From Sulfurimonas crateris (GTDB taxonomy: Bacteria; Campylobacterota; Campylobacteria; Campylobacterales; Sulfurimonadaceae), in contig NZ_SZPX01000005.1 of NCBI RefSeq assembly GCF_005217605.1, forward strand, positions 124,001 through 188,000: a stretch of 64,000 nt of DNA. The letters run 5' to 3'. The notes beneath the pieces are model-generated. The model worked only from the letters and a program-made list of their open reading frames with translations. It was not told where the DNA came from and ran no database searches. The position numbers and the translations under genes are program-made. Below are positions 1 through 64,000 of the stretch, in pieces. Every line of letters starts with the position of its first letter. Within the stretch, counting starts at the first letter, position 1.

Positions 1-915
1 TCCGCCTATGTAAAAAATATCCTTTTCTCAACTCCTGTAGATGAATCTTATAATATTGCACTTATTCACAATATTATCACCGAGATTCGCCTTCCTCGTG
101 TTTTGCTTGCTATTCTTATCGGTGCGGCACTTTCAACTTCGGGAGCGGTTTTTCAAGCGATGTTTGTAAATCCTCTTGTATCCCCCGGGATTTTAGGAGT
201 ACTTGCAGGAGCATCATTCGGTGCGGCTTTGGGGATGCTTCTAAGCGAACACTGGTACTTGGTACAGATATTTGCTTTTTCTTTCGGATTTATAGCGGTC
301 GGTTTTGCCGTGTTCATAGGTTCAATGGTGACAAACTCCCGCTCAACCGTCATGCTGGTTCTAGGCGGAGTTATCAGCGGTTCGCTTTTTACTTCTCTGC
401 TCTCTATCATAAAGTATGTCGCAGACCCTTACAGTACACTGCCTGCTATTGTTTACTGGCTTATGGGTTCGCTATCTATGGCACAATTAAACGAAGTTTT
501 TCTTGTAGCCATTCCTATTTCAATCAGCATTACGGGCATGATATTTATGAGCAAATATTTTGACCTTATGAGTTTAGGAGATGAGGAGGCAAAAGCACTT
601 GGCGTAAATGTCAAGCTTATACGCATCATAGCTATCGTTCTTGCTACGCTGGCAAGTTCATTGTCTGTCGTTATGGCGGGCATTATCGGCTGGGTAGGGC
701 TTATCATACCGCATATTATCCGTATGGCGGTTGGTCCCTCACACCGCCTGCTTATTCCTCTTTCGGCTATTGTGGGAGGAGCATTTTTGCTTCTTGCCGA
801 CGGGGTATCAAGACTTGCTCTTAGCGTTGAGATACCTATAGGGATTTTGACTTCGCTTATAGGGATTCCTATCTTTATAATTGTATTAAAAAATGCGAGG
901 GCGGCATGGAACTAA
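1..915 (+). CDS. FecCD/BtuC-type ABC importer permease, 5' partial (MolB-like)
   Basis: This is an inner-membrane permease subunit of a type II ABC importer, the family of iron-siderophore, cobalamin and H. influenzae MolB molybdate transporters. The frame is open from base 1, so the true start lies upstream; a TTG at 103 is internal to the conserved region. The conserved RLPRVLLAILIGAAL segment, the SGAVFQ and NPLVSPGILG motifs, repeated hydrophobic helices and the C-terminal GWVGLIIPHIIR coupling loop are all visible. Its last codons overlap the ATPase gene by 10 bp, so the two are co-translated. The modD gene two positions downstream suggests molybdate or tungstate rather than iron as substrate. 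That substrate call is inference. Confidence 0.9.
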   Translation, partial: SAYVKNILFSTPVDESYNIALIHNIITEIRLPRVLLAILIGAALSTSGAVFQAMFVNPLVSPGILGVLAGASFGAALGMLLSEHWYLVQIFAFSFGFIAVGFAVFIGSMVTNSRSTVMLVLGGVISGSLFTSLLSIIKYVADPYSTLPAIVYWLMGSLSMAQLNEVFLVAIPISISITGMIFMSKYFDLMSLGDEEAKALGVNVKLIRIIAIVLATLASSLSVVMAGIIGWVGLIIPHIIRMAVGPSHRLLIPLSAIVGGAFLLLADGVSRLALSVEIPIGILTSLIGIPIFIIVLKNARAAWN

Positions 916-1700
916 AACCTATTATAGAGGTAAAAAATCTTCATTTTTCATATAAGAAACATCGAGTTTTAGCAGGTGTTGACTTAGAGCTTTACAGAGG
1001 CGAAGTCGTCTCTTTGCTAGGACCTAACGGGTGCGGAAAAAGTACGCTTATCAAGCTCATTTTAAAACTTCTTCATGGAGAGGGAGAGATAAAAATAGCC
1101 TCCAAAGAGATTGGAAAATATTCGCATAAAGATATAGCTTCACATGTAGCTTATATTCCACAGTACAACAATACGCCCTTTAACTATACCGTTCTTGAAA
1201 TGGTCGTCATGGGAAGAGTATCAAAACTAGATTTTTTTGCTCTTCCATCAGCAAATGATTATGAGGTGGCAAACAAAGCACTTGAAAAAATAAATATTGA
1301 GCATCTGCACGACAAAGCGTTCGGACAACTAAGCGGCGGACAAAAACAGATGGTGCTTTTGGCGCGTGCCATCGCTCAGGAAGTAAATGTATTTATCATG
1401 GACGAGCCTGTTGCAGGGCTTGATTACGGCAATCAGATAAGGCTATTGGAACTCATAAACGAACTAAGTGCGCAAGGGTACACATTTTTAAAAACCACGC
1501 ATTATCCAGACCATGCACTTTTAGTATCAAGCCGTGTAGTGGTTATGAACGGTGGGAAAATCATAGCAGATGGAACTCCATCTGAAGTTATTACAAGCAA
1601 GATGATAGAGAGTGTATATGATATCAAAGCTGACATCATCACGCACGACTCACACAAAAGGTGTGTTCCGATATTTGAACAAAAAAGAGAGGTTATATAA
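906..1700 (+). CDS. ABC importer ATP-binding subunit, FecE/BtuD type (MolC-like)
   Basis: Cytoplasmic ATPase of the importer, 264 aa. The Walker A motif GPNGCGKST lies near residue 38, the signature LSGGQKQM near 140, and Walker B VFIMDEP is followed by the D-loop GLDYG and the switch histidine in TTHYPDH. The length and motif spacing fit the FecE/BtuD/MolC family. It starts at an ATG that overlaps the permease stop, and modD begins 1 bp after its stop. The neighbours make it the motor for the permease at the window start and for the binding protein at 2520. Family assignment is firm; the Mo/W substrate is inferred from modD. Confidence 0.93.
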   Translation: MELKPIIEVKNLHFSYKKHRVLAGVDLELYRGEVVSLLGPNGCGKSTLIKLILKLLHGEGEIKIASKEIGKYSHKDIASHVAYIPQYNNTPFNYTVLEMVVMGRVSKLDFFALPSANDYEVANKALEKINIEHLHDKAFGQLSGGQKQMVLLARAIAQEVNVFIMDEPVAGLDYGNQIRLLELINELSAQGYTFLKTTHYPDHALLVSSRVVVMNGGKIIADGTPSEVITSKMIESVYDIKADIITHDSHKRCVPIFEQKREVI

Positions 1701-1701
1701 G

Positions 1702-2520
1702 ATGGATTTACTGTTTGAAGATACGGGTTATTTTGACTTAACCACATATGGACTAAGGATTGGTGATAAAAAAGGTGTTATGAGTTTTTCGCCTAAAGCC
1801 GAGATAGTGCTTTGCGGAGCGGATGAAGTTGAAAAGATTTTAAAAAAGCTTAATATAAAACACACTTTTTTTAAAAACAACGGCGATAGAGTTATGGCAA
1901 AGGAGACCATCTTGGAGTGCAAAGGAGATGCAGCTTCGCTTCATAAAGCATGGAAAATCTCTCAAAATATCTTTGAGTATATGAGCGGTATCGCAACATA
2001 TACAAACACACTTATAAAGAGTGCTAAAGCTATAAACCCGAGCATTAGTGTCTCAACAACCAGAAAAAACTTCCCAGGAGCTAAAGAGCTTATGTTAAAA
2101 GCCGTCATGTGCGGCGGCGGTGCACCACATCGTCTCGGGCTTTACGACTCTGTTTTGATTTTTGAACAGCATCTGAACTTTTTTAATGCTAAAGAAGAGT
2201 TGGAGCAAGGTTTCAAAGAGCTAAAACACAATTTTATAGAGAGAAAAATCGCCGTTGAAGTTGAGAGTTTTGAGCAGGCTTCATACTTTGCCTCACTCGG
2301 TGCGGACATCCTTCAATGTGAAAAGATGGATTTTAAGACACTAAAGAGCTGTGTAGGCTTAAAACAAAAACACCCTACTCTTTTACTCTCTGCAACGGGC
2401 GGGATTAACGAGAAAAATATTGCCGGTTTTGCAGCGTGCGGTGTTGATTTTATAGTCACTTCATCGCCTTATCATGCAAAACCTCTTGATATAAAAGTTA
2501 CTATCAAGGAGACCAATTGA
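1702..2520 (+). CDS. modD: ModD-like protein (NadC-type phosphoribosyltransferase fold)
   Basis: A 272-aa homologue of quinolinate phosphoribosyltransferase (NadC) of the ModD subgroup, which sits in molybdenum transport operons and whose reaction is still poorly defined. The segment TTRKNFPGAKEL, then CGGGAPHRLGLYDSVLIFEQH, follows the NadC/ModD pattern; FEQH in place of the NadC KDNH points to ModD. I place the start at the ATG at 1702 behind GAGAGG. A longer frame from 1612 would overlap the ATPase gene and adds residues with no family resemblance. It lies between the ATPase and binding-protein genes, the best local marker that this importer handles molybdate or tungstate. Confidence 0.82.
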   Translation: MDLLFEDTGYFDLTTYGLRIGDKKGVMSFSPKAEIVLCGADEVEKILKKLNIKHTFFKNNGDRVMAKETILECKGDAASLHKAWKISQNIFEYMSGIATYTNTLIKSAKAINPSISVSTTRKNFPGAKELMLKAVMCGGGAPHRLGLYDSVLIFEQHLNFFNAKEELEQGFKELKHNFIERKIAVEVESFEQASYFASLGADILQCEKMDFKTLKSCVGLKQKHPTLLLSATGGINEKNIAGFAACGVDFIVTSSPYHAKPLDIKVTIKETN

Positions 2521-3503
2521 TGAAAAATATTTTATTTGCTTTAGCAATTATCTTTAGTGCAAATATCAATGCCAAAACTATAACGGATGATTACGGCAGA
2601 GTAGTTGAAGTTCCAGAGCATATCACCAAAATCTACGCCGCCTCGCCGCCGCTTGCCATGAGCATTTTGGCATTTAACCCTGACTTGGTTGCAGGTTTAA
2701 ACTCTTCATTTAACGAGACGCAAAAAAAGTATGCAGGAAGTGCATATAACAAACCCATTGTAGGCGGTTTTATGGGACAGGGAAACACTCCGAACTTTGA
2801 GATACTAGCAAGCGTAAAACCTGATGTGATTATCATGTGGGCTAGAATGAGAGGTTATGAGAAAATATTAGCCAAGTTTGAAAAGATGGGTATTCCCGTT
2901 TTATTGGTTGAAAATGAGTCAATTTACAGCATCATCACCCAGTTTGAACTCTTTGCAAAACTCACAGGCGACACCGCAAGAGCGGACGAACTCATAGCTT
3001 ACACAAAGAAAAGCCTCTCTCTTATAGAATCACTCAAAGAAGAACTATCCAAACAAAAAGAGGTGCGTTACTACTTCGCACAGGGCTTAGACGGATTATC
3101 TAGCGAATGTGAGGGTTCGTTTCATTTAGAACCGTTTAAATATGCAGGTGCGAAAAATGCACTTGATTGCCGCATGAGTTCTAATTACGGGATGGAGAAG
3201 ATAAGCATGGAGAGCGTTATCTTAAGCAATCCCGATGTTATAGTCGCCATGGAAAAAACATTTACCGATACGCTATTGCAAAACCCACAATGGAAAAATC
3301 TAAGAGCCGTTAAAGAGGGTAAAGTTTTCACCGTTCCCTCAACTCCTTTTAACTACATCTCAAGACCGCCCTCTTTTATGAGACTTCTAGGCATTATATG
3401 GCTGATTGACTCTTTTTATCCATCGCTTTTAGAAAAATCGTTTGAAGATGAGAAAAAAGAGTTTGAAGCACTCTTTTTTCCTCAGCTAAAGGAGTCCAAA
3501 TGA
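2520..3503 (+). CDS. Periplasmic substrate-binding protein of the importer (MolA/BtuF-like)
   Basis: A 327-aa secreted binding protein of the helical-backbone (TroA/BtuF/FecB/MolA) class. An N-terminal signal peptide (FALAIIFSANINA) is followed by the typical opening TITDDYGRVVEVPEHITKI, then the PDVIIMW and NPDVIVAM segments of the two lobes. Start: the ATG at 2520 overlaps the modD stop as TGATG; a TTG one codon earlier is less likely. No lipobox is obvious, so it is probably soluble in the periplasm. It delivers ligand to the permease and ATPase encoded just upstream. The ligand is not readable from sequence; molybdate or tungstate is inferred from modD and the Mop protein at 10154. Confidence 0.88.
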   Translation: MKNILFALAIIFSANINAKTITDDYGRVVEVPEHITKIYAASPPLAMSILAFNPDLVAGLNSSFNETQKKYAGSAYNKPIVGGFMGQGNTPNFEILASVKPDVIIMWARMRGYEKILAKFEKMGIPVLLVENESIYSIITQFELFAKLTGDTARADELIAYTKKSLSLIESLKEELSKQKEVRYYFAQGLDGLSSECEGSFHLEPFKYAGAKNALDCRMSSNYGMEKISMESVILSNPDVIVAMEKTFTDTLLQNPQWKNLRAVKEGKVFTVPSTPFNYISRPPSFMRLLGIIWLIDSFYPSLLEKSFEDEKKEFEALFFPQLKESK

Positions 3504-3570
3504 CTCCCTTCTCGCCGTTAGGCGAAGCTTTAGTGACTGAATATAATTTGGACTTGTTCAAATTATATGA
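3504..3570. repeat. Stacked inverted repeats between importer and exbB
   Basis: The gap between the binding-protein gene and exbB can form several hairpins: GGAGTC/GACTCC around the stop codon, TCGCC-GTTA-GGCGA near 3513-3526, and a perfect 10-bp stem ATATAATTTG/CAAATTATAT with an 8-nt loop at 3540-3567. There is no T-run after the last stem, so a simple terminator is unlikely. It may be a processing or attenuation structure separating the importer from the TonB genes, or a palindromic repeat element related to the one at 26017. Confidence 0.5.
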
Positions 3571-3594
3571 GATTTATTAGTAGGAGAATTGAAA

Positions 3595-4038
3595 ATGTTA
3601 ATAGAAAAACTTTTAGGAGTTGCTATTATCGGGGTTGAGCCTGTGTTGTTGGTGCTTATAGCTATGAGCGTTATCTCATTTGGCATAATTGTAGAGAGAG
3701 TGCTTGCATTTGTACATGTAAAAAATACTTTAAAAAATCTAAACCAAGTAGAGTTAAGAGTGTTGCTTGAAAAAAGGCTCGGTATCCTTGCCACATTTGG
3801 AAACAACGCTCCTTTTATCGGACTTTTTGGAACCGTTCTAGGGATAATCAACGCTTTTCATTCACTCTCAAAAGAGGGAAGCGAATTTGGAGTAAACGCT
3901 GTTATGGGAGGTATTTCAGAAGCTTTAGTTGCAACAGCCGTGGGGCTTTTTGTAGCTATTCCAAGTGTTATAGCCTACAACTATTTTGTAAGAAAAATAA
4001 AGATGATGCTCCTTGAGATGGAGGTAAACGAGAGATGA
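3595..4038 (+). CDS. exbB: ExbB energiser subunit of the TonB complex
   Basis: Inner-membrane proton-channel subunit that works with ExbD and TonB to energise outer-membrane receptors. About 148 aa, the short ExbB form common in Campylobacterota, with an N-terminal membrane segment (EPVLLVLIAMSVISFGIIV) and two C-terminal helices around APFIGLFGTVLGIINAF and EALVATAVGLFVAIPSVIAYNYF, which carry the family's pore residues. The ATG at 3595 has AGGAG 8 nt upstream; the TTG at 3589 is too close to that site. The stop overlaps exbD. Confidence 0.93.
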   Translation: MLIEKLLGVAIIGVEPVLLVLIAMSVISFGIIVERVLAFVHVKNTLKNLNQVELRVLLEKRLGILATFGNNAPFIGLFGTVLGIINAFHSLSKEGSEFGVNAVMGGISEALVATAVGLFVAIPSVIAYNYFVRKIKMMLLEMEVNER

Positions 4039-4451
4039 AAACCTCTAACGCTTACGAAGATAACGAAATATCAGAGATAAACATGACCCCTTTTGTGGAT
4101 ATAGTTCTTGTAGTTTTGGTTATCTTTATGGCGACTGCAACCTTTGTCGCACAGGGCAAAATAGCCATATCTCTTCCGAAAGCCACGAAACACAAAGAGG
4201 TGTCAAAACCCGAAAAACCGATAATAATTACTATCGACAAAGAGGGAACTCTTTATTTTAACGACAAAAAGATTGAGATAAAAAACCTAAGTACCGCTTT
4301 GCAGGGAAGTAGTGATATTGCTTCAAAAGCCGGTGTTGTTCTTCGTAGCGACGCAAAAACAGAGTTTGAACATGTAGTAAAAGTCATCGATACATGTAAG
4401 CAAAACAATATCTCAAAGTTCTCAATCCAAACACAAGAGCAAAACAGATGA
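4035..4451 (+). CDS. exbD: ExbD energiser subunit of the TonB complex
   Basis: A 138-aa single-span inner-membrane protein with a periplasmic domain. The essential membrane aspartate is present (D22 in MTPFVDIVLVVLVIFM), and the periplasmic part has the ExbD/TolR features PIIITIDKEGTLYFND and LRSDAKTEFEHVVKVID. It overlaps exbB at an ATGA and tonB at another, so the three subunits are translationally coupled. It converts proton flow through ExbB into TonB motion. Placement between a Mo/W-type importer and two receptor genes suggests a dedicated set. Confidence 0.94.
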   Translation: MKTSNAYEDNEISEINMTPFVDIVLVVLVIFMATATFVAQGKIAISLPKATKHKEVSKPEKPIIITIDKEGTLYFNDKKIEIKNLSTALQGSSDIASKAGVVLRSDAKTEFEHVVKVIDTCKQNNISKFSIQTQEQNR

Positions 4452-5206
4452 ACACTTTTTGGCAAAGAGCTCTTGTCTCCATAGCTTCAACTACGATTTT
4501 GCACGCTTCGATATTTTACTCTCTTAGCAGCGTAAATCAGCCGCAAATCGTTACTCAAAAAGCCGTGGAAATATCACTGATAGACAACGCAGAGATTGAA
4601 AAAAAAGAAGAGCCAAAACCAAAAAAAGAGCCAAAACCGACAATCAAGCCAAAACCGATTGAAAAAGAAGAACCAAAAATCAAGCCAAAACCGACAATCA
4701 AGCCAAAACCGATTGTAAAAAAAGAACCAAAGATAGAGCCAAAACCTGTTGTCAAAGAAATACCGATAATTGAACAAGAGCCTATCGTTGAAAAAAAACC
4801 TCTTATCTATAAAGAGGCTCCAAAAATTGTTCAAAACGAGATTAACACAGAGATAAAAGAGACTCTTGTATCGCAAGAAACAAGAGAAAAACAAGAGATG
4901 AAGTCTAAAGTAAGTGAAGATAAATTGGCACTATATCTATCTAAAGTCAGAGCAAAAATCCAAGAAAATCTAAGATATCCGCCTCTTGCAAAACGACTAA
5001 AGATTGAGGGGGAGAGTGTTGTTGGATTTGAAATCTTACCTGATGGAAGCGTAAGGGAATCATCCATTGGCATAAAAAACTCAAGCGGACACAAAAGTTT
5101 GGACAGACAAGCCATAAGCACCATTTTAAGTGTATCTCCGTTTGATGCTCCTCCACAAAACAACATGTCGATAGTTTTACCTGTTGCATTTAAATTAAAT
5201 CTATAA
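4448..5206 (+). CDS. tonB: TonB energy-transducing protein
   Basis: A 252-aa TonB with an N-terminal membrane anchor (about residues 8-27), a long Lys-Pro/Glu-Pro periplasmic spacer (about 45-125) built from repeated KPKPTIKPKPI-like units, and a C-terminal TonB domain (about 165-252) with LRYPPLAKRLKIEGESVVGF and PDGSVRESSI. It couples ExbBD to TonB-dependent receptors. It begins inside the exbD stop. The receptor genes at 7157 and 10593 are its probable clients, though one TonB could also serve receptors elsewhere in the genome. Confidence 0.94.
   Translation: MNTFWQRALVSIASTTILHASIFYSLSSVNQPQIVTQKAVEISLIDNAEIEKKEEPKPKKEPKPTIKPKPIEKEEPKIKPKPTIKPKPIVKKEPKIEPKPVVKEIPIIEQEPIVEKKPLIYKEAPKIVQNEINTEIKETLVSQETREKQEMKSKVSEDKLALYLSKVRAKIQENLRYPPLAKRLKIEGESVVGFEILPDGSVRESSIGIKNSSGHKSLDRQAISTILSVSPFDAPPQNNMSIVLPVAFKLNL
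4598..4760 (+). repeat. Tandem repeats encoding the TonB proline-rich spacer
   Basis: Imperfect direct repeats built on AAGCCAAAACCGA run through this part of tonB, the longest unit recurring as caatcaagccaaaaccgat. They encode the KPKPTIKPKPI spacer. Such repeats can change copy number in frame and so alter spacer length. Confidence 0.7.
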
Positions 5207-5220
5207 AAAAAGGAAAAAAG

Positions 5221-6429
5221 ATGAGTGAATTTTTAACAAAAAACGATGAGAGCGTAAAAATAGAAAAGATTATGAAATTTAACAGATCTTTTGATGAGAT
5301 GAGCCAAGACCAAAGAGAAGCATGGCTTAAAGAGATGGGAGAGATAAATATAGAACACTTCTTTAAAGCAAATCAGAGAGTATTTGATGAAGACGGTCCG
5401 CATAAAGCAAATCCCGATAAAGCGAAATCTCAGCAAAGAAGAGATTTTTTTCTTGATGTACTTAAAAACAGAGTCAAATCCGACCCTTTAAAACTTCCAA
5501 AAGGACACCCCGTTACCAACTATCTTGATGAAAACATCGTGATTCGAGAAATCTGCACAAAAATAGAAGATATTTTTGATGTAAAAGAGTTGCAAACTTA
5601 TCAGCCGACATCAGAGCTGCTTCATGAGTTGTCAAAAATCCATATTCACTATTTACGAAAAGAGGATCAGCTTTTTCCATATCTTGAAAAACACAATTTT
5701 ACCTATCCGAGTACGGGTATGTGGAAATTTCATGATGAGATGAGAGCAAATCTCAAAACCGTAACAAAAGCGGTTGAGATAGGCACATTGGACGATGAAA
5801 CACTAGAGCTTATGAAAGAGACCGTAAAAAATATTTTTGACATGACCACAAGGGAAGAGAAGATGCTTTTGCCGACTTCCGTGAAGCTTCTTTCACAAGA
5901 AGAGTGGATCAAAATTCGCAAAGAAGAGGAAGAGTCAAAAGATGAGATAGGGTACGGATTTATAGAAAATCCGCCGATGTGGCCACCAATGAGTGACGAA
6001 GATGTACAAATCGCAACACTTGATAAACTCTTACTGCAAACGGGTTCTCTCTCGCAAGCACAACTCAACCTGTTTTTCTCTCATCTGCCTTTTGATATAA
6101 CTTTTGTAGATGAAAATGACCGCGTTCTTTTTTTCAACAAAGGCTCGGAGAGGACTTTTCCAAGAAGCCCAAGCGTCATAGGCAGAGAGGTAAAATTTTG
6201 CCATCCTCCAAAAAGCGTAGATACCGTACTTACGATACTAGAAGCATTTAAAGACGGGAGCAAAGAGAGTGCAGAGTTTTGGATTACTTTTAATGAACGA
6301 CTCATTCACATCCGCTATTTTGCGCTTAGAGACAAAGAGAAAAAGTACAAAGGCGTAGTCGAGATAACACAAGATATCACGGATATAAAGAAAATCGAAG
6401 GTGAGAGACGACTTTTAGACTGGGCATAA
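5221..6429 (+). CDS. DUF438 / haemerythrin-like / PAS domain protein
   Basis: A 402-aa soluble protein. The N-terminal ~70 residues look like DUF438; residues about 95-220 hold a haemerythrin-like HHE region with KGHPVTNYLDEN, HYLRKEDQLFPYLEKH, WKFHDEMR and REEKMLLPTS, whose His and Glu residues could bind a di-iron centre; residues about 280-400 form a PAS-like domain (FDITFVDENDRVLFFNKGSERTF, then GVVEITQDITDIKKIEGE). Proteins of this plan are associated with nitric oxide or redox sensing. It has AGGAAA upstream and sits 14 bp after tonB. Its job in a metal-uptake cluster is unclear; it could sense redox state or oxygen. Confidence 0.82.
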   Translation: MSEFLTKNDESVKIEKIMKFNRSFDEMSQDQREAWLKEMGEINIEHFFKANQRVFDEDGPHKANPDKAKSQQRRDFFLDVLKNRVKSDPLKLPKGHPVTNYLDENIVIREICTKIEDIFDVKELQTYQPTSELLHELSKIHIHYLRKEDQLFPYLEKHNFTYPSTGMWKFHDEMRANLKTVTKAVEIGTLDDETLELMKETVKNIFDMTTREEKMLLPTSVKLLSQEEWIKIRKEEEESKDEIGYGFIENPPMWPPMSDEDVQIATLDKLLLQTGSLSQAQLNLFFSHLPFDITFVDENDRVLFFNKGSERTFPRSPSVIGREVKFCHPPKSVDTVLTILEAFKDGSKESAEFWITFNERLIHIRYFALRDKEKKYKGVVEITQDITDIKKIEGERRLLDWA

Positions 6430-6448
6430 AGGTCTATTTTTATATAGC

Positions 6449-6470
6449 GTTATGTGAACAATGATATAAC
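6449..6470. promoter_or_regulatory. ModE-like inverted repeat upstream of the methyltransferase
   Basis: GTTATGT, an 8-nt spacer, then ATATAAC: a near-perfect inverted repeat about 20 bp ahead of the methyltransferase start, in the only sizeable gap of the downstream half of the cluster. Its half-sites resemble the GTTATAT/ATATAAC elements reported for ModE repressor sites; this is from memory and not verified. It would place the methyltransferase, both receptors and the Mop gene under Mo/W control. Confidence 0.4.
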
Positions 6471-6490
6471 AAAGTAAAGGAGATAAAGCG

Positions 6491-7141
6491 ATGGGTAAAG
6501 ATAAAAACAGCCAAACCAAAGAGCATAAAGGCGGATCAAACCCTCAAAGTTTTGACCGAATCGTGCGTGAAGTGTTTGCACCGATCTACCCTGTTATTGC
6601 ACAGCAAATAGTGGCAAAAACACTCACAACATCAGGCAGATGTCTAGATGCAGGATGTGGCACGGGGGCATTGGGGCGTGCGATAGCCGCTATTACGGAT
6701 CTACATGTAACTTTTTTTGATCAATCAAGCCAGATGCTAGATTTAGCAAAAAAGTATGCAGACGAAGAAAATATTTTACACAAAAGCGATTTTTTAGAGG
6801 GGGATATACACAGCGTAGAGATGGAGAATGACTCCGTAGATATAGTTATCAGCCGTGGCTCATCACCGTTTTGGGATGATTGGCATAGAGCGTACGGCGA
6901 AATATTGAGGGTTTTAAAAGTCGGGGGACATGCTTATATAGGCGGCGGATTTGGCACAAAAGAGCTAAAGGAGCAGATAACCGCCCACATGAGCAAAGAT
7001 AAACCCGACTGGAGAGACTCATTCAAAGATAGAATCAAAGCAGAGCGAGAAGCACTGCCTCAGATAATGGAAAAACTTAATCCAACATCACACACCATAA
7101 TCGACGATGAGAGCGGCTGGTGGGTTTTAATAACAAAATAA
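6491..7141 (+). CDS. Class I SAM-dependent methyltransferase
   Basis: A 216-aa Rossmann-fold methyltransferase (Methyltransf_11/25 type). Motif I CLDAGCGTGALG lies near residue 56, followed by the acidic loop FFDQSSQMLDLA, the SVDIVISRGSSPFWDDW region and VLKVGGHAYIGGG. The substrate cannot be read. A GGAG ribosome site precedes the ATG, and the gene is followed 15 bp later by the first TonB receptor. A second methyltransferase ends the same cluster (13509). Both could act on a metallophore or regulator, or be incidental. Confidence 0.85.
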   Translation: MGKDKNSQTKEHKGGSNPQSFDRIVREVFAPIYPVIAQQIVAKTLTTSGRCLDAGCGTGALGRAIAAITDLHVTFFDQSSQMLDLAKKYADEENILHKSDFLEGDIHSVEMENDSVDIVISRGSSPFWDDWHRAYGEILRVLKVGGHAYIGGGFGTKELKEQITAHMSKDKPDWRDSFKDRIKAEREALPQIMEKLNPTSHTIIDDESGWWVLITK

Positions 7142-7156
7142 ACAAGGAAAGATAAG

Positions 7157-9160
7157 ATGAATAAAAGAATAGTTTTAAGTTTGGCTTTAATAGCAAGTAT
7201 GAACATGTATGCTTTTGCAAACGAGAGTTACGGTTTGCAAAAAGTAGAGGTTACGCAAGAAGGCGGCCTTAAAGCACCTATGCAAAATGAAGCATTCAGT
7301 GCTCCGGAGACTTCAAAGCTTACGATAGACAAGCTTACCGAGGAAGAGATAGAGATAGCAAACCCTAAAAATGTATTTGAAGCCATCAATATGACCGCTG
7401 GTGCGAATATTCAGTTTCAAGGGCGAAAAAACTCGGCTATCATAACCTTTAGAGGCAGCCCCAACATCTATAGTGCCGCGGCATTTGGCGTAATACTAGA
7501 CGGCGCTCTTCTAGCCCCTATGTCATCGCTAAGAATGATGGAATCTTTAAGTATGGATGTTATAGAGTCTATTGAGGTCATCAGGGATGCGAGTGCGCTT
7601 ACCCTTGGACCAATTGCAGGTTTTGGAACTCCAAACGGCTCCCCGACTTTGGGGTATATCGTCATAAAGACAAAGCTTCCAAAAAGAGACGGCGGTTCGG
7701 CAAAATTTGCTTATGAGAGCTTCAACACAAAAATCGCAGATATAAGCTATGGAGGCATAAACGACAAAATATTTTATCTGGCAAGTTTAAGTGGTTATTT
7801 TACCGATGGAAGAGACGATTTCAATACCGCTGAGGAGAGAGGCAGCGTATTTGTCAGAAGCGGTTATATAGATGAGGGCTTTAGTGCAACAATAAGTGCA
7901 TACTATTCCAATGCGGATAAAGAGACACAAAAAGCGACCGACCCGCTTAGCTCGGTAACGGCTTCAGAGTGGAAATACAAGCCTGTAGAAAATGAGTTTA
8001 TTTCTGCCATACTTGAGAAAGATTTTAACCAAAACAATAAAACAACCTTACAGCTTTCGCATACAAAAGCGACATGGAGTCAAGATCTTGATAGAACGAA
8101 CCCATCTACTGCAACTGCCCCTAATATCTACTTTACAGGAACGCAGAGTACGGATTCTATAGATTTAAGGCATGCCATGAAGATAGCGGATACCACGCTA
8201 AAGTTTGGTGCACAGGCAATGTTTTATGATGCTCCAGACGGAGAGCTATTTTATGAAGGGTATGAGAGAAAAGAGCAAATCTACGGCGCTTTTATACATG
8301 CTTCACACTCGTTTGACAATAACAGACTCACCATTGACGAGTCTTTTAGAGTTGATAGAAAACATATAGATTCTTCTGTAGAGAGGTATGATCCAAACTC
8401 TGTATTGGCAGGAAATGTCACAAAACTAAACAATGCAGAACTCTCAATTATAGAAGATCAATGGGCAAAATCATCTATAGCTTTATCCCTAGGGGCGATT
8501 TATAAGTTCGACGACAACTTAGAGGGTAGTGCAAGATTTGCGTATTTAACTTCTGGGACTCCCGACGACGCTTTGAGTGCCGACGGCTCAGATATGCAAG
8601 ACGAAGAAAGCTATAGATACGAAGTGGGACTCAAAAAAAGAATAAACAAATATTTCAGTCCCACTTTAAATCTATTTTTATACGACAATAAAAATATCAA
8701 ATCGCCTATTTATTTGGGAACAAATGCTGATCCGTACATAGTTTTTAATCAAATAGACCAAAAAAGATACGGCGGTGAACTAGGTTTTGAGGGTACGGAT
8801 AAAGAACTTTATTACTCTTTTAGCTACGCCTATGCCACGGCAGATGTAAAAGACAACGAGATACCAAAACACACCGTATCGGCAATGTTACAGAAGAAAA
8901 TCGGAGACTATGCTCTAAACTTTTCCGGTAAATACATAAGCACTTATGAGTCAAACTTTTTTACGATTGACAAAGAGTACCATGATGTAGGGGATTTTAT
9001 CTCTATTAATCTCTCTTTAGATTACAACCATCAACTGCTTGGAAACGATGCCAAGTTTAGCGTATATAGCAGAAATCTTACGGATGACAACTATGTAACT
9101 ATATTTGGCTTTGAAGATCAAGGAAGAGTGATAGGCGCATCTTATGCATTTAAGTTTTAA
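7157..9160 (+). CDS. TonB-dependent outer-membrane receptor 1
   Basis: A 667-aa receptor. A signal peptide (about residues 1-21) is followed by a possible TonB box (KVEVT near residue 29), a plug domain at about 50-175 (NPKNVFEAINMTAGANI, then VILDGALLAP and DVIESIEVIRD) and a beta-barrel ending in the aromatic terminal strand ASYAFKF. Family: OMR/FepA-like siderophore receptors. The ligand is unknown. Neighbours (Mo/W-type importer, Mop protein, own TonB set) suggest an oxyanion complex or metallophore. The monooxygenase gene overlaps its 3' end by 17 bp. Confidence 0.9.
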   Translation: MNKRIVLSLALIASMNMYAFANESYGLQKVEVTQEGGLKAPMQNEAFSAPETSKLTIDKLTEEEIEIANPKNVFEAINMTAGANIQFQGRKNSAIITFRGSPNIYSAAAFGVILDGALLAPMSSLRMMESLSMDVIESIEVIRDASALTLGPIAGFGTPNGSPTLGYIVIKTKLPKRDGGSAKFAYESFNTKIADISYGGINDKIFYLASLSGYFTDGRDDFNTAEERGSVFVRSGYIDEGFSATISAYYSNADKETQKATDPLSSVTASEWKYKPVENEFISAILEKDFNQNNKTTLQLSHTKATWSQDLDRTNPSTATAPNIYFTGTQSTDSIDLRHAMKIADTTLKFGAQAMFYDAPDGELFYEGYERKEQIYGAFIHASHSFDNNRLTIDESFRVDRKHIDSSVERYDPNSVLAGNVTKLNNAELSIIEDQWAKSSIALSLGAIYKFDDNLEGSARFAYLTSGTPDDALSADGSDMQDEESYRYEVGLKKRINKYFSPTLNLFLYDNKNIKSPIYLGTNADPYIVFNQIDQKRYGGELGFEGTDKELYYSFSYAYATADVKDNEIPKHTVSAMLQKKIGDYALNFSGKYISTYESNFFTIDKEYHDVGDFISINLSLDYNHQLLGNDAKFSVYSRNLTDDNYVTIFGFEDQGRVIGASYAFKF

Positions 9161-10142
9161 TAATCAAGACGGCATTAAACTCGGTATTTTTTTACTTACT
9201 GAAAACTTCCACGATGATGCCCATAACACTATCTTAAATGATATTGAGACGGCATGTTACGCAGAAGAGTTAGGTTTTGATGAAGTGTGGTTTGGGGAGC
9301 ACCACTTTAACTCTTTTAGCGTTATCCCAAATCCATCTCTCATGATGGCTAATTTGGCAGCAAAAACCAAGAGTATCCGTATCGGGACGGCTGCATTTTT
9401 GACACCGTTTTATAACACTACAAGATTAGCCGAAGAGATAGCCACACTTGACAACCTCTCAAACGGCAGAATCAATGCAGGGTTTGCCAAAGGCGGGTTT
9501 GCTCTTGATTTGGAGTACTTTAACAAAAACTCCGACACTCTTAGAGATGAACTTTATGCAAATGTAAAAGATATAGAGCAAAAACTCTACAAAGATGAGC
9601 AGTTTCAACCAAAACCGCTTCAAGAAAAAATTCCTACTTTTATAGCAACTTTTGCAACCAAAGAGACAATCGCATTTGCCGCACACAACGGCTATGGGCT
9701 AATGTTTTCTCAAGGTACAACACTTGATGCATGTGAAGAAGCGCAAGAGAGTTATAAAAATATAGCAGGGTTTTACCCACAAACAGTGCTTATGAGAGTG
9801 TTTGCAGTAGCAGACACAAAAGAAGAAGCAAAAGAGATAGCATTGCCGGCAACTGATCACTTTGTAAAGTCCATGAGAGCCGTTAAAGCCAAAGGAGCAC
9901 AACCAAAATTTAACAAAGCAAATTATAATGAACTTTTAGCTCAAAGATACGCTTTTTTCGATGCAAAAACTTTTATGGAAGCTGCTATTGTCGGTAGCGT
10001 TGATGATTGTATTGAACATATTTTAAATATAAAAAGGAGGATAAAAAATCTGCATTTAACACTAAAAGTTGCCTCAAGTGAGAGCAACACAACAACAGGA
10101 ATGCTAAAAATATTTAGCCAAAAAATCAAACCAAAAATTTAA
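9144..10142 (+). CDS. Luciferase-like flavin monooxygenase
   Basis: A 332-aa member of the bacterial luciferase-like (LLM) family of FMN/F420-dependent oxidoreductases. The N-terminal strand IKLGIFLLTENF, then AEELGFDEVWFGEHHF, SIRIGTAAFLTPFYNTTRLAEEIATLDNLSNGRINAGFAKG cover the family's TIM-barrel core. In related enzymes it would oxidise an alkane, aldehyde or sulfonate-type substrate with reduced flavin. It lies between two receptors and overlaps the first, so it may modify or release a ligand imported by them. That role is inference. Confidence 0.87.
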   Translation: MHLSFNNQDGIKLGIFLLTENFHDDAHNTILNDIETACYAEELGFDEVWFGEHHFNSFSVIPNPSLMMANLAAKTKSIRIGTAAFLTPFYNTTRLAEEIATLDNLSNGRINAGFAKGGFALDLEYFNKNSDTLRDELYANVKDIEQKLYKDEQFQPKPLQEKIPTFIATFATKETIAFAAHNGYGLMFSQGTTLDACEEAQESYKNIAGFYPQTVLMRVFAVADTKEEAKEIALPATDHFVKSMRAVKAKGAQPKFNKANYNELLAQRYAFFDAKTFMEAAIVGSVDDCIEHILNIKRRIKNLHLTLKVASSESNTTTGMLKIFSQKIKPKI

Positions 10143-10153
10143 AGGAAAAGAAA

Positions 10154-10567
10154 ATGAAAACAAGTGCAAGAAACGAGTTAAGCGGAACAGTAACAGAAGT
10201 AAAGAGTGGCGGAGTGATGAGCGAGATAGTCGTAAAAGTTTCACCGAGCGTGAGTATTTGTGCAACGATTACAAATGATGCAAGAGACTCTTTAGGGCTT
10301 GAAATAGGCTCAGGCGTATCTGCTCTTATAAAATCTTCTTTTGTTGTTCTTAGCAAAGAGAAACTAAAAGCAACTGCTAGAAACAACATAGAAGCAAAAG
10401 TTTCAGAAGTTATAACGGGTGCCATAAACAGTGAAGTAAAACTCTCTGTAGGCGAGAAAAAACTCTGTGCTATCGTAACTAACGATGCTATAAAAGATTT
10501 AGATATCAAAACAAACGATACCGTATATGCGATTTTTAAAGCTTCAAGCGTCATTTTAGTAGCTTGA
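10154..10567 (+). CDS. Double Mop/TOBE domain molybdate-binding protein (molbindin-like)
   Basis: A 137-aa protein made of two Mop (TOBE) repeats, about residues 3-67 and 70-137. Each has the hallmark start SARNELSGTVTEV or TARNNIEAKVSEV, the SEIV/SEVKL strand, a TNDA segment and a closing VSALIKSS or VYAIFKAS strand. Molbindins of this plan assemble into rings that bind molybdate or tungstate in the cytoplasm, serving storage or homeostasis. There is no DNA-binding domain, so it is not ModE itself. AAGGAAAAG precedes the ATG. It is direct support for a Mo/W theme in this cluster. Confidence 0.9.
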   Translation: MKTSARNELSGTVTEVKSGGVMSEIVVKVSPSVSICATITNDARDSLGLEIGSGVSALIKSSFVVLSKEKLKATARNNIEAKVSEVITGAINSEVKLSVGEKKLCAIVTNDAIKDLDIKTNDTVYAIFKASSVILVA

Positions 10568-10592
10568 AATACGATAAAAAAAAGGAGAAAAA

Positions 10593-12548
10593 ATGAAAAA
10601 AAGTATATTGGGTATATCTATAGCGACATCTATGCTCCTAGCGGAGAGTTTTACGCTTGGGCAGGTGAGTGTTCAAGATAATGCAAAAGATATAAATCTG
10701 TTTGAGCAGAGTATATCGCCGGAGGAGATTTCACAAAACAGCTCGGATACGGTAAGTGAAGCATTGGACAACCTAAGCGGCGTAAATCAAGACGTACAAG
10801 GCGGCCGCGGCGAATCGACTCTTTACATCAGAGGATTTGATGCAAAAAGAGTGGGTGTTTTTATAGACGGTATCCCCGTTTATGTGCCTTATGACGGCAA
10901 TTTTGATTACGGTAGATTTTTAACCACAGACATCGGTTCTATCGATGTTTCAAAAGGGTATTCATCTGTAATTTACGGTGGAAATACTATGGGCGGTGTT
11001 GTAAATATTGTTTCAAGAAAACCGACAAAAGAGTTTGAAGGCAATGTCAAAGGTAAGATTGTTTTAGATTCTGATGCAAAAATGGCTCGACATGTAGAGA
11101 GTGTCAACTTAGGTACAAAACAGGGAAATTTTTATGCGCAGCTTGGTGCTTCTTACAGTAAACAAGACCATTTTAGAATCAGCGATGACTATGAAGCTAC
11201 TGCTACTCAACCAGAAGGCGATAGGCTAAAAAGTGAAAATGAGGATAAAAAAGTAAGTCTTAAAGCCGGTTATGTGGCAGACGATAAGAGCGAAATAGCA
11301 ATCTCTTATGTAAATCAGCAGGGCGAAAAACAACAGCCTCCTGTAACAGATACGACCTTTGCAAAAAACAAAAATTGGGATTGGCCATATTGGGATAAAG
11401 AGACTATCTCTATTACGGGGCAAAAAAACTTTGAAAACAGTTATATAAAAGCTTTGGCGTATTATGACAAAAGCAAAAACTCTCTTTGGTCTTACAATGA
11501 TGCAACATTTTCGTCACTTCAATGGAAAAGCAAATATGACGACTACAGCTACGGAGCTCGTCTTGAGTATGGAGTTGAGCTAGGAAACAACTTCTTAAAA
11601 GCTGCCGTAAACTACAAAAAAGATGTGCATCGTGGCTACGATATAGACACAACAACGGATGCCGAGACTCTTCTTGAAAGATATGAAGATCACACCATTT
11701 CAGTCGGTTTGGAAGACACATACACACTCTCATCACAATGGGAACTTGTAGGCGGTGTAAGTTATGACAGAAGAACTGCCGATGAAATTTTTGACACAAA
11801 TACGGCTTATCTTGACATGTTAGCTCTTGAGACACAAGACTCTTTTAGTCCGCAAGCGGCGATTATCTACTCACCGGATAAGAGTTCAAAAGCTAAGTTT
11901 AGCGTATCAAGAAAAACATATATGCCGTCCATGAAAGATAGATACTCTCGTAAATTTAACTCCTATGTTCCAAATCCTGATTTGGAAAATGAAATCTCAA
12001 CACACTATGAGTTAAGCTATCAAAAACACTTTGGTGCATTTATAGGTCGCACTAATCTTTTCTACACAAGAGTTGAGGATGCGATTCAAAGTGTCATTCA
12101 TATTCCAACAGGATTGGAGCAAAACCAAAATGTAGGAACATTCGATCATAGAGGCGTTGAACTAGAACTCAACTACAAGAGAGATACTTTGGATGTCGGG
12201 GGTAACTACACCTACATAAGCATCAAAGATAAAGAAAATAGCGGTGTTGAGATAGTGGATGTTCCAAAACACCAGATTTTTGCTTACGCACAACAAGAAA
12301 TCGGGGGAGGTTTTTCTATTTATGCAAACGCAAAGTATCGCAACGGTGCTTATGAAAATAAGCTAGACGGCAGCTATGTCACAACCCCTAGCTTCACAAC
12401 TTTTGATTTGAAAGCGATTTATGAGCCGACAAAAACTTTAACGGCAGAGATTGGCGTGAAAAATCTAACAGACGAACTCGTTCGCTACGACATGGCATAT
12501 CCTATGGCAGGACGAGAATTTTTTGCCTCTTTAGAGTATAAGTTTTAA
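10593..12548 (+). CDS. TonB-dependent outer-membrane receptor 2
   Basis: A 651-aa receptor with a signal peptide (about 1-17), a possible TonB box (GQVSVQ), a plug (DTVSEALDNLSGVN, GESTLYIRGFDAKRVGVFIDGIPVYVPYDG, then YSSVIYGGNTMGGVVNIVSRKP) and a barrel ending in EFFASLEYKF. The plug follows the FepA/BtuB-like consensus more closely than receptor 1 does. An AAAGGAG ribosome site precedes the ATG. Two unlike receptors in one operon suggest two ligand forms, for example molybdate and tungstate complexes. This ligand idea is inference. Confidence 0.92.
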   Translation: MKKSILGISIATSMLLAESFTLGQVSVQDNAKDINLFEQSISPEEISQNSSDTVSEALDNLSGVNQDVQGGRGESTLYIRGFDAKRVGVFIDGIPVYVPYDGNFDYGRFLTTDIGSIDVSKGYSSVIYGGNTMGGVVNIVSRKPTKEFEGNVKGKIVLDSDAKMARHVESVNLGTKQGNFYAQLGASYSKQDHFRISDDYEATATQPEGDRLKSENEDKKVSLKAGYVADDKSEIAISYVNQQGEKQQPPVTDTTFAKNKNWDWPYWDKETISITGQKNFENSYIKALAYYDKSKNSLWSYNDATFSSLQWKSKYDDYSYGARLEYGVELGNNFLKAAVNYKKDVHRGYDIDTTTDAETLLERYEDHTISVGLEDTYTLSSQWELVGGVSYDRRTADEIFDTNTAYLDMLALETQDSFSPQAAIIYSPDKSSKAKFSVSRKTYMPSMKDRYSRKFNSYVPNPDLENEISTHYELSYQKHFGAFIGRTNLFYTRVEDAIQSVIHIPTGLEQNQNVGTFDHRGVELELNYKRDTLDVGGNYTYISIKDKENSGVEIVDVPKHQIFAYAQQEIGGGFSIYANAKYRNGAYENKLDGSYVTTPSFTTFDLKAIYEPTKTLTAEIGVKNLTDELVRYDMAYPMAGREFFASLEYKF

Positions 12549-12560
12549 AAAGAAACTCTT

Positions 12561-13292
12561 ATGAACAAACATAAAGTATATATAGCCATAGACGATACGG
12601 ACGAGGTAGGATACTATACATCCACGGGAGAAATTTGTGAAGATATTAGAGAGCATATCGATAAAAATCACTCTCGTACAACACCTATATCGCGCCATCA
12701 GCTCTTGCTTGATGAGAGGATTCCCTACACCTCTCATAACAGCTCCATGTGTTTTACATGTGAGCTTGATTTAGAAACATTTGAGCAAGTCAAAAATTTT
12801 ATACTCTCATATGTTGCAGACAAAAGTGCACCCTCTTCATCGCCCGGAGTGTGCATGGGATTTGAGAGAGATATTTGCAATAGAGATGCGCTTATTGCTT
12901 ATGGTCTTGATGCGAAAAAAATAGTTTTAACCAAAGAGAGTGCCTATGAAACGGCGGCTGCACAAAAACTTTTTTTAAAAGAGGTAAAGAACAAAGGCAA
13001 CGGTATAATCGGTGCTTTAGCGGGAGTTGCTCTAAGAGCATACGGAAATGACGGCCGCATAAAAGGTAAGATAAAACTTGGTAAAAAGAGTATTGCCGTC
13101 TCAGAGCTGTTAGAAAAGGGTTTATTTGAGGAAGTAAGATTAAAACATGGCAAAACAGCCGATAAAAACCACCATATTGTGATAAACGAGTATCTAAAAG
13201 GAGTATATATTGACCATAAATCAGTTTTGCTTCTTGAAGAATACGGAGGTTTTTACAAGCCTCTTGTTAAAGAAGATCTGCTTGATTACTGA
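12561..13292 (+). CDS. TiaS-like IDDTD-domain protein (DUF1743-type)
   Basis: A 243-aa protein opening with YIAIDDTDEVGYYTSTGEI, very like the IDDTD motif of the kinase domain of archaeal TiaS (tRNA-Ile2 agmatidine synthetase). It continues with RIPYTSHNSSMCFTCEL, in the place of the TiaS N-P-W-K segment, and GNGIIGALAGVALRAYG, in the place of its GALAAI segment. The TiaS OB-fold and zinc regions are missing. The protein starts 10 bp after receptor 2 and its stop overlaps the next gene. It is unlikely to do tRNA work here; an ATP-dependent modification linked to metal uptake is one possibility. Fold resemblance likely, function unknown. Confidence 0.6.
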   Translation: MNKHKVYIAIDDTDEVGYYTSTGEICEDIREHIDKNHSRTTPISRHQLLLDERIPYTSHNSSMCFTCELDLETFEQVKNFILSYVADKSAPSSSPGVCMGFERDICNRDALIAYGLDAKKIVLTKESAYETAAAQKLFLKEVKNKGNGIIGALAGVALRAYGNDGRIKGKIKLGKKSIAVSELLEKGLFEEVRLKHGKTADKNHHIVINEYLKGVYIDHKSVLLLEEYGGFYKPLVKEDLLDY

Positions 13293-13519
13293 TGGTTTGC
13301 ATGTTTTATAAAAGAGATAATAGTTTTGTTTTTAAATATGGCAAAAAAAATTATGATAAAGCCATAGAGTCTGCAGCTCTATGCGAAAATTTTGTACTGG
13401 ATAAAGATGAAGATGAGTTAATCACTTCAACTGAAAAAAACTCTTGTTACAACTGCCTTTTTAGAAGATGGTGCAGCGATAGTTTTATATGCATGAAAAA
13501 AGGTATATATGAGAGTTAA
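13292..13519 (+). CDS. Small Cys-rich protein, CxxC-xx-RRWC motif, unknown
   Basis: A 75-aa protein with cysteines at 3, 31, 52, 55, 61 and 67. The C-terminal CYNCLFRRWC and FICM could bind a metal or a cofactor. It starts in the stop of the TiaS-like gene (TGATG) and its last codons overlap the next gene, so it is a coupled operon member. I do not recognise the family. Candidates are a metal chaperone or a small redox protein. Confidence 0.65.
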   Translation: MVCMFYKRDNSFVFKYGKKNYDKAIESAALCENFVLDKDEDELITSTEKNSCYNCLFRRWCSDSFICMKKGIYES

Positions 13520-14561
13520 AGCTATATTGAACTTGGCTATAGTTTTGCTGATGAGCATATCTGTTGTTGTTGCAGTCTCTAGCGGTTATCTCTTACACTC
13601 TCATTATGCAGCAGATCCTCTACATGTAAGTGCCGGAGTTATTTTTGTCCTGTTTGTCTTTTTTCATATCTATTTGAGAAAAAACAGGCTTAAAAAAGAA
13701 GTTGTCAATTTGTACTATTTAGTTATATTTAGGCAACCGAAAAAGAAAAAAAATAAAGGAAGAAAAATGTTTTTAGAACCGATTGATTTTGCCCGTATGT
13801 ATAAAGAGCATAAACAAAAAACTGTTTTTAAAGGTAAAAACAGCGGTGATTGGGATAACAAATCAAAAGAGATGGCTCCGAGAATGCAAAAATCAGAGTA
13901 TGTTGAAGATTTTATATCCCGCATGAATATATCAAAAGAGGACACGGTGCTAGATATCGGCTGCGGACCGGGGACTTTGGCAATTCCGCTTGCGAAAAAA
14001 GTCAAACATGTTATAGCCATAGATTTTTCATCACAGATGCTAGAGCAGCTTGAAGCTTATGCCGCGCGAGAGGGAGTAAAGAATATCACGACTTACCATA
14101 TCGGCTGGGAAGATGATTGGAGTCACCTGCCACAGGTAGATATTGTCGTTGCTTCAAGGAGTATTGAAGTTCTAGATCTCGAAGATGCGTTATCAAAAAT
14201 GTCATCTCATGCAAAAAAGGCATGCTATCTTACCTACAAAACAGGCGGCAGTTTTGTTGATATGGATATATTGGATTATATAGGGAAAAAAATCATAACA
14301 AAACCTGATTTCTGGTATATCCCGATACTGCTTTATAAAGAGGGCTATCTACCTAAAATAGACTACATAGCAACAAAAGACGCAAGCGTAAAATACTCAA
14401 ATGCCGATGAATTTGTAACATCTTTAATCTGGAGTCTGGGTTCTTTAGATGATGAACAACAAGAAAAAGCAAAAGAGTACTTTGAGCTATATGTAGAAAA
14501 TAGACAAGATTCTATAAAACCGACTTTTTGGGCATTTGTAGCATGGAGTTGTGAAAAATAA
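13509..14561 (+). CDS. Membrane-anchored SAM methyltransferase, possible two-gene fusion
   Basis: A 350-aa frame in two parts. Residues 1-86 hold two membrane helices with histidines (HSHYAADPLH, FFHIYLRKN) like small DUF4405-type membrane proteins. Residues 87-350 form a class I methyltransferase (DTVLDIGCGPGTLAIPL, VIAIDFSSQMLEQL). The join lies in an A-rich stretch with an A8 run (13746-13753). One more A would give an immediate TAA, followed by AAAGGA and an ATG at 13767, a normal gene boundary. So either this is a real fusion, or two genes joined by slippage, mutation or a base error. Substrate unknown. Confidence 0.75.
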   Translation: MRVKAILNLAIVLLMSISVVVAVSSGYLLHSHYAADPLHVSAGVIFVLFVFFHIYLRKNRLKKEVVNLYYLVIFRQPKKKKNKGRKMFLEPIDFARMYKEHKQKTVFKGKNSGDWDNKSKEMAPRMQKSEYVEDFISRMNISKEDTVLDIGCGPGTLAIPLAKKVKHVIAIDFSSQMLEQLEAYAAREGVKNITTYHIGWEDDWSHLPQVDIVVASRSIEVLDLEDALSKMSSHAKKACYLTYKTGGSFVDMDILDYIGKKIITKPDFWYIPILLYKEGYLPKIDYIATKDASVKYSNADEFVTSLIWSLGSLDDEQQEKAKEYFELYVENRQDSIKPTFWAFVAWSCEK

Positions 14562-14610
14562 TCTATATTTACACAGATAATAAAGCTCTTTGGAAGACGT
14601 AAAGTGGATT

Positions 14611-14727
14611 TCAAAGACTTTTTAAGAGCAAAAGCAGTATCTCTTTCTTCTGTGTTTTTGCTTTAAACAACGCTGCATCAAAATCATTTTGCCATCTTAT
14701 GTGGTCTGAAAAAAGAGCTGATGCCAT
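14611..14727 (-). pseudogene. N-terminal remnant of a thioredoxin-like secreted protein
   Basis: Downstream of the pentahaem cytochrome gene the same strand encodes a hydrophobic leader (LLVIFLMASALFS) and then HIRWQNDFDAALFKAKTQKK and EILLLLLKS, the usual start of a thioredoxin-fold protein that handles haem or thiols. It stops before any CxxC motif, at a TGA facing the convergent methyltransferase gene. The first clear ATG is inside the leader. I read it as a truncated copy. It could be coincidence, but the resemblance to the family start is good. Confidence 0.45.
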
Positions 14728-14738
14728 CAGAAAAATAA

Positions 14739-16559
14739 CTAATAAGACTCTTGCTTAAACTCTATTTGCGCACTTGCAAGCTCAACAACATTCGGGTCTA
14801 AAAGAACGGGAAAGACTTTTCTTACGGCATCAGTCACCCACTGCGGGTAGATTCTGAAGTTTAGTTTCACATTTACATGTAGAAATTTTTCTGTGCCTTT
14901 TGGCAGTTCAAACTTCTCGACTCTTCTCTCTCCTGCGGGTATTCTCGTATCGCTTAAAAGTGTTTTATACTTCCAAAAGAAGAGCCCGACAGGTTTGGAG
15001 TTCTCATCGCCGAAGACTTTTTGAAAGAGTCTGCTTCCATCCTCTATATTGCCGTCATCTTTGAGTTTCCCGCTTGAGAGGATGACCTTGCCCTCTCTGT
15101 CCTTGACCTCAACTTCAAGCCACAGCTCCCTAAAATCAGCAACACCCGTAGGGAGATGATGCCCTGCACCGATATTTTTAACACCTACTTCCAAGACTCC
15201 ATCTTTTATATCTACATCAAGCTTTGCCGAACTTCTTAGCAGCTGCAGGGTCTGCTCTTCATGCTCTTTGTCTCTAAGCCCTGCCAGAAAGTGGTTCGAG
15301 CCTGCAAAGTAGTGAACTTTAACATCATCCTTGAGAACACCGCCATCAGTTGAAACACCCTTTAGAGGTGCAAATTTTCCATCTTCTAAGTAGGTCATGT
15401 GGCAATCTACGCAAGTTTTGTGTTTAGTTTTATCATTTGGGTTGTTAAACGGCGACTTCTTCCACTCCTCGAACGTAGATACTATCTTTATGCCGTTTTG
15501 CGGGTGAAACTCATCATGACACGAAGCGCAGTAGCGGCTCTCATTATAAAACTCTTTTGAGTAGCTCTCTTTATGCACTTGAGGGTTTGCGTTGATAAGT
15601 TTTTCGCTAAACCAGCGCCCCAGATCCGAACTGGAATCCTCAAATGCGTACTTCTGCCTATCTAAAGAGACCCTAAAAGATGCGTTTCCTCTGCTTGAAG
15701 TATCAGTTATCTGATGGCACGTGATGCATGAGACACCCTCTTCAAGCCTGAAGTTATCATGCTCTTTAAAATCCGCAAGAAGTGTTTTTGCGCCCTTTTC
15801 AAAATGCTCATTACTTACAAAGTTACCATCCATAGCGTGCGTGCTTTTACCAAGTCCAACCGAGAGAGCACTTGGGTTGTGACACCCCATACACCATTTG
15901 CGAAACTCCTGCCCTTCGACTTCTCCTGCAAGCGTCTCCATGACCATATAGTAAGGGTTCGAGCCTGCAATATGTTTGTGGTTTGAGTTGCTCCACTGCT
16001 CAAATATCTCACTGTGACACGATTTGCATTTTGCCGAGGAAGTCCAATCCTCGCTGTGATAAGCCTCTCTTTTCTCCTCTATCTCCAAAAGAGAGAGCTC
16101 CGTGACCTTGCTGTATGAAATAGATGGATATGCAAGTAACACAGCACTAAGCAGAGCAAGCGACTGTGCGTTTTGACTCTTTGCTCTTATGATATGCCAC
16201 AGAAACAGAGCCGCTAAAGCGAGCGAACCGTAGAGATGAGTGTTAAAGGAGACTATCCCAAGCATATCTCCGCCGCGGTTACCGAGAAAAAAGAGATAAA
16301 CACCGCTAAGTGTGACCAAAACAAAAGCCAAAAGAAGAAGCCACCCCTCCGTGCTGTTTATCTTTTTTATAAAGAAGTATCTGCGGATGTGTTTATGTAT
16401 GAACGAGTCCATAAAAAAGAGCATTATCATGATAGAGCCTGCTATATGAAGAGGCTGAACGATCCTGAAGTTCTCCCAAGAGAGCTCAAATAGTTCATAC
16501 ATCAAAATACCGCTTACAAACATCATAAAAAGAGCAATTTTCACAAAGAGTCTTCTCAT
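14739..16559 (-). CDS. Membrane-anchored pentahaem cytochrome c
   Basis: A 606-aa protein. The first ~150 residues have about five hydrophobic helices with histidines, like a small cytochrome b/DUF4405 domain. The periplasmic part has five CxxCH sites at about 178, 223, 278, 344 and 383 (CKSCH, CMGCH, CITCH, CASCH, CVDCH), and a C-terminal beta-rich region of ~200 residues. The pattern fits a multihaem electron carrier or reductase of the cytochrome c554/NapC-client type, passing electrons between the quinone pool and the periplasm. It overlaps the CCP-like gene by 4 bp, so the two are coupled. Confidence 0.86.
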   Translation of the reverse strand: MRRLFVKIALFMMFVSGILMYELFELSWENFRIVQPLHIAGSIMIMLFFMDSFIHKHIRRYFFIKKINSTEGWLLLLAFVLVTLSGVYLFFLGNRGGDMLGIVSFNTHLYGSLALAALFLWHIIRAKSQNAQSLALLSAVLLAYPSISYSKVTELSLLEIEEKREAYHSEDWTSSAKCKSCHSEIFEQWSNSNHKHIAGSNPYYMVMETLAGEVEGQEFRKWCMGCHNPSALSVGLGKSTHAMDGNFVSNEHFEKGAKTLLADFKEHDNFRLEEGVSCITCHQITDTSSRGNASFRVSLDRQKYAFEDSSSDLGRWFSEKLINANPQVHKESYSKEFYNESRYCASCHDEFHPQNGIKIVSTFEEWKKSPFNNPNDKTKHKTCVDCHMTYLEDGKFAPLKGVSTDGGVLKDDVKVHYFAGSNHFLAGLRDKEHEEQTLQLLRSSAKLDVDIKDGVLEVGVKNIGAGHHLPTGVADFRELWLEVEVKDREGKVILSSGKLKDDGNIEDGSRLFQKVFGDENSKPVGLFFWKYKTLLSDTRIPAGERRVEKFELPKGTEKFLHVNVKLNFRIYPQWVTDAVRKVFPVLLDPNVVELASAQIEFKQESY

Positions 16560-17746
16560 TTTTGCTCCTTTTTATAATCTACGATCTCACCCTCTAAGGT
16601 TCTTAAAAATGCCACTATCTCATCTATCTGGCTCAGAGTCAAGTTGCGCCCCAGCTGATGTTTTGCCATGACATCTACCGCCTCTCTTATCTTTGCAACG
16701 GCTCCGTTATGAAAATAGGGGGATGTTTTTGTTACGTTTCTAAGTATGGGAACGCGGAAGAGATGTTCTTGATCTTTTCCCAAAAATCCGCCGCTGTTCT
16801 CAAATGGAAACTCTCTGTCAAGCCTCTTTATCTGTGGGAGTATCTCAAAGTTTGGCTCTATGTCATAGACATGGGCAAACTCTCTAAGCGGAAAACGCTG
16901 AATAGTCTGCCCGCCGAAAGTCACCCCGTTGTGACACCCTTTGCATCCAAAACTTATAAAATTTGCCAGACCTCTCTTTGCCTCATCGCTTATGGCATCG
17001 TTATCGCCCTCCAAAAACCTGTCGTAAGGCGCTCTGGTGACCAATGTTTTGACATAGGTCTCTATCGCTTTTGCCGCATTTTCAAACGACAGACCATCAT
17101 CAAACGCCTTATCAAACATCTCCCTGTACTTTGCGCTCTCATTTAGCCTGATCAGAAGCTCCTGAGGTTTTATGTTCATCTTGTAGTAAGCCTCAAAGGA
17201 GTTCATCGCCTGCTCTTTGATGCTGCCAACCTCGCCGCTCCATGTATAATACTTGGCAAAACCGACGTTGAAGATACTTTGAGTATTTAAAAGGTATGGA
17301 TGCATCGCTCCCGAATCGCCTTGAGCGAAGGTAAATCTGTCCACGCCGCTCTGGTCCTGCAGATGGCAGGCCGCGCAATCACTTATCTTTGTATCTTTTT
17401 GGGAGAGCATCTTAAGCATCGCGCCCCTGTTTTGAAGGTCCCGATCAAACGAGTGGCATGTGGCACAACTTGTAAGTCTGTTTTTTGAGAGGTTTGTATC
17501 GAAGAAGAGCTCTTCACCCAAAGCTATCTTTTCATAACTCATAGGGTTGGAAGCATCATCTACAAGCTCTAAAAGCTTCTCGTAGGTAGATGGGAAAGAG
17601 CCGTGCCCTTTGCTTAGAGCCATCTCTCTTAGCTCATTGTCGCTGTACTCTTTTATCTCTTTTTCAGTCGTTAAAACTGCTAACAAAAGAACTGTTATAA
17701 CAACCGTAAAAAAAATGGCGACTATGGTTAAGAGAAACTTTTTCAT
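16556..17746 (-). CDS. Cytochrome c peroxidase/MauG-family protein with three haem sites
   Basis: A 396-aa protein with an N-terminal membrane anchor (about residues 3-26), followed by a di-haem peroxidase domain. CxxCH motifs occur at 94 (CATCH), 124 (CAACH) and 268 (CKGCH); standard bacterial CCP has two, so the middle one is extra. Typical CCP landmarks are present: GEELFFDTNLSKN, FNVGF, PILRNVTKTSPYFHNGAV. It would reduce peroxide or oxidise a partner in the periplasm with electrons from the adjacent pentahaem cytochrome. The SDR gene lies 3 bp upstream in the same orientation. Confidence 0.87.
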   Translation of the reverse strand: MKKFLLTIVAIFFTVVITVLLLAVLTTEKEIKEYSDNELREMALSKGHGSFPSTYEKLLELVDDASNPMSYEKIALGEELFFDTNLSKNRLTSCATCHSFDRDLQNRGAMLKMLSQKDTKISDCAACHLQDQSGVDRFTFAQGDSGAMHPYLLNTQSIFNVGFAKYYTWSGEVGSIKEQAMNSFEAYYKMNIKPQELLIRLNESAKYREMFDKAFDDGLSFENAAKAIETYVKTLVTRAPYDRFLEGDNDAISDEAKRGLANFISFGCKGCHNGVTFGGQTIQRFPLREFAHVYDIEPNFEILPQIKRLDREFPFENSGGFLGKDQEHLFRVPILRNVTKTSPYFHNGAVAKIREAVDVMAKHQLGRNLTLSQIDEIVAFLRTLEGEIVDYKKEQK

Positions 17747-17749
17747 GCT

Positions 17750-18562
17750 CTATATGCCAAAAGTCTCTTTTACTTTTTGCTCAAATGCTTCATCGCTAAG
17801 CTCTTTTCTAAGAGGAACAAATGTTGTAGCTTCTACTCCAACAGGAACGGCGATCGGGGCATTTTCATTCTCTATTATCATCTTGATAGCATCGGCTATA
17901 GGCTGAGGCGAAGGTCCTTCGTTGATAGCTTTTGCAACGATAGGAACGAAATGAGCCACGACCTCTTTATATGGAGACTCTTCGCTTGTCGTCTTTGCGT
18001 TGGCAATAAGACCTTTTTTTACGAAGTTCGTGCCAAAGAGCCCTGACTGGATAGAGTGAACACGTATGCCAAAAGGGAGTGTCTCAAATCTAAGAGAGTC
18101 CACTATCCCCTCTACCGCATATTTTGAAGCGTTATAGTGTGAAAGCAGCGGTAAGCCCATCTTGCCCAAAAACGAACTGATGTTTATGATAACTCCGCTC
18201 TTTGCTTCTCTCATGTGCGGAAGAACTTCTCTGGTAGTTTTTATAAGTCCAAATACATTTACGTCAAACTGATTAAATATCTCCTCGTCAGTTCCGTCCT
18301 CCAATGTAGAGAGCAGACCGTAGCCCGCATTGTTAACAAGGACATCTATCTTTCCCTCGTTTGTAATGATAGTGTTGATAGCTTTTTTGATCGTGTCGGT
18401 TTTTGTAACGTCTATGTAGATATTTTTGAGACTGCCATCTCCAGGAGACGCGCCCTCATCTCTCGTACCTGCATAAACCGTGTATCCGTTATCGGAAAGA
18501 AGTTTTGCGCTAAGTGCACCCATTCCTGACGAGGCACCCGTGATTAGAACTACTTTTGACAT
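17750..18562 (-). CDS. Short-chain dehydrogenase/reductase
   Basis: A 270-aa classical SDR. The cofactor loop is TGASSGMGALSA (residues 7-18), NNAG lies near 86, and the catalytic Ser is in INISSFLGKMG with Tyr-x-x-x-Lys in YNASKYA. The GTRDEG segment after strand two suggests NADP(H). The substrate is unknown. It is first in a - strand operon with the CCP-like and pentahaem cytochrome genes. Its promoter faces hipB across a 279-bp AT-rich gap. Confidence 0.9.
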   Translation of the reverse strand: MSKVVLITGASSGMGALSAKLLSDNGYTVYAGTRDEGASPGDGSLKNIYIDVTKTDTIKKAINTIITNEGKIDVLVNNAGYGLLSTLEDGTDEEIFNQFDVNVFGLIKTTREVLPHMREAKSGVIINISSFLGKMGLPLLSHYNASKYAVEGIVDSLRFETLPFGIRVHSIQSGLFGTNFVKKGLIANAKTTSEESPYKEVVAHFVPIVAKAINEGPSPQPIADAIKMIIENENAPIAVPVGVEATTFVPLRKELSDEAFEQKVKETFGI

Positions 18563-18742
18563 TATCTGCTCCTTTTTTTACACTTAGTATATGCAAAAAA
18601 AGGGTGTCAAACAATGACATAGAACAAGAAAGTAGTTTTTTTCTTCCTTAAAAAAAGATAATAATTCATACACGTGTGTATAATTTAGATTATAATACAC
18701 TAAGTATACTTTAAGCAAATACTTATATTTACAATCCTATAT

Positions 18743-18821
18743 TTACAATATATTGTAATAAAACAATAAAATACTAAAGTAATTTGCATAATATTTATAT
18801 AATTTACTATATAATGTAAAT
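18743..18821. promoter_or_regulatory. hipBST promoter region with operator-like dyads
   Basis: Upstream of hipB are a perfect 16-bp palindrome TTACAATATATTGTAA (18743-18758), another TTTACAAT half-site just before it, and a dyad ATTTAC-N8-GTAAAT at 18802-18821 that encloses a TATAAT -10 element (18810-18815). The shared TTTAC/GTAAA half-sites suggest binding by the HipB dimer, giving autorepression. The rest of the gap back to 18563 is AT-rich, with AAGTATACTT and CACGTG palindromes of unknown use. Confidence 0.6.
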
Positions 18822-18841
18822 ATTTTTTTTAGGATATTTCA

Positions 18842-19054
18842 ATGAATTTAAAATCTTTAATCGGTTCAGCAATCAAAAACAGAAGAAAAGAGTTAAAAAT
18901 TGCTCAGGCTGACCTTCAAGACTATGCTGAGATTGGTTCAACGGCTCTATCTAATCTTGAGCAGGGTAAAGCCAATATTTCCATAGATAAACTGGAAAAA
19001 ATTCTTGAAGTTTTAGGTTTAGAATTAGTAATAAAAGTCAAAACAAAAGGGTAG
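18842..19054 (+). CDS. hipB: HipB-like antitoxin, XRE-family DNA-binding protein
   Basis: A 70-aa helix-turn-helix protein of the XRE/Cro type: IGSAIKNRRKELKIAQADLQDYAEIGSTALSNLEQGKANISIDKLEKILEVLG covers all five helices, in segments typical of HipB. It is short and lacks an extended C-terminal tail. In HipBST systems HipB binds the operator and joins the repressor complex, while HipS neutralises the kinase. The ATG follows AGGATATTTC. It is first of three tightly spaced genes. Confidence 0.9.
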   Translation: MNLKSLIGSAIKNRRKELKIAQADLQDYAEIGSTALSNLEQGKANISIDKLEKILEVLGLELVIKVKTKG

Positions 19055-19059
19055 TATAG

Positions 19060-19380
19060 ATGCAAAAAGGCATAGTATATAAAAATAAACTCCCTATTGG
19101 TGAGCTTAGTAGAAATGATAAAGGGTTATATGAATTTTTTTATTACGAAGATTATCTTCAGTCTGAAAATCCAAGTGCAATTTCAGTCAATTTGCCATTA
19201 AAAAAAGAACTCTTTGTATCTAAAATACTATTTCCCTTCTTTTTTAATTTGCTTTCAGAAGGAAACTTAAAATCAATGCAGTGTCGTGAATTAAAGATTG
19301 ATGAGGATGATAATTTTACAAGATTATTAAAAACTACACAAGAGAATACAATCGGTGCAGTTACCGTTGAAGAGGTATAA
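19060..19380 (+). CDS. hipS: HipS-like protein (stand-alone HipA N-subdomain 1)
   Basis: A 106-aa protein matching the N-terminal subdomain of HipA kinases (GELSRNDKGLYEFFYYEDYL, AISVNLPLKKE, FFFNLLSEGN). In ordinary HipA this region is fused to the kinase; here it is a separate gene just before the kinase. That arrangement and gene order (HTH, small domain, kinase) match the tripartite HipBST toxin-antitoxin systems, in which HipS is the antitoxin. It lies 5 bp after hipB and abuts the kinase ATG. Confidence 0.88.
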   Translation: MQKGIVYKNKLPIGELSRNDKGLYEFFYYEDYLQSENPSAISVNLPLKKELFVSKILFPFFFNLLSEGNLKSMQCRELKIDEDDNFTRLLKTTQENTIGAVTVEEV

Positions 19381-20439
19381 ATGAGATGCTACGGCTGCTT
19401 AAAAGATATAGATAAAGGCTTGTACTATTGCCCAAAATGCAAAAGTAATCTTTTTGACGGCAAGAGTATGAAACCTTTAAACTTTGACAAAACGGAATTC
19501 TATAGAATCAGAGGCGAAATGTCTGAAAAAATGTCTATCTCCGGTGTACAGGACAAAATATCTCTTAGCTTTAACAGTAACAATGAGCTAGTGCCTACAA
19601 ATAAGGATGGAAGGTATATCTTAAAGCCTATACCAAGAGAGCATGACAATACAGTAAACTTAGAAGACATTGTACAAAACGAACACCTAAGTATGCAGAT
19701 ATCATCTCAGATATTCAAAATAAATACGGCACATAATGCTCTTATTGAGTTTAGTGATGGAGAACTTGCATACATAACTAAAAGGTTTGATTACTCTCTT
19801 AATTACTCAGAGAAAAAGATTGTGAAAGTGGATCAAGAAGATTTTGCATCTGTGCTTGAATATACCTCGGAAAATCATTCAAAAGCGTATAAATATGAAT
19901 CTAGCTACGAAGAGTGTGCATTAAAAATAAAAGAAGTCGTAGCTGCTTATATCCCTGCACTTGAAGACTTTTATAAAAGAGTTGTACTTAACTATCTTAT
20001 TGGAAATGCAGATGCTCATTTGAAAAACTTTTCAATAATTCGAGATGTGGACAGAGCTGATTACTCACTATCTCCAAACTATGATATTCTCTACACAAAA
20101 TATCATTTACCAAAAGAAGACGCTACTATGGGGCTAGAGTTATTTAAAGAACATGAAACAAATACTTTTGGGGCAATGGGTTATTATACATTAGAAGATT
20201 TTGAACTCTTTGCTGAAATGATTGGCATAAAACAAAAAAGGCTAGAGAAGATATACAAAGTTATTCTTACAAGCCGCAAACAAGTACATGATTTAATAGA
20301 CAGCTCTTACATGAGTAACACAGCAAAAGAGTCCTATAAAGAGAGCTACGAAACTAGATTGAATAGGTGCCTATTTTATTATATTGACACTTATCCTTTT
20401 AGAAGTTTTGCACAAGATACAATTAAAAAATATTTGTGA
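19381..20439 (+). CDS. hipT: HipT-like Ser/Thr kinase toxin with N-terminal zinc ribbon
   Basis: A 352-aa HipA-family kinase without the N-subdomain. It begins with a probable zinc ribbon (C3-x2-C6-x10-C17-x2-C20). The ATP-binding loop is SISGVQDKISLSF, the catalytic loop is IGNADAHLKNFSI, and the metal-binding Asp lies in SPNYDILYT. In the family such kinases phosphorylate an aminoacyl-tRNA synthetase (GltX for HipA, TrpS for HipT) and stop growth. The target here is not readable. The gene ends 21 bp before the convergent argJ stop. Confidence 0.9.
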   Translation: MRCYGCLKDIDKGLYYCPKCKSNLFDGKSMKPLNFDKTEFYRIRGEMSEKMSISGVQDKISLSFNSNNELVPTNKDGRYILKPIPREHDNTVNLEDIVQNEHLSMQISSQIFKINTAHNALIEFSDGELAYITKRFDYSLNYSEKKIVKVDQEDFASVLEYTSENHSKAYKYESSYEECALKIKEVVAAYIPALEDFYKRVVLNYLIGNADAHLKNFSIIRDVDRADYSLSPNYDILYTKYHLPKEDATMGLELFKEHETNTFGAMGYYTLEDFELFAEMIGIKQKRLEKIYKVILTSRKQVHDLIDSSYMSNTAKESYKESYETRLNRCLFYYIDTYPFRSFAQDTIKKYL

Positions 20440-20460
20440 TTTTGTTCTTGTAAATGACAA

Positions 20461-21639
20461 TTAAGTTCTATAATCCGCGTTGATCTTTACGTACTCATGT
20501 CCTAAATCGCATCCGTACGCTTTGAAGCTTCCTTCGCCTATGCCTAGGTCGCAAGAGATAGTGAACTTTTTATGCTGCATCACTACAGCGCACTTCTTCT
20601 CCATCTCGGCGTCAAAAAGAATCTCTCCTCTGTCATAAACGCAAAAATTGTCAAATGAGATTTTTAACTTCTCTTCATAAGCTTCAACTCCGCTTGCACC
20701 AACTGTTGAAGCGATTCTTCCCCAGTTTGGGTCTTCGCCAAATAGCGCGGTTTTTACTAACAGTGAATCGGAAAGGGCTTTAGCGGCAATCTCTGCCTCT
20801 GCGTCATCTTTTGCACCCGTTACTTTGTAGGTTACAAGCTTTGTCGCGCCCTCGCCGTCACGAACCATCTCAAGTGCCAAAAAGTGCATTACTTTAAAGA
20901 GCGCCTCTTTAAAAGCCTCTCTCTCATACGCACCGCTTCTGCCGTTTGAGAGCACCAGAACTGTGTCGTTTGTAGAAGTGTCGCCGTCAACGCTTATTGC
21001 GTTAAATGTGGTTTTTACAACATCATCAAGCAGCTCTTGCATCTCGCTTTTACTTACTTTTGCATCTGTAGTTATGAAACAGAGCATCGTTGCCATGGCA
21101 GGGTTTATCATCCCCGCACCCTTTGCGATAGCTCCTATGTTAAAACTGCTTCCATCATCCAGAGCAACCTTGAAAGCTACCTCTTTTGCAAATGTATCGG
21201 TTGTCATTATCGCTTTTGAAGCAGATGCAGAATCTCTTTTTGTTAAATCAAAAAGTTTCATCCCCTCAATTATTTTTGCTTTTGGAAGTCTTACTCCGAT
21301 AACGCCGGTTGAGCTCATAATAGGATTTTTAACACCTGATTGGCAGTTAGAGAGAACCTCATTTATATCTTCAACTCCCGCTTTGCCGGTCATTGCGTTT
21401 GCATTTTTTGAGTTGATTAGAACAAAGTTTGTCTTAAACTCACCCATTAAGCGAAAATGCTTTATAGGAGCCGCGTACATCTTGTTCGTAGTAAAAACGG
21501 ATGCTACTTCGCACTCATCTTCACTGTATATGAACGCCATATCTTTGGCGCCCTCTTTTTTAAGACCTGCGCTTACACCGTCTGCAAAAAAACCTTCACT
21601 TGCGCAAACCCCGCCTTGTGAATAAAGTATATTATACAA
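20461..21639 (-). CDS. argJ: Bifunctional glutamate N-acetyltransferase/N-acetylglutamate synthase
   Basis: A 392-aa ArgJ, which moves the acetyl group from N-acetylornithine to glutamate in the cyclic arginine pathway. Family landmarks are [33 protein letters not shown] and [16 protein letters not shown], with the self-cleaving nucleophile Thr in the MATML segment, then [16 protein letters not shown] and the cytosolic C-terminus. The length is normal. Its start overlaps the end of the channel gene upstream by 8 bp. Confidence 0.95.
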
Positions 21640-22768
21640 ATTTAAGCTCCTTTGGCTTATCTCTTCTTCTTAGTAGCTCTTTGGTAATATTGATACCGTG
21701 CTGCGTTCCTATGACAAGAAGCTTACACTCACTGGTGATAAGCACGTCGCCCTTTGGCATGGTCACGAACTTTCCGTCTTTTTTGGTAATACCCACGATC
21801 GAAGTATTTGTTATCTCTCTAATATGGGTCTCTTTTAGCTTCTTAAGAACCGCCCAGCTATATTTTGGCACCTCAATCTCTTCCATATCAAGAGGATTAT
21901 CGCTCTTATACAAAAACTCCTCCAAGAGGTTTTCCATATCGGGGCGTGCCGCCATAGCGCTTACTCTTTGAGCGGTGAGCTTTGTAGGTGATACCACGGT
22001 GTCAGCTCCGAGTTTTTTCAACTTGTCAACATCGCTCACACTCTCTGCCGAAGAGATAACATAGTATGGTCTTGGGAGAGAGTGCTCTTTTTCAAAGAGT
22101 CTGACCGAAGCTATAAGAGCGATATTGTCAGATATTGTATTGGAGAGAGTAATAAGCCCTTTTGCAGATGAGAGATGTGCTTTTAACATAGTAAGCTCAG
22201 CATGCGGCTCAGCCTTTAAATATGTCGTATAGTTGTGCTCTTCTGCCCACTGATGTATCTCTTCACGCGGATCGACCACGACAAAAGGTATATGATTTTT
22301 TCTCAGCTCCTTGGTCACTTCTAGAGTATATTCATTGTGATAACATACTACGAAGTGTCTTTTTAGCCTTGCTATACTGTAGAGCATTCTTCTCTCCTTT
22401 ACAATTCTTCTAAGATTTCCCTTTCCCACAACATCTACTACGATACCGATTGCAAGGGTAAATACGGTAAAACCCAAAATGATAAGGGTTACCGTAAATA
22501 TCTGTCCGGCTGCTGAAAATTCGCCCTCTTTTAAGGAGCCAAATCCAACAGTAGTAAAGGTGTATCCTGCCTGAAAAATTGCATCCATTATGGTGTAATC
22601 TTCAATATAGATATAACCTATAGTTCCTATAAGCATAAGCAGCTGGACTAATATCAGTGGTGTTCTAAAAGGTAAAAATTGGGAATAGAGCTCGCTATTG
22701 AGCGTTACGTGTGGTTTGGGAGATGACTCCCAGTGTAGAAATTTTCGAATCTTCTCTAAGAGATTCAA
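21632..22768 (-). CDS. Potassium channel with RCK/TrkA-N and TrkA-C domains
   Basis: A 378-aa ion channel: two transmembrane helices flank a pore loop with selectivity filter TTVGFGS (about residues 72-78), followed by a Rossmann RCK domain ([25 protein letters not shown]) and a C-terminal TrkA-C part ([22 protein letters not shown]). The Gly-Phe-Gly filter fits prokaryotic K+ channels. It would gate K+ flow in response to a nucleotide or ion bound to RCK. It lies 18 bp downstream of rpmB. Confidence 0.92.
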
Positions 22769-22786
22769 GCTAATTTCCTGCTCTGC

Positions 22787-22975
22787 TTAAGAGTTTTTCT
22801 TAAGTGTGCGCAACTCTCTCGCAGAGATTTTAACCTTTTGAGTCGTACCATCATCTAAAGTGATGCGTACTGTTCTAAGGTTTAACAAAAAACGACGTTT
22901 AGTTCTATTTTTAGCGTGAGAAACATTGTTTCCGCTCATTGGGCCTTTGCCGCTGATAGCACATCTTCTTGCCAT
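22787..22975 (-). CDS. rpmB: 50S ribosomal protein L28
   Basis: A 62-aa bL28 with the canonical start [21 protein letters not shown] and [15 protein letters not shown] chose the ATG at 22975, behind AAGGAAGC. The open frame extends 19 codons further upstream, but that stretch contains the promoter and has no family similarity. Housekeeping gene heading the rpmB, channel, argJ run. Confidence 0.96.
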
Positions 22976-23012
22976 ACTAGCTTCCTTGTGTTTAGGTTTA
23001 TTAAAGTTGCGA

Positions 23013-23018
23013 ATTATA
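23013..23018 (-). promoter_or_regulatory. -10 element for rpmB
   Basis: On the - strand a TATAAT lies about 38 bp upstream of the rpmB ATG, with TTGTTTAG about 17 bp further upstream acting as a plausible -35. Confidence 0.6.
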
Positions 23019-23058
23019 GCAAGCCTAAACAAAACTTCTGCTTAAGTAAAGCCGTAAC

Positions 23059-23083
23059 AAAAAGGGCTTGAAAAACCCTTTTA
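23059..23083. terminator. Rho-independent terminator-like hairpin between rpmB and HDOD genes
   Basis: AAAAGGG, 9-nt loop, CCCTTTT with T-rich flanks on both strands. It lies between two divergent genes, so it ends neither of them. It may insulate the two promoters or be left from a lost gene. Confidence 0.5.
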
Positions 23084-23139
23084 TATTTGTTTTATGCGTT
23101 TATAGATAGAATAAACAAAATTAATAATATGCAGAGACT

Positions 23140-23937
23140 ATGGTAACAAAAGAAAAGATTGATAGCTTCATAGAGAAGATCCCGCCTGCTCCTAAAGTCC
23201 TGAACGAGACATTTGCACTGCTTAGAGCTGGCGAGCTTACAAAGGCGGCGAAGGTGGCAGAGGGCGATCTGGCGCTAAAATCATATCTCAAGAATATAGT
23301 CAACAAGCCAATATACGGGTTTGCCAATGAAGTAAGCGAAATAGGGCAAATATTTGGCATACTCGGTGTCTCACTTGCGAGACAGAGCGTCTACAACTAT
23401 ATGATATCTCTTCTAAGCCCCAAAGATTGGAGCCTCTTTAAACTTAACTCTCACCTCTTTTATGAACTTCAGGCAAACCTATCCAAAAAGTGGCAGATGA
23501 TCCTTGAACATCTAAAGGTAGAAGACAAAGAGACATACGATGCCATAACGCTTCTTCCTGCCAGCATAATCGTAGCAGAAGCTCTTTTTAAAGAGAAAAT
23601 AGATGACGTGAATCTTTTAAGAAGTACAAAAGCGATAGATTACAACACAATTCTAAAGCGTCTTTGCGGAGTAGATCTTTTTGACATCTGCTCCCAGATC
23701 GCTCAAAAATGGGAAATGAACAGTGACATCTCCAAGGTAGTTCAAGCAGCCTCGGGTGTAAAACCGTCACGTGATGAAAAGATAGATCAACTAGGAAAAT
23801 GGATGCACCTTCTGCTCTTTTACGAACTCTCAAACCCGCTCTTTATCAAAGCCGGTCTTAATGATTTTATAGATTTTCAGATCGAATATATCGGGGATAT
23901 ATACGAAGAGTTCTCCTCGCTGATGGAGATAGAATGA
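23140..23937 (+). CDS. HDOD domain protein
   Basis: A 265-aa protein with an HDOD fold: FIEKIPPAPKVLNETFALL and GDLALKSYLKNIVNKPIYGFANEVSEIGQIFGILGVSLARQSVYNYM follow the family's opening helices and the conserved I-x-x-I-G-x-x-x-L run. HDOD proteins are non-catalytic relatives of HD domains used in signalling, often next to chemotaxis or c-di-GMP genes. The stop overlaps the CheX-like gene by 4 bp, so the two probably act together. Confidence 0.82.
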   Translation: MVTKEKIDSFIEKIPPAPKVLNETFALLRAGELTKAAKVAEGDLALKSYLKNIVNKPIYGFANEVSEIGQIFGILGVSLARQSVYNYMISLLSPKDWSLFKLNSHLFYELQANLSKKWQMILEHLKVEDKETYDAITLLPASIIVAEALFKEKIDDVNLLRSTKAIDYNTILKRLCGVDLFDICSQIAQKWEMNSDISKVVQAASGVKPSRDEKIDQLGKWMHLLLFYELSNPLFIKAGLNDFIDFQIEYIGDIYEEFSSLMEIE

Positions 23938-25328
23938 AAGCCGTAGTAAAAGACGGCATAGCGACATTCTTGCCTCAGGGTTTTCTTGATGGTAACAATG
24001 CTGCATCATACCTAAGCATTGAAGATGTAGAGGCTGCCACAAAACTAAAAGCAGATATGATCTTAGTCTCGCTTAAGAGGGTCGTATTTTTCAACCGTAA
24101 CGGTCTGGATATCTTTATAAAACTATTTTCCAAAATCCGCAAAACAAACAGTGCCACGGTAGGGTTTTGCGACTATGATCAAAACAAGTATGAGGCAATA
24201 AGAAGATTTTACAAAGAGGATATCAACTTCTCACTCTTTAAAACTCTCGACATTGCTTATCTCTTCTCCTCAAGCTACAAAAATCAGAACAAAACCATTC
24301 TGGTCTACAGTGATGACAAATCTCAGCGCTCTGCAATTGCTATAGAGTTGCATGACAACGGGCACAATCCGACAATAGCAAAAACACTCAGTGAGTACAA
24401 TGAAAAAAAATGTCAAAAAGGGGCGTTTGACTATGTTGTTGACTCTACATTTTTAGGTCAGATGGGGCAAAAGGTCGCAACAAGAGTGAGCGGAAATGCG
24501 ATCATCTACACAATCTCCTCGTTTTTAGATGTTGAGATAAGCGACAACTTTAACATAGAGTACCACAACAACTCTCTAAACGTAGGTTTTAGGCTCTTTA
24601 TCTTTGACGCATATAAAGTCATCAGTATGAATATTCACGCCCTAAACTTCTTCTCTAAGCTATCTACTTCAGCCGCAGAATACAACGCAACGATCTGTTT
24701 TGTAGGGATGAAGTTTGACAAGACTCCGATCTCGTTTAAAGAGAATATGGAAGATGCGGGAATACTTTTTTATGACCAGATGGATGACATACTCCAAAAC
24801 AAAGAGCTCTTAAAAGAGCTAGGGGCTTCAAGTGCTGCAAATATCAAAAATAAAAGAGTCCTAAACAAAGAGACCGTAATAGAGCTTCCAAAATTCATCA
24901 ATGCCGCAGCCGTTACCATAGAGATGATGACAAACTCAAAAGCGCATAAAGAGTCGGCAAGCGTTCAAAATCTCATCATAGAGAAAAAAGAGGGGAAAAT
25001 AGCAAGTTCTATCGGCTACTACGGTGACTTAGACGGTATGGTGGTCTTGGTCTTTCCATCAGGCATTGCAAAAAAAGCGTGTGAGCTCCTCATAGGCGAA
25101 GATACAAACGACTTAGAGTTAATTCTTGATACATTGGCAGAGCTTGTAAATATAGTGGGCGGAAAGATAAAATCTCTGCTTGCAGATGAAGATATATCTG
25201 TAAATATAACTCTTCCAAGAACCTACCAAGACATAGATAGCCTTCTTGAAGTAGTTGAGAATAGAAAAGGGGTTCAGGTAGAGCTCTCTTTTAACGATGA
25301 TAAATTTCTCTTTTTCTTAACAAGATAA
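23934..25328 (+). CDS. Multi-domain protein with C-terminal CheX/CheC-like domain
   Basis: A 464-aa protein. Residues 1-105 look STAS-like (VKDGIATFLPQGFLDG, then LVSLKRVVFFNRNGLDIFIKLF). A receiver-like middle lacking obvious phospho-acceptor residues follows (TILVYSDDKSQRSAIAIELHDNG), and residues about 310-464 resemble CheX (FINAAAVTIEMM, LVFPSGIAKKACELLIGE, LAELVNIVGGKIKSLLADEDISVNITLP). CheX proteins dephosphorylate CheY-P; the E-x-x-N motif is represented by LAELVNIVGG. Joined to an HDOD partner, it may link stress or phase signals to motility. Domain calls beyond CheX are tentative. Confidence 0.7.
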   Translation: MKAVVKDGIATFLPQGFLDGNNAASYLSIEDVEAATKLKADMILVSLKRVVFFNRNGLDIFIKLFSKIRKTNSATVGFCDYDQNKYEAIRRFYKEDINFSLFKTLDIAYLFSSSYKNQNKTILVYSDDKSQRSAIAIELHDNGHNPTIAKTLSEYNEKKCQKGAFDYVVDSTFLGQMGQKVATRVSGNAIIYTISSFLDVEISDNFNIEYHNNSLNVGFRLFIFDAYKVISMNIHALNFFSKLSTSAAEYNATICFVGMKFDKTPISFKENMEDAGILFYDQMDDILQNKELLKELGASSAANIKNKRVLNKETVIELPKFINAAAVTIEMMTNSKAHKESASVQNLIIEKKEGKIASSIGYYGDLDGMVVLVFPSGIAKKACELLIGEDTNDLELILDTLAELVNIVGGKIKSLLADEDISVNITLPRTYQDIDSLLEVVENRKGVQVELSFNDDKFLFFLTR

Positions 25329-25372
25329 AAGATACAAAATAGTACAATTTCGCAATTAAAGAAGGAAGATAA

Positions 25373-26014
25373 ATGAAAGTAGCTCCTAGCGTTCTATCCG
25401 CTGATTTTGGCAATCTGCAAAGAGATGTTGAAGCCATCTGTGAAGCAGGTTGTGATTTTGTACATGTAGATGTTATGGATGGACACTTTGTTCCAAATCT
25501 GACAATCGGTCCCGTTGTAGTATCGGCTATTGCCGCATCTGCTACAAAACCGCTTGATATCCATCTTATGGTAGAGAACAACACATTTTTTGTGGACCTC
25601 TTTGCCCCTCTTAAACCCGAATATATCTCTTTTCATATAGAAGAGGAGAAACACCCTCACAGGCTTATCCAAAAGATCCGCTCGCTCGGCATAAAACCGG
25701 CAATAGTTCTAAATCCGCACACTCCTCCGGAATCTATAGAGTACCTTTTAGGTGATCTGGATATGGTTCTTTTAATGAGCGTAAACCCTGGCTTTGGCGG
25801 GCAAAGTTTTATTGATACCGTTTTACCAAAAGCAAAAAAACTAAGTGCTATGAGAGACAAGATAAACCCCGCGTGTCTTATAGAGGTTGATGGCGGAGTG
25901 AGCGATAAAAACGTACATCTTTTAAAAGATGCCGGCGTTGATATTGTCGTTGCCGGAAGTTATGTCTTTAATCATGCAAACAAAAAAGAAGCGATAGAGA
26001 GCTTGCAGATATGA
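25373..26014 (+). CDS. rpe: Ribulose-phosphate 3-epimerase
   Basis: A 213-aa TIM-barrel epimerase interconverting ribulose-5-P and xylulose-5-P. The family motifs VAPSVLSADFGNL, VHVDVMDGHFVPNLTIGP, DIHLMVE, MSVNPGFGGQSFI and EVDGGVSDKN are all present, including the two metal-binding Asp residues. GAAGGAAG precedes the ATG. In an autotroph or mixotroph it serves the pentose phosphate pathway. Confidence 0.97.
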   Translation: MKVAPSVLSADFGNLQRDVEAICEAGCDFVHVDVMDGHFVPNLTIGPVVVSAIAASATKPLDIHLMVENNTFFVDLFAPLKPEYISFHIEEEKHPHRLIQKIRSLGIKPAIVLNPHTPPESIEYLLGDLDMVLLMSVNPGFGGQSFIDTVLPKAKKLSAMRDKINPACLIEVDGGVSDKNVHLLKDAGVDIVVAGSYVFNHANKKEAIESLQI

Positions 26015-26015
26015 T

Positions 26016-26096
26016 TTCTTATGCGAAGCATAAAGCTTCAGTGACCACAGCGGTCTTAGCGAAGACAAAGGAATTACTTCCTTTGTCGGACGGATA
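26016..26096. repeat. Three consecutive hairpins between rpe and trpF
   Basis: The gap is nearly all inverted repeats: TTATGC-GAA-GCATAA, GACC-ACAGC-GGTC, and a perfect 10-bp stem GACAAAGGAA/TTCCTTTGTC with a 4-nt loop (about 26071-26093). No T-run follows. The core AAGCTTCAGTGAC resembles AAGCTTTAGTGAC in the gap at 3526, which suggests a short repeated palindromic element. Confidence 0.5.
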
Positions 26097-26103
26097 ATAG
26101 ATA

Positions 26104-26691
26104 ATGCGCACTAAAATTTGCGGGATTACATCTTATGAGGATGCTATGACAGCAATAGAAGCCGGCGCAGATGCGCTGGGCTTTGTTTTTTATGAACCCT
26201 CACCTAGATATATCTCCCCAAAAGAGGCTCGCGCAATTATCAAAAGACTTCCTCCCTTTGTCGAGAAGGTCGCTCTCTTTGTAAACAGCGATGCACAGGT
26301 CATAAACTCCTACTGCCAAGAAGCGGGAGCGACTCTGGCTCAGATCCACTTTGAAGCCCCAGATGAACTTTATGAGCAGCTTTTTGTTCCATATATAAAA
26401 GTGGTTCGTGCCAAAGAGCCAAGCGATATTTTGAAATTCAGCGACGAGTACAGACTTGTCGATGCCTACTGTGAGAGTTACGGCGGAAGCGGTAAAAGAT
26501 TGAACATTGAGTGGTTCAAAGGTGTTGAGTGCTCAAAGATAATACTCGCAGGAGGATTAGATGCACAAAATGTCTCATCTCTCAAAGAGTACGGCTTTTA
26601 CGGTGTCGATGTAAGCAGCGGAGTCGAGCTCTCTTACGGCAAAAAAGATACTTTAAAAGTCAAAGAATTTATAAAAAATGCAAAAAAGTAA
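26104..26691 (+). CDS. trpF: Phosphoribosylanthranilate isomerase
   Basis: A 195-aa TrpF (Amadori rearrangement in tryptophan synthesis). Landmarks: KICGITSYEDAMTAIEAGADALGFVFYEPSPRYISP with the catalytic Cys, IHFEAPDELYEQL, and the phosphate-binding end LAGGLDAQNV and YGVDVSSGVE. Catalytic Cys and the later Asp (LVDAYCESYGGSGK) are in place. The rest of the trp pathway is not nearby. Confidence 0.95.
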   Translation: MRTKICGITSYEDAMTAIEAGADALGFVFYEPSPRYISPKEARAIIKRLPPFVEKVALFVNSDAQVINSYCQEAGATLAQIHFEAPDELYEQLFVPYIKVVRAKEPSDILKFSDEYRLVDAYCESYGGSGKRLNIEWFKGVECSKIILAGGLDAQNVSSLKEYGFYGVDVSSGVELSYGKKDTLKVKEFIKNAKK

Positions 26692-26700
26692 ATAGCGCAG

Positions 26701-27498
26701 ATGCTTAGTACCGACTTCTCATTAGATTCAAAAAGTATTCACAAACTCTCATCAAAAGGGCTCTCTCTAAAGAGCCTTAAAGAGCAGATAGATGAGGATC
26801 TGGAGTTCCTTCTGCAGCTTTGGCACTCTCAAGGTTTGGAGATACTCAAACAGCAGGGAAGCTTCTATTTTGCTACAAAGTTTATTCCGCTTGAGAGCGC
26901 TACATTCTGTATAGTCGATATTGAGACAAACGGCTCAAAAATTGAGAAGCATCAGATAATAGAGATAGCAGCTGTAAAGGTGAAAGGTGGCAAGATCATA
27001 GAGACGTTCGACTCACTTGTCAACTGCAAAGAGATAAATCCGCACATAACAGAAATAACCGGCATAAGTACCGAGGACACAAAAGATGCACCAAGCTTAA
27101 AAGAGGTCATGTATGAGTTTAAAAACTTTTTATCAGACTCAGTATTTGTTGCGCACGATGTAAAATTTGACTATAGGTTTATCTCTTTGAGCCTTCAGAA
27201 GGTAGGATTGGTACCTCTTTTAAACAGAAGCCTCTGTTCACTCTCACTAGCTGAGAGGACCATTGCATCATATAGATATGCGCTCTCGTATCTAAATGAG
27301 TCGTTCAGTCTAAACCCTAGTGCAACTCATCATAGAGCAATGAGCGATGTACTTACAACATACGAACTCTTTAAGTTGTCTCTTGGTAATTTGGATGAGG
27401 GTATAAAAAATGTTGAAGATCTTATAAAGTTTTCAAAAGAGGGAAAAATACTAAAAAGACCGAGGTTTGACCCTCTGCTTGAAGAAGCAAAAGAGTAG
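26701..27498 (+). CDS. DnaQ-like 3'-5' exonuclease (DEDDh family)
   Basis: A 265-aa protein with the DEDDh exonuclease core: Exo I VDIETNG near residue 74, Exo II FVAHDVKFDYRF near 150 and Exo III HHRAMSDVLTTYEL near 212. A ~65-residue N-terminal extension precedes the domain. It may serve as the proofreading epsilon subunit or a stand-alone repair exonuclease. It lies 9 bp after trpF and ends exactly at the convergent accA stop. Confidence 0.88.
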   Translation: MLSTDFSLDSKSIHKLSSKGLSLKSLKEQIDEDLEFLLQLWHSQGLEILKQQGSFYFATKFIPLESATFCIVDIETNGSKIEKHQIIEIAAVKVKGGKIIETFDSLVNCKEINPHITEITGISTEDTKDAPSLKEVMYEFKNFLSDSVFVAHDVKFDYRFISLSLQKVGLVPLLNRSLCSLSLAERTIASYRYALSYLNESFSLNPSATHHRAMSDVLTTYELFKLSLGNLDEGIKNVEDLIKFSKEGKILKRPRFDPLLEEAKE

Positions 27499-28434
27499 TT
27501 ATTCGCTATATGCTCCAACGCCTGTAAGCTTTTTATATCTAGCTTCCATTCTCTCTTCTTCGCTCATTGCGCGAAGTTTCGTTAGCTCTTCTAAAAAGTA
27601 CTCACCGATTGCAGCTGCTGCACCGTCTCTGTCTCTATGAGCGCCTATAAGCGGCTCAGCTATAATATCATCAATTAGATCCAACTCTTTTAGGTCTTCA
27701 CTCGTTATCTTCATAGCATTTGTTGCGGCTTCTGCTTTTGCGGGGTCGTTCCATAAAATTGCAGAACACCCCTCAGGCGAGATAACGCTAAATACAGAGT
27801 ATCTCATCATAGCGAACTTATCTGCAACACCGATAGCAAGAGCACCACCGCTTCCGCCTTCTCCGATAACTACAGAGATCGTCGGTGTTTTAAGCTCTGA
27901 GAGTTCAAGAAGATTTCTAGCGATCGCTTCACTCTGATTTCTCTCTTCAGCTCCGATTCCAGGATATGCGCCCGGAGTGTCTATAAGCATAAGCACGGGA
28001 ATATTAAATTTTTCAGCAAGCTTTGCTGCACGAAGAGCTTTTCTATACCCCTCAGGATGCGGCATACCGAAATTTCTTTTTATCTTATTCTTTGTTCCGC
28101 GACCTTTTTGCTCACCGATAACCATAACTTTTTCGTTTCCGATATAGCCGATGTAGCAAAGAATTGCAGCATCATCACGAAAGTGTCTGTCGCCATGTAT
28201 CTCGTACTTGTCTCTCATAAGCAGATTGATATAATCAAGTGCATAAGGTCTGTCGGTATGGCGAGCAAGCTGTAGCTTTTGAAAAGGAGAGAGATTGTTA
28301 AATATCTTTGAGACTTCTTTGTCCAAGTTCTCTTGGAGGCTTTGAAGTGCAACTTCGTCATGACGAACCTGCGCAGAGATTATATCCTCTTGAATAAACT
28401 TGATCTTATACTCAAAGTCTAAATATGTTGCCAA
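27499..28434 (-). CDS. accA: Acetyl-CoA carboxylase carboxyltransferase subunit alpha
   Basis: A 311-aa AccA, which with AccD transfers CO2 from biotin to acetyl-CoA in fatty acid synthesis. Characteristic segments are [82 protein letters not shown] and [10 protein letters not shown]. It is cotranscribed with fabF and probably acpP. Confidence 0.97.
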
Positions 28435-28449
28435 ATCAGATCCTTATAC

Positions 28450-29667
28450 TTAGATTTTTTTGAATATTAAAACGCCGTTTGTTCCGCCAAAGCCAAAAGA
28501 GTTACTCATAACAGTATTTAGTTCGGCGCGTCTTGCCTTATTTGGAACAATATCGAGATCACAATTTTCATCTGGATTTTTATAATTGATGGTCGGAGGG
28601 ATTATTCCATCACGCATAGCCATTAGACATACTACAGCCTCAATACCGCCTGCTGCACCAAGACAGTGACCTATCTGACCTTTTATAGAGCTCATCGGAG
28701 GACAGTTCTCTTTACCGCCTAGCAGCTCTTTAACTGCAGTGGTCTCATTCTTATCGTTTATCGGTGTACTTGTTCCATGCGCATTTACATAGTCTAGTTT
28801 AGGCTTACCAGCCATTGTATACGCTGCTTTCATAGCACGAGCTGGACCGTCAAGGCTTGGAGTGGTAATGTGGTTTGCATCGCCGCTCTCACCAAAACCT
28901 ATGATCTCTCCGTAGATATTTGCTCCGCGAGCAACTGCTTCTTCATATACCTCTAAAACAAGTGCTGCCGCACCCTCTCCCATAACAAAACCGTCACGCT
29001 CTGCGTCAAAAGGACGAGAAGCTTTCTTAGGGTCATCGTTTCTTGTCGATAGCGCTTTCATCGAAGCAAATCCGCCTACACCGACACCTGTTATTGCGCA
29101 CTCAGCTGAAACAACTAGCATCTTATCCGCTCCGCCGCACATAATTGTCTTTACCGCTTCGCTTATTGCGTGAGTCCCTGCAGCACATGCTGTTACACTT
29201 GATAAGTTAGGTCCCTTTGTTCCGTGCTCTATAGAGACAAAACCGCCAAGCATATTTACAAGAGCTCCGGGGATAAAAAATGGACTTATTCTTTTTGAAC
29301 CTTTGGTCTCTAAGATAACAGAGTTTTTCTCGATTGATGGTAGTCCGCCGATACCAGAACCAGCACTTATACCGAATCTCTCCATATCTGTATCTTGCGG
29401 AAGGTTGGCTTCAGCCATCGCTTCTTGTGCAGCTTTTAGGCCAAGGTGGATAAATCTGTCCGCTTTTTTGACCTCTTTTGCTTCCATTACCGTTGAAGGG
29501 TCAAAATCTTTAACCTCTCCTGCTATTTTTACGCTGTAATTTTCTGGGTCAAAAAGAGTAATAGTATCAATTCCGCATTCGCCGTCACATATAGCTTTAA
29601 AAGAACTCTCTTTATCATTTCCAACTGCATTTATCATGCCTAAACCAGTAACTACAACTCTTTTCAT
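28450..29667 (-). CDS. fabF: 3-oxoacyl-ACP synthase II
   Basis: A 405-aa condensing enzyme with the catalytic Cys in SVTACAAGTHAI, the two histidines in NAHGTSTPINDKNE and KGQIGHCLGAAG, and the C-terminal NSFGFGGTNGVLIF. It extends acyl-ACP with malonyl-ACP. It sits between acpP and accA on the same strand, the usual Campylobacterota fatty-acid cluster. Confidence 0.97.
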   Translation of the reverse strand: MKRVVVTGLGMINAVGNDKESSFKAICDGECGIDTITLFDPENYSVKIAGEVKDFDPSTVMEAKEVKKADRFIHLGLKAAQEAMAEANLPQDTDMERFGISAGSGIGGLPSIEKNSVILETKGSKRISPFFIPGALVNMLGGFVSIEHGTKGPNLSSVTACAAGTHAISEAVKTIMCGGADKMLVVSAECAITGVGVGGFASMKALSTRNDDPKKASRPFDAERDGFVMGEGAAALVLEVYEEAVARGANIYGEIIGFGESGDANHITTPSLDGPARAMKAAYTMAGKPKLDYVNAHGTSTPINDKNETTAVKELLGGKENCPPMSSIKGQIGHCLGAAGGIEAVVCLMAMRDGIIPPTINYKNPDENCDLDIVPNKARRAELNTVMSNSFGFGGTNGVLIFKKI

Positions 29668-29725
29668 TAAAATCTCCGTAAAAAATATAAAATACTTTTT
29701 AAAAGTCAGAAAATATGCTGACCAC

Positions 29726-29760
29726 TAAAAAATATTTGCTACCGAGGAGCCCCTCAGTAG
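29726..29760 (-). terminator. Terminator/attenuator between acpP and fabF
   Basis: On the - strand CTACTGAGG-GGCT-CCTCGGTAG forms a 9-bp stem followed within 12 nt by a run of Ts. A second hairpin (GTCAG/CTGAC) lies next to it at 29705-29722. Partial termination here would give much more acpP than fabF mRNA, fitting the high demand for ACP. Confidence 0.65.
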
Positions 29761-29772
29761 GTATTTAGACGA

Positions 29773-30000
29773 TTATTTGTTCTCTATATAGTTAACAACG
29801 TCTTTAACAGTTTGAATCTTTTCTGCTTCATCATCAGGGATTTCGATATCGAATTTCTCTTCAAGTGCCATTACTAATTCAACAACATCAAGGCTATCAG
29901 CACCTAAATCTTCTACAAACTTCGCGTCTTCTTTTACTTCATCAGCATTAACGCCTAATTGTTCAACTACTACTTCTCTAATATCATCTAAAAGTGCCAT
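29773..30000 (-). CDS. acpP: Acyl carrier protein
   Basis: A 75-aa ACP with the phosphopantetheine attachment Ser in [31 protein letters not shown]. Acidic, normal length. It carries acyl chains for FabF, FabG and the rest of the synthase. Confidence 0.98.
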
Positions 30001-30109
30001 TCTAGCTCCTATGTTTGTGTATAAAATTTCGTAATTGTATCATATTTATCTTAAATAACTATCTGAGCAATAAAATTCAAAAGAGCTTCTTTTATGAGGT
30101 TAAAAGAGC

Positions 30110-30799
30110 CTATCCAAACATATTTCTAAATTTTTTTGCACCATCTTTACTTGATTCTACTGTATCGGATACATTTTTAAATCTAAAACGCAGCTTGCTT
30201 TGCTCTATTGTCTCTATCTCTTTTATTTCATCAACGTTGATAAGAAAAGAGCGATGAATCCGAACAAAATTGTGCCCATGAAGTTTTTTTTCAAGGTCAG
30301 AGATCTTCTGTGCATAGTAGGAGAATCCCTTTGCACTTCGAAGCATCACTTCACTTAAATCTGCTTTGACGTAGTAGATCTCCTCCGGTTTTAAGAGCAG
30401 GTAGTTATCCCCTGTTTTACTCAGTATTCTAAGATCCTGATCTTTTTGCTTTGAGCTGTTTAGGCGCTCTATAGTCTGTTTTACCTGCTCAAGAGAGTAC
30501 GGCTTTACCAAGTAGCCTACTGCTCCGATATCAAAGGCTTTGAGAGCATGCTCTTCGTAGGCTGTCTGAAAAACAATAGCGATATTTGGATCTATATATT
30601 TAAGCTCGTATCCCAGTTCTAATCCGCTCACTTTTGGCATATTTATATCCAAAAAGACGATATCTGCACTCTCTTGCCTAAGTGCTTTTATAGCCTCATC
30701 TGCATTTGATGCCTCTATCGCATCATGTCCAAGAGTTCGTAACATCCTTGCAAGGCGGGCTCTTGCGAGCTCCTCATCATCTACTATTACTATTTTCAT
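30110..30799 (-). CDS. LytTR-family response regulator
   Basis: A 229-aa regulator: receiver domain (residues 1-118) with the phospho-acceptor Asp in DIVFLDINMPKVSGLEL and the YLVKPYS lysine, then a LytTR DNA-binding domain (about 130-229) with IYYVKADLSEVMLRSAKG, KKLHGHNFVRIHRSFLINVDEI. It overlaps its sensor kinase gene by 23 bp. Last gene of a - strand operon that also holds a CrtI-like FAD protein. LytTR regulators usually bind paired direct repeats upstream of targets. Confidence 0.93.
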   Translation of the reverse strand: MKIVIVDDEELARARLARMLRTLGHDAIEASNADEAIKALRQESADIVFLDINMPKVSGLELGYELKYIDPNIAIVFQTAYEEHALKAFDIGAVGYLVKPYSLEQVKQTIERLNSSKQKDQDLRILSKTGDNYLLLKPEEIYYVKADLSEVMLRSAKGFSYYAQKISDLEKKLHGHNFVRIHRSFLINVDEIKEIETIEQSKLRFRFKNVSDTVESSKDGAKKFRNMFG

Positions 30800-31793
30800 T
30801 ACAACTTCCCAGATATATATAAAATGTAGGCTCTATTTTATCATAGACCTCTACACTTCCTCCGCATAAGAGCTCAAGCCTCTGCTGTAAGTTTGAAAGC
30901 CCTACTCCAAACTTATCTCCCATCATGCTCTCTCCATCATTTTTTATAATTATAAGATTTTTTTTCTCTTCAAAAGAGATAAAAATATTTAGACTCTCTT
31001 TACCTTGGTCAAATCCGTGTTTGATCGCATTTTCTACAAGAAGCTGTACTGAAAACTTAGGCAGCCTCCAGAGCTTTGAAATTGGTTTTATATGAAGTTT
31101 TATTTTATTGCCAAAACGGATATTTTCCAACTCTACATAATCTTTAACATTTCGTATCTCATCTTCAAGACTAAGAAGAGCTTTTTCATTCATGGTGTTA
31201 CGCAAAAATGCCGAAACTCTCAATATTGCCTCTTCTGCCTTATCTTTATCATGATGTATAAGCTCGGCTATTGAGTTAAGGGCGTTAAATAGAAAATGAG
31301 GATTTAGCTGTGTCTCAAGAGAGCGCAGACGACTTTGAACATACTCATAATCAATAAGATCTTTTTGGTTTCTCATCTTTACAAATCTATATAGCAGTGC
31401 CCCCACAATATAAGTCAAAACACCTATTGATACGGAGACAGCGGCTATTTGCTCCTCAAATGAAGTTATAAGTTTTATATGTAAAATCTTTGCTAAAAAA
31501 ACACTTACAAGAGTTCCCAAAAAACCGGATAAAAATGAAAAAAGCATAGAGAGCGGTGTCCAGTATATCTCAGGCAGTTTGGGAAGGATTTTTTTGTTCA
31601 TGTAAGAGATAAAAACAAGAGCAAAAAGCGCGATGCCCACTCCTATTAAAGCGCCAAAAACAGCCCCTTCAATCCATGGGTACTCCAATAGCATATAACC
31701 CAAAGAGGACAAAAACATTCCAAAGAAAAGCCCGATAAGCAGTATATAAAACCAATCTTTTGCTTTTATGTGAAGAGCTATATTATGCACCAA
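30777..31793 (-). CDS. LytS-type membrane sensor histidine kinase
   Basis: A 338-aa kinase. The first ~150 residues hold four to five membrane helices with no large external domain. The His-kinase box is LETQLNPHFLFNALNSIAEL (phospho-His in NPHFLFN) and the ATPase part includes LVENAIKHGFDQG and GVGLSNLQQRLELL. The partner regulator overlaps the 3' end. The sensed signal is probably in or near the membrane; redox state or light-driven damage are guesses from the neighbouring genes. Confidence 0.92.
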   Translation of the reverse strand: MVHNIALHIKAKDWFYILLIGLFFGMFLSSLGYMLLEYPWIEGAVFGALIGVGIALFALVFISYMNKKILPKLPEIYWTPLSMLFSFLSGFLGTLVSVFLAKILHIKLITSFEEQIAAVSVSIGVLTYIVGALLYRFVKMRNQKDLIDYEYVQSRLRSLETQLNPHFLFNALNSIAELIHHDKDKAEEAILRVSAFLRNTMNEKALLSLEDEIRNVKDYVELENIRFGNKIKLHIKPISKLWRLPKFSVQLLVENAIKHGFDQGKESLNIFISFEEKKNLIIIKNDGESMMGDKFGVGLSNLQQRLELLCGGSVEVYDKIEPTFYIYLGSCNENSNSR

Positions 31794-33204
31794 GGAGCCT
31801 TTGGAGATTTTTTACTCCCAGCATAACACCCGGCCAGCCTTGAGCGGCAAAGACCGTATCCCCGACATTGTAAAGGTTTTTTATTGGCGTGTCATTTCCG
31901 GGCAAAAATGGAAGAAAGTTCTTAAATGTCATTGCGTTGCCTCCAAGTTGTGCTCTTTTTATGTAGCGATCAAATGTTTTTGAAGTCGCACCAAAGCTCT
32001 GCACTACTTCATCTTTTTCTATCCCAAGTTTTTCGAGGATCAATGCTTTAAGTATATCTTCAAGCTCCCTTTTTTTAGCTTTATAACTCTCTTTATCTTC
32101 CCAGTATCTGCTGTCTGTGTGCACTGATGCTGTAATACTATAGTAACCTTTAGGCGCGAATCTACTCTCCTCTTTATCCGAAAAAGAGACAAATACAGCC
32201 TTTGAGATAGTGTGTGGAAATTGATTCTCTTGAATGATTTGGTAGTGATGGTGAAAATCTCTCTCGCTCTTTATGGTCATATAGAGCATAAACGAACTTT
32301 GATGATTATCCAATTTTTCATACTTTTTATAATAATCTTTTATCTTAGAGTCGCTAAAAAGTTTGCCGCTCTCATAAACCGTTGAGTTTAAGATCACTTT
32401 TTTTGCCTTAAACACCTCATCTTTTAGATGCAGCTCAAAATATTCGCTATGACGCACTATCGATCTTACTTCACTTTTTCTATGCACCTCGCCAACGCGC
32501 TTGGTTATGCCGTCAAAAAGAGTGCTAAAACCGCCTTTGACATAGTAATTTTCATTGAAAGTATAAGCGAGTGAGAGTGCAGCGGTAAAGAAATTTATCT
32601 CTCTTAGCGGTGCTTGTGCGACAATGAGTACCTGAGACTCTAAAAATCCAAAATACTCCTTGTCGATTATTCCAAAAAAATCCTCTATAAAACTCTTGGC
32701 ATCTGCTAAAAGATACTTTTTAAACTTTGAAAAAAGTGGCACAAAACTAAGAAGCGATCTCGTTTTTGAGAAGATGTTCGCATTTGCATAGTAGTGTCCG
32801 CTAAAAGTGTAAAACTCTTGGTTTATCTTATATACCATCTCCCAAAATGCTCTGTTTTTTGCGTGCGGATAGTTGGAGTGGAGTATTTCAAAGAATTGAT
32901 CAAAGTCTCTATATCTGAGGGTTGTTTTTTCATTTTGTATAACAACGATAGATGGATCGGTTCTTATAAGATCGGGTTTAAAATCAATGAGCTCAAATAT
33001 CTCTTTTACAATATGCCCCTCTTCATATCCGGCAAAAGTTGTCGCACCTGTGTTGTAACTATAGCCGCCTCTTGAAAAAGAGGAGCTGCAACCGCCAAGA
33101 TATGGCTCTTTTTCAAACAAGATGACATCATACCCTTTAGCGCTCAAAAGAGCAGCTATAGAACTTCCACCGATGCCAGAACCCACTACTGCAAAATCTT
33201 TCAT
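31783..33204 (-). CDS. CrtI/CrtISO-like FAD-dependent oxidoreductase
   Basis: A 473-aa phytoene desaturase/carotenoid isomerase-family flavoprotein. The dinucleotide fold VVGSGIGGSSIAALLSAKGYDVILFEKEPYLGGCSSSF is at the N-terminus, and the C-terminal signature NLYNVGDTVFAAQGWPGVMLGVKN closes the FAD site. The ATG at 33204 is preferred to the GTG one codon earlier. No other carotenoid genes are visible here, so the substrate may instead be a different polyene, quinone or lipid. It overlaps the kinase gene by 11 bp. Confidence 0.83.
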   Translation of the reverse strand: MKDFAVVGSGIGGSSIAALLSAKGYDVILFEKEPYLGGCSSSFSRGGYSYNTGATTFAGYEEGHIVKEIFELIDFKPDLIRTDPSIVVIQNEKTTLRYRDFDQFFEILHSNYPHAKNRAFWEMVYKINQEFYTFSGHYYANANIFSKTRSLLSFVPLFSKFKKYLLADAKSFIEDFFGIIDKEYFGFLESQVLIVAQAPLREINFFTAALSLAYTFNENYYVKGGFSTLFDGITKRVGEVHRKSEVRSIVRHSEYFELHLKDEVFKAKKVILNSTVYESGKLFSDSKIKDYYKKYEKLDNHQSSFMLYMTIKSERDFHHHYQIIQENQFPHTISKAVFVSFSDKEESRFAPKGYYSITASVHTDSRYWEDKESYKAKKRELEDILKALILEKLGIEKDEVVQSFGATSKTFDRYIKRAQLGGNAMTFKNFLPFLPGNDTPIKNLYNVGDTVFAAQGWPGVMLGVKNLQRLLGA

Positions 33205-33213
33205 CACAAAGCT

Positions 33214-33570
33214 CTAATCGATCAAAAAATCTGCCAAATTATTTTTTCCGTAACTTATTGCAGGATTTTTATCTTTGATCTGCTTTGCAATAAGAGCCAT
33301 TATCGTTTTTACACCGTCTGTTTTCTCAGGATCTGTCAAAGGCAAAAGTCTCACGGTCAGACTTGATGGCTTTTGTGTAAGCTGCACAAAAAAACTCTGG
33401 TTTTTTCCATTTTCAATAGCAAGAGCCTCTATAAGAGAGGTCTGTTGAGTTGCATTTATATACTTGTCCAAAACCTTTAACATGCCGCCTTCTATCTTGT
33501 TGGCAAACGGCTCAACTACATCAAAAGCCTCTTTTGTAGAGTTGATATTTTCTAAAACTATATGCGGCAT
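33214..33570 (-). CDS. Hypothetical 118-aa protein heading the CrtI-like operon
   Basis: I do not recognise this family. It has no signal peptide or membrane helix; it looks like a small alpha/beta protein (QQTSLIEALAIENGKNQSFFVQLTQKP, SLTVRLLPLTDPEKTDGV). GGAGAT precedes the ATG. It is 9 bp upstream of the CrtI-like gene and has a GACA-N6-GGGTACT motif 49 bp upstream of its start. Confidence 0.75.
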   Translation of the reverse strand: MPHIVLENINSTKEAFDVVEPFANKIEGGMLKVLDKYINATQQTSLIEALAIENGKNQSFFVQLTQKPSSLTVRLLPLTDPEKTDGVKTIMALIAKQIKDKNPAISYGKNNLADFLID

Positions 33571-33618
33571 CTGTATCTCCTTGTTTTAACTCTATTTTAT
33601 ATTAAAAAAATAGAATCT

Positions 33619-33635
33619 AGTACCCTAATTTTGTC
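33619..33635 (-). promoter_or_regulatory. Shared GACA-N6-GRGTACY motif, copy for the 33570 operon
   Basis: On the - strand GACA, AAATTA, GGGTACT, ending 49 bp before the start of the hypothetical gene. The same motif with the same spacing precedes the genes at 36160 and 38249. GACA could be part of a -35 box, with TCTATT 17 bp later as a weak -10 and the GTAC dyad inside the spacer. Confidence 0.5.
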
Positions 33636-33653
33636 AGTTTAAGTGGGTTTTTC

Positions 33654-35189
33654 TCATTTATACAAAATTCTTGCAATGCCAAAAGCAAAAAGTGCCGCAG
33701 CAAGAGTATCTAACTCTTTATCGTATAAAATGGCAAAGATACCCAAAAGCATAAGTGAAAAGGAGATAGCAGTTGCTTTTTGACTCTCTTTTAGATCTCT
33801 CTTTATCCACTCCAACTGATCAAGTGAGAGTTCGACTTGAAGCTCATTTTGGCTTATCTTTTTAAGAGCAGATTTGAGATCTTTTGCTATAAAAGGGATC
33901 TCTTTTATCTCATCTATAATCGTCTCAATAATACTATCTTTTGCCCCTAGCGCTCGTGGAATATTTTTTTGTAGTATTGGCAAGATATCTTTTATGCCGT
34001 TAAAATTTTCTATATAAGTTGTCCCCAATCCTTCTATGATAGCACTTACTCGTAAGATGTAGATAGCATCGCTTGGAAGTTTAAACGGCAGACCGCGCGT
34101 GGATTCTAAGACCTCAAAAGCTAACTGCTGCATGGACTCGCTGCTTAGATTGTCATTTGAGAATATCTCAAACATTTTAGAGGTAAACTCTGCTAACTCA
34201 GCAACGGGAGCTTCATAGGCAACCGTTCCTAATTTTTTCGAAGCGGCAATGTAGCGTTCATAATCCTGCTCATTTGCCGCTTTTAAAAGCTCTATGATGG
34301 CAACTCTTGAGCTATTTGGCACCGTTTTTACCATGCCAAAATCAAGCAGTATCAACTCACCCTCTTTACTTACAAGCAGGTTTCCAGGATGTGGGTCTGC
34401 ATGGAAGTAGCCGTTTATGAGCATCTGGGTTGTGTAGAAATCAACTAACTTTGCGATGATGGAGCGAAAATCAATTTTGTGTTTGAAGATATTTTCTTTA
34501 TCATCAAAGCGAAAACCCTCCTCGTAACTCATAACTAAAGCGTCATCGCTGCAAAGTGTAACAAGTGGTGTAGGAAATTTTACACCGGAATTTTTATAAA
34601 CAGACGCAAATTTTTGCAGATTTCTTAACTCTTGAGTGAGGCTCACCTCCTCTAAAATCATCTTTGCAAATTCACTTATAACGGCTTCTATAGAGTTTTT
34701 GGTGGTGTGCGAGAAGAGCGGGCGAAAAAGAGCATTAAAAGTGCTGATGATCCTTATATCGGCTCTGACTCTTTGCTCTATGCCTAAGCGTCTGAGCTTT
34801 ACTGCTACTTTTTGCCCATCATGCGTGTAAGCCAGATGCACCTGTCCGATAGAAGCTGATGCAATAGCCTTTGAGTCAAAACGGGCAAATGGCTCATCTT
34901 TGAAGGCTCTTGCATAAACTTCTCTAAAGGTATCCTCTCTCATAGGAGGGAGTTGGTCGTGAAGCTCTTTAAGCTGAGATATATACTCTTTGTCAAAAAA
35001 GTCAGCTCTTGTTGCTAAAACCTGCGAGAGTTTGACAAAACTTGCTCCAAGGATAGTAATGGTCTCTTTAAGCTCTCTAGCTCCCAAAGGCTTCATCATC
35101 AAAAAACTCTCTTTTTTCTTGATCACCAAGTAGATAGTAAGCAAAAAAGAGAATACCCTAAGCACCCTTGCAGGAGAGTAGAGAGCCAA
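33654..35189 (-). CDS. UbiB/ABC1/AarF-family atypical kinase
   Basis: A 511-aa member of the UbiB family, involved in quinone synthesis or lipid transport. An N-terminal helix, the KxGQ-region as VKLSQVLATRADFF (Ser where Gly is usual), the A-rich loop ASASIGQVHLA, the catalytic HADPHPGNLLV, the metal-binding LLDFGMV, and two C-terminal membrane helices are visible. The Gly-to-Ser change is notable because the KxGQ motif shields the active site. It is cotranscribed with phasin-like and SRPBCC genes. Confidence 0.87.
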   Translation of the reverse strand: MALYSPARVLRVFSFLLTIYLVIKKKESFLMMKPLGARELKETITILGASFVKLSQVLATRADFFDKEYISQLKELHDQLPPMREDTFREVYARAFKDEPFARFDSKAIASASIGQVHLAYTHDGQKVAVKLRRLGIEQRVRADIRIISTFNALFRPLFSHTTKNSIEAVISEFAKMILEEVSLTQELRNLQKFASVYKNSGVKFPTPLVTLCSDDALVMSYEEGFRFDDKENIFKHKIDFRSIIAKLVDFYTTQMLINGYFHADPHPGNLLVSKEGELILLDFGMVKTVPNSSRVAIIELLKAANEQDYERYIAASKKLGTVAYEAPVAELAEFTSKMFEIFSNDNLSSESMQQLAFEVLESTRGLPFKLPSDAIYILRVSAIIEGLGTTYIENFNGIKDILPILQKNIPRALGAKDSIIETIIDEIKEIPFIAKDLKSALKKISQNELQVELSLDQLEWIKRDLKESQKATAISFSLMLLGIFAILYDKELDTLAAALFAFGIARILYK

Positions 35190-35206
35190 ATTTTTGAAAA
35201 ACGTTT

Positions 35207-35470
35207 TTATTTTAGATCCTCTTTTAGTTTTTCTAAATCCGCTTTTGTAGCAACGCCAAGCTCATCTATAACCTCTTTGAGCGCGCTCTTAAACTGCTCT
35301 TTTATACGCTGCTCTTCCTCTTTTCCTTTTGCCTCGATGGAGTCTAAAAAGCTTTTGGCATCATCAGTTTTAATCTTGCCCTCATCTTGAAGTTTTTTTA
35401 CCTCAGCCTCAACTCTCTCTTTTAAAACAACCGCGGCACCTATGCCTGTGTATAGTAAATCTTTTAACAT
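35207..35470 (-). CDS. Phasin-like (PhaF-type) small helical protein
   Basis: An 87-aa protein, almost wholly charged helix after a short hydrophobic start (LLYTGIGAAVVLKERVEAEVKKL), with DELGVATKADLEKLKEDL at the end. This is the pattern of polyhydroxyalkanoate granule-associated proteins and of small coiled-coil proteins that partner UbiB-like kinases. No PHA synthase is visible nearby. It sits 17 bp ahead of the UbiB-like gene. Confidence 0.7.
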   Translation of the reverse strand: MLKDLLYTGIGAAVVLKERVEAEVKKLQDEGKIKTDDAKSFLDSIEAKGKEEEQRIKEQFKSALKEVIDELGVATKADLEKLKEDLK

Positions 35471-35504
35471 CTTTTTTTCCTTTTTTGTAATTTAACTAAA
35501 ATCA

Positions 35505-36011
35505 TTAGATTGCAGCTGCAATCTTCTTCTTTGTCTCTAGGATATCTCTTGTTACATCATGTCTGTAAGTAAACAATTTATCAAGTTCTTTCTGAGTAAC
35601 AGGATAAAACAATGCACCAAATATGCCAAATGGAAGTTCATACTCAACTCTATCTGTGAGTTCGCACACTCCATCTTCGAGTTGTCTGAAAATATGTGAA
35701 TGTTTCCAGAGTTTAAAAGGGGATTTAAGCGCGACATCCAAAAGTAGATTCGGTCTTTGCAGCTCTCTTATCTCTACCTCCCAAGTAGTTGAAATAAAGC
35801 CCTTAGCACTCCTAAGCCTTAAGATATCCCCCTTTTTCGGGGTAAACATCTCTTCTAAAAGAGTTACTTTAGTATCTTTTGGAGTAATGGTTTTAAGGTT
35901 GTTCAAGTCAAGATGAAAATCAAAAAGTGCCTCTATATCACACTCCATTCGTGAACTCTTCTCAAATATTTTCACATTATTTTCTGCTTTTTTTGTAATA
36001 ATATTATCCAT
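35505..36011 (-). CDS. SRPBCC/START-like ligand-binding protein
   Basis: A 168-aa protein of the polyketide cyclase/SRPBCC superfamily: KIFEKSSRMECDIEALFDFHLDLNNLKTITP, GDILRLR, WEVEIREL, ELTDRVEYELPFGIFGALF. Such proteins hold hydrophobic ligands and are often found near photolyase genes in light-induced clusters. I chose the ATG at 36011, preceded by AGGAGG; a TTG 30 bp upstream has no ribosome site. It heads the run with the phasin-like and UbiB-like genes. Confidence 0.8.
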   Translation of the reverse strand: MDNIITKKAENNVKIFEKSSRMECDIEALFDFHLDLNNLKTITPKDTKVTLLEEMFTPKKGDILRLRSAKGFISTTWEVEIRELQRPNLLLDVALKSPFKLWKHSHIFRQLEDGVCELTDRVEYELPFGIFGALFYPVTQKELDKLFTYRHDVTRDILETKKKIAAAI

Positions 36012-36096
36012 AAGCCTCCTTTTTTCTTTGCTAAAGAACAACTATACTCTTTTAAAAAGTCTATTTGTAGTTTAAAAATGTCAGTTGATATCAATA

Positions 36097-36113
36097 GACA
36101 TAAAAAGGGTACC
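36097..36113 (+). promoter_or_regulatory. Shared GACA-N6-GRGTACY motif, copy for the gene at 36160
   Basis: GACA, TAAAAA, GGGTACC, ending 47 bp before the ATG at 36160. A weaker version on the opposite strand (GACA, TTTTTA, AACTACA) could serve the divergent SRPBCC gene. Confidence 0.5.
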
Positions 36114-36121
36114 AAAATATC

Positions 36122-36137
36122 TTTTATTGCAATAAAA
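36122..36137. promoter_or_regulatory. Perfect 16-bp palindrome upstream of 36160
   Basis: TTTTATTGCAATAAAA, a perfect dyad between the GACA-N6 motif and the start codon, probably close to the transcription start. It could be an operator. Confidence 0.4.
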
Positions 36138-36159
36138 TAATCTAAAAAAAGGAGTCGTC

Positions 36160-36417
36160 ATGCTAAGAACAAAAGATATAGAAACTGCTGCGATTGCCGC
36201 TTCAAGAGATGCAGATGTCTGTTTTGTGATTACAAAGCAGAATAAATGGACTCTATTTGCTTTTTGCTACTACCAGCTCAAACACAGAACCATAAAAGAG
36301 TTCAACTGCATTATATACAACAAAGAGAAGGATATTCTCTACTATATTTTAAAGTCTGTTGTACTTTTAAACTCTAAAAAATACAAACTTCTTTATGAGC
36401 CAAGCAGGGAGTTTTAA
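36160..36417 (+). CDS. Hypothetical 85-aa protein
   Basis: Not recognised. A strong AAAGGAG ribosome site lies 6 bp before the ATG. No membrane helix or signal peptide; aromatic- and lysine-rich (FCYYQLKHRTIKEF, YYILKSVVLLNSKKY). It is isolated on the + strand among - strand genes, carries the shared GACA-N6-GRGTACY motif upstream, and its last 4 bp overlap the convergent thiD stop. Confidence 0.75.
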   Translation: MLRTKDIETAAIAASRDADVCFVITKQNKWTLFAFCYYQLKHRTIKEFNCIIYNKEKDILYYILKSVVLLNSKKYKLLYEPSREF

Positions 36418-37184
36418 ACTCCAGCCTTATGGTTGATTGGTCCTGCACCATGACCGATATCTGGAGCGTTTAGTATAGCTTTATAGATAAAATTTTTGGA
36501 AATCTCTATAGACTTTTCAAGCGTATGTCCGAGTGCAAGATTTGCCGCAATCGCACTTGAGTAGGAGCATCCCGTGCCGTGAGTGTTGTCACTATCCAAA
36601 AACGGAGTTTGAAAAACTCTCTTTTGGTGCCTAAAGAAGAGTTGGTCAATACTTGCCACTCCGTTTGGAAGCTCTAAGATATGGTTTTTTACAAGAATCG
36701 GACACTTTTGCTCATGTATAGCCTTAAGAGAGGGTGTGTCTCCAAATCTATAACCAAACAGAGCATACGCTTCATAACTATTTGGCGTAAGAAGAGTAGC
36801 GTACTTAAAGAGCATTTTCATCTCCTCTATAGCATCATCTCTTAGTAGCTTTGAGTCAGCTTTTGAGATAAATACAGGATCTAGCACTACGGGAACATCA
36901 AGTGTTGCAATAAATTCCCTCACAACCTCGATGATCTCTTTGGAGTAGAGCATACCGATTTTAACGGCAGCAATATCGAAGTCATTTGCTATTGCATCGA
37001 TTTGCTCTTTTACAAAAGAGGCTGGAAGCTCGAAAATTGCGTCAACTCCTAGTGTATTTTGCGCTGTCATAACAGTTATTGCGGTCGTTCCAAAAACTCC
37101 AAACGCTTCAAATGTCTTCAAATCTGCTTGAATTCCAGCCCCGCCGCCGCTATCTGATCCGGCAATGCTCATAACTACTTGCAT
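36414..37184 (-). CDS. thiD: Hydroxymethylpyrimidine (phosphate) kinase
   Basis: A 256-aa ThiD of the ribokinase fold, phosphorylating HMP and HMP-P for thiamine synthesis. Landmarks: IAGSDSGGGAGIQADLKTF, VFGTTAITVMTAQNT, VVLDPVFISKADSKLL, LTPNSYEA, and the C-terminal THGTGCSYSSAIAANLALG with the catalytic Cys/anion hole. It lies 9 bp downstream of the EAL gene on the same strand, so it is probably cotranscribed with it. Confidence 0.95.
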   Translation of the reverse strand: MQVVMSIAGSDSGGGAGIQADLKTFEAFGVFGTTAITVMTAQNTLGVDAIFELPASFVKEQIDAIANDFDIAAVKIGMLYSKEIIEVVREFIATLDVPVVLDPVFISKADSKLLRDDAIEEMKMLFKYATLLTPNSYEAYALFGYRFGDTPSLKAIHEQKCPILVKNHILELPNGVASIDQLFFRHQKRVFQTPFLDSDNTHGTGCSYSSAIAANLALGHTLEKSIEISKNFIYKAILNAPDIGHGAGPINHKAGV

Positions 37185-37193
37185 ATTTGCTCC

Positions 37194-38249
37194 CTATAGC
37201 TTTCTTCTAGGTTCTGCCGAAGGCTTGCCAAAGTAGTATCCTTGAGCAAGATCCGCTCCCTCTTTTGCACAAAATGCAAGTTCTTCGGCTCTCTCAATGC
37301 CCTCTGCCAGGACAATAATATCATTCTCTTTTGCAATTTGAACAATCGCTTTAAAAATAGACTGGTTCATTTTGTTTGTATCGATGCTATCAATAATTTC
37401 TCGATCAATTTTAACAATGTCAGGACGAAGTTTTGCTAGCATATTTAGTGATGCATAACCGCTTCCCACGTCATCAAGTGCAACCATGTAGCCTTGAGAT
37501 TTATAAAAATCTAAAATGGATTTAAGGTGCTCTAAGTCAGCTACATGTTCACTCTCAACTACTTCAAAAATAATATTTTTTGGATCAAAATCTAGCTGTT
37601 TTGCCCATTCAACCGTTGATTGTAAACAGTGGCTTGGGTCATATATGGCAGTTGGAATAAAATTTATAAACACTTTTGCATGGATATTTTTCACTGCCGC
37701 TGTTTTTAGAGAAGTTTCGCGACATGCTCTATCGAGATAAAAAAGCATATCTCCATCTTTTGCCCATCCAAAAAGCTTGTCGGGGTATATCAAAGAACCA
37801 TCATCTTTTACACCGCGCACGAGTGATTCGTAACCGTAAATAGTGTTTGTTTTAATATCAATAATAGGCTGAAAATGAGTCGTAAGGAGCCCATCTTCTA
37901 TGATTTCAATGAGTTTTTGGCTGCCTAAGAGGTCTTTGTACTGTTGCAATGTTTTCATACGAATAAGTACCGATGCAGTAAGTGTCTCAAAGGACTCCAA
38001 AAAGAGCATTTTGACATCATCTCTTAAAACTTTACTTGTAAAATGAGTGGTGCACATATCGGAAATAGTATCTGCTAATGTATCAATATTTGCCCAAATA
38101 GTACGCTTATCTTCTAGCTCGTAGACAATGTTTCTTTTTGTGAGGTACTCAACCATAATATCAGCAAGTTCAGCAACTGCGCAACTGATGAGTAGATTGC
38201 CGCTCTTATTAGTAAGTGGTTGAATATTTTGACATTTTTGACAACTCAT
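37194..38249 (-). CDS. EAL-domain c-di-GMP phosphodiesterase
   Basis: A 351-aa protein with an N-terminal ~115 residues of unknown type, starting with SCQKCQN, a possible CxxC site, then a complete EAL domain. The signature is GYESLVRG in place of EALLR; the metal and catalytic residues appear kept in VFINFIP, FEVVESE, ALDDVGSGYASL, DIVKID, LAEGIE and AQGYYFGKP. I expect an active phosphodiesterase. There is no GGDEF or BLUF domain. The shared GACA-N6-GRGTACY motif lies 54 bp upstream. Confidence 0.88.
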   Translation of the reverse strand: MSCQKCQNIQPLTNKSGNLLISCAVAELADIMVEYLTKRNIVYELEDKRTIWANIDTLADTISDMCTTHFTSKVLRDDVKMLFLESFETLTASVLIRMKTLQQYKDLLGSQKLIEIIEDGLLTTHFQPIIDIKTNTIYGYESLVRGVKDDGSLIYPDKLFGWAKDGDMLFYLDRACRETSLKTAAVKNIHAKVFINFIPTAIYDPSHCLQSTVEWAKQLDFDPKNIIFEVVESEHVADLEHLKSILDFYKSQGYMVALDDVGSGYASLNMLAKLRPDIVKIDREIIDSIDTNKMNQSIFKAIVQIAKENDIIVLAEGIERAEELAFCAKEGADLAQGYYFGKPSAEPRRKL

Positions 38250-38302
38250 TTCTTCTCCAATTTATAATGAATTTTGTATTCTACTCTCTCCTAGAAAAAT
38301 TT

Positions 38303-38319
38303 GGTACTCTTTTTTTGTC
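38303..38319 (-). promoter_or_regulatory. Shared GACA-N6-GRGTACY motif, copy for the EAL gene
   Basis: On the - strand GACA, AAAAAA, GAGTACC, ending 54 bp before the EAL protein start. It sits in the 76-bp gap downstream of the photolyase gene. Confidence 0.5.
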
Positions 38320-38325
38320 GATTTA

Positions 38326-39657
38326 TTATTTTGCTCTGAAGAGTTCAACCGCTTTTTTTGCCGCATCTTTATGCACAACTATGGGTTTTGGGTAGTCGGG
38401 AGTTGTGTTGTTTAAAAGATATATTTCATCATGCAGAAACTTTGGAGCGATATCTACCAGTTCAGGTAGCCATTTTTTTATATAGTGAGCATCTTTGTCA
38501 AACTTTTTGCTCTGCAGGTAGGGATTAAACACCCTAAAGTAGGGCTGCGGATCGACTCCAGTTCCAGCGCTCCACTGCCATGAAAGAGCATTACTGGCTA
38601 GGTCGTAGTCAAGCAGATACGATGCAAAAAACCGCTCTCCCCACTGCCAAGGAAGAAGCAGATCTTTGGTAAAAAAAGAAGCAACTACCATGCGTACGCG
38701 GTTATGCATCTCTCCGGTATAGAGCAGCTCACGCACGCCTGCATCAACGATAGGAACACCCGTTCTTGCTTCACAAAAGGCTTTGAATTTTTGCTCATCT
38801 TTTATGCCGTTGAAGTTATATTTGTAGTTTTGAGTCTCTAAAGTCGGTATATGAAAAAGGAGGTAAGCGTAATAATCTCTAAAGATTAGCTGTCTGATAA
38901 ATGGCTCTATATCTTTTCTCTTTAAAGAGAAAAGAGCTCTTAAAACCGCTCTTATAGATATTGTTCCAAAGCGCAGATCAACGCTTAAACTTGAAGTTGC
39001 ATCAACTGACAGGTAGTCCCGCATCTCTTGATACCTGTCCATCTTTTTTAAAAAATTATCCAGTTTTATATGCGGGTTTATTATCTCGATCTCTTGTTTT
39101 TCAAACCCTATACTTTCAAGCTCCAACGGGAGTTTTTTGCCATTTATTTGGATCCCCTCATAATCCTCTTGTGCCAAAATATGCTCTGCTATTTTTACTT
39201 CATCTATATTTTTATGCGAAAGAATTGCTCTGGCTTTTTTGTAAAAAGGGGTAAAAACGAAGTAGGGTTCACCATTATCTTTTAGCACCTCTTTTGGCTT
39301 GAAGATGTATGTGTCACTTAGGTAACGAAAGTGCAATATATTAGAGATCTTTATGTCGCGCTCTTTTGCATAAGAGTCATAATCTCCAGATGCTACGACT
39401 TCATCAAAGCCTTTCAACTCCTCAAAGATATCTTCAGGCTTGCCGTAGAATATCTTAAGGTCAAGCCCCACTTTTTGCAGGTCAGATTTTAACTTTACAA
39501 CATAATGAAATATAAAAGTGACTCTTTTATCGTTTTCTGACAACTCTTTGAGAATATTTTCATCAAATATAAAGATGGGGAGAACCTCTCCTCCAAAACT
39601 GAGAAGCGGATTATCCTCAACCCTTAGATCTCTTCTAAACCAGAGAATACGTCTCAT
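38326..39657 (-). CDS. phrB: Deoxyribodipyrimidine photolyase
   Basis: A 443-aa cryptochrome/photolyase family protein: N-terminal antenna domain (ILWFRRDLRVEDNPLL) and C-terminal FAD-binding domain (RFGTISIRAVL, GVPIVDAGVRELLYTGEMHNRVRMVVASFF, DYDLASNALSWQWSAGTGVDPQPYFRVFNP). It repairs UV pyrimidine dimers with blue light. A photolyase implies exposure to light at some point. It overlaps the YbgA-like gene by 4 bp. Confidence 0.95.
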   Translation of the reverse strand: MRRILWFRRDLRVEDNPLLSFGGEVLPIFIFDENILKELSENDKRVTFIFHYVVKLKSDLQKVGLDLKIFYGKPEDIFEELKGFDEVVASGDYDSYAKERDIKISNILHFRYLSDTYIFKPKEVLKDNGEPYFVFTPFYKKARAILSHKNIDEVKIAEHILAQEDYEGIQINGKKLPLELESIGFEKQEIEIINPHIKLDNFLKKMDRYQEMRDYLSVDATSSLSVDLRFGTISIRAVLRALFSLKRKDIEPFIRQLIFRDYYAYLLFHIPTLETQNYKYNFNGIKDEQKFKAFCEARTGVPIVDAGVRELLYTGEMHNRVRMVVASFFTKDLLLPWQWGERFFASYLLDYDLASNALSWQWSAGTGVDPQPYFRVFNPYLQSKKFDKDAHYIKKWLPELVDIAPKFLHDEIYLLNNTTPDYPKPIVVHKDAAKKAVELFRAK

Positions 39658-40601
39658 TTGGCGCTAAGCAAACTTGAACGAAGAGCGAGCTCTTTTGGGT
39701 AGGGCTCTAAAAATGTCTGAGATAAAAGATAAGTTGTATTATGCTTTTTAGCGTAGAGTTTGATTGTTGAGAGCGGAGTGATGATAGGAACTATCTTTTT
39801 TGCATAATCATCTATCTGCTCATGCAGAACCTCTTTCTCAACTGAACTTAGCTCATTTTTGAAAAAACCTGCCATGTGTTCTAGTACATTTCTGTTTCTT
39901 TTTATCGAGCTTTTTTGCGAAATGGCAACTTTGAAGTTATGCTCATAATTTGCAAATAGTTCATCAAAAGGTAGATTTTCATGATTGCCTACGATATTCC
40001 CAAGAACTCTATATAACTTCTCATCTTTTGCCTGAAGCAAAAATTTGTTTTTTGTGTGAAAATCAACCAATATTTTCATGGTCGGTTTGCTCTCTTTTAA
40101 CTTCTCTATCGCATCATACGCAAAAAGCTGCATCACAAAGTTTTCTCTCAGCCACGCATCTTGAAGCCTCCCCTCCTCTTCCATCGGCAAAAGAGGAAAT
40201 TTTTCTCTACAAACGCTCGCAAAAACACCATCGGTTTTTGAGGCTGCAAAGCCGTTGTCAAGATATGCCACAGTGCTTCCAAGGCCGCAACTTGGAGAGC
40301 GGGATTTAAATATTATGCCGCCCAGATTCTCATTTGCAATTCTGTGAACTTCATCATATGATTTGTCAAGAAGATTTTGAGTTAAATCCGTGCCGTCTTT
40401 GTTTGAAATAACAGCAATATTGTCATCTCTGTTTACAAGTTTTATAGATGGTCTTGGAGTGCCAAAAGCTATAGCTTCAGGACAAAACGGAACAAAAGAG
40501 GCATAGCGTCCAAGCTCATCGGTAACAAACCTGTCATGTTTATGCCCGCCGTCAAATCTAACCTTTTCACCAAGTAAACACGCCGAGACTGCTATTTTCA
40601 T
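39654..40601 (-). CDS. YbgA-type protein (DUF523 + DUF1722)
   Basis: A 315-aa protein with N-terminal DUF523 (VSACLLGEKVRFDGGHKHDRF, FCPEAIAFGTPRPSI, FKSRSPSCGLG) and C-terminal DUF1722 (FLLQAKDEKLYRVLGNIVG, LEPYPKELALRSSL). In E. coli, ybgA also lies next to phr. DUF523 cysteines may bind an iron-sulfur cluster. The four-base overlap with the photolyase indicates coupled expression. The biochemical role is unknown. Confidence 0.9.
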   Translation of the reverse strand: MKIAVSACLLGEKVRFDGGHKHDRFVTDELGRYASFVPFCPEAIAFGTPRPSIKLVNRDDNIAVISNKDGTDLTQNLLDKSYDEVHRIANENLGGIIFKSRSPSCGLGSTVAYLDNGFAASKTDGVFASVCREKFPLLPMEEEGRLQDAWLRENFVMQLFAYDAIEKLKESKPTMKILVDFHTKNKFLLQAKDEKLYRVLGNIVGNHENLPFDELFANYEHNFKVAISQKSSIKRNRNVLEHMAGFFKNELSSVEKEVLHEQIDDYAKKIVPIITPLSTIKLYAKKHNTTYLLSQTFLEPYPKELALRSSLLSAK

Positions 40602-40626
40602 AATTTGTTCCTATTTTTGTTTTGGC

Positions 40627-41373
40627 TTACGCCATATTCATTCCGCCGTTAACCTTCAGTGTCTCGCCTGTGATATAGCTTGAATGGTCTGATAGTAAAA
40701 ATGCCGTTGCTTCTGCAACTTCAGCAGGATTTCCAAAACGTCCCATCGGGATCTTAGATGTAAAGCTATCTTTTATCTCATCGCTTAAAACATCCGTCAT
40801 CTCGGTTGCAATAAAGCCCGGAGTTATTGCGTTGTAACGGATGCCGCTAGATGCCGCTTCAAGTGCAAAACTCTTGCTCATGGCAATAACACCGCCCTTG
40901 CTTGCAGAGTAGTTTGTCTGTCCTGCATTTCCTGTCTCGCCAACTATTGAAGCGATATTTACGACTGAGCCGAACTTCTTCTTTCTCATAACTTTCATAG
41001 CTTCACGACATCCCACAAAACATGAGAGAAGATTTGCGTTGATTACCGACATAAAATCTTCGCTCTTCATTCTAAGTGCGAGTTTGTCGTTTGTGATTCC
41101 CGCATTGTTCACAAGGTAAGAGAGTTCGCCATCGCAATCAACGATAGTTTTAATCGCATCTACAAACGCATTCTCATCGCTCACGTCAAAACCGATAACC
41201 GCCGCACTTCCACCTGCCGCCTCTATTGCATCTTTAATGGCATCAGCTTCCGCCGCACCGCTTCTGTAGTTGATCCAAACTTTAAGTCCGTAAGTTGCCA
41301 AAACCTTTGCGATCTCTGCACCGATACCTCTGCTTGAACCCGTTACTAAAACATTTTTTCCACTAAATTTCAT
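40627..41373 (-). CDS. fabG: 3-oxoacyl-ACP reductase
   Basis: A 248-aa SDR of the FabG type: TGSSRGIGAEIAKVLA, NNAGITNDKLALRMK, the catalytic Ser in VVNIASIVGETGNAGQ and YSASKGG, and the C-terminal GETLKVNGGMNMA typical of FabG. It performs the first reduction in fatty acid elongation with AcpP-bound substrates. AAGGAAAAA precedes the ATG. Confidence 0.95.
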   Translation of the reverse strand: MKFSGKNVLVTGSSRGIGAEIAKVLATYGLKVWINYRSGAAEADAIKDAIEAAGGSAAVIGFDVSDENAFVDAIKTIVDCDGELSYLVNNAGITNDKLALRMKSEDFMSVINANLLSCFVGCREAMKVMRKKKFGSVVNIASIVGETGNAGQTNYSASKGGVIAMSKSFALEAASSGIRYNAITPGFIATEMTDVLSDEIKDSFTSKIPMGRFGNPAEVAEATAFLLSDHSSYITGETLKVNGGMNMA

Positions 41374-41396
41374 CTATTTTTCCTTTTTTATTAATT

Positions 41397-41497
41397 TTAT
41401 TTTGCTCAAACAAAATGAGCGATTCTGCAACCGAAGGGTCAAAGCTTTAGCTTTGGGGTACCCACGGTGAAGCCTAAGCGAATTTGTTTAGAGTAAA
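41397..41497. repeat. Long imperfect inverted repeat between gpmI and fabG
   Basis: The outer arms ATTTTGCTCAAACAAAATGA and, in inverse orientation, ATTTTACTCTAAACAAATTC enclose a second palindromic core AAAGCTTTAGCTTT near 41440. The whole could fold into one long stem. It may be a terminator for gpmI or a small non-autonomous palindromic element. Confidence 0.45.
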
Positions 41498-41500
41498 ATT

Positions 41501-42976
41501 TTATATTAAACTGTGATCCATCTCGGATGGAATCTCTAAACCCATAAGTTTTAAAACAGTCGGCGCAATGTTATTAAGCGCTCCGTTTTGTACTTTTGTA
41601 ACACCCTCTGCCTCAACAAAACACCACACTTTTCCGACCGTATGATTTGTTAAAATGTGCCCCTCATCATCTCTCATCTCTTCACAGTTTCCATGATCTG
41701 AGGTGATGACAACGGCGTAATCTTTCTCTTTAGCTTTGGCTAAAATCTTTCCAAGCTCGGTATCAACGGCGTTTACCGCGATCTTTGCCGCTTCAAAATC
41801 TCCAGTGTGTCCTACCATGTCACCGTTTGCAAAGTTTACGACCACAAAATCATACTCATCATCCATCGCCTTTAAAACTACTTCGCCGACTTCAGGCGCG
41901 CTCATCTGCGGCTTTTCATCGTAAGTCTTTACGTTTGGAGAGGGAATTAATATCCTAGTCTCATTCTCATACGGCTCATCTATGCCGCCGTTGAAGAAAA
42001 ACGTGACGTGTGCATATTTTTCCGTCTCTGCAGTGTGAAGCTGTCTAAGACCGGCTTTTGAGATAACTTCCGAGAGAGTGTTTTTAGGTACCTCTTTTCT
42101 AAAAAGCACAGGGTATGAAAAGCTCTTGTCATACTCCGTAATGGTCGCTATATGAAGCTTTTTAAAATCACGCTCAAATCCGTTAAACGTTTTATCTCCC
42201 AGTGCAGTTACAAGCTCTCTCATACGGTCGCTTCTAAAGTTTATCGTCAAAACTGCATCACCATCTCTCATACCGTCATAACCGCTAAATGCTACAGGCT
42301 CTACAAACTCATCGGTAACATCTTTTGCATAAGAAGCATCGATATACTCTGCAGGGCTTATACCGCTTTTTGGTGTCGCATTTACGATTGCTTCGTAACC
42401 TTTTTGGACTCTATCCCAACGGTTGTCCCTGTCCATTGAGTAAAAACGTCCTGAGATCGTAGCTATTTTTGTGTTTTGACCAACATGCTTGCTCACATGT
42501 TCTAGGTATTTTTTAGCGGAGGTGGGCGATACATCCCTGCCATCAGTTATAAGATGCAAAAAAACCTCTTTGCCCTCACGTGCAGCAATATCTGCTATGC
42601 CCATAAAATGGTCTATATGCGAATGAACACCGCCATCACTCATAAGCCCTATGAGGTGAAGTCTGTCTGATTTTTCCAAAAGATTTTTAAATTCACTATT
42701 CTCTTTAAATCTGTTTTCGCTTAATGCTAATGATATCTTTACCAAGTCTTGGTATAAAACTCTTCCGCTTCCAATACTCATATGCCCGACTTCAGAGTTT
42801 CCCATCTGTCCTTCAGGAAGCCCGACACTTAATCCGTAAGTGTCAATAAGCGAGTGAGGAGTGTTCTCAAAGAGTTTGTCATACGTCGGTTTCGTTGCGT
42901 TATAAAACGCATTAGACTCCGTTTTTGAGCAGTAACCGATACCGTCCGTTATGACTAAGAGAGCTTTTTTTGTCAA
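41501..42976 (-). CDS. gpmI: 2,3-bisphosphoglycerate-independent phosphoglycerate mutase
   Basis: A 491-aa alkaline-phosphatase-fold enzyme of glycolysis/gluconeogenesis: [22 protein letters not shown], the phospho-Ser in [42 protein letters not shown], and metal ligands in [14 protein letters not shown] and [10 protein letters not shown]. It is the usual mutase of Campylobacterota. Confidence 0.96.
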
Positions 42977-43064
42977 TTCTGACTCCTTGTTCTAATTCTT
43001 CTTCTAACAAAATTTTTATGCAATTATACTATAATGTCATTTTTATTTATAAGGACTACTTACT

Positions 43065-44126
43065 TTGCTTTACTGGCTTTCAGAAATTTTTCACATCAAT
43101 CTACTTGGATATATCACCATTCGTGCCGGAATATCTTTCTTTTTGGCTCTTTTTTTTACTCTCTATCTGCTTCCTAGATTTATAAGATGGGCACAGAGGA
43201 CATCAAGTGTCCAGCCTATAAACAACTGGGCGCCCGAGCGTCATCAGGGCAAAGCAAAAACACCGACCATGGGCGGGATAGTCTTTATATTTTCAACAAT
43301 TCTTGCATCTTTAATCACTATAAAATTTTCCAACCCCTATGCCATCGGAGCTGTTGCGACTCTATTTTTATTTGTTCTTATCGGCTTTAAAGATGACTAC
43401 GCAAAGATCAAAAAGAATGAGAACCTTGCAGGTCTAAAAGCTAGGACAAAACTGCTTCTGCAGATAATCTCCGCTCTTTTTATAACGGGATTTTTATACA
43501 TTTTTTCAGATTTCAACACCAATCTTTATCTGCCGTTCATTAAAAATCCTGTATGCGATATGGGCGGATATGCGCTTATTTTTTGGGTGATCGTGATTAT
43601 CGCGACATCAAACGCGGTAAACCTCACTGACGGTCTTGACGGACTTGCTACCGTTCCATCCATCGTAGCTCTTACATCTTTTAGCATTATTATCTACATA
43701 ACAGGAAATGCAGTCATCAGCTCATACCTTCTTATGCCAAACATAAATATCGGGGAAGTCGCGATTGTCTCTAGTGCACTCATCGGAGCGCTTACTGGGT
43801 TCTTGTGGTATAACTGCCACCCTGCAGAGGTCTTTATGGGAGACAGCGGCTCACTAACTATCGGTGCATTTTTGGGTTACCTTGCTATCATCTCAAAAAG
43901 CGAGATCTTACTTCTTCTAATCGGTTCGATATTTGTTATTGAGACACTTTCTGTCATTTTACAAGTCGGAAGTTACAAGCTCAGAAAAAAGAGAGTCTTT
44001 TTGATGGCGCCGATCCACCACCATTTTGAGATGAAACAGTGGGCGGAGAACAAGATAATCGTTAGATTTTGGATTATCGCCATTTTATCCAACATCATCG
44101 CCCTTATCTCACTAAAGATTCGCTGA
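43065..44126 (+). CDS. mraY: Phospho-N-acetylmuramoyl-pentapeptide transferase
   Basis: A 353-aa membrane protein with about ten helices that makes lipid I. Landmarks: KAKTPTMGGIVFI, VNLTDGLDGLATVPS (catalytic Asp), WYNCHPAEVFMGDSGSLTIGA and APIHHHFE. I take the TTG at 43065 as the start, with AAGGAC 14 nt upstream; no ATG fits. Its stop overlaps murD as TGATG. Confidence 0.96.
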   Translation: MLYWLSEIFHINLLGYITIRAGISFFLALFFTLYLLPRFIRWAQRTSSVQPINNWAPERHQGKAKTPTMGGIVFIFSTILASLITIKFSNPYAIGAVATLFLFVLIGFKDDYAKIKKNENLAGLKARTKLLLQIISALFITGFLYIFSDFNTNLYLPFIKNPVCDMGGYALIFWVIVIIATSNAVNLTDGLDGLATVPSIVALTSFSIIIYITGNAVISSYLLMPNINIGEVAIVSSALIGALTGFLWYNCHPAEVFMGDSGSLTIGAFLGYLAIISKSEILLLLIGSIFVIETLSVILQVGSYKLRKKRVFLMAPIHHHFEMKQWAENKIIVRFWIIAILSNIIALISLKIR

Positions 44127-45325
44127 TGTTACGAGTTTCTCTCTTTGGTTACGGCAAAACCACAAAGGCGCTGACAAAAAAATATCCTAACGCGATCTTT
44201 TATGATGACAAATGCACAAAACCCTTTACAGACGAGAACGCCTTTAAAGTAAAACCCTCATCAGAGTTTGACCCAAAATACTCCGACTTACAGATCACGT
44301 CCCCTGGAATCCCTCCGTCAAACCCGCTTATACAAAGAGCAAAAAACCTCATAAGCGAGTATGATGTTTTTGCCCAGAGCGCACCTCTGTCTGTATGGAT
44401 AAGCGGAACAAACGGCAAGACAACAACAACACAGATGATGCAGCATCTGCTTAAAGAGAGAGGATCCGTAGCGGGCGGCAATATCGGAACCCCACTTGGC
44501 GAACTAGATACTGAGGCGAGTTTGTGGATACTTGAGACAAGCTCCTTTACCACTCACTACACAAACCAAGCCGCACCCAACATATATGTCCTGCTTCCCA
44601 TAACACCGGATCATCTAAGCTGGCACGGCAACATAGATGAGTACATACAGGCAAAGCTAAAGCCCGTTACAATGATGAAAGAGGGAGAGATCGCGATAAT
44701 CCCCGAAGCATACAAAGATGTAAAAACAGCAGCTCATATCATCAGCTACAAAGATGAGAGCGATCTGGCATCACGCTTTGAGATAGATGCAAATAGAGTC
44801 AATTTCAAAGGCGCATTTTTGATGGACGCGCTTTTGGCGATGGCGGTAGAGAAGATACTCTTTGATCGTGTCGATTATGAAAAGATCAACTCCTTTGTCA
44901 TCGATCCGCACAGACAGGAGGAGCTAAGAGACTCCAGAGGCCGTCTATGGGTAAACGATACAAAGGCGACAAACCTTGATGCTGCCGTAGTAGCGCTAAA
45001 GCGCTATAAAGAACAGCATATACACCTTATTTTGGGCGGTGACGACAAAGGAGTTGACCTTAGCGAACTCTTTGTGTTTCTTAAAGGCTGTGATGTTGAG
45101 ATCTACAATATAGGCTCAAACAAAGAGAGGCTCTCAGATCTGGCACGCAAATACGATGTTGCATACACTCTTTGTGAAAACTTGGTGGATGCCGTAAAAA
45201 AGATAGATAAAAACCTAAAAGATGATGAAGTCGCCCTGCTCTCTCCTGCTGCGGCAAGTCTTGATGAATTTAATTCCTACGCACATAGAGGCGACGTCTT
45301 TAAAAATGCAGTAAAAGAGCTCTGA
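44126..45325 (+). CDS. murD: UDP-N-acetylmuramoylalanine--D-glutamate ligase
   Basis: A 399-aa Mur ligase adding D-Glu to UDP-MurNAc-Ala: VWISGTNGKTTTTQMMQHLL (ATP loop), ILETSSF, TPDHLSWHG, NDTKATNLDAAVVAL, LILGGDDKGVDL and LLSPAAASLDEF. The start is the ATG at 44126 in the mraY stop; a longer frame from 44069 lies inside mraY. Short for MurD, as in related Campylobacterota, because the N-terminal domain is compact. Confidence 0.96.
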   Translation: MLRVSLFGYGKTTKALTKKYPNAIFYDDKCTKPFTDENAFKVKPSSEFDPKYSDLQITSPGIPPSNPLIQRAKNLISEYDVFAQSAPLSVWISGTNGKTTTTQMMQHLLKERGSVAGGNIGTPLGELDTEASLWILETSSFTTHYTNQAAPNIYVLLPITPDHLSWHGNIDEYIQAKLKPVTMMKEGEIAIIPEAYKDVKTAAHIISYKDESDLASRFEIDANRVNFKGAFLMDALLAMAVEKILFDRVDYEKINSFVIDPHRQEELRDSRGRLWVNDTKATNLDAAVVALKRYKEQHIHLILGGDDKGVDLSELFVFLKGCDVEIYNIGSNKERLSDLARKYDVAYTLCENLVDAVKKIDKNLKDDEVALLSPAAASLDEFNSYAHRGDVFKNAVKEL

Positions 45326-45897
45326 TGATAAGAGTAGCGGTACTTGCATCACACAACGGAAGCGGTTTTAACGCACTCTATGAAGCGGTGATCAAAAAAG
45401 AGCTAAACATTGAGCTTGTCTTAGTAATATCGAACAACCAAAATGCTTCGGTTTTACAAAGTGCCTCAGATTACGGCATTGACAACTTTGTCATAAACTC
45501 AAAAACAGATGCAAATCCAGATGAAAAAATAGCGCTTCTTTTAAAAGAGTATGGCTGCGAATATGTCTTCCTCTCAGGATATATGAAAAAGCTCTCCAGC
45601 GATTTAACAAGAGAGTTCAACATCATAAACTCTCACCCTGCACTTCTTCCAAGGTATGGAGGAGAGGGAATGTACGGCCGCAAAGTGCATGAAGCTGTTA
45701 TAAAGAACCGTGAAAATGAGAGCGGTGTTACGATTCACAGGGTCAATGAGAACTATGACGAGGGCGAGATACTTTTACAAACAAGAGTAACTCTAAGTGA
45801 AGATGAGAGTGTAGATTCGCTAGAGACAAAGATAAAAAAACTCGAACAGATCTCAATAGTCGAACTCTTCAAAAAGATTCAAGAAAGCACTCTGTAA
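45325..45897 (+). CDS. purN: Phosphoribosylglycinamide formyltransferase
   Basis: A 190-aa GART transferring a formyl group from formyl-THF in purine synthesis. VLASHNGSGFNAL, VLVISNNQNASVL, YVFLSGYMKKLS, the catalytic segment NIINSHPALLPRYGGEGMYG and GVTIHRVNENYDEGEIL (active Asp) are present. The ATG overlaps the murD stop. Confidence 0.95.
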   Translation: MIRVAVLASHNGSGFNALYEAVIKKELNIELVLVISNNQNASVLQSASDYGIDNFVINSKTDANPDEKIALLLKEYGCEYVFLSGYMKKLSSDLTREFNIINSHPALLPRYGGEGMYGRKVHEAVIKNRENESGVTIHRVNENYDEGEILLQTRVTLSEDESVDSLETKIKKLEQISIVELFKKIQESTL

Positions 45898-45943
45898 GTT
45901 TACTTTCAGTCCCTAAAAGATATAATTGCGCTCTTTAAAAGAT

Positions 45944-46019
45944 GGCCAATTAGCTCAGTCGGTAGAGCAAGTGACTGAAAATCACTGTGTCCTTGGTTCG
46001 ATTCCGAGATTGGCCACCA
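45944..46019 (+). tRNA. tRNA-Phe (GAA), first copy
   Basis: A 76-nt cloverleaf with encoded CCA. Acceptor stem GGCCAAT/ATTGGCC, D arm AGCTCAGTCGGTAGAGC, anticodon stem AGTGA/TCACT around loop CTGAAAA with anticodon GAA, and TTCGATTC in the T arm. A TATAAT lies at 45921. Its last 48 bases plus one flanking base are perfectly repeated at 51600, so it is the attachment gene of the downstream island. Confidence 0.97.
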
Positions 46020-46020
46020 C
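45972..46020 (+). repeat. attL: left copy of the 49-bp direct repeat
   Basis: The 3' part of tRNA-Phe from the anticodon arm through CCA plus one base. It is identical to 51600-51648. This is the signature of site-specific integration by a tyrosine recombinase into a tRNA 3' end. Confidence 0.88.
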
Positions 46021-46090
46021 TTTAGAACTCCTAAAATAAGAGGTTTCAAAGACTTTTAAAAAGTTCTTTAAGTTTCAGTAAAAAAGTTTT

Positions 46091-46111
46091 TTTACTACAA
46101 TTTTACTACAG
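46091..46111 (+). repeat. Two TTTTACTACA repeats near the left island end
   Basis: TTTTACTACA at 46091 and 46102, an 11-bp period, about 70 bp inside attL. The same 10-mer recurs three times near the right end, so these may be arm-type integrase sites. Confidence 0.7.
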
Positions 46112-46155
46112 GTTGCTTTTTAGCATGAAAAACAGGTAAAATTCAAGCACTTAAT

Positions 46156-46231
46156 GGCTAATTAGCTCAGTCGGTAGAGCAGTTGACTGAAAATCAACGT
46201 GTCCTTGGTTCGATTCCGAGATTAGCCACCA
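46156..46231 (+). tRNA. tRNA-Phe (GAA), second copy, inside the island
   Basis: A 76-nt complete cloverleaf with CCA. Acceptor GGCTAAT/ATTAGCC and anticodon stem GTTGA/TCAAC differ from copy one but remain paired (compensated changes), so it looks functional. The 3' flank begins ACCTCTTT, as does the flank after the tRNA fragment at 51648. Confidence 0.96.
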
Positions 46232-46449
46232 CCTCTTTATAAAAAATCCAAATATTTCATTTTCTTATCTTATCTTGTTTGCAATCCTGTTTTATAAATA
46301 TTTACCGCAATTTATCCGTTAACTTACAACTCGTTTTCTATACAAATCAGAATAATTTTGCAGCCTGAGTTTTAGAGACATCATTATTTCAAAAATAGAA
46401 ATTTAGATAAAATTACTAAATTATGTAACAAAAAAGAGCTGGCGTAAAA

Positions 46450-47268
46450 ATGAAGATAGATATACTTAGCGATTTGCACTTTGACTATTACTTTAAACAA
46501 TTTAACAACTCCGATAGAGATGTAAAAAAGGTTTATGACAACTATTTTTTACATAATGATAGAGTTGTAGGCGACGTATTAGTTGTTGCCGGAGATTTAG
46601 GACATCACAATAATCAAAATCTAATTCTCTTAAAAATGATAAAAAAGCTTTATAAGTATAAAGCCATTATCTGCGTTTTGGGCAATCATGATTATTATCT
46701 AGACGGACTAATTGCTAAAGATGATTATGAAGATTCATTCGAAAGGGCTAGAGAGCTCATTGATTTAATCAACTCAGAAGATGGTCTGTATTGTCTTGAT
46801 GGCAATATAATCGAGATAGAGGATGTAAAGTTTGGTGGCGCTATGGGTTGGTACAGCGACGCTTATTTGAAGTATAAGTATCCCTTTGGGAATTTTCCTT
46901 TAAAATCAAATAATGAGATGTGGAAAAATTGTATGCCTGATTTTTCAATGACAGAGGGTTTAGTGAACTTTGATGATCTGTATTATCTTGAAATTCCAAA
47001 AATAGAGATGGTTTACAAAGAGTGCGATGTGATGATCACGCATATAAACCCCTCATTTTTAAACGAACATCTATCACAAGAGTTTTCAGGACAGCAAACA
47101 AATACTTTTTTCTGTTTTAACGGTCATAAGTTCTTGAGGGGAACAACAGCAAAGCATTGGATTTTTGGACACACTCATGACTCTTTTTCTTATGAGTTTG
47201 CAGGTATAAAATGTCATGTAAACGCTTTTAGCGATAGAACTGCAACAATAAAGAGCATTGAGGTTTAA
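46450..47268 (+). CDS. Calcineurin-like metallophosphoesterase, copy A
   Basis: A 272-aa cytoplasmic phosphoesterase with a full metal site: ILSDLHFD, VVAGDLGHH, VLGNHDYY, MITHINPS and IFGHTHD. It is clearly paralogous to the protein at 48594 along its whole length. The closest general families act on nucleotides, nucleic acids or phosphoproteins; the substrate here cannot be read. It is 3 bp upstream of a PPP-type phosphatase. Island cargo; codon use is A/T-rich like the rest of the element. Confidence 0.88.
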   Translation: MKIDILSDLHFDYYFKQFNNSDRDVKKVYDNYFLHNDRVVGDVLVVAGDLGHHNNQNLILLKMIKKLYKYKAIICVLGNHDYYLDGLIAKDDYEDSFERARELIDLINSEDGLYCLDGNIIEIEDVKFGGAMGWYSDAYLKYKYPFGNFPLKSNNEMWKNCMPDFSMTEGLVNFDDLYYLEIPKIEMVYKECDVMITHINPSFLNEHLSQEFSGQQTNTFFCFNGHKFLRGTTAKHWIFGHTHDSFSYEFAGIKCHVNAFSDRTATIKSIEV

Positions 47269-47271
47269 AAT

Positions 47272-47934
47272 ATGCAAAAAGGTATTTGGGTTATCGGTGA
47301 TGTTCATGGTGAATATGACAAGTTAATACTACTGCTGAGTAAACTTCCTAAAGATGCCGTTGTTTGTTTTACGGGCGACCTAATTGACAGAGGTGAAGAC
47401 TCTGCTAAAGTTGTTGAGCTTATAATAAATAGTGGTTATTTTTGTGTGCTTGGCAACCACGAATTGATGATGATAAAGTCAGATGAAAGTAAGCAAGATA
47501 AAGAGTATTGGTTTCATAACGGTGGTTTAGAAACATTAAGTTCCTATGCTGAATTTGGTGATGAAGTTTTTAAAGCTCATATTGAATATTTCAAAACCCT
47601 TCCTTATTTCCTGTATTATGAGATAGAGGGGCATATTCCCTTGGTCGTGTCTCACTCTTATATTCATCATATATGGGTAAATCAAGAGCATATATACTCT
47701 GAAGATGATGCAGAGGATATCCTCTGGCGGCACATGAACAAAAGTGAATATTTTGATGAGGAAAAGGAAGCTAAAAACGGTATCTTTAATATTTTTGGGC
47801 ATATGCCTGTTTATGACGCTGTTATAACTAACACGTACGCAATGATTGATACGGGTGCTGTTTATGAGAACAACAAATATTTAGGTACATTAAGCGCTAT
47901 TCACTATCCCTCTTTGAAGGTTATATCAACATAG
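47272..47934 (+). CDS. PPP-family Ser/Thr phosphatase (lambda phosphatase-like)
   Basis: A 220-aa phosphatase with the PPP motifs GDVHGEYDK, GDLIDRGEDS, LGNHELMM, SHSYIHH and FGHMPVYDA, then IDTGAVYENNKYLGTLSAI as in phage lambda and bacterial PrpA/ApaH-like enzymes. It may remove phosphate from proteins or cleave dinucleoside polyphosphates. It follows copy A by 3 bp, so they are cotranscribed. Phage-type enzymes of this class are common on mobile elements. Confidence 0.9.
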   Translation: MQKGIWVIGDVHGEYDKLILLLSKLPKDAVVCFTGDLIDRGEDSAKVVELIINSGYFCVLGNHELMMIKSDESKQDKEYWFHNGGLETLSSYAEFGDEVFKAHIEYFKTLPYFLYYEIEGHIPLVVSHSYIHHIWVNQEHIYSEDDAEDILWRHMNKSEYFDEEKEAKNGIFNIFGHMPVYDAVITNTYAMIDTGAVYENNKYLGTLSAIHYPSLKVIST

Positions 47935-48250
47935 CAATTTTTTTTGACATTATATCTCTGTTATTTGATAAAATTTTATCACAAGTGCGCGTACTGCCCG
48001 TTAAATTGGGACAATATTCAAGAAATTGAACACAAGCGTGCTTAATTCTAGTGCGGCGGACATTGATTATCTGTCCTTAAAACAACTCTCTTTCGCTATC
48101 TCTTCTTCGTTTGTGAATTTTCATTTGTCGCATGTCCGCTTTATTGATAAAAGTTAAATATACTTATCCTGATGAGCTCAAAGAAAACTGATGTTTACAA
48201 GAACTGCTCCAAGGCGAGAAAGAAAACAGATTTTAGACAGGAGGTATTTT
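47935..48250. other. 316-bp gap between phosphatase and the 102-aa gene
   Basis: AT-rich with a GGACA/TGTCC hairpin near 48057-48083. Short peptides such as KYTYPDELKEN can be read near 48150 but have no start or length to support a gene. It probably holds the promoter of the next genes and decayed sequence. Confidence 0.4.
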
Positions 48251-48559
48251 ATGAAAAAGAAAAAAACTCAAATTAAAATTGACAAGAGCATGTTTGAATT
48301 TGATCTTTTTTGGAGCATTAAAGATGGTTCGTTAGTGGACATCGACACATTAATAAGTGTTTACTCGCAATACTCAAATACAAAAAATATGAAAGCTCTT
48401 GTGGCACTGTTTTCAAAAGAGAAGGTTTTATCTGTTATAGAATCTCAAGATATCTTAAGCGATGAACACAAAATAGCTCATAAGATTAATATAGGCATTA
48501 TTAATGGCACCGCAACTGAAAATTTTACTTCAGAAAATCTGGCACCGTTCACTGTTTAA
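48251..48559 (+). CDS. Hypothetical 102-aa island protein
   Basis: Not recognised. I prefer the ATG at 48251, which has AGGAGG 6 nt upstream; a 20-codon longer reading from 48191 has no ribosome site. Lysine-rich start (MKKKKTQIKIDKS), then alpha-helical segments (YSNTKNMKALVALFSKEKVLSVIESQ). No membrane segment. It lies 34 bp ahead of phosphoesterase copy B and could be its partner. Confidence 0.7.
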   Translation: MKKKKTQIKIDKSMFEFDLFWSIKDGSLVDIDTLISVYSQYSNTKNMKALVALFSKEKVLSVIESQDILSDEHKIAHKINIGIINGTATENFTSENLAPFTV

Positions 48560-48593
48560 TTTAAAAACATGAAAAGCATAGAGATCTAATACA

Positions 48594-49403
48594 ATGAAAA
48601 TAGACATAATTAGCGATACACACTTTGATTTGCACCTTGATAAAGATAGTTTTGAAAACACAGAAGAGTTCTTGCAAAAAGTTTTTACAAAAACAGGTAG
48701 CAAAATCCTTATAATTGCCGGCGACTTAGGACACTTTAACTCTCAAAATATCGCAATGTTAAGATTGATAAAAGAGCTGTATGAGTATAAATATATCATT
48801 TGCGTTCTAGGAAACCACGACTATTATCTTATCGATGAGACTCAAGAGAAACGGTACGAAAGAGACTCCTTTAGGCGTGCAGAAGAGATGAGAGAGCTTA
48901 TAAACGCTGAGGATGGAATGTATTGTCTTGATGGAGATGTTATTGAGATAGACGGTATCAGATTTGGAGGTTGCAGCGCCTGGTATGATGGCAGTTATTT
49001 TCACAGAACATCCTCTTCATACGGACGAAATGTACTTACATTTTGGAAGCAAACCATGAATGATTCGAGAATGATTTTTGGTATCGAGGATTTTTATGAT
49101 ATGTTTAAGATCCAAAAAAAGAAGCTAGATGCGATCTATCAAAATTGCGATATTATCATAACTCATGTCAATCCGTCGATAGACGACAAAGATACACCAC
49201 CCAGCAAAAGAGACGACAAAATGAACGCATTTTACTCTTTTTGCGGCGATGAATGGCTTGATAATACAACCGCTAAGTATTGGATATATGGGCATAATCA
49301 CGTTAATTATGAATACAAAAGAGATGGGGTCAGCGTAATTTGTAACGCGTTGGGCTATACTGAACAATTAAAAGATTTTAAGATAAGAACAGTTGAAATT
49401 TAG
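48594..49403 (+). CDS. Calcineurin-like metallophosphoesterase, copy B
   Basis: A 269-aa paralogue of the 46450 protein with all metal motifs: IISDTHFD, IIAGDLGHFNSQN, VLGNHDYYL, IITHVNPS and IYGHNHV. The block EDGMYCLDGDVIEIDGIRFGG matches EDGLYCLDGNIIEIEDVKFGG in copy A. Two diverged copies on one small element suggest different partners or substrates. A good terminator follows at 49518. Confidence 0.87.
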   Translation: MKIDIISDTHFDLHLDKDSFENTEEFLQKVFTKTGSKILIIAGDLGHFNSQNIAMLRLIKELYEYKYIICVLGNHDYYLIDETQEKRYERDSFRRAEEMRELINAEDGMYCLDGDVIEIDGIRFGGCSAWYDGSYFHRTSSSYGRNVLTFWKQTMNDSRMIFGIEDFYDMFKIQKKKLDAIYQNCDIIITHVNPSIDDKDTPPSKRDDKMNAFYSFCGDEWLDNTTAKYWIYGHNHVNYEYKRDGVSVICNALGYTEQLKDFKIRTVEI

Positions 49404-49517
49404 TAATACTCTCACTATTGATGTCTTCTTGAAATTCGCTATGATTTTAACATCTACAAAAAAGTCAGAGTAATTGTAATAGAGTATCGTTTCCTATGCC
49501 AGCTTTTTGTTGGGCCA

Positions 49518-49559
49518 AGAGACTGAGTGGGTTATATACCAATATTCCAGTCTCTTTTT
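49518..49559 (+). terminator. Rho-independent terminator after copy B
   Basis: AGAGACTG and CAGTCTCT form an 8-bp stem with a long loop, followed by TTTTT. It lies between convergent genes and could act for both. Confidence 0.7.
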
Positions 49560-49571
49560 AAATAGTTAACT

Positions 49572-50216
49572 TCAAGCATCTGCACACTCCTCACATCTTG
49601 TTTTAATCCATCCCTTGCTTTTTTGTGGTACAGCGGGTTTTCCACAATTTTCACAAATATTTTCACTCTCTTCTTCTGCTTTTTCTATGAGAGCGTCGAT
49701 TTCTCGTCCCGTATCGCCGTGGGCATAAAACCTAAGACTGCCATACTTTTCTTTGACCTGCACGACCCGAATATTAAGCTCTGGATCACTGTCAAGTATC
49801 TTTTGGATGTCTTCCGACAATTTTGCAATAAGAGGAAACCATCCTCTACCGACTTCAAATCCAAAAGATAACAGCGACTTCATCGGGTCGTATGGTGGGG
49901 TTCCATATATTTGAGGATACTTTTTGATGATATCAATCGTTCTATATCCAAAAAGCTCAAGGCTGGCTTCATCTGCCTTGTCACTTAAATCTACAATGCA
50001 GTCAATATGTTCCAGCTCATCAACATCTGTGATGAGGCCTTGTTTTTGTTTTTCATCGAGATATTCTGCCAATCTTAGCGGATTTATAAATTCTTGTATC
50101 TCTTGAGCTATTTTTTCGCTTGAAGATATGCAATAAGTTCCAAAATACTTAATAAGCTCTTGGATCTCTTCTGAACCTTGATCTGTTTTTGCATTGATAA
50201 TTTTTGTGATTTTCAT
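49572..50216 (-). CDS. Hypothetical protein with C-terminal zinc-ribbon (phage-type)
   Basis: A 214-aa protein. Residues about 120-214 (FEVGRGWFPLIAKLSEDIQ, VVQVKEKYGSLRFYAHGD, ICENCGKPAVPQKSKGWIKTRCEECAD) resemble a domain often seen in phage and plasmid proteins, with a CxxC...CxxC zinc site. The N-terminal half is unknown and rich in acidic residues. TAAGGAA-type site precedes the ATG. Island cargo, opposite in strand to the phosphoesterases. Confidence 0.75.
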   Translation of the reverse strand: MKITKIINAKTDQGSEEIQELIKYFGTYCISSSEKIAQEIQEFINPLRLAEYLDEKQKQGLITDVDELEHIDCIVDLSDKADEASLELFGYRTIDIIKKYPQIYGTPPYDPMKSLLSFGFEVGRGWFPLIAKLSEDIQKILDSDPELNIRVVQVKEKYGSLRFYAHGDTGREIDALIEKAEEESENICENCGKPAVPQKSKGWIKTRCEECADA

Positions 50217-50369
50217 TTTAAATTCCTTTTTTGTCTGTATGAACTTCGTGAAGTTTTGTCAAAAACTCTGATATGATAGAGATATACATTTTGATATACT
50301 AGTCTCTCTTCGAAATATCTCAATCTATGTCTCAATTCTATGCTGTTTTCATTAATCGACTATATCAGT

Positions 50370-50549
50370 TTATTCTAAATGTCGTTGTAAGAAATACTCT
50401 TTAAATATTATTTCTTGTAGGTATTCTGGTCTTCTTTTCGAACTAAATGAGGTCTTGCAGTCATTACAAAAATATCTCTTTATTCCTCTTCTTGAGCCTT
50501 TGGAAATAACATTTTTTGACTTGCAATTTATGCATATTTTAGAGCTTTT
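50370..50549 (-). pseudogene. Transposase N-terminal zinc-ribbon fragment
   Basis: On the - strand a 59-codon frame reads KICINCKSKNVISKGSRRG, then IKRYFCNDCKTSFSSKRR. This CxxC...CxxC plus basic pattern opens IS1/IS1595/ISL3-type transposases. There is no start codon and the catalytic part is missing, so it is a scrap of an insertion sequence. Confidence 0.7.
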
Positions 50550-50610
50550 TTACAGCCATTTGTAAATAAACCTTTGTTTATTCCTACTATAGCATAGTTT
50601 GAGAGGTGTT

Positions 50611-50844
50611 TTAAGCACCCATATTTACTATTAAGTCACCTGTCATAAGATGATGTTTCGTTTGGATCAGTCTATCGTAAGCGTCTTTGATAGTAAAATT
50701 TTATTGTTTGGTTTTTACGCCTACTTTCTTTTTAATAGGTTTGCCGTTCTCGTCTCTGTAATTGATATAAAAAGCAGTATTACCGTTTTTAAGTTCGTTT
50801 ATCCAAACGCCCTCATATCTTCCGCCTGCTGGTTTTAATGCCAT
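50611..50844 (-). pseudogene. Truncated tyrosine integrase (N-terminal domain)
   Basis: From the ATG at 50844: MALKPAGGRYEGVWINELK, then NGNTAFYINYRDENGKPIKKK, the arm-binding start of a phage-type tyrosine recombinase. A TAA ends it after 47 codons at 50701; the same frame continues with NFTIKDAYDRLIQTKHHL, as expected of an integrase, before a second stop at 50611. The catalytic domain is gone, replaced by the transposase scrap. It is probably the former integrase of this tRNA-Phe island. Confidence 0.8.
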
Positions 50845-50887
50845 TTATATACCTTTTAATATTATTGTTTTTTTGATATAATGCTTA

Positions 50888-50997
50888 CTAAGAAACAAAA
50901 GAGGTGGAAATACGGGCATCCACGAGCCTTGCATCCTAGTTTGGGGCGTTACCGGTGCAGGATAAATGAGGGGAGTTGTCCTCCCTCCTTTTGTTTT
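50888..50997 (+). ncRNA. Candidate structured small RNA divergent from the integrase remnant
   Basis: A 110-nt stretch, much more G+C-rich than the island around it. An extended -10 TGATATAAT lies at 50874-50882. The ends pair: AAACAAAAG (50893-50901) with CTTTTGTTT (50988-50996), 9 bp. Inside are GTGGA/TCCAC and ATCCT/AGGAT stems and a GAGGGG/CCCTC hairpin before the T-rich end, which fits a terminator. No reading frame explains it. I do not recognise an RNA family. Confidence 0.5.
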
Positions 50998-51397
50998 ATA
51001 TAAAATCTTCAAAAATCTTCCTCTTCTTACTATTTAAAAATTGAATATGATTGTCACACTGCTTTAACAGTTTTCTTTTGTCAGTTTTAAAAAAAGTCCC
51101 TATATAGTTAAAATGGTTATTTGTAGATATTGAATATAAAAAGATATCATTGCTTACTATTGAAACAAAGTTATAAATAGAATCATCATGTTTATATGAG
51201 CATACACCTATCGTGCTATCTAAGATTATTTGAAAATTATTGTCATAAAGATAAAAAATGACCTGCTCATGTTTTTGTTCTATTTTTTTTAGCTTTGCTT
51301 TTGTGATATGAAGTTCTTTAGAGTCAAATACATTTCTGAGTTTATGCAAAATAAGATTTGTTAACATTGCTAAAAGTATTCTGTTTTTACTGCCCAA
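50996..51397 (-). CDS. Hypothetical 133-aa island protein
   Basis: Not recognised. Lysine-rich alpha/beta protein (KAKLKKIEQKHEQVIFYLYDNNFQIILD, IYNFVSIVSNDIFLYSISTNNHFNYIG). The start is uncertain: TTG at 51397 or ATG at 51367. An upstream ATG near 51426 would join this frame if one A were removed from an AAAA run. TGTAGTAAAA repeats and TATAAT lie just upstream on this strand. Confidence 0.6.
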   Translation of the reverse strand: MGSKNRILLAMLTNLILHKLRNVFDSKELHITKAKLKKIEQKHEQVIFYLYDNNFQIILDSTIGVCSYKHDDSIYNFVSIVSNDIFLYSISTNNHFNYIGTFFKTDKRKLLKQCDNHIQFLNSKKRKIFEDFI

Positions 51398-51438
51398 ATC
51401 AAAACTGCCTATATGTTTAAGTTTTCATATTATACATT

Positions 51439-51472
51439 TTTTACTACATTTTTTACTACAGTTTTTACTACA
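51439..51472 (+). repeat. Three TTTTACTACA repeats near the right island end
   Basis: TTTTACTACA at 51439, 51451 and 51463, an exact 12-bp period. The same 10-mer is repeated near the left end. On the - strand the repeats abut a TATAAT ahead of the gene ending at 50996, so they could also be an operator. Confidence 0.75.
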
Positions 51473-51599
51473 ACTTTTAAAAAAGAATGGATTATTATAA
51501 AAGAATATAAAAGGGGGAGAGGCTTTTTAAAGCCCGTAAAATAGAGGGTTTTAGGAGAGTTTATCATATTTTAATAAACTATAAAAATACCCGTTTTAC

Positions 51600-51648
51600 T
51601 GACTGAAAATCACTGTGTCCTTGGTTCGATTCCGAGATTGGCCACCAC
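51600..51648 (+). repeat. attR: tRNA-Phe 3' fragment
   Basis: A 49-bp perfect copy of 45972-46020 with no tRNA 5' half: upstream bases do not pair with its anticodon arm. It marks the right end of the island and is followed by a T-run that may be the original tRNA terminator. Confidence 0.88.
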
Positions 51649-51656
51649 CTCTTTTT

Positions 51657-52783
51657 TTAAAACTTCAATACAACACTTGTTAAACCGTTTTCTATAGAAT
51701 TTACCTCTATGCCTATCTTATATCTTTTACAAACTCTCTTTACAATATCAAGCCCTATGCCAAATCCGCCCTCGTACTCATTTGCTCTGTAAAACCTCTC
51801 AAAGATCCTGTTTTGCTGCTCTTTTTTTATGCCTGCTCCGCTGTTGGAGATGCTAAACTCCTCTGCCGTGAGCTTTAGCTCCATCTTGCCGCCGTGCTTG
51901 TTGTACTTGATGGCATTGGAGATCAGATTGCCAAAGAGTCTCTGGGCACTTACCTCATCCATACTAAAAAATGCATCATCTAGCTCTTTATAGATAGAGA
52001 TTGATTTTTTAAGCGCCAAATCTTCGTAGAGAGTGAGTTCATTCTCTACGATCTCTCTTAGATTGTTCTGTTTTAAATTCTGATTTTCACTCTCAAGCAA
52101 CAGATATGTCAGATCTGAGTAGATCTTTTGCACTCTTTTTGCACTGATATCCACCCTTTTTAAGATCTTCTCATCGATATTCTCTTTTTTGAGTCTCTCA
52201 ATACTCATAAGTATTGCAGTTATGGGAGTGTTAAGTTCATGCGTTGAGTCTTTTATAAATTTGTCTAGTTTTACTCTCTCGTTTTGAATAGGTTTTAAAA
52301 ACATCTTTGAGAGAAAATAGCCCACAACAGCAACGACTAGAACCGAGAACATAGCTGTAAAGAGTATGCTTTGCAACAGCTTTTGCGCCTCTTGATCCTT
52401 TTTTTTGCTCTTAAGTACCAGATATTTAACGCCGTGGTGCATCTGCGGGCTCAAGTCTACAAAATAATCAAATCTTTTGTCTTTATAAAAGCCCTGTTCA
52501 AAGATGATATCTTCGGCTTCTTGGCCGTAAATCGGAATCTGATGCTCATCGTAAAGTGCTACTTCATACCCCTCTGGATTTTCAATATGCAGAGGCTCTG
52601 AACGCATGTAAGATGAGATGATCTTAGAAGAGAGGCTAAGCGCGATGTTTTGCATCTTCTCTTTTTTCATAGAGATAATGTTAGAGGATTCATAGCGATA
52701 AAAACTAACAGCTATAAAAAGAATCAGAAAGATTGACGAACTAAGATAAAGTCCTAAAAAGCCCCAAAAAGACTTTTTTTCAC
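51657..52783 (-). pseudogene. OmpR-partner sensor histidine kinase, frameshifted at a 7-A tract
   Basis: The kinase core is intact: second membrane helix, phospho-His in DSTHELNTPITAI, NLISNAIKYN, SNSGAGIKKEQQNRIFERFYR and GFGIGLDIV. The continuous frame from the ATG at 52670 lacks the first membrane helix. Upstream, the same frame encodes SFWGFLGLYLSSSIFLILFI, a good helix, but has no start codon. A GTG at 52783 overlapping the regulator stop would join it if the A7 run (52774-52780) had one more A. This is phase variation, inactivation or a base error. Confidence 0.75.
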
Positions 52784-53439
52784 TGGATGTTAACTCTATA
52801 GCCGACTCCTTTTATGGTAGTTATAAAATCTTTGCCAAGGTGTGCTCTGATATTTTTTATATATGTTCTAAGCGTCGCATCACTCGGCACTTCGCTCTCA
52901 AACCAGATGTTTGCAATAAGCTGTGCATGTGATACGACACTCCCTTTTTGCGATAAAAAATACCGGGTTATCTCAAAATCTTTTTTAGAGAGTTTTACTC
53001 TATTACCGTTTTTGACAAGCTCGTAAGTCGTCTTGTCAAGATAGTTTTGTTCGTCGATCTTTATCTGTGAACTTTCTAAATTATTTACTTTTACAAGATG
53101 CTCTATTCTTGCGTCAAGCTCTAAAAGTTCAAAAGGTTTTTTGAGATAGTCATCACACCCCAAATCAAAACCTTTTTTTAATTCATGTGCAGAATCAAGC
53201 GAAGTGATAAAGATAGTGGGGATATTTACATACTGCTCTTTTAGAAGTTTTAAGAGCTCGAAACCGCTTAAAAGCGGTACGTTGACATCAAGAAGCATCA
53301 GATCATACCGTTTTTTGAGTATCATCTCATAAGCCTCTTCCCCGTCATAAACAGACGACACAAAGTAGCCTTTTTCGCTCAAATGCTCGTTAAGTATCTC
53401 CGATAGGATTACATCATCTTCAAGTAGTAAAATATTCAT
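52780..53439 (-). CDS. OmpR/PhoB-family response regulator
   Basis: A 219-aa regulator: receiver with phospho-Asp in LMLLDVNVPLLSGFEL and YLKKPFE, then a winged-helix domain (LSKKDFEITRYFLSQKGSVVSHAQLIANIW, TLRTYIKNIRAHLGKDFITTIKGVGYRVN). Its stop overlaps the likely GTG start of the kinase gene. It lies 66 bp downstream of phnP on the same strand, but gene content gives no proof that it controls the phn operon. Confidence 0.93.
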   Translation of the reverse strand: MNILLLEDDVILSEILNEHLSEKGYFVSSVYDGEEAYEMILKKRYDLMLLDVNVPLLSGFELLKLLKEQYVNIPTIFITSLDSAHELKKGFDLGCDDYLKKPFELLELDARIEHLVKVNNLESSQIKIDEQNYLDKTTYELVKNGNRVKLSKKDFEITRYFLSQKGSVVSHAQLIANIWFESEVPSDATLRTYIKNIRAHLGKDFITTIKGVGYRVNIQ

Positions 53440-53504
53440 TTGAGTATTTTACTAGAACTCATCTTAGAAATCCGCGTACTTATTTTGCTTTGTGATTGTA
53501 CAAA

Positions 53505-54221
53505 TCATATATAATCATATTTAAGTTCTATATTATTTCTCTTAATATGCTCTAAAGTAAAATGGCTACTATGAATGAAATAAGATTTTTTAGCACCTAT
53601 TTCATCCAAAACAAGAGTTGCTTCTTCATAGTTTAGGTGATTACCGTTTGAAAAGTTTGGTGCTAAACAAGCGTCAATATAGCACTCATCTATGGTACAG
53701 GAGAGCAAAAACTCCATCGATTTTTCTGATATTCCTGCACAGTCTGTTAAATAAGCTATAGTTTTATTTTTGGTTTGTATCAAATATCCCGTAGTGTTTT
53801 TAGAGTGCTTTAATGGAATTGGAGTAAATTTGAATTCATTTACTTCGATTGGATTAAAAGGGATGTTTTCCATGAAGTCTAAAGCTTTTGGATGCTTAAA
53901 CAAATCTGCAAAACCATCTTTGTCTTTTGGGTGATAGCAAACTATTTTATCACTGCTATATCTGAGTCTTAAAAGACCTAAAGCATGGTCAGGATGAAAA
54001 TGAGTTAAAAATATAGCTGCGATTTTCCCCCCATCGAAAATAGAAGCAATATCTTCTATACCTGCATCTAGTAAGATAATCTCGTCATTTTCACACTCTA
54101 TATAGGCACTTGTAGCTAAGTTTTTTTTACCTTTTCGCCTATACTCTTCACAAATACTGCAATCACAATTATGTGATGGGATTCCTCCACTATCAGCAGT
54201 ACCTAAAAATTTTAATTTCAT
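53505..54221 (-). CDS. phnP: Phosphoribosyl 1,2-cyclic phosphate phosphodiesterase
   Basis: A 238-aa metallo-beta-lactamase-fold enzyme that opens the cyclic phosphate left by C-P lyase. The metal motif is FLTHFHPDHALGLL, there is a structural zinc site in HNCDCSICEEY, and TDCAG and HSSHF supply further ligands. Last gene of the phn operon; overlaps phnN by 4 bp. Confidence 0.92.
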   Translation of the reverse strand: MKLKFLGTADSGGIPSHNCDCSICEEYRRKGKKNLATSAYIECENDEIILLDAGIEDIASIFDGGKIAAIFLTHFHPDHALGLLRLRYSSDKIVCYHPKDKDGFADLFKHPKALDFMENIPFNPIEVNEFKFTPIPLKHSKNTTGYLIQTKNKTIAYLTDCAGISEKSMEFLLSCTIDECYIDACLAPNFSNGNHLNYEEATLVLDEIGAKKSYFIHSSHFTLEHIKRNNIELKYDYI

Positions 54222-54736
54222 GTCAAATTCCTTAACAATTCTAAAAATGTACTTTTTGATTCTTCTAAGGGCTTAGAATTATCAAAATAGGTATGATTTT
54301 TTGCTTTTATTTTTTGTTCACTTCTTTGGATTCTTTTTTTAATTGCCTCTTCATTCTCCCTGTCTCTTGATTTAAGTCTCTCATAGAGCATCTGTTTTGG
54401 TATCCCAATTTCTATAGTTGCAACATCTTCAAAAGTATTTTCAAAATCTTTGATAGCCTCTCTTGATATAGAGATAATATTAAGTCCATCTTTTATGGAA
54501 AGTTTTGATATACCGTAGATATTTCCATGAGCTTCCCATGAAGAGATAAAAAAATCACTTTTTATTAAATACAAAAAATCATCTTTGCCTATGTAATGAT
54601 TTGATTCGTTGTTATCAGGAATTCTTGTAATATATCTAGTTACAAAATTCGCTTTTATATCATTTTGTATTGACTTAAGCAGAGTATCTTTACCAACTCC
54701 GCTTGCTCCTACTATTAAGACTATTTTTACCATCAT
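54218..54736 (-). CDS. phnN: Ribose 1,5-bisphosphate phosphokinase
   Basis: A 172-aa P-loop kinase related to guanylate kinase, making PRPP from ribose 1,5-bisphosphate. Walker A is VGASGVGKDTLL; VTRYITRIPDNNESNHY and WEAHGNIYGI follow the PhnN pattern. It overlaps phnM by 1 bp and phnP by 4. Confidence 0.92.
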   Translation of the reverse strand: MMVKIVLIVGASGVGKDTLLKSIQNDIKANFVTRYITRIPDNNESNHYIGKDDFLYLIKSDFFISSWEAHGNIYGISKLSIKDGLNIISISREAIKDFENTFEDVATIEIGIPKQMLYERLKSRDRENEEAIKKRIQRSEQKIKAKNHTYFDNSKPLEESKSTFLELLRNLT

Positions 54737-55881
54737 TAGAACCTAAAGTTTTTTATTGCATTATATACAACTTCACCGTCTTTAAAAGTCATAACCACTT
54801 TTGGGATATGGGTCTCATCGATAATTACTATATCTGCTAGGTATCCTTCTTTGATTTCCCCTCTATTTTCAAGTCCAGCGAGTTTAGCAGGAGTAGAGCT
54901 AATCATAGCAAATCCCTCTTCAAGACTTAAATCTATATCTTTTTGAAGTTTATAAGGACTAAGAAGCATAGAAGCAGGATGATAATCACTACATAAATAA
55001 TCACATACACCATTTTTGATGAGTTCTACAGCGGCAATATTTCCACTTTGAGATCCACCTCTTACAATATTTGGTGCACCCATACCTGTTTTTATACCCA
55101 TCTCTTTTGCCACTTTAGCAACCTCAAGTGAAAGTGGAAATTCTGAAAAACTCACCCCTAAAGCTTTAAGAGTATTGAGTTTTTCCAAGCAATCATCATC
55201 GTGACTGAGAACCGGCAAACGATGGCTAATTGAAAAAGCCACTAAATCTTCCACGACTGATTTTTTATCTTTTGATGCTTTTTTTTCCAGATACTCTTGT
55301 ACTTCATCTTCATTAATAGCGTAGGTTTTTAAAAAGTATTTTTTCCAAGCTTCAAGTGTTTTAAATTGCCCTTGCCCAGGGGAATGATCCATTATAGATA
55401 ATAGATTAATTTTTTTTGCAATAATGAGTTCTTTAAGTGTTTCAAGCGAACTTTCACTTGTAATCTCAAATCTCGCATGGATAAGATTATCAACTCCTAA
55501 GTGTTGCGTATTAGCTTGATAGATCTCTTCTATTAGCTCACGAGACTGTTGTGTTCCTCTTCCTTTGCTTAGCTCTTGATCATTAAACCCAACTGCATGA
55601 AACATAGTAGTAATTCCTGCCATTGAGAGTTTTTTATCAAGTTCTACTACTGCCATAGAAGTTGGAAATCTGGCCCCAGGGCGAGGTTCTATCTCTTTTT
55701 CTATCGCATCACCGTGCAAATCCACAAATCCTGCTACCACTCTTTTATCTGCGAAATCTATAGCAACATCTAAGCTTTTGTAAGGGGCTATTTGAGAGAT
55801 AGTATCTTTTTTAATAACAATATCAGCACTTTGAAATTTTCCATCTATGAGTATATTTGTACTTCTAATGACTGTCTGCAT
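54736..55881 (-). CDS. phnM: RPnTP hydrolase
   Basis: A 381-aa amidohydrolase that releases pyrophosphate from the phosphonate-ribose triphosphate intermediate. VVAGFVDLHGDAIEKEIEPRPGARFP is diagnostic; MDHSPGQGQF, LSHDDD and CSDYHPASML carry further metal ligands. It overlaps phnL by about 17 bp. Confidence 0.95.
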   Translation of the reverse strand: MQTVIRSTNILIDGKFQSADIVIKKDTISQIAPYKSLDVAIDFADKRVVAGFVDLHGDAIEKEIEPRPGARFPTSMAVVELDKKLSMAGITTMFHAVGFNDQELSKGRGTQQSRELIEEIYQANTQHLGVDNLIHARFEITSESSLETLKELIIAKKINLLSIMDHSPGQGQFKTLEAWKKYFLKTYAINEDEVQEYLEKKASKDKKSVVEDLVAFSISHRLPVLSHDDDCLEKLNTLKALGVSFSEFPLSLEVAKVAKEMGIKTGMGAPNIVRGGSQSGNIAAVELIKNGVCDYLCSDYHPASMLLSPYKLQKDIDLSLEEGFAMISSTPAKLAGLENRGEIKEGYLADIVIIDETHIPKVVMTFKDGEVVYNAIKNFRF

Positions 55882-56569
55882 ATCTTTTTTCCTTTATATC
55901 AAAAACTTTATCGCTAATAGCTTCCATTGCTTCTAAATCATGAAATATCCCGATCATAGCAACACCATCAGCTTTGATTTTTTGAAGTCTTTGTATCACT
56001 TTCATAGTATTGCTGTGATCTAGTGAAGCGGTCGGTTCATCAAGCAAAAGTACCGATTTTGGAGCGATGATTCCTTTTGCTATATTGACCCGTTGTTGCT
56101 CTCCGCCGCTAAAGGTAAGAGGAGAAACATTAAAAAGTTCCTCTTTGATACCCAAATAACTAAGCAACTCTTTGGCTGCCTCTTTGGCACTTTTTTCATC
56201 TTCGCCTTTATCTATCAAAGGCTGAGCGACAACATCAACTGCACCAATTCGTGGCAACACTTTTAAAAACTGCGACACATACCCAATCTCATTTTTTCGC
56301 AAATCGAGCATCGTACTTTCATCACAAGTTGCGATATTGATACTGTCGCCATTTTCTTTTGTAAAAATAATATCTCCGCTAGTAGTAGTATAGGTTCTAT
56401 AAAGTGCTTTTAAAACAGATGATTTTCCCATCCCACTAGGTCCATAAAGAGATAAAAACTCCCCCTTTTTGACTTCAAAATTGATATTTTGATACCCTTG
56501 TATTTTGATACCGCCTCTTGTGTGTACCGTAAACTCTTTTGATAAATTTCTAACTTTTAATTTTTCCAT
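55865..56569 (-). CDS. phnL: C-P lyase accessory ABC protein PhnL
   Basis: A 234-aa ABC ATPase: GPSGMGKSSVLKAL (Walker A), SPLTFSGGEQQRVNIAKG (signature), VLLLDEPTASLD (Walker B). PhnL binds the C-P lyase core complex and is not a transporter motor. ATG at 56569 follows AGGAG; a GTG two codons upstream is less likely. Confidence 0.94.
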   Translation of the reverse strand: MEKLKVRNLSKEFTVHTRGGIKIQGYQNINFEVKKGEFLSLYGPSGMGKSSVLKALYRTYTTTSGDIIFTKENGDSINIATCDESTMLDLRKNEIGYVSQFLKVLPRIGAVDVVAQPLIDKGEDEKSAKEAAKELLSYLGIKEELFNVSPLTFSGGEQQRVNIAKGIIAPKSVLLLDEPTASLDHSNTMKVIQRLQKIKADGVAMIGIFHDLEAMEAISDKVFDIKEKRYADSH

Positions 56570-56577
56570 AACCACTC

Positions 56578-57414
56578 CTACAATACACTTGAAACGAGCA
56601 CTTGAGTATATGGGTGTTGCGGGTCTTCTAAAATCTGATCCGTTAATCCATACTCAACTATTTTGCCGTTTTTCATCACGATACAAATATCCGTTAAATG
56701 TTTTATTACACCCAAATCGTGCGAAACGATAACCATCGCAAACCCTATCTCTTTTTGCAACTCTTTTATTAAGTCTAAGATTTTGGCTTGAACCGATAGA
56801 TCAAGTCCTGTTGTAGGCTCATCAAGAAGTAAAATTTTTGGATTGCTTGAGAGTGCTTTTGATATCTGAATTCTTTGTTGTTGCCCACCACTAAAACAAT
56901 CAGGATAATCATCTATCCTCTGCACTGGAATTTCTGTTTTTTCTAAAAAATACAAAGCTCTAGCTCTTATCTCTTCATATTTTTTTGTTCCACTCATAAT
57001 CACTTTTTCGGCGATATTTCCACCTGCACTAAATTGATAGTTCAGTCCAAGGCGAGGATTTTGATAGATCATAGACATCAACTCATCTCTTAAATATCCA
57101 AGCTCGTTTGCATTAGCTTCAAGGACATTTTTATATCCACCAAGAGCATCTACAAAAGTATCCATATGGATGATTCCGCTACTCGCTTTTTGGTCTTGAT
57201 AGATGAGTTGTAAAAGTGTTGATTTGCCACTGCCGCTCTCTCCTACAATCCCTAGAATTTCTCCACGCTTAAGATGCAAATTGATACTGTTTACAGCAAC
57301 GACACTTCCACAATGAGGACAAATAGAGCTTTCAAATTCTGCACCCGTACTCTCCAAGCACTTATCGCAAAATCTTCCATACACTTTATTGACATTTTTA
57401 AGGTCTAATATCAT
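56578..57414 (-). CDS. phnK: C-P lyase core-associated ABC protein PhnK
   Basis: A 278-aa ABC ATPase with GESGSGKSTLLQLI, FSGGQQQRIQISKAL, ILLLDEPTTGLDLSVQAKIL and the PhnK C-terminus DPQHPYTQVLVSSVL. It has an N-terminal insert with FCDKCLES and SICPHCGS, a likely zinc ribbon, absent from E. coli PhnK. It docks on PhnJ in the core complex. It overlaps phnJ by 4 bp. Confidence 0.94.
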   Translation of the reverse strand: MILDLKNVNKVYGRFCDKCLESTGAEFESSICPHCGSVVAVNSINLHLKRGEILGIVGESGSGKSTLLQLIYQDQKASSGIIHMDTFVDALGGYKNVLEANANELGYLRDELMSMIYQNPRLGLNYQFSAGGNIAEKVIMSGTKKYEEIRARALYFLEKTEIPVQRIDDYPDCFSGGQQQRIQISKALSSNPKILLLDEPTTGLDLSVQAKILDLIKELQKEIGFAMVIVSHDLGVIKHLTDICIVMKNGKIVEYGLTDQILEDPQHPYTQVLVSSVL

Positions 57415-58235
57415 AGTTTCCCCTCTAAATTCTTATCACAATATGCCGTATCATTACAATAATATTTCACTTCGCCATCATTGGTATGCACTTCATCCAT
57501 AAATACACCGCTTGCCCCACATCTTGTACACTTTTTATCAGCAAAGCTTTCAACTTTAAACTCTTTGTCTTCAAACTTCAAAGGCTCTACTTTTGTGTAA
57601 GGTGGTATTGCATAGATTTTTTTCTCTCTTCCTGCCCCTAAAAGTATGAGTGCTTTATTGTTATTTAATTTTTGAGTGTCATATTTTGGTATGGGACTAG
57701 GATCCATTGCATATCTATCATGTACCATTACAGGGTATCTATGCCCGATTCTACTATCTCCAAATTGAGCCGTATCTTCATATAAAAGCACCCACAATTT
57801 CGCATAGTCACTATTTGCATGCATCACTTTTTGTCTGTAACTGTCGGCTTCAACATTGGTTAAAACCTCAGGATAAGGGACTTGTAAAACTAGTGTTTGC
57901 CCCTCTCTCATAGGTTCTTCCGGGATTCTGTGACGACTTTGGATAATATCGGCTTCAAGGGTATCTAAAGTTGTTTGGTTGTCTGTAACTGAAACGATAA
58001 AGTTTCTGATATTAACAGCATTCACACTTCCATCACACCCTTGGTCTATCACTTTTAAGCAATCTTCTTCATTGATGATAGCTAGTGTCATTTGCAGTCC
58101 ACCAGTTCCCCAACCTCTGGCAATAGGAAGTTCACGACTCGCAAAAGATACCTGATACCCTGGGATTGCTATAGCTTTGAGTGTAGCTCTTCTTATCTCT
58201 TTTTTTGCATCTTCATCTAAAAAACCGTATCTCAT
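57411..58235 (-). CDS. phnJ: C-P lyase catalytic radical SAM subunit PhnJ
   Basis: A 274-aa PhnJ that cleaves the C-P bond. The iron-sulfur region CTRCGASGVFMDEVH then KYYCNDTAYC gives C-x2-C-x20-C-x5-C, matching the E. coli cluster and radical cysteines. GYQVSFASRELPIARGWGTGGLQ and VMVHDRYAMDPSPIPKYDT are family hallmarks. It is intact, so C-P lyase should be functional. Confidence 0.96.
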   Translation of the reverse strand: MRYGFLDEDAKKEIRRATLKAIAIPGYQVSFASRELPIARGWGTGGLQMTLAIINEEDCLKVIDQGCDGSVNAVNIRNFIVSVTDNQTTLDTLEADIIQSRHRIPEEPMREGQTLVLQVPYPEVLTNVEADSYRQKVMHANSDYAKLWVLLYEDTAQFGDSRIGHRYPVMVHDRYAMDPSPIPKYDTQKLNNNKALILLGAGREKKIYAIPPYTKVEPLKFEDKEFKVESFADKKCTRCGASGVFMDEVHTNDGEVKYYCNDTAYCDKNLEGKL

Positions 58236-59291
58236 CTATTTTTTCTCCTCTTGATTAGAGTATTTTTTTGCATTTTCATATACTTGTAAATCTGCTTGAA
58301 ATGTTACATAATGTGGGAGTTTATAGTGATTGGTAAAACCTTGTGATTCTATACCATCTATATGATGTACTATCATTTCAAAATTATCAGCAATTCCACC
58401 TTGGCCTATAGTGTGTGATTTGTTATAAAGAGTTGTATCGAGGATGCTCATGCTGATTGCTTTTGTTTCATTAAAACCAAAACAACATCCAAACCCTGTT
58501 GTAAGTTTCGTGCTTCCATCACTTTGTTTTTCAAAAGTAGCAGCTGCTTCACAAGCAGTGATATCGATCTCGCCGATTTTTACCTCATTTTTAGTAAAAG
58601 GGTGAGTAAATCTTACTTCACTCCTCCCAAGTCTAAGGTCGCCGATAGTAGGATGGACATCCCCATATCCTCTCATAGAGGTATAAGCAAAAGCCAACAT
58701 CGAGCCACTCTCACCCCTTGCCATGATTTGCATTACGGCGCTTCGTGGATAGGGAGCAGATGGGAAAACTCTTGTGATGTCACTTATTTTTTCGTCTTTT
58801 GGCAAAGTTTTTATCATATTGGCATCTCTTAGAGGCTTTAGAGCAGACTCTACAAAAATATCATCATTTTTATAGTCATCCCAAACAGTTTTATCAACCG
58901 CTTTTTTCAAGATAAGTTTTACTTCATAATCGCTTGATGGTCCTAAAATCTGACCCCCTTTAATATCTTTAAAAGCTGAAGAGATTCTTCGTACCACTCT
59001 CATCTCATCTGTACAAATTGTTTTTGCGATGCCTGCTCTAGCACAAGAACTTCTATGAGCTCTTAGGAAAAAAGATGCATTAAGCAAATCTCCGCCTGCT
59101 TTTAGTATAGCCTGTGCGGAGAGTTTTTTAGAATACAAACTTCCCTCACTCATCACTTTGTCAACTCCATATCTTAAAGTATTTTCTATTGCCAGAGGAT
59201 CAATCTTTTGGCTTAAATTTATCTCTTCTTCGTAAAAAGCTAAAGAGTTTCTGATGGCCTCTTCCCCGCCCTTAATTGCTACAAATCCCAT
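58236..59291 (-). CDS. phnI: C-P lyase nucleosidase subunit PhnI
   Basis: A 351-aa PhnI, which with G, H and L exchanges the purine of ATP for phosphonate. FVAIKGGEEAIRNSLAFYEEE, GYGDVHPTIGDLRLGRSEVRFTHP, CCFGFNETKAISMSILD and FVTNHYKLPHYVTFQADL-like end (GFTNHYKLPHYVTFQADLQVYENAKKY in part) fit the family. Adjacent to phnJ by 0 bp and to phnH by a 1-bp overlap. Confidence 0.95.
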   Translation of the reverse strand: MGFVAIKGGEEAIRNSLAFYEEEINLSQKIDPLAIENTLRYGVDKVMSEGSLYSKKLSAQAILKAGGDLLNASFFLRAHRSSCARAGIAKTICTDEMRVVRRISSAFKDIKGGQILGPSSDYEVKLILKKAVDKTVWDDYKNDDIFVESALKPLRDANMIKTLPKDEKISDITRVFPSAPYPRSAVMQIMARGESGSMLAFAYTSMRGYGDVHPTIGDLRLGRSEVRFTHPFTKNEVKIGEIDITACEAAATFEKQSDGSTKLTTGFGCCFGFNETKAISMSILDTTLYNKSHTIGQGGIADNFEMIVHHIDGIESQGFTNHYKLPHYVTFQADLQVYENAKKYSNQEEKK

Positions 59292-59827
59292 TATCGCACC
59301 TCCACTTTGGTTGTTCGGCTAAGAGCTATTAGCTCACCAATACTATTAATGAAAAAAATCTCAATACCTAAAGGGTAGTCACTGTTTTTTTGCATCAAAA
59401 TATCTATAAACTCTTTATTACAAGGTAAATTCACCTCTTTTTTTCCATCAATTCCGGGACCGCTTAAAAAGTATGTACAATTATTGAAATCTTCACATTT
59501 CAAAATCAAGGTTGCCGAAAAGTCAGGGTTGAGATAATCTCCCCTTTTTGCCTCATTTATTAGGCGAGTATCAATCACATCGCTTAAAATATAATCAGCC
59601 TCTTGCATGGTGGTTGCTTTTGGATTTGTGATGGCTTCTATTAAAGTAATGTCTTCATCACCGCTGTAATAATAAGTTACTTCATTAAAGAAAAGTACAT
59701 TTGCAACTCCAAGTAAATACGAATCAAACACACTCTTTATTTGGGTAATTTTTCCAGGCATCGCCAACGCATCACTTAAGCTTTTAAAATTTTGTCTGTT
59801 TAATTGTTCTAAATCTACATTTTCCAT
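59291..59827 (-). CDS. phnH: C-P lyase subunit PhnH
   Basis: A 178-aa PhnH: NRQNFKSLSDALAMPGKI at the start, then DTRLINEAKRGDYLNPDFSATLIL and GPGIDGKKEVNLPCNKEF, EIFFINSIGELIALSRTTKV. Core-complex subunit without its own catalytic residues. Between phnG and phnI. Confidence 0.93.
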   Translation of the reverse strand: MENVDLEQLNRQNFKSLSDALAMPGKITQIKSVFDSYLLGVANVLFFNEVTYYYSGDEDITLIEAITNPKATTMQEADYILSDVIDTRLINEAKRGDYLNPDFSATLILKCEDFNNCTYFLSGPGIDGKKEVNLPCNKEFIDILMQKNSDYPLGIEIFFINSIGELIALSRTTKVEVR

Positions 59828-59830
59828 CTT

Positions 59831-60262
59831 TTACCCTTGAGCCATAAGGTCAAAATTTACCCTTGTGGCATTGATTTTTTTATTGAGCTCTTTTTGTATT
59901 GTTTGTATATTTTGTACTGTTTTGGCAACCAAAGTTTCAATCTCTTCTTTGAAAAAACCGGCACCAAAACACCCATCACAAACGGCAATATAAAGGGAGA
60001 GCTTTTCGTTGTCGTCTTGCACCATTGCCCATCCTTTGCTTGATGAATCATTCCCCACTTGTATAATTGCAGTTGTGACCAGTAATTCTCCGGCATAAAA
60101 CTCTCCTTTGCTGATTGGATCATAAATAGGCTGCAATAGTGTTTGTTGCACAGGAGATTGAAGCACTACTACCTCTAATTCATTTTTTATTTTGTTATAC
60201 AGTTCTTCAAGTGCGCTAAATTCAGCCTTTTGAAGGATAAAGTTTAAATCTTCTCTTCTCAT
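59831..60262 (-). CDS. phnG: C-P lyase subunit PhnG
   Basis: A 143-aa PhnG: MRREDLNFILQKAE, LQSPVQQTLLQPIYDPISKGEFYAGELLVT, GWAMVQDDNEKLSLYIAVCDG. Core-complex subunit. Four bases before phnH and 11 after phnE. Confidence 0.92.
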   Translation of the reverse strand: MRREDLNFILQKAEFSALEELYNKIKNELEVVVLQSPVQQTLLQPIYDPISKGEFYAGELLVTTAIIQVGNDSSSKGWAMVQDDNEKLSLYIAVCDGCFGAGFFKEEIETLVAKTVQNIQTIQKELNKKINATRVNFDLMAQG

Positions 60263-60273
60263 ATCTTTAACTC

Positions 60274-61800
60274 CTATACTAATTTTTTTCTAAAGTATGA
60301 TGAAACTTTAGAGATGATTGAAACAACGATGATGATAAGTAAAATAATCGTTGCCGTTTGTTGGTACTCAAAAAGCTTGATACTCATCACAAGTTCAAAA
60401 CCAATCCCGCCAGCCCCCACAAGTCCCATTGTAGTAGACGCTCTTACATTTCTATCAAGCATATAAAGATTGTAGCTATGAAACAGAGGGACTATCTGTT
60501 TAAAATATCCGTGATAGAGTATGTGCAGTTTTGAAGAACCTGTTGAAGTCAATGCTTCGATTGGTTTTTCATCTATACTTTCTATAGTTTCTGCATAAAA
60601 CTTTGCTAAAAATCCTGTTACATGTAAGGCGATCGCAAGAACTCCGGCAAATGGACTAAGACCAATAATAGATACTAAAATAATCGCAAAAAGCAGATCA
60701 GGCATTGCTCGTAAAAAATTGATAAACTCCCCCACAATAACCCTTGTCGGAATATTTACATTGATATTTTTTGCCAATACAAATCCAAGAGGCAGCGAAA
60801 AAACTATAGCTATAACGGTAGCGGCTATTGCCATTGCAATGGTTTCTAGCATTAAAAGTCCAAACTCTTCGATTCTTCCTAAATCAAGCGGGAAAAAACC
60901 TGCAAGTGTTTCATAGACTCTAGGAAGTCCAGTTATAAGCGAACCAAGCTCTAACGGTTTATATATAATCGCTACAACGCCAAGGGCGATAAACAAAATA
61001 GCGACAAATGTTTTTTTAAAGTACTCTTTATTATGTTTGCTTGAATGCAAGATGATTTCTCTTGCATAATTTGAAACTCTATCGATTAAGCTAAGTATGA
61101 CAAGGATGCAAATCAGCATAGCAGCTACTTTGTCATAACTAAAATATCGAAGCTCACCGTAAAGCTCCATGCCAATCCCACCTGCTCCAACAAGTCCTAA
61201 AACCATAGCGATTCTTATGTTGTGATCTAGTAAATAAAGCGTATAGTTGCTAATAAGCGGGAGCGCTTGTTCAAAAATACCGTGTCGAAGCATATAGACA
61301 TAACCGCTTCCCGTTGATCTTATAGCTTCAATCGGTTTCATGTCAATACTCTCAAAACTCTCAATATAAAACTTCGTCAAAAGCCCGATAGTTGCAAATA
61401 CAATAGCAAGTATCCCTGCCAAACTCCCAACAGCAACAGAAACGACAAAAACAAGCGCATATACTATATCAGGGATTGAGCGTAAAATATTTGTTAACTC
61501 ATTGATTAGAACATATACAATTTTATTTGGGGTTAGATTTCTAGCACCTAAAAAACCAAGCGGCAAAGATATAATTGTTCCGATTATCGTCCCCCATACG
61601 CCCATAGCTACAGTTTCACCCAAAAGCTCGACTATAGTGTCAAAGTTTTTAAAATTGGGCGGGAACATCTCTTTGACTAAATCTACACCGTATTGATACC
61701 CGTCCATCAGCGCAGTTATGCTTACTTGTGAGATTTGAAACGACCAAATAATTACAAAAAAAGCTATTGCCCAAAGGGCATATTCAACTCTTTTATTCAT
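60274..61800 (-). CDS. phnE: Phosphonate permease PhnE, two domains fused in tandem
   Basis: A 508-aa membrane protein made of two PhnE-like halves. Each has the coupling EAA-type segment (SIDMKPIEAIRSTGSG and SIDEKPIEALTSTGSS) and the LVGAGGIG(M/F)EL end (VLGLVGAGGIGMELYGEL and TMGLVGAGGIGFELVMSI). Ordinary PhnE is a single half of about 270 aa that dimerises. I start at the ATG at 61800, which gives an 8-bp overlap with phnC; an ATG 39 bp further up also exists. Confidence 0.92.
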   Translation of the reverse strand: MNKRVEYALWAIAFFVIIWSFQISQVSITALMDGYQYGVDLVKEMFPPNFKNFDTIVELLGETVAMGVWGTIIGTIISLPLGFLGARNLTPNKIVYVLINELTNILRSIPDIVYALVFVVSVAVGSLAGILAIVFATIGLLTKFYIESFESIDMKPIEAIRSTGSGYVYMLRHGIFEQALPLISNYTLYLLDHNIRIAMVLGLVGAGGIGMELYGELRYFSYDKVAAMLICILVILSLIDRVSNYAREIILHSSKHNKEYFKKTFVAILFIALGVVAIIYKPLELGSLITGLPRVYETLAGFFPLDLGRIEEFGLLMLETIAMAIAATVIAIVFSLPLGFVLAKNINVNIPTRVIVGEFINFLRAMPDLLFAIILVSIIGLSPFAGVLAIALHVTGFLAKFYAETIESIDEKPIEALTSTGSSKLHILYHGYFKQIVPLFHSYNLYMLDRNVRASTTMGLVGAGGIGFELVMSIKLFEYQQTATIILLIIIVVSIISKVSSYFRKKLV

Positions 61801-62581
61801 CGCCAAACTCTTCATCGTCTTCACTTGATTCCAAATCACCGTAAATAGAAGTCAAAATCTCATGTGTTAGTTCATCGGGATGACCGTCAAAAATAAGTTT
61901 TCCATTAGAGAGACCTACAACTCTATCAAAATACTTTTCACTAATAAGCTCTAACTGATGGATAACCGTAATAGTCGTAGTATGCTCTTTTTCATTAATC
62001 TTAGAAAAAAGTTTGAGTATTTTTTTACCAGTTTTTATATCAAGATTTGCCGTCGGTTCATCTGCTAGTAATATTTTAGGCTCTTGCATCAAAGCCCTTG
62101 CAATCGCCACTCTCTGTTTTTGTCCACCGCTTAGACTATCAACTCTTTCATCGTGTTTATCGGCTAGTTTTACAAACTCTAAGATATCTTTTGCTTTTTT
62201 CTTATCGCTTTTTTTGAAAAAACCTATGCCTACGGCTACGCTCTCCGACAAAACTCTTTTTTTTCCCAAAGTGCCGGTTAACACATTGTGTAAAACCGTA
62301 GTTCTCTCGATCAGATTAAAGAGTTGATAGACCATGGCAACTTTAGCTCTTAGCTCTTTTACCTCTTTTTTTGATCTATAATCTATTTTTTTGCCATCTA
62401 CGATTATCTCCCCGTTATCAGGGGTTACAAAACCGTTGATACTTCTCATCAAAGTTGTTTTTCCAGAACCGCTAAGTCCAATAAAAGCTACTTTTTGACC
62501 TTGCTTAATGGTTAAATTTATATCATCTAAAACTTTTTGTTCACCAAATTTTTTAGATAAATTCCTAATTTCTATTTTCAT
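61793..62581 (-). CDS. phnC: Phosphonate importer ATPase
   Basis: A 262-aa ABC ATPase: GLSGSGKTTLMRSINGFV, VAMVYQLFNLIERTTVLHNVLTG, SLSGGQKQRVAIARAL, ILLADEPTANLD, TVIHQLELI. These match PhnC closely, including the QLFNLIERTTVLHNVL region. It powers PhnE uptake of phosphonate bound to PhnD. Confidence 0.95.
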   Translation of the reverse strand: MKIEIRNLSKKFGEQKVLDDINLTIKQGQKVAFIGLSGSGKTTLMRSINGFVTPDNGEIIVDGKKIDYRSKKEVKELRAKVAMVYQLFNLIERTTVLHNVLTGTLGKKRVLSESVAVGIGFFKKSDKKKAKDILEFVKLADKHDERVDSLSGGQKQRVAIARALMQEPKILLADEPTANLDIKTGKKILKLFSKINEKEHTTTITVIHQLELISEKYFDRVVGLSNGKLIFDGHPDELTHEILTSIYGDLESSEDDEEFGDE

Positions 62582-62631
62582 TTTCTACCTTTGATTATGG
62601 ACTGCATAAGCAGCCCAGTTTTACATTGTGA

Positions 62632-63528
62632 TTATTTCACTTCATCAATTACTTTTTTCATATCTTTGATGATGTCAAACTCTTTATCATCTACTATTTT
62701 GTAGCCGGTTATTTTTCCATAACCCGTAACTATATTTTTTGGCACTTTTACAATAGCGTTTTTGATTTTTTCTTTTATATCACTATCCAGACTCCCTCTA
62801 TAAGCCAATGGTGAGCCGGGAAGCGGAGATGATTCCCATATAACGATATTTGTCTCTTTTGAAATTTTGCCACTCTCTAGCATTTTTGGATACGAGATGT
62901 CGTTATCTGCCACAATATCCATGATCTTATTTTTTATAACGAGTTCAGCGGCATCATGAGTTCCTGTAAAAGATACTTTTTTAAATGTTTTTTTAGGATC
63001 AATTCCAGCTTTATGCATAAAATATCTTGGAGCAGCATATCCTGAAGTCGATGCAACATCGGTAAATGCCATTAGATATTTTCCGTTGTGTGGAGTCAAT
63101 TTTGCATTAAGCTGTTTCATCCCATCAAGACCGACTAACGGCGTAGTTATATCCAAGGCTTTTGCAACTTCAGGCGTCGCTACAAGGTATGCTTTATAAG
63201 TTGTAGTGCCCTTGCTGTCCATACCGACTGCAAATGCTTCTGCACCGGCTCTCTGGGCCGCCATTGCATAGGAAAACGGACCAAACCAAGCGATATCTAC
63301 TTTTTTTGCTCTCATGGCTTCGATAACACCCGTATAATCGGTTGAAGCTTTAAGCTCTATACATTGACCCGTCTCTTTCTCAAGCCACTGTGCCATCGGC
63401 TTATACTGTTCAAGCATTGCTTTTGGATCTTCCGCAGGGATAAGTCCCAGTGTCAAACACTCTTTTGCAACTGCCGCACTGCTTAATACCGATAACCCGA
63501 TTAGTGTTGTGATTACAATTTTTTTCAT
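62632..63528 (-). CDS. phnD: Phosphonate-binding periplasmic protein
   Basis: A 298-aa secreted binding protein with a signal peptide (residues 1-21) and PhnD landmarks LTLGLIPAEDPKAMLEQYKPMAQWLEKETG, ELKASTDYTGVIEAMRAKKVDIAWFGPFSY, DVASTSGYAAPRYFM and FTGTHDAAELVIKN. GGAG precedes the ATG. It is the second gene of the operon after the porin. Confidence 0.95.
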   Translation of the reverse strand: MKKIVITTLIGLSVLSSAAVAKECLTLGLIPAEDPKAMLEQYKPMAQWLEKETGQCIELKASTDYTGVIEAMRAKKVDIAWFGPFSYAMAAQRAGAEAFAVGMDSKGTTTYKAYLVATPEVAKALDITTPLVGLDGMKQLNAKLTPHNGKYLMAFTDVASTSGYAAPRYFMHKAGIDPKKTFKKVSFTGTHDAAELVIKNKIMDIVADNDISYPKMLESGKISKETNIVIWESSPLPGSPLAYRGSLDSDIKEKIKNAIVKVPKNIVTGYGKITGYKIVDDKEFDIIKDMKKVIDEVK

Positions 63529-63542
63529 TTTTTTCTCCTGTT

Positions 63543-64000
63543 TTAAAGTTTAATTTGGAAAGCTAAATTGATAAAATTTTGCGTAGGATGCGCTTCTTGC
63601 TCAACTTTTGGCTCAAATCTTTCATACGCAAGCTGAATTTTTGCATTGTGTCCCTTTAGGTAATAGTTTAACCCTGCCTGTAGTGTGTTGTAATCACCTT
63701 TTGCGTCGTCAGCTTTCCAATTTACATAACGGATAGAAGGCTGAAAATTACCCTTGCCTACTTTTTTGTTAATAAAATAACCGGTTTCAAGGTTATAGCC
63801 GCTTCCTTCAAACTCAGGTGCAAGCCCGCCTAAGTCAACAGCCATATATTCCGCTCGAAGAGTGGTTGAACCAAAACTATCCGGCAATTCGGCAAAAGCA
63901 TCCAACTCATATTCATTGTAATCATAAGAAGCTTTAGAGATATCGGCAACTGCTACTTCAGCCTGCGCGTCGTACGATGCACCGATTCCCACTGTTTTTT
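63543..64000 (-). CDS. OprO/OprP-like phosphate-selective porin, partial
   Basis: The C-terminal part of a 16-strand-type porin; the frame is open through base 64000, so the start lies beyond the window. Alternating beta-strands (TTLRAEYMAVDLGG, SGYNLETGYFINKKVGKG, FQPSIRYVNWKADDAKGDYNTLQAGLNYYLKGHNAKIQLAY in parts) end in FINLAFQIKL, typical of phosphate-selective porin O/P. It is 14 bp upstream of phnD, so it probably admits phosphonate or phosphate to the same system. Confidence 0.85.
   Translation of the reverse strand, partial: KTVGIGASYDAQAEVAVADISKASYDYNEYELDAFAELPDSFGSTTLRAEYMAVDLGGLAPEFEGSGYNLETGYFINKKVGKGNFQPSIRYVNWKADDAKGDYNTLQAGLNYYLKGHNAKIQLAYERFEPKVEQEAHPTQNFINLAFQIKL

Follow-up and report, generated by a model that had tools for sequence, protein, structure and literature searches.

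What kind of DNA lies between a tRNA-Phe gene and a second copy of that gene's 3' end some 5.6 kb away, and what might the small RNA encoded within it do? We examined these two questions in a 64-kb stretch of Sulfurimonas DNA (the window).

The segment is bounded by the 3' end of tRNA-Phe

An exact repeat of 49 bp links positions 45972-46020 and 51600-51648, and the match ends exactly there in both directions. No longer exact repeat exists within the window, where the only other repeated 30-mers form a single short pair at 4629 and 4683, and in this the original prediction of a perfect 49-bp repeat was correct. ARAGORN called two complete tRNA-Phe genes on the forward strand, one at 45944-46019 and the other at 46156-46231. 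No tRNA gene was called by ARAGORN at 51600 in the window, so the right copy of the repeat lacks the tRNA 5' half, again as predicted. The direct repeat that marks an integrative element at a tRNA site is thus present, with 49 of 49 bp identical between the two ends.

The first of these genes, tRNA-Phe 1 (GAA), is the reconstituted integration target on the left side, with the attL core at 45972-46020. The displaced 3' half forms attR (51600-51648, forward strand) and is followed directly by a chromosomal histidine kinase gene. A search of related genomes for an empty tRNA-Phe site had been suggested as a check, and one was found in relative G146, where the same histidine kinase gene comes immediately after a complete tRNA-Phe; G146 shows the right junction only, because its contig ends at the tRNA. 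We conclude that the element inserted into tRNA-Phe at the anticodon loop.

Arm-type sites and an integrase remnant connect the ends to a larger element

Short tandem motifs were found inside both ends of the segment. Two copies of TTTACTACA, 11 bp apart, lie about 70 bp inside attL (46091-46110, forward strand), at the same place as in relative G083, and three copies with a 12-bp spacing lie about 127 bp short of attR (51440-51472, forward strand). Within the 64 kb, forward-strand copies of TTTACTACA occur only at the two island ends, with one reverse-strand copy elsewhere. These tandems are putative integrase arm-type sites. A survey of 135 Sulfurimonas genomes gave 33 occurrences of the tandem motif, spread over 25 genomes, and 0 of the reversed pattern. 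Most of these tandems are followed, about 140 bp further downstream, by a tRNA 3' half that starts near the anticodon loop. All nine integrases of the same family (E1) that were paired with a tandem, each with an intact N-terminus, have it upstream at a distance of 0.1-3.7 kb. From these sequence patterns, the TTTACTACA tandems appear to mark a whole family of Sulfurimonas elements whose integrases target tRNA anticodon loops, and together with adjoining tRNA 3' halves they offer a simple DNA signature for detecting the E1 family in this genus. A search of plasmids for the E1 integrase returned one distant match alone, at 28% identity.

The integrase of the window survives as a remnant of about 70 codons (50636-50845, reverse strand) with 88% DNA identity to an intact 368-aa gene in G083. 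It represents the 5' end of the gene and carries an in-frame stop at codon 48, in agreement with the N-terminal scrap with a stop codon described in the original prediction. A functional integrase is therefore missing, and the island is a remnant. In relative G083 the element is 18.5 kb long and has identical types of ends, and it encodes the integrase in intact form together with a TrwC relaxase (E 4e-51) and a TrwB-type coupling protein (E 2e-19); neither the relaxase nor the coupling protein is present among the window ORFs.

The middle of the island is shared with a second island

The block at 46277-50227 is 92% identical to DNA in G146, where the gene immediately before it encodes another tyrosine integrase, int2. 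The sequence 3' of tRNA-Phe 2 was at one point taken for a histidine kinase remnant, a reading that was dropped when the same sequence was recognized downstream of int2 in G146. All three phosphatases of the original prediction were verified as PF00149 Metallophos proteins (E 4e-14 to 2.4e-18). On the forward strand, a 272-aa metallophosphoesterase (46450-47268; PADLOC candidate family PDC-S10) is followed by a 220-aa PP2A/NinI-like phosphatase (47272-47934; phrog_246), a 122-aa ORF with no assigned family (48191-48559; weak AbiEii match, E 0.0098) and a 269-aa metallophosphoesterase (48594-49403; phrog_1649 and PDC-S10), the last of which is present in 7 of 120 Sulfurimonas genomes. Matches to the PDC-S10 profile (E 3e-10 to 3e-12) cover only part of the profile. 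A 214-aa protein without a known family (49572-50216, reverse strand) has relatives in islands of G146 and G023. Phosphatase genes like those of this island adjoin anti-phage defence genes elsewhere.

Origin of the island and of its second tRNA gene

Segment 46021-51648 is almost certainly a decayed composite tRNA-Phe island. Its ends come from E1, a tyrosine integrase family with the anticodon loop of tRNA genes as its entry point; the larger E1 element seen in G083 carries the relaxase and coupling protein. The middle of the island comes from the phosphatase cargo of E2, a second island with a different integrase. Self-excision would no longer be possible because the integrase is down to about 70 codons; a full-length tRNA-Phe gene, the block of phosphatase genes and a two-gene cassette adjoining attR are still intact. 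An integrated element of about 5.6 kb had been proposed, and its att-bounded nature is upheld by the arms, the G083 relative and the G146 junction. Since the ends and the cargo come from different elements, however, 5.6 kb is the size of the remnant rather than of a unit. The proposal that the content matches no known phage or plasmid type is not supported in that form, as the ends belong to a widespread Sulfurimonas integrase family and the cargo to a G146-like second island. Relatives with the same genes and no repeat had been named as the finding that would speak against an element, and that finding was made for the cargo and not for the ends of the element. The clean att repeats on the two sides could also be expected if the island were a single small integrative unit that stands alone and forms a type by itself; we consider this very improbable, given that the same ends accompany conjugation genes in G083 and the same cargo accompanies another integrase in G146.

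The complete tRNA-Phe 2 gene (46156-46231, forward strand) lies within the bounded segment, and the element therefore carries a complete tRNA-Phe gene. A putative promoter, TTGCTT-18-TAAAAT, was read by eye just upstream of it; a consensus scan made no call. Most relatives have a tandem tRNA-Phe pair spaced 20-50 bp apart, which would allow tRNA-Phe 2 to be the native second member of such a pair, with the element beginning downstream of it. Several observations make this improbable. The arm sites sit between the two tRNA genes, and the spacer here is 136 bp rather than 20-50 bp. Native copies are mostly 97-100% alike, whereas tRNA-Phe 2 is 92% identical to tRNA-Phe 1 over 78 bp and differs from it in the acceptor and anticodon stems. 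It is instead identical at 76 of 76 positions to the tRNA of the G083 element, even though the flanking arm there shows only about 83-89% identity (89% for the arm accompanying that copy). With tRNA-Phe 2 as part of the element, the island is an example of a mobile element carrying a complete tRNA gene of its own target kind.

A skipping-rope RNA is paired with a 133-aa protein

The small RNA noted in the original prediction was identified by Rfam as skipping-rope (RF02924; 50894-50995, forward strand) at 43.3 bits, above the gathering score of 36.7. It is preceded by TGATATAAT (50874-50882, forward strand), an extended -10 element that conforms to TGnTAnAAT in seven of seven aligned loci. Skipping-rope is shown with a pseudoknot in Rfam (PMC7779021). 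Its covariation is strong: in our alignment the structure comprises four conserved helices, 98.9% of pair cells are paired, 12 pairs show double changes, and 0 of 500 shuffles scored as high. A custom RNA model trained solely on short RNAs detects skipping-rope in G211 (7e-26), G176 (7e-18), G075 (6e-5) and G025 (1e-3). Weak RF02924 matches in G136 and G032 were taken as false, as they lie inside a coding gene, and among 16 IMG/VR loci with RNA-like patterns none was skipping-rope.

Facing the RNA is a gene for a 133-aa protein with a TTG start (50996-51397, reverse strand) whose stop codon falls at the 3' closing stem of the RNA. The RNA lies tail-to-tail with all 11 intact homologs of this gene (133-138 aa; eight in Sulfurimonas, window included, and three in other families of the order) and with two decayed copies, and the TAA stop of the partner gene is at the 3' closing strand of the RNA in these loci. 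All intact copies start with TTG or GTG, the N-terminus MGSKNRI is invariant, and pN/pS values of 0.16-0.28 indicate purifying selection. The RNA and the protein very probably form one functional unit. No match to the partner protein was found in plasmids, phages or IMG/VR. The literature searched gave no function or partner gene for this orphan family, and to us the partner gene appears new, although a partner may have been mentioned in the original 2017 description.

In fold prediction, two AlphaFold2 models reached pLDDT values of 87 and 94. Foldseek matches among viral proteins include MuF C-terminal-domain proteins (best match 1.1e-6, TM 0.73; MuF-C 5.8e-4). The PDB structure search returned nothing significant; leaders for the first model include HigB, RelE and a CDI toxin at E about 0.09 and above, and these were not among the PDB leaders for the second model. 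A PDB sequence search with the protein profile gave no match, and no family in Pfam, PADLOC or PHROG backs the fold by sequence. The models place the invariant His43 at the very end of a helix and the invariant Thr101 in the fourth sheet strand, a pair that matches the PBECR active site described previously (PMC5512222). The predicted fold thus likely resembles that of MuF-C/PBECR RNase domains and retains their His/Thr pair.

Possible function of the RNA-protein cassette

The RNA always overlaps a likely RNase gene in the same way, which suggests a new RNA-controlled toxin-antitoxin pair. The 133-aa protein would act as a BECR-type endoribonuclease, skipping-rope RNA would bind and restrain it, and loss of the element, or an invader disturbing the RNA, would release the nuclease. 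We infer the RNase activity, its neutralization by the RNA and a role in addiction or defence, and we hold this RNA-antitoxin mechanism as a serious but tentative possibility. Skipping-rope may, still more tentatively, serve as RNA antitoxin in a so far unrecognised class of toxin-antitoxin systems of Campylobacterota, in which a single pseudoknotted RNA lies tail-to-tail with a PBECR-fold RNase gene on tRNA-targeting elements and overlaps its stop codon. The convergent genes and the missing antitoxin repeats count against the mechanism, as they set the cassette apart from known RNA antitoxins. As a whole, the account of a composite island with an RNA-protein cassette and an RNA-restrained nuclease is probable.

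The same linkage, covariation and invariant MGSKNRI N-terminus would also be seen if the pair were not a toxin-antitoxin system and the RNA instead served a BECR-fold RNA-binding protein as cofactor, guide or substrate, or were processed by that protein into a regulatory sRNA. The Mu MuF-C PBECR domain is itself predicted to be inactive and possibly RNA-binding (PMC5512222). This reading is rather unlikely, as the His/Thr pair that an active PBECR enzyme should have is invariant here, and the element context and weak TTG/GTG starts fit a toxin. Less likely again is that the RNA is a mere bidirectional terminator or antisense 3' region acting in cis on the protein gene, as the stop codon at its closing stem and the terminator-like hairpins called at 50968-50987 might suggest. 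A terminator has no need of three of the four conserved helices, the extended -10 is kept before the RNA in the aligned loci, and G-U pairs of the RNA strand would become A-C mismatches on the opposite strand. The RNA also occurs without the partner protein, at one site only (L139 in G176; 111 bits with the custom model), and the pattern of an antitoxin that can live alone therefore rests on one case. The constant protein partner, with its predicted RNase fold, makes the function of this well-folded RNA family directly testable.

Relationship to known systems

Like Islander-class tRNA-targeting islands with tyrosine integrases (PMC4383910), the island has a rebuilt tRNA at one end and a displaced 3' fragment at the other. 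It differs from that class in its decayed integrase, its two-island composite makeup and the complete extra tRNA-Phe inside. Among TrwC (MobF) mobilisable or conjugative elements, that of G083 is nearest, sharing the left arm, tRNA-Phe 2, integrase start, right arm and att core, whereas in the window the relaxase, the coupling protein and the greater part of the integrase have been lost and the cargo is different. The 133-aa protein is akin in its predicted fold to the PBECR/MuF-C RNase domains that phages and conjugative elements encode (PMC5512222), with the invariant His at a helix and Thr in the fourth strand, but it is a stand-alone protein paired with an RNA, and its sequence gives no detectable match to library profiles.

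Type III toxin-antitoxin systems (ToxIN, CptIN, TenpIN; PMC8860590) likewise place a structured small RNA beside a small predicted RNase on mobile DNA. In those systems the antitoxin consists of repeats and lies upstream in the toxin operon. Here no tandem repeats occur across the skipping-rope RNA, the RNA and gene are convergent in 13 of 13 loci rather than in one operon, and the protein has a predicted BECR-like fold and no ToxN match. If the mechanism is true, RNA antitoxin systems would be broadened to include repeat-free RNAs and convergent genes.

The tRNA-Phe island is a decayed composite

The 49-bp perfect repeat of the original prediction is exact (45972-46020 and 51600-51648), extends not one base further on either side, and is the longest exact repeat of the window. 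Its left copy, attL, is the 3' portion of a complete tRNA-Phe gene (tRNA-Phe 1) and its right copy, attR, lacks the 5' half, as had been proposed. The contents claimed for the bounded segment were likewise recovered: an integrase gene reduced to its 5' end with one in-frame stop, three phosphatases (all PF00149 phosphoesterases), ORFs without a known family, and a small RNA, the skipping-rope RNA, which scored over the Rfam cut-off. On the minus strand at 50380-50560, a short scrap encodes a zinc-ribbon (CxxC...CxxC) resembling a transposase N-terminus, for which a clear Pfam family was not found. The integrase gene breaks off here, and the scrap may be a trace of the deletion.

The complete genome G083 has a left end identical in layout (tRNA, arm sites, second tRNA) and shares with the window the integrase start, right arm and att core, enclosing ~18.5 kb of DNA. 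This element encodes a 368-aa integrase, a TrwC relaxase with helicase domain, a TrwB-like coupling protein, a Lin1244-type protein, a small AlpA-like protein assigned by eye, and an Abi_2-like protein whose Abi_2 match falls slightly under the Pfam cut-off.

On the plus strand of the window, the motif TTTACTACA occurs only near the two repeats, with two copies ~70 bp inside the left repeat and three ~127 bp ahead of the right; the minus strand holds one copy, at 4373. The tandem motif was found 33 times in 25 of 135 Sulfurimonas genomes, and its reversed control had no occurrence across the same 135. Most copies have a tRNA 3' half ~140 bp downstream, cut close to the anticodon loop. This half is tRNA-Leu in most cases. 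In G105 and G117 it comes from another tRNA with the anticodon-loop sequence TTCAAAA, which we interpret as Leu-CAA, and in the window, G083 and G023 it is tRNA-Phe. The motif lies 0.1-3.7 kb upstream of all nine paired integrases of the family that supplies the island's two ends (E1), each with an intact N-terminus. Together, this pairing, the empty reversed control and the nearby tRNA halves make it very likely that the motifs are arm-type sites of one integrase family.

The phosphatase cargo has other homes. Window positions 46277-50227 are 92% identical to a block in Sulfurimonas sp. Kmv11 (G146) that lies directly behind int2, a tyrosine integrase different from that of E1; lipoprotein and ZorA/ZorB-like genes come next. 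The Zor genes (L138/L076, C83, 6172-7426; ZorB E 1e-66) precede phospholipase-D-like and AAA ATPase genes, forming a defence island with int2. The same genome supplied the empty right junction of the site sought in relatives: the histidine kinase gene flanking attR in the window there comes immediately after a complete tRNA-Phe. G023 has the E1 right end and, behind its native tRNA pair, the 214-aa gene of the window cargo, and G020 carries the three phosphatases in changed order behind a tRNA cluster. That the window island is a decayed composite remnant is well supported.

In G105, a similar metallophosphoesterase adjoins Gabija and DndC. Its locus (L059, C1:541000-557000) is an E1-family integrase island with DndC, GajA and GajB (PADLOC E 4e-126, 1e-206 and 3e-229), an SMC/DndD-like gene and an AlpA-like regulator, and its right att fragment is the TTCAAAA tRNA 3' half. 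A metallophosphoesterase directly adjoins an AbiEii-type nucleotidyltransferase gene in G069 (L060; PF08843, E 2.5e-16) and, by eye, lies beside one in G137 (L061); this pair (PADLOC PDC-S10) is possibly a two-gene defence or toxin-antitoxin unit. With phosphatases beside Gabija, DndC and AbiEii-type genes, the island cargo is probably part of a defence-island gene pool.

The tRNA-Phe 2 gene carried inside the element is identical at 76/76 positions between the window and G083, even though ~11-17% of positions differ in the adjoining arm. Paired substitutions in two stems set it apart from tRNA-Phe 1. From these comparisons, tRNA-Phe 2 belongs to the mobile unit and appears to be under selection. 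The simplest idea is its capture from a neighbouring tRNA-Phe locus already holding the int2 island, because an int2 remnant directly follows tRNA-Phe 2 in G083. Elsewhere, a locus with three complete tRNA-Phe genes (L032, G036:C30:6155-9413) has a ~3-kb insert between the second and third, containing zinc-ribbon membrane-protein genes and a HigBA/RelE-like gene pair.

Skipping-rope RNA and a 133-aa protein form a conserved pair

The gene adjoining attR (51397-50996, minus strand) encodes a 133-aa protein; seven further Sulfurimonas genomes and three from other families of the order carry intact homologs. Skipping-rope RNA (RF02924) lies tail-to-tail with the gene at 11/11 intact loci, as well as at the decayed loci of G142 and G075, and at all 13 the TAA stop coincides with the 3' strand of the RNA closing stem. 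The Rfam model detects eight of these 13 RNAs, five above cut-off (window, G065, G029, G072 and G176) and three below (G142, G106 and G017); a model from short RNA forms alone finds those of G211, G176, G075 and G025 (E 7e-26 to 1e-3), and for G022 and G177, the long forms were placed by visual inspection and from their resemblance to G025 and G176. Divergent skipping-rope-like RNAs of ~150 nt at L147, L148, L151 and L163, undetected by the Rfam model, could serve to extend it.

In the window and G065 the cassette adjoins the E1 right arm; in G029 its neighbour is an unrelated integrase, and in G072 it is distant from integrases. Its slot is occupied by the Abi-like gene in G083 and, between integrase and right arm, by a decayed copy of the protein gene in G077. 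This copy and a truncated 64-codon gene in G119, where the contig ends soon after, are the two cases of the gene without the RNA. Besides an RNA-protein pair at 148165, G176 has a further skipping-rope RNA on that contig (L139, C15:34626-34734), with no protein homolog nearby.

Standard pairs fill 98.9% of pair cells in the RNA alignment, and 12 of 28 pairs are changed on both sides; 0/500 shuffles scored as well, and the covariation signal was lost when the partner was slid. The G-U pairs identify the annotated strand as the functional one, and an extended -10 ahead of the RNA is kept in 7/7 aligned loci. For the protein, pN is 0.08-0.19 against a pS of 0.40-0.73, by which measure it is under purifying selection. 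TTG or GTG is the start codon of every intact copy, and all of them share the N-terminal MGSKNRI. Both RNA and protein are real, and the cassette is a conserved RNA-protein pair, supplying an orphan Rfam family with a partner gene.

Predicted fold and comparison with known RNases

Confident AlphaFold2 models of the protein (pLDDT 87 and 94) have helices followed by an antiparallel four-stranded sheet. Foldseek against viral models returned six significant matches, MuF C-terminal-domain proteins among them. Against solved structures, HigB and other RelE-type RNases were among the leaders for the first model, none significant, and were not recovered with the second. Given the predicted fold and the residue match to PBECR described below, we propose that the protein could be a BECR-type RNase restrained by the overlapping skipping-rope RNA, a mechanism we hold tentatively, at slightly less than an even chance.

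Iyer and co-workers defined PBECR RNases, reported from phages and conjugative elements, by a His in a helix and a Ser/Thr in strand 4 (PMC5512222). In the present family, the His at the helix end and the Thr of the fourth strand are both invariant. With an RNA that contains no tandem repeat and is convergent with the gene at 13/13 loci, instead of upstream of it in one operon, the cassette is by the criteria of PMC8860590 not classed as a type III toxin-antitoxin system.
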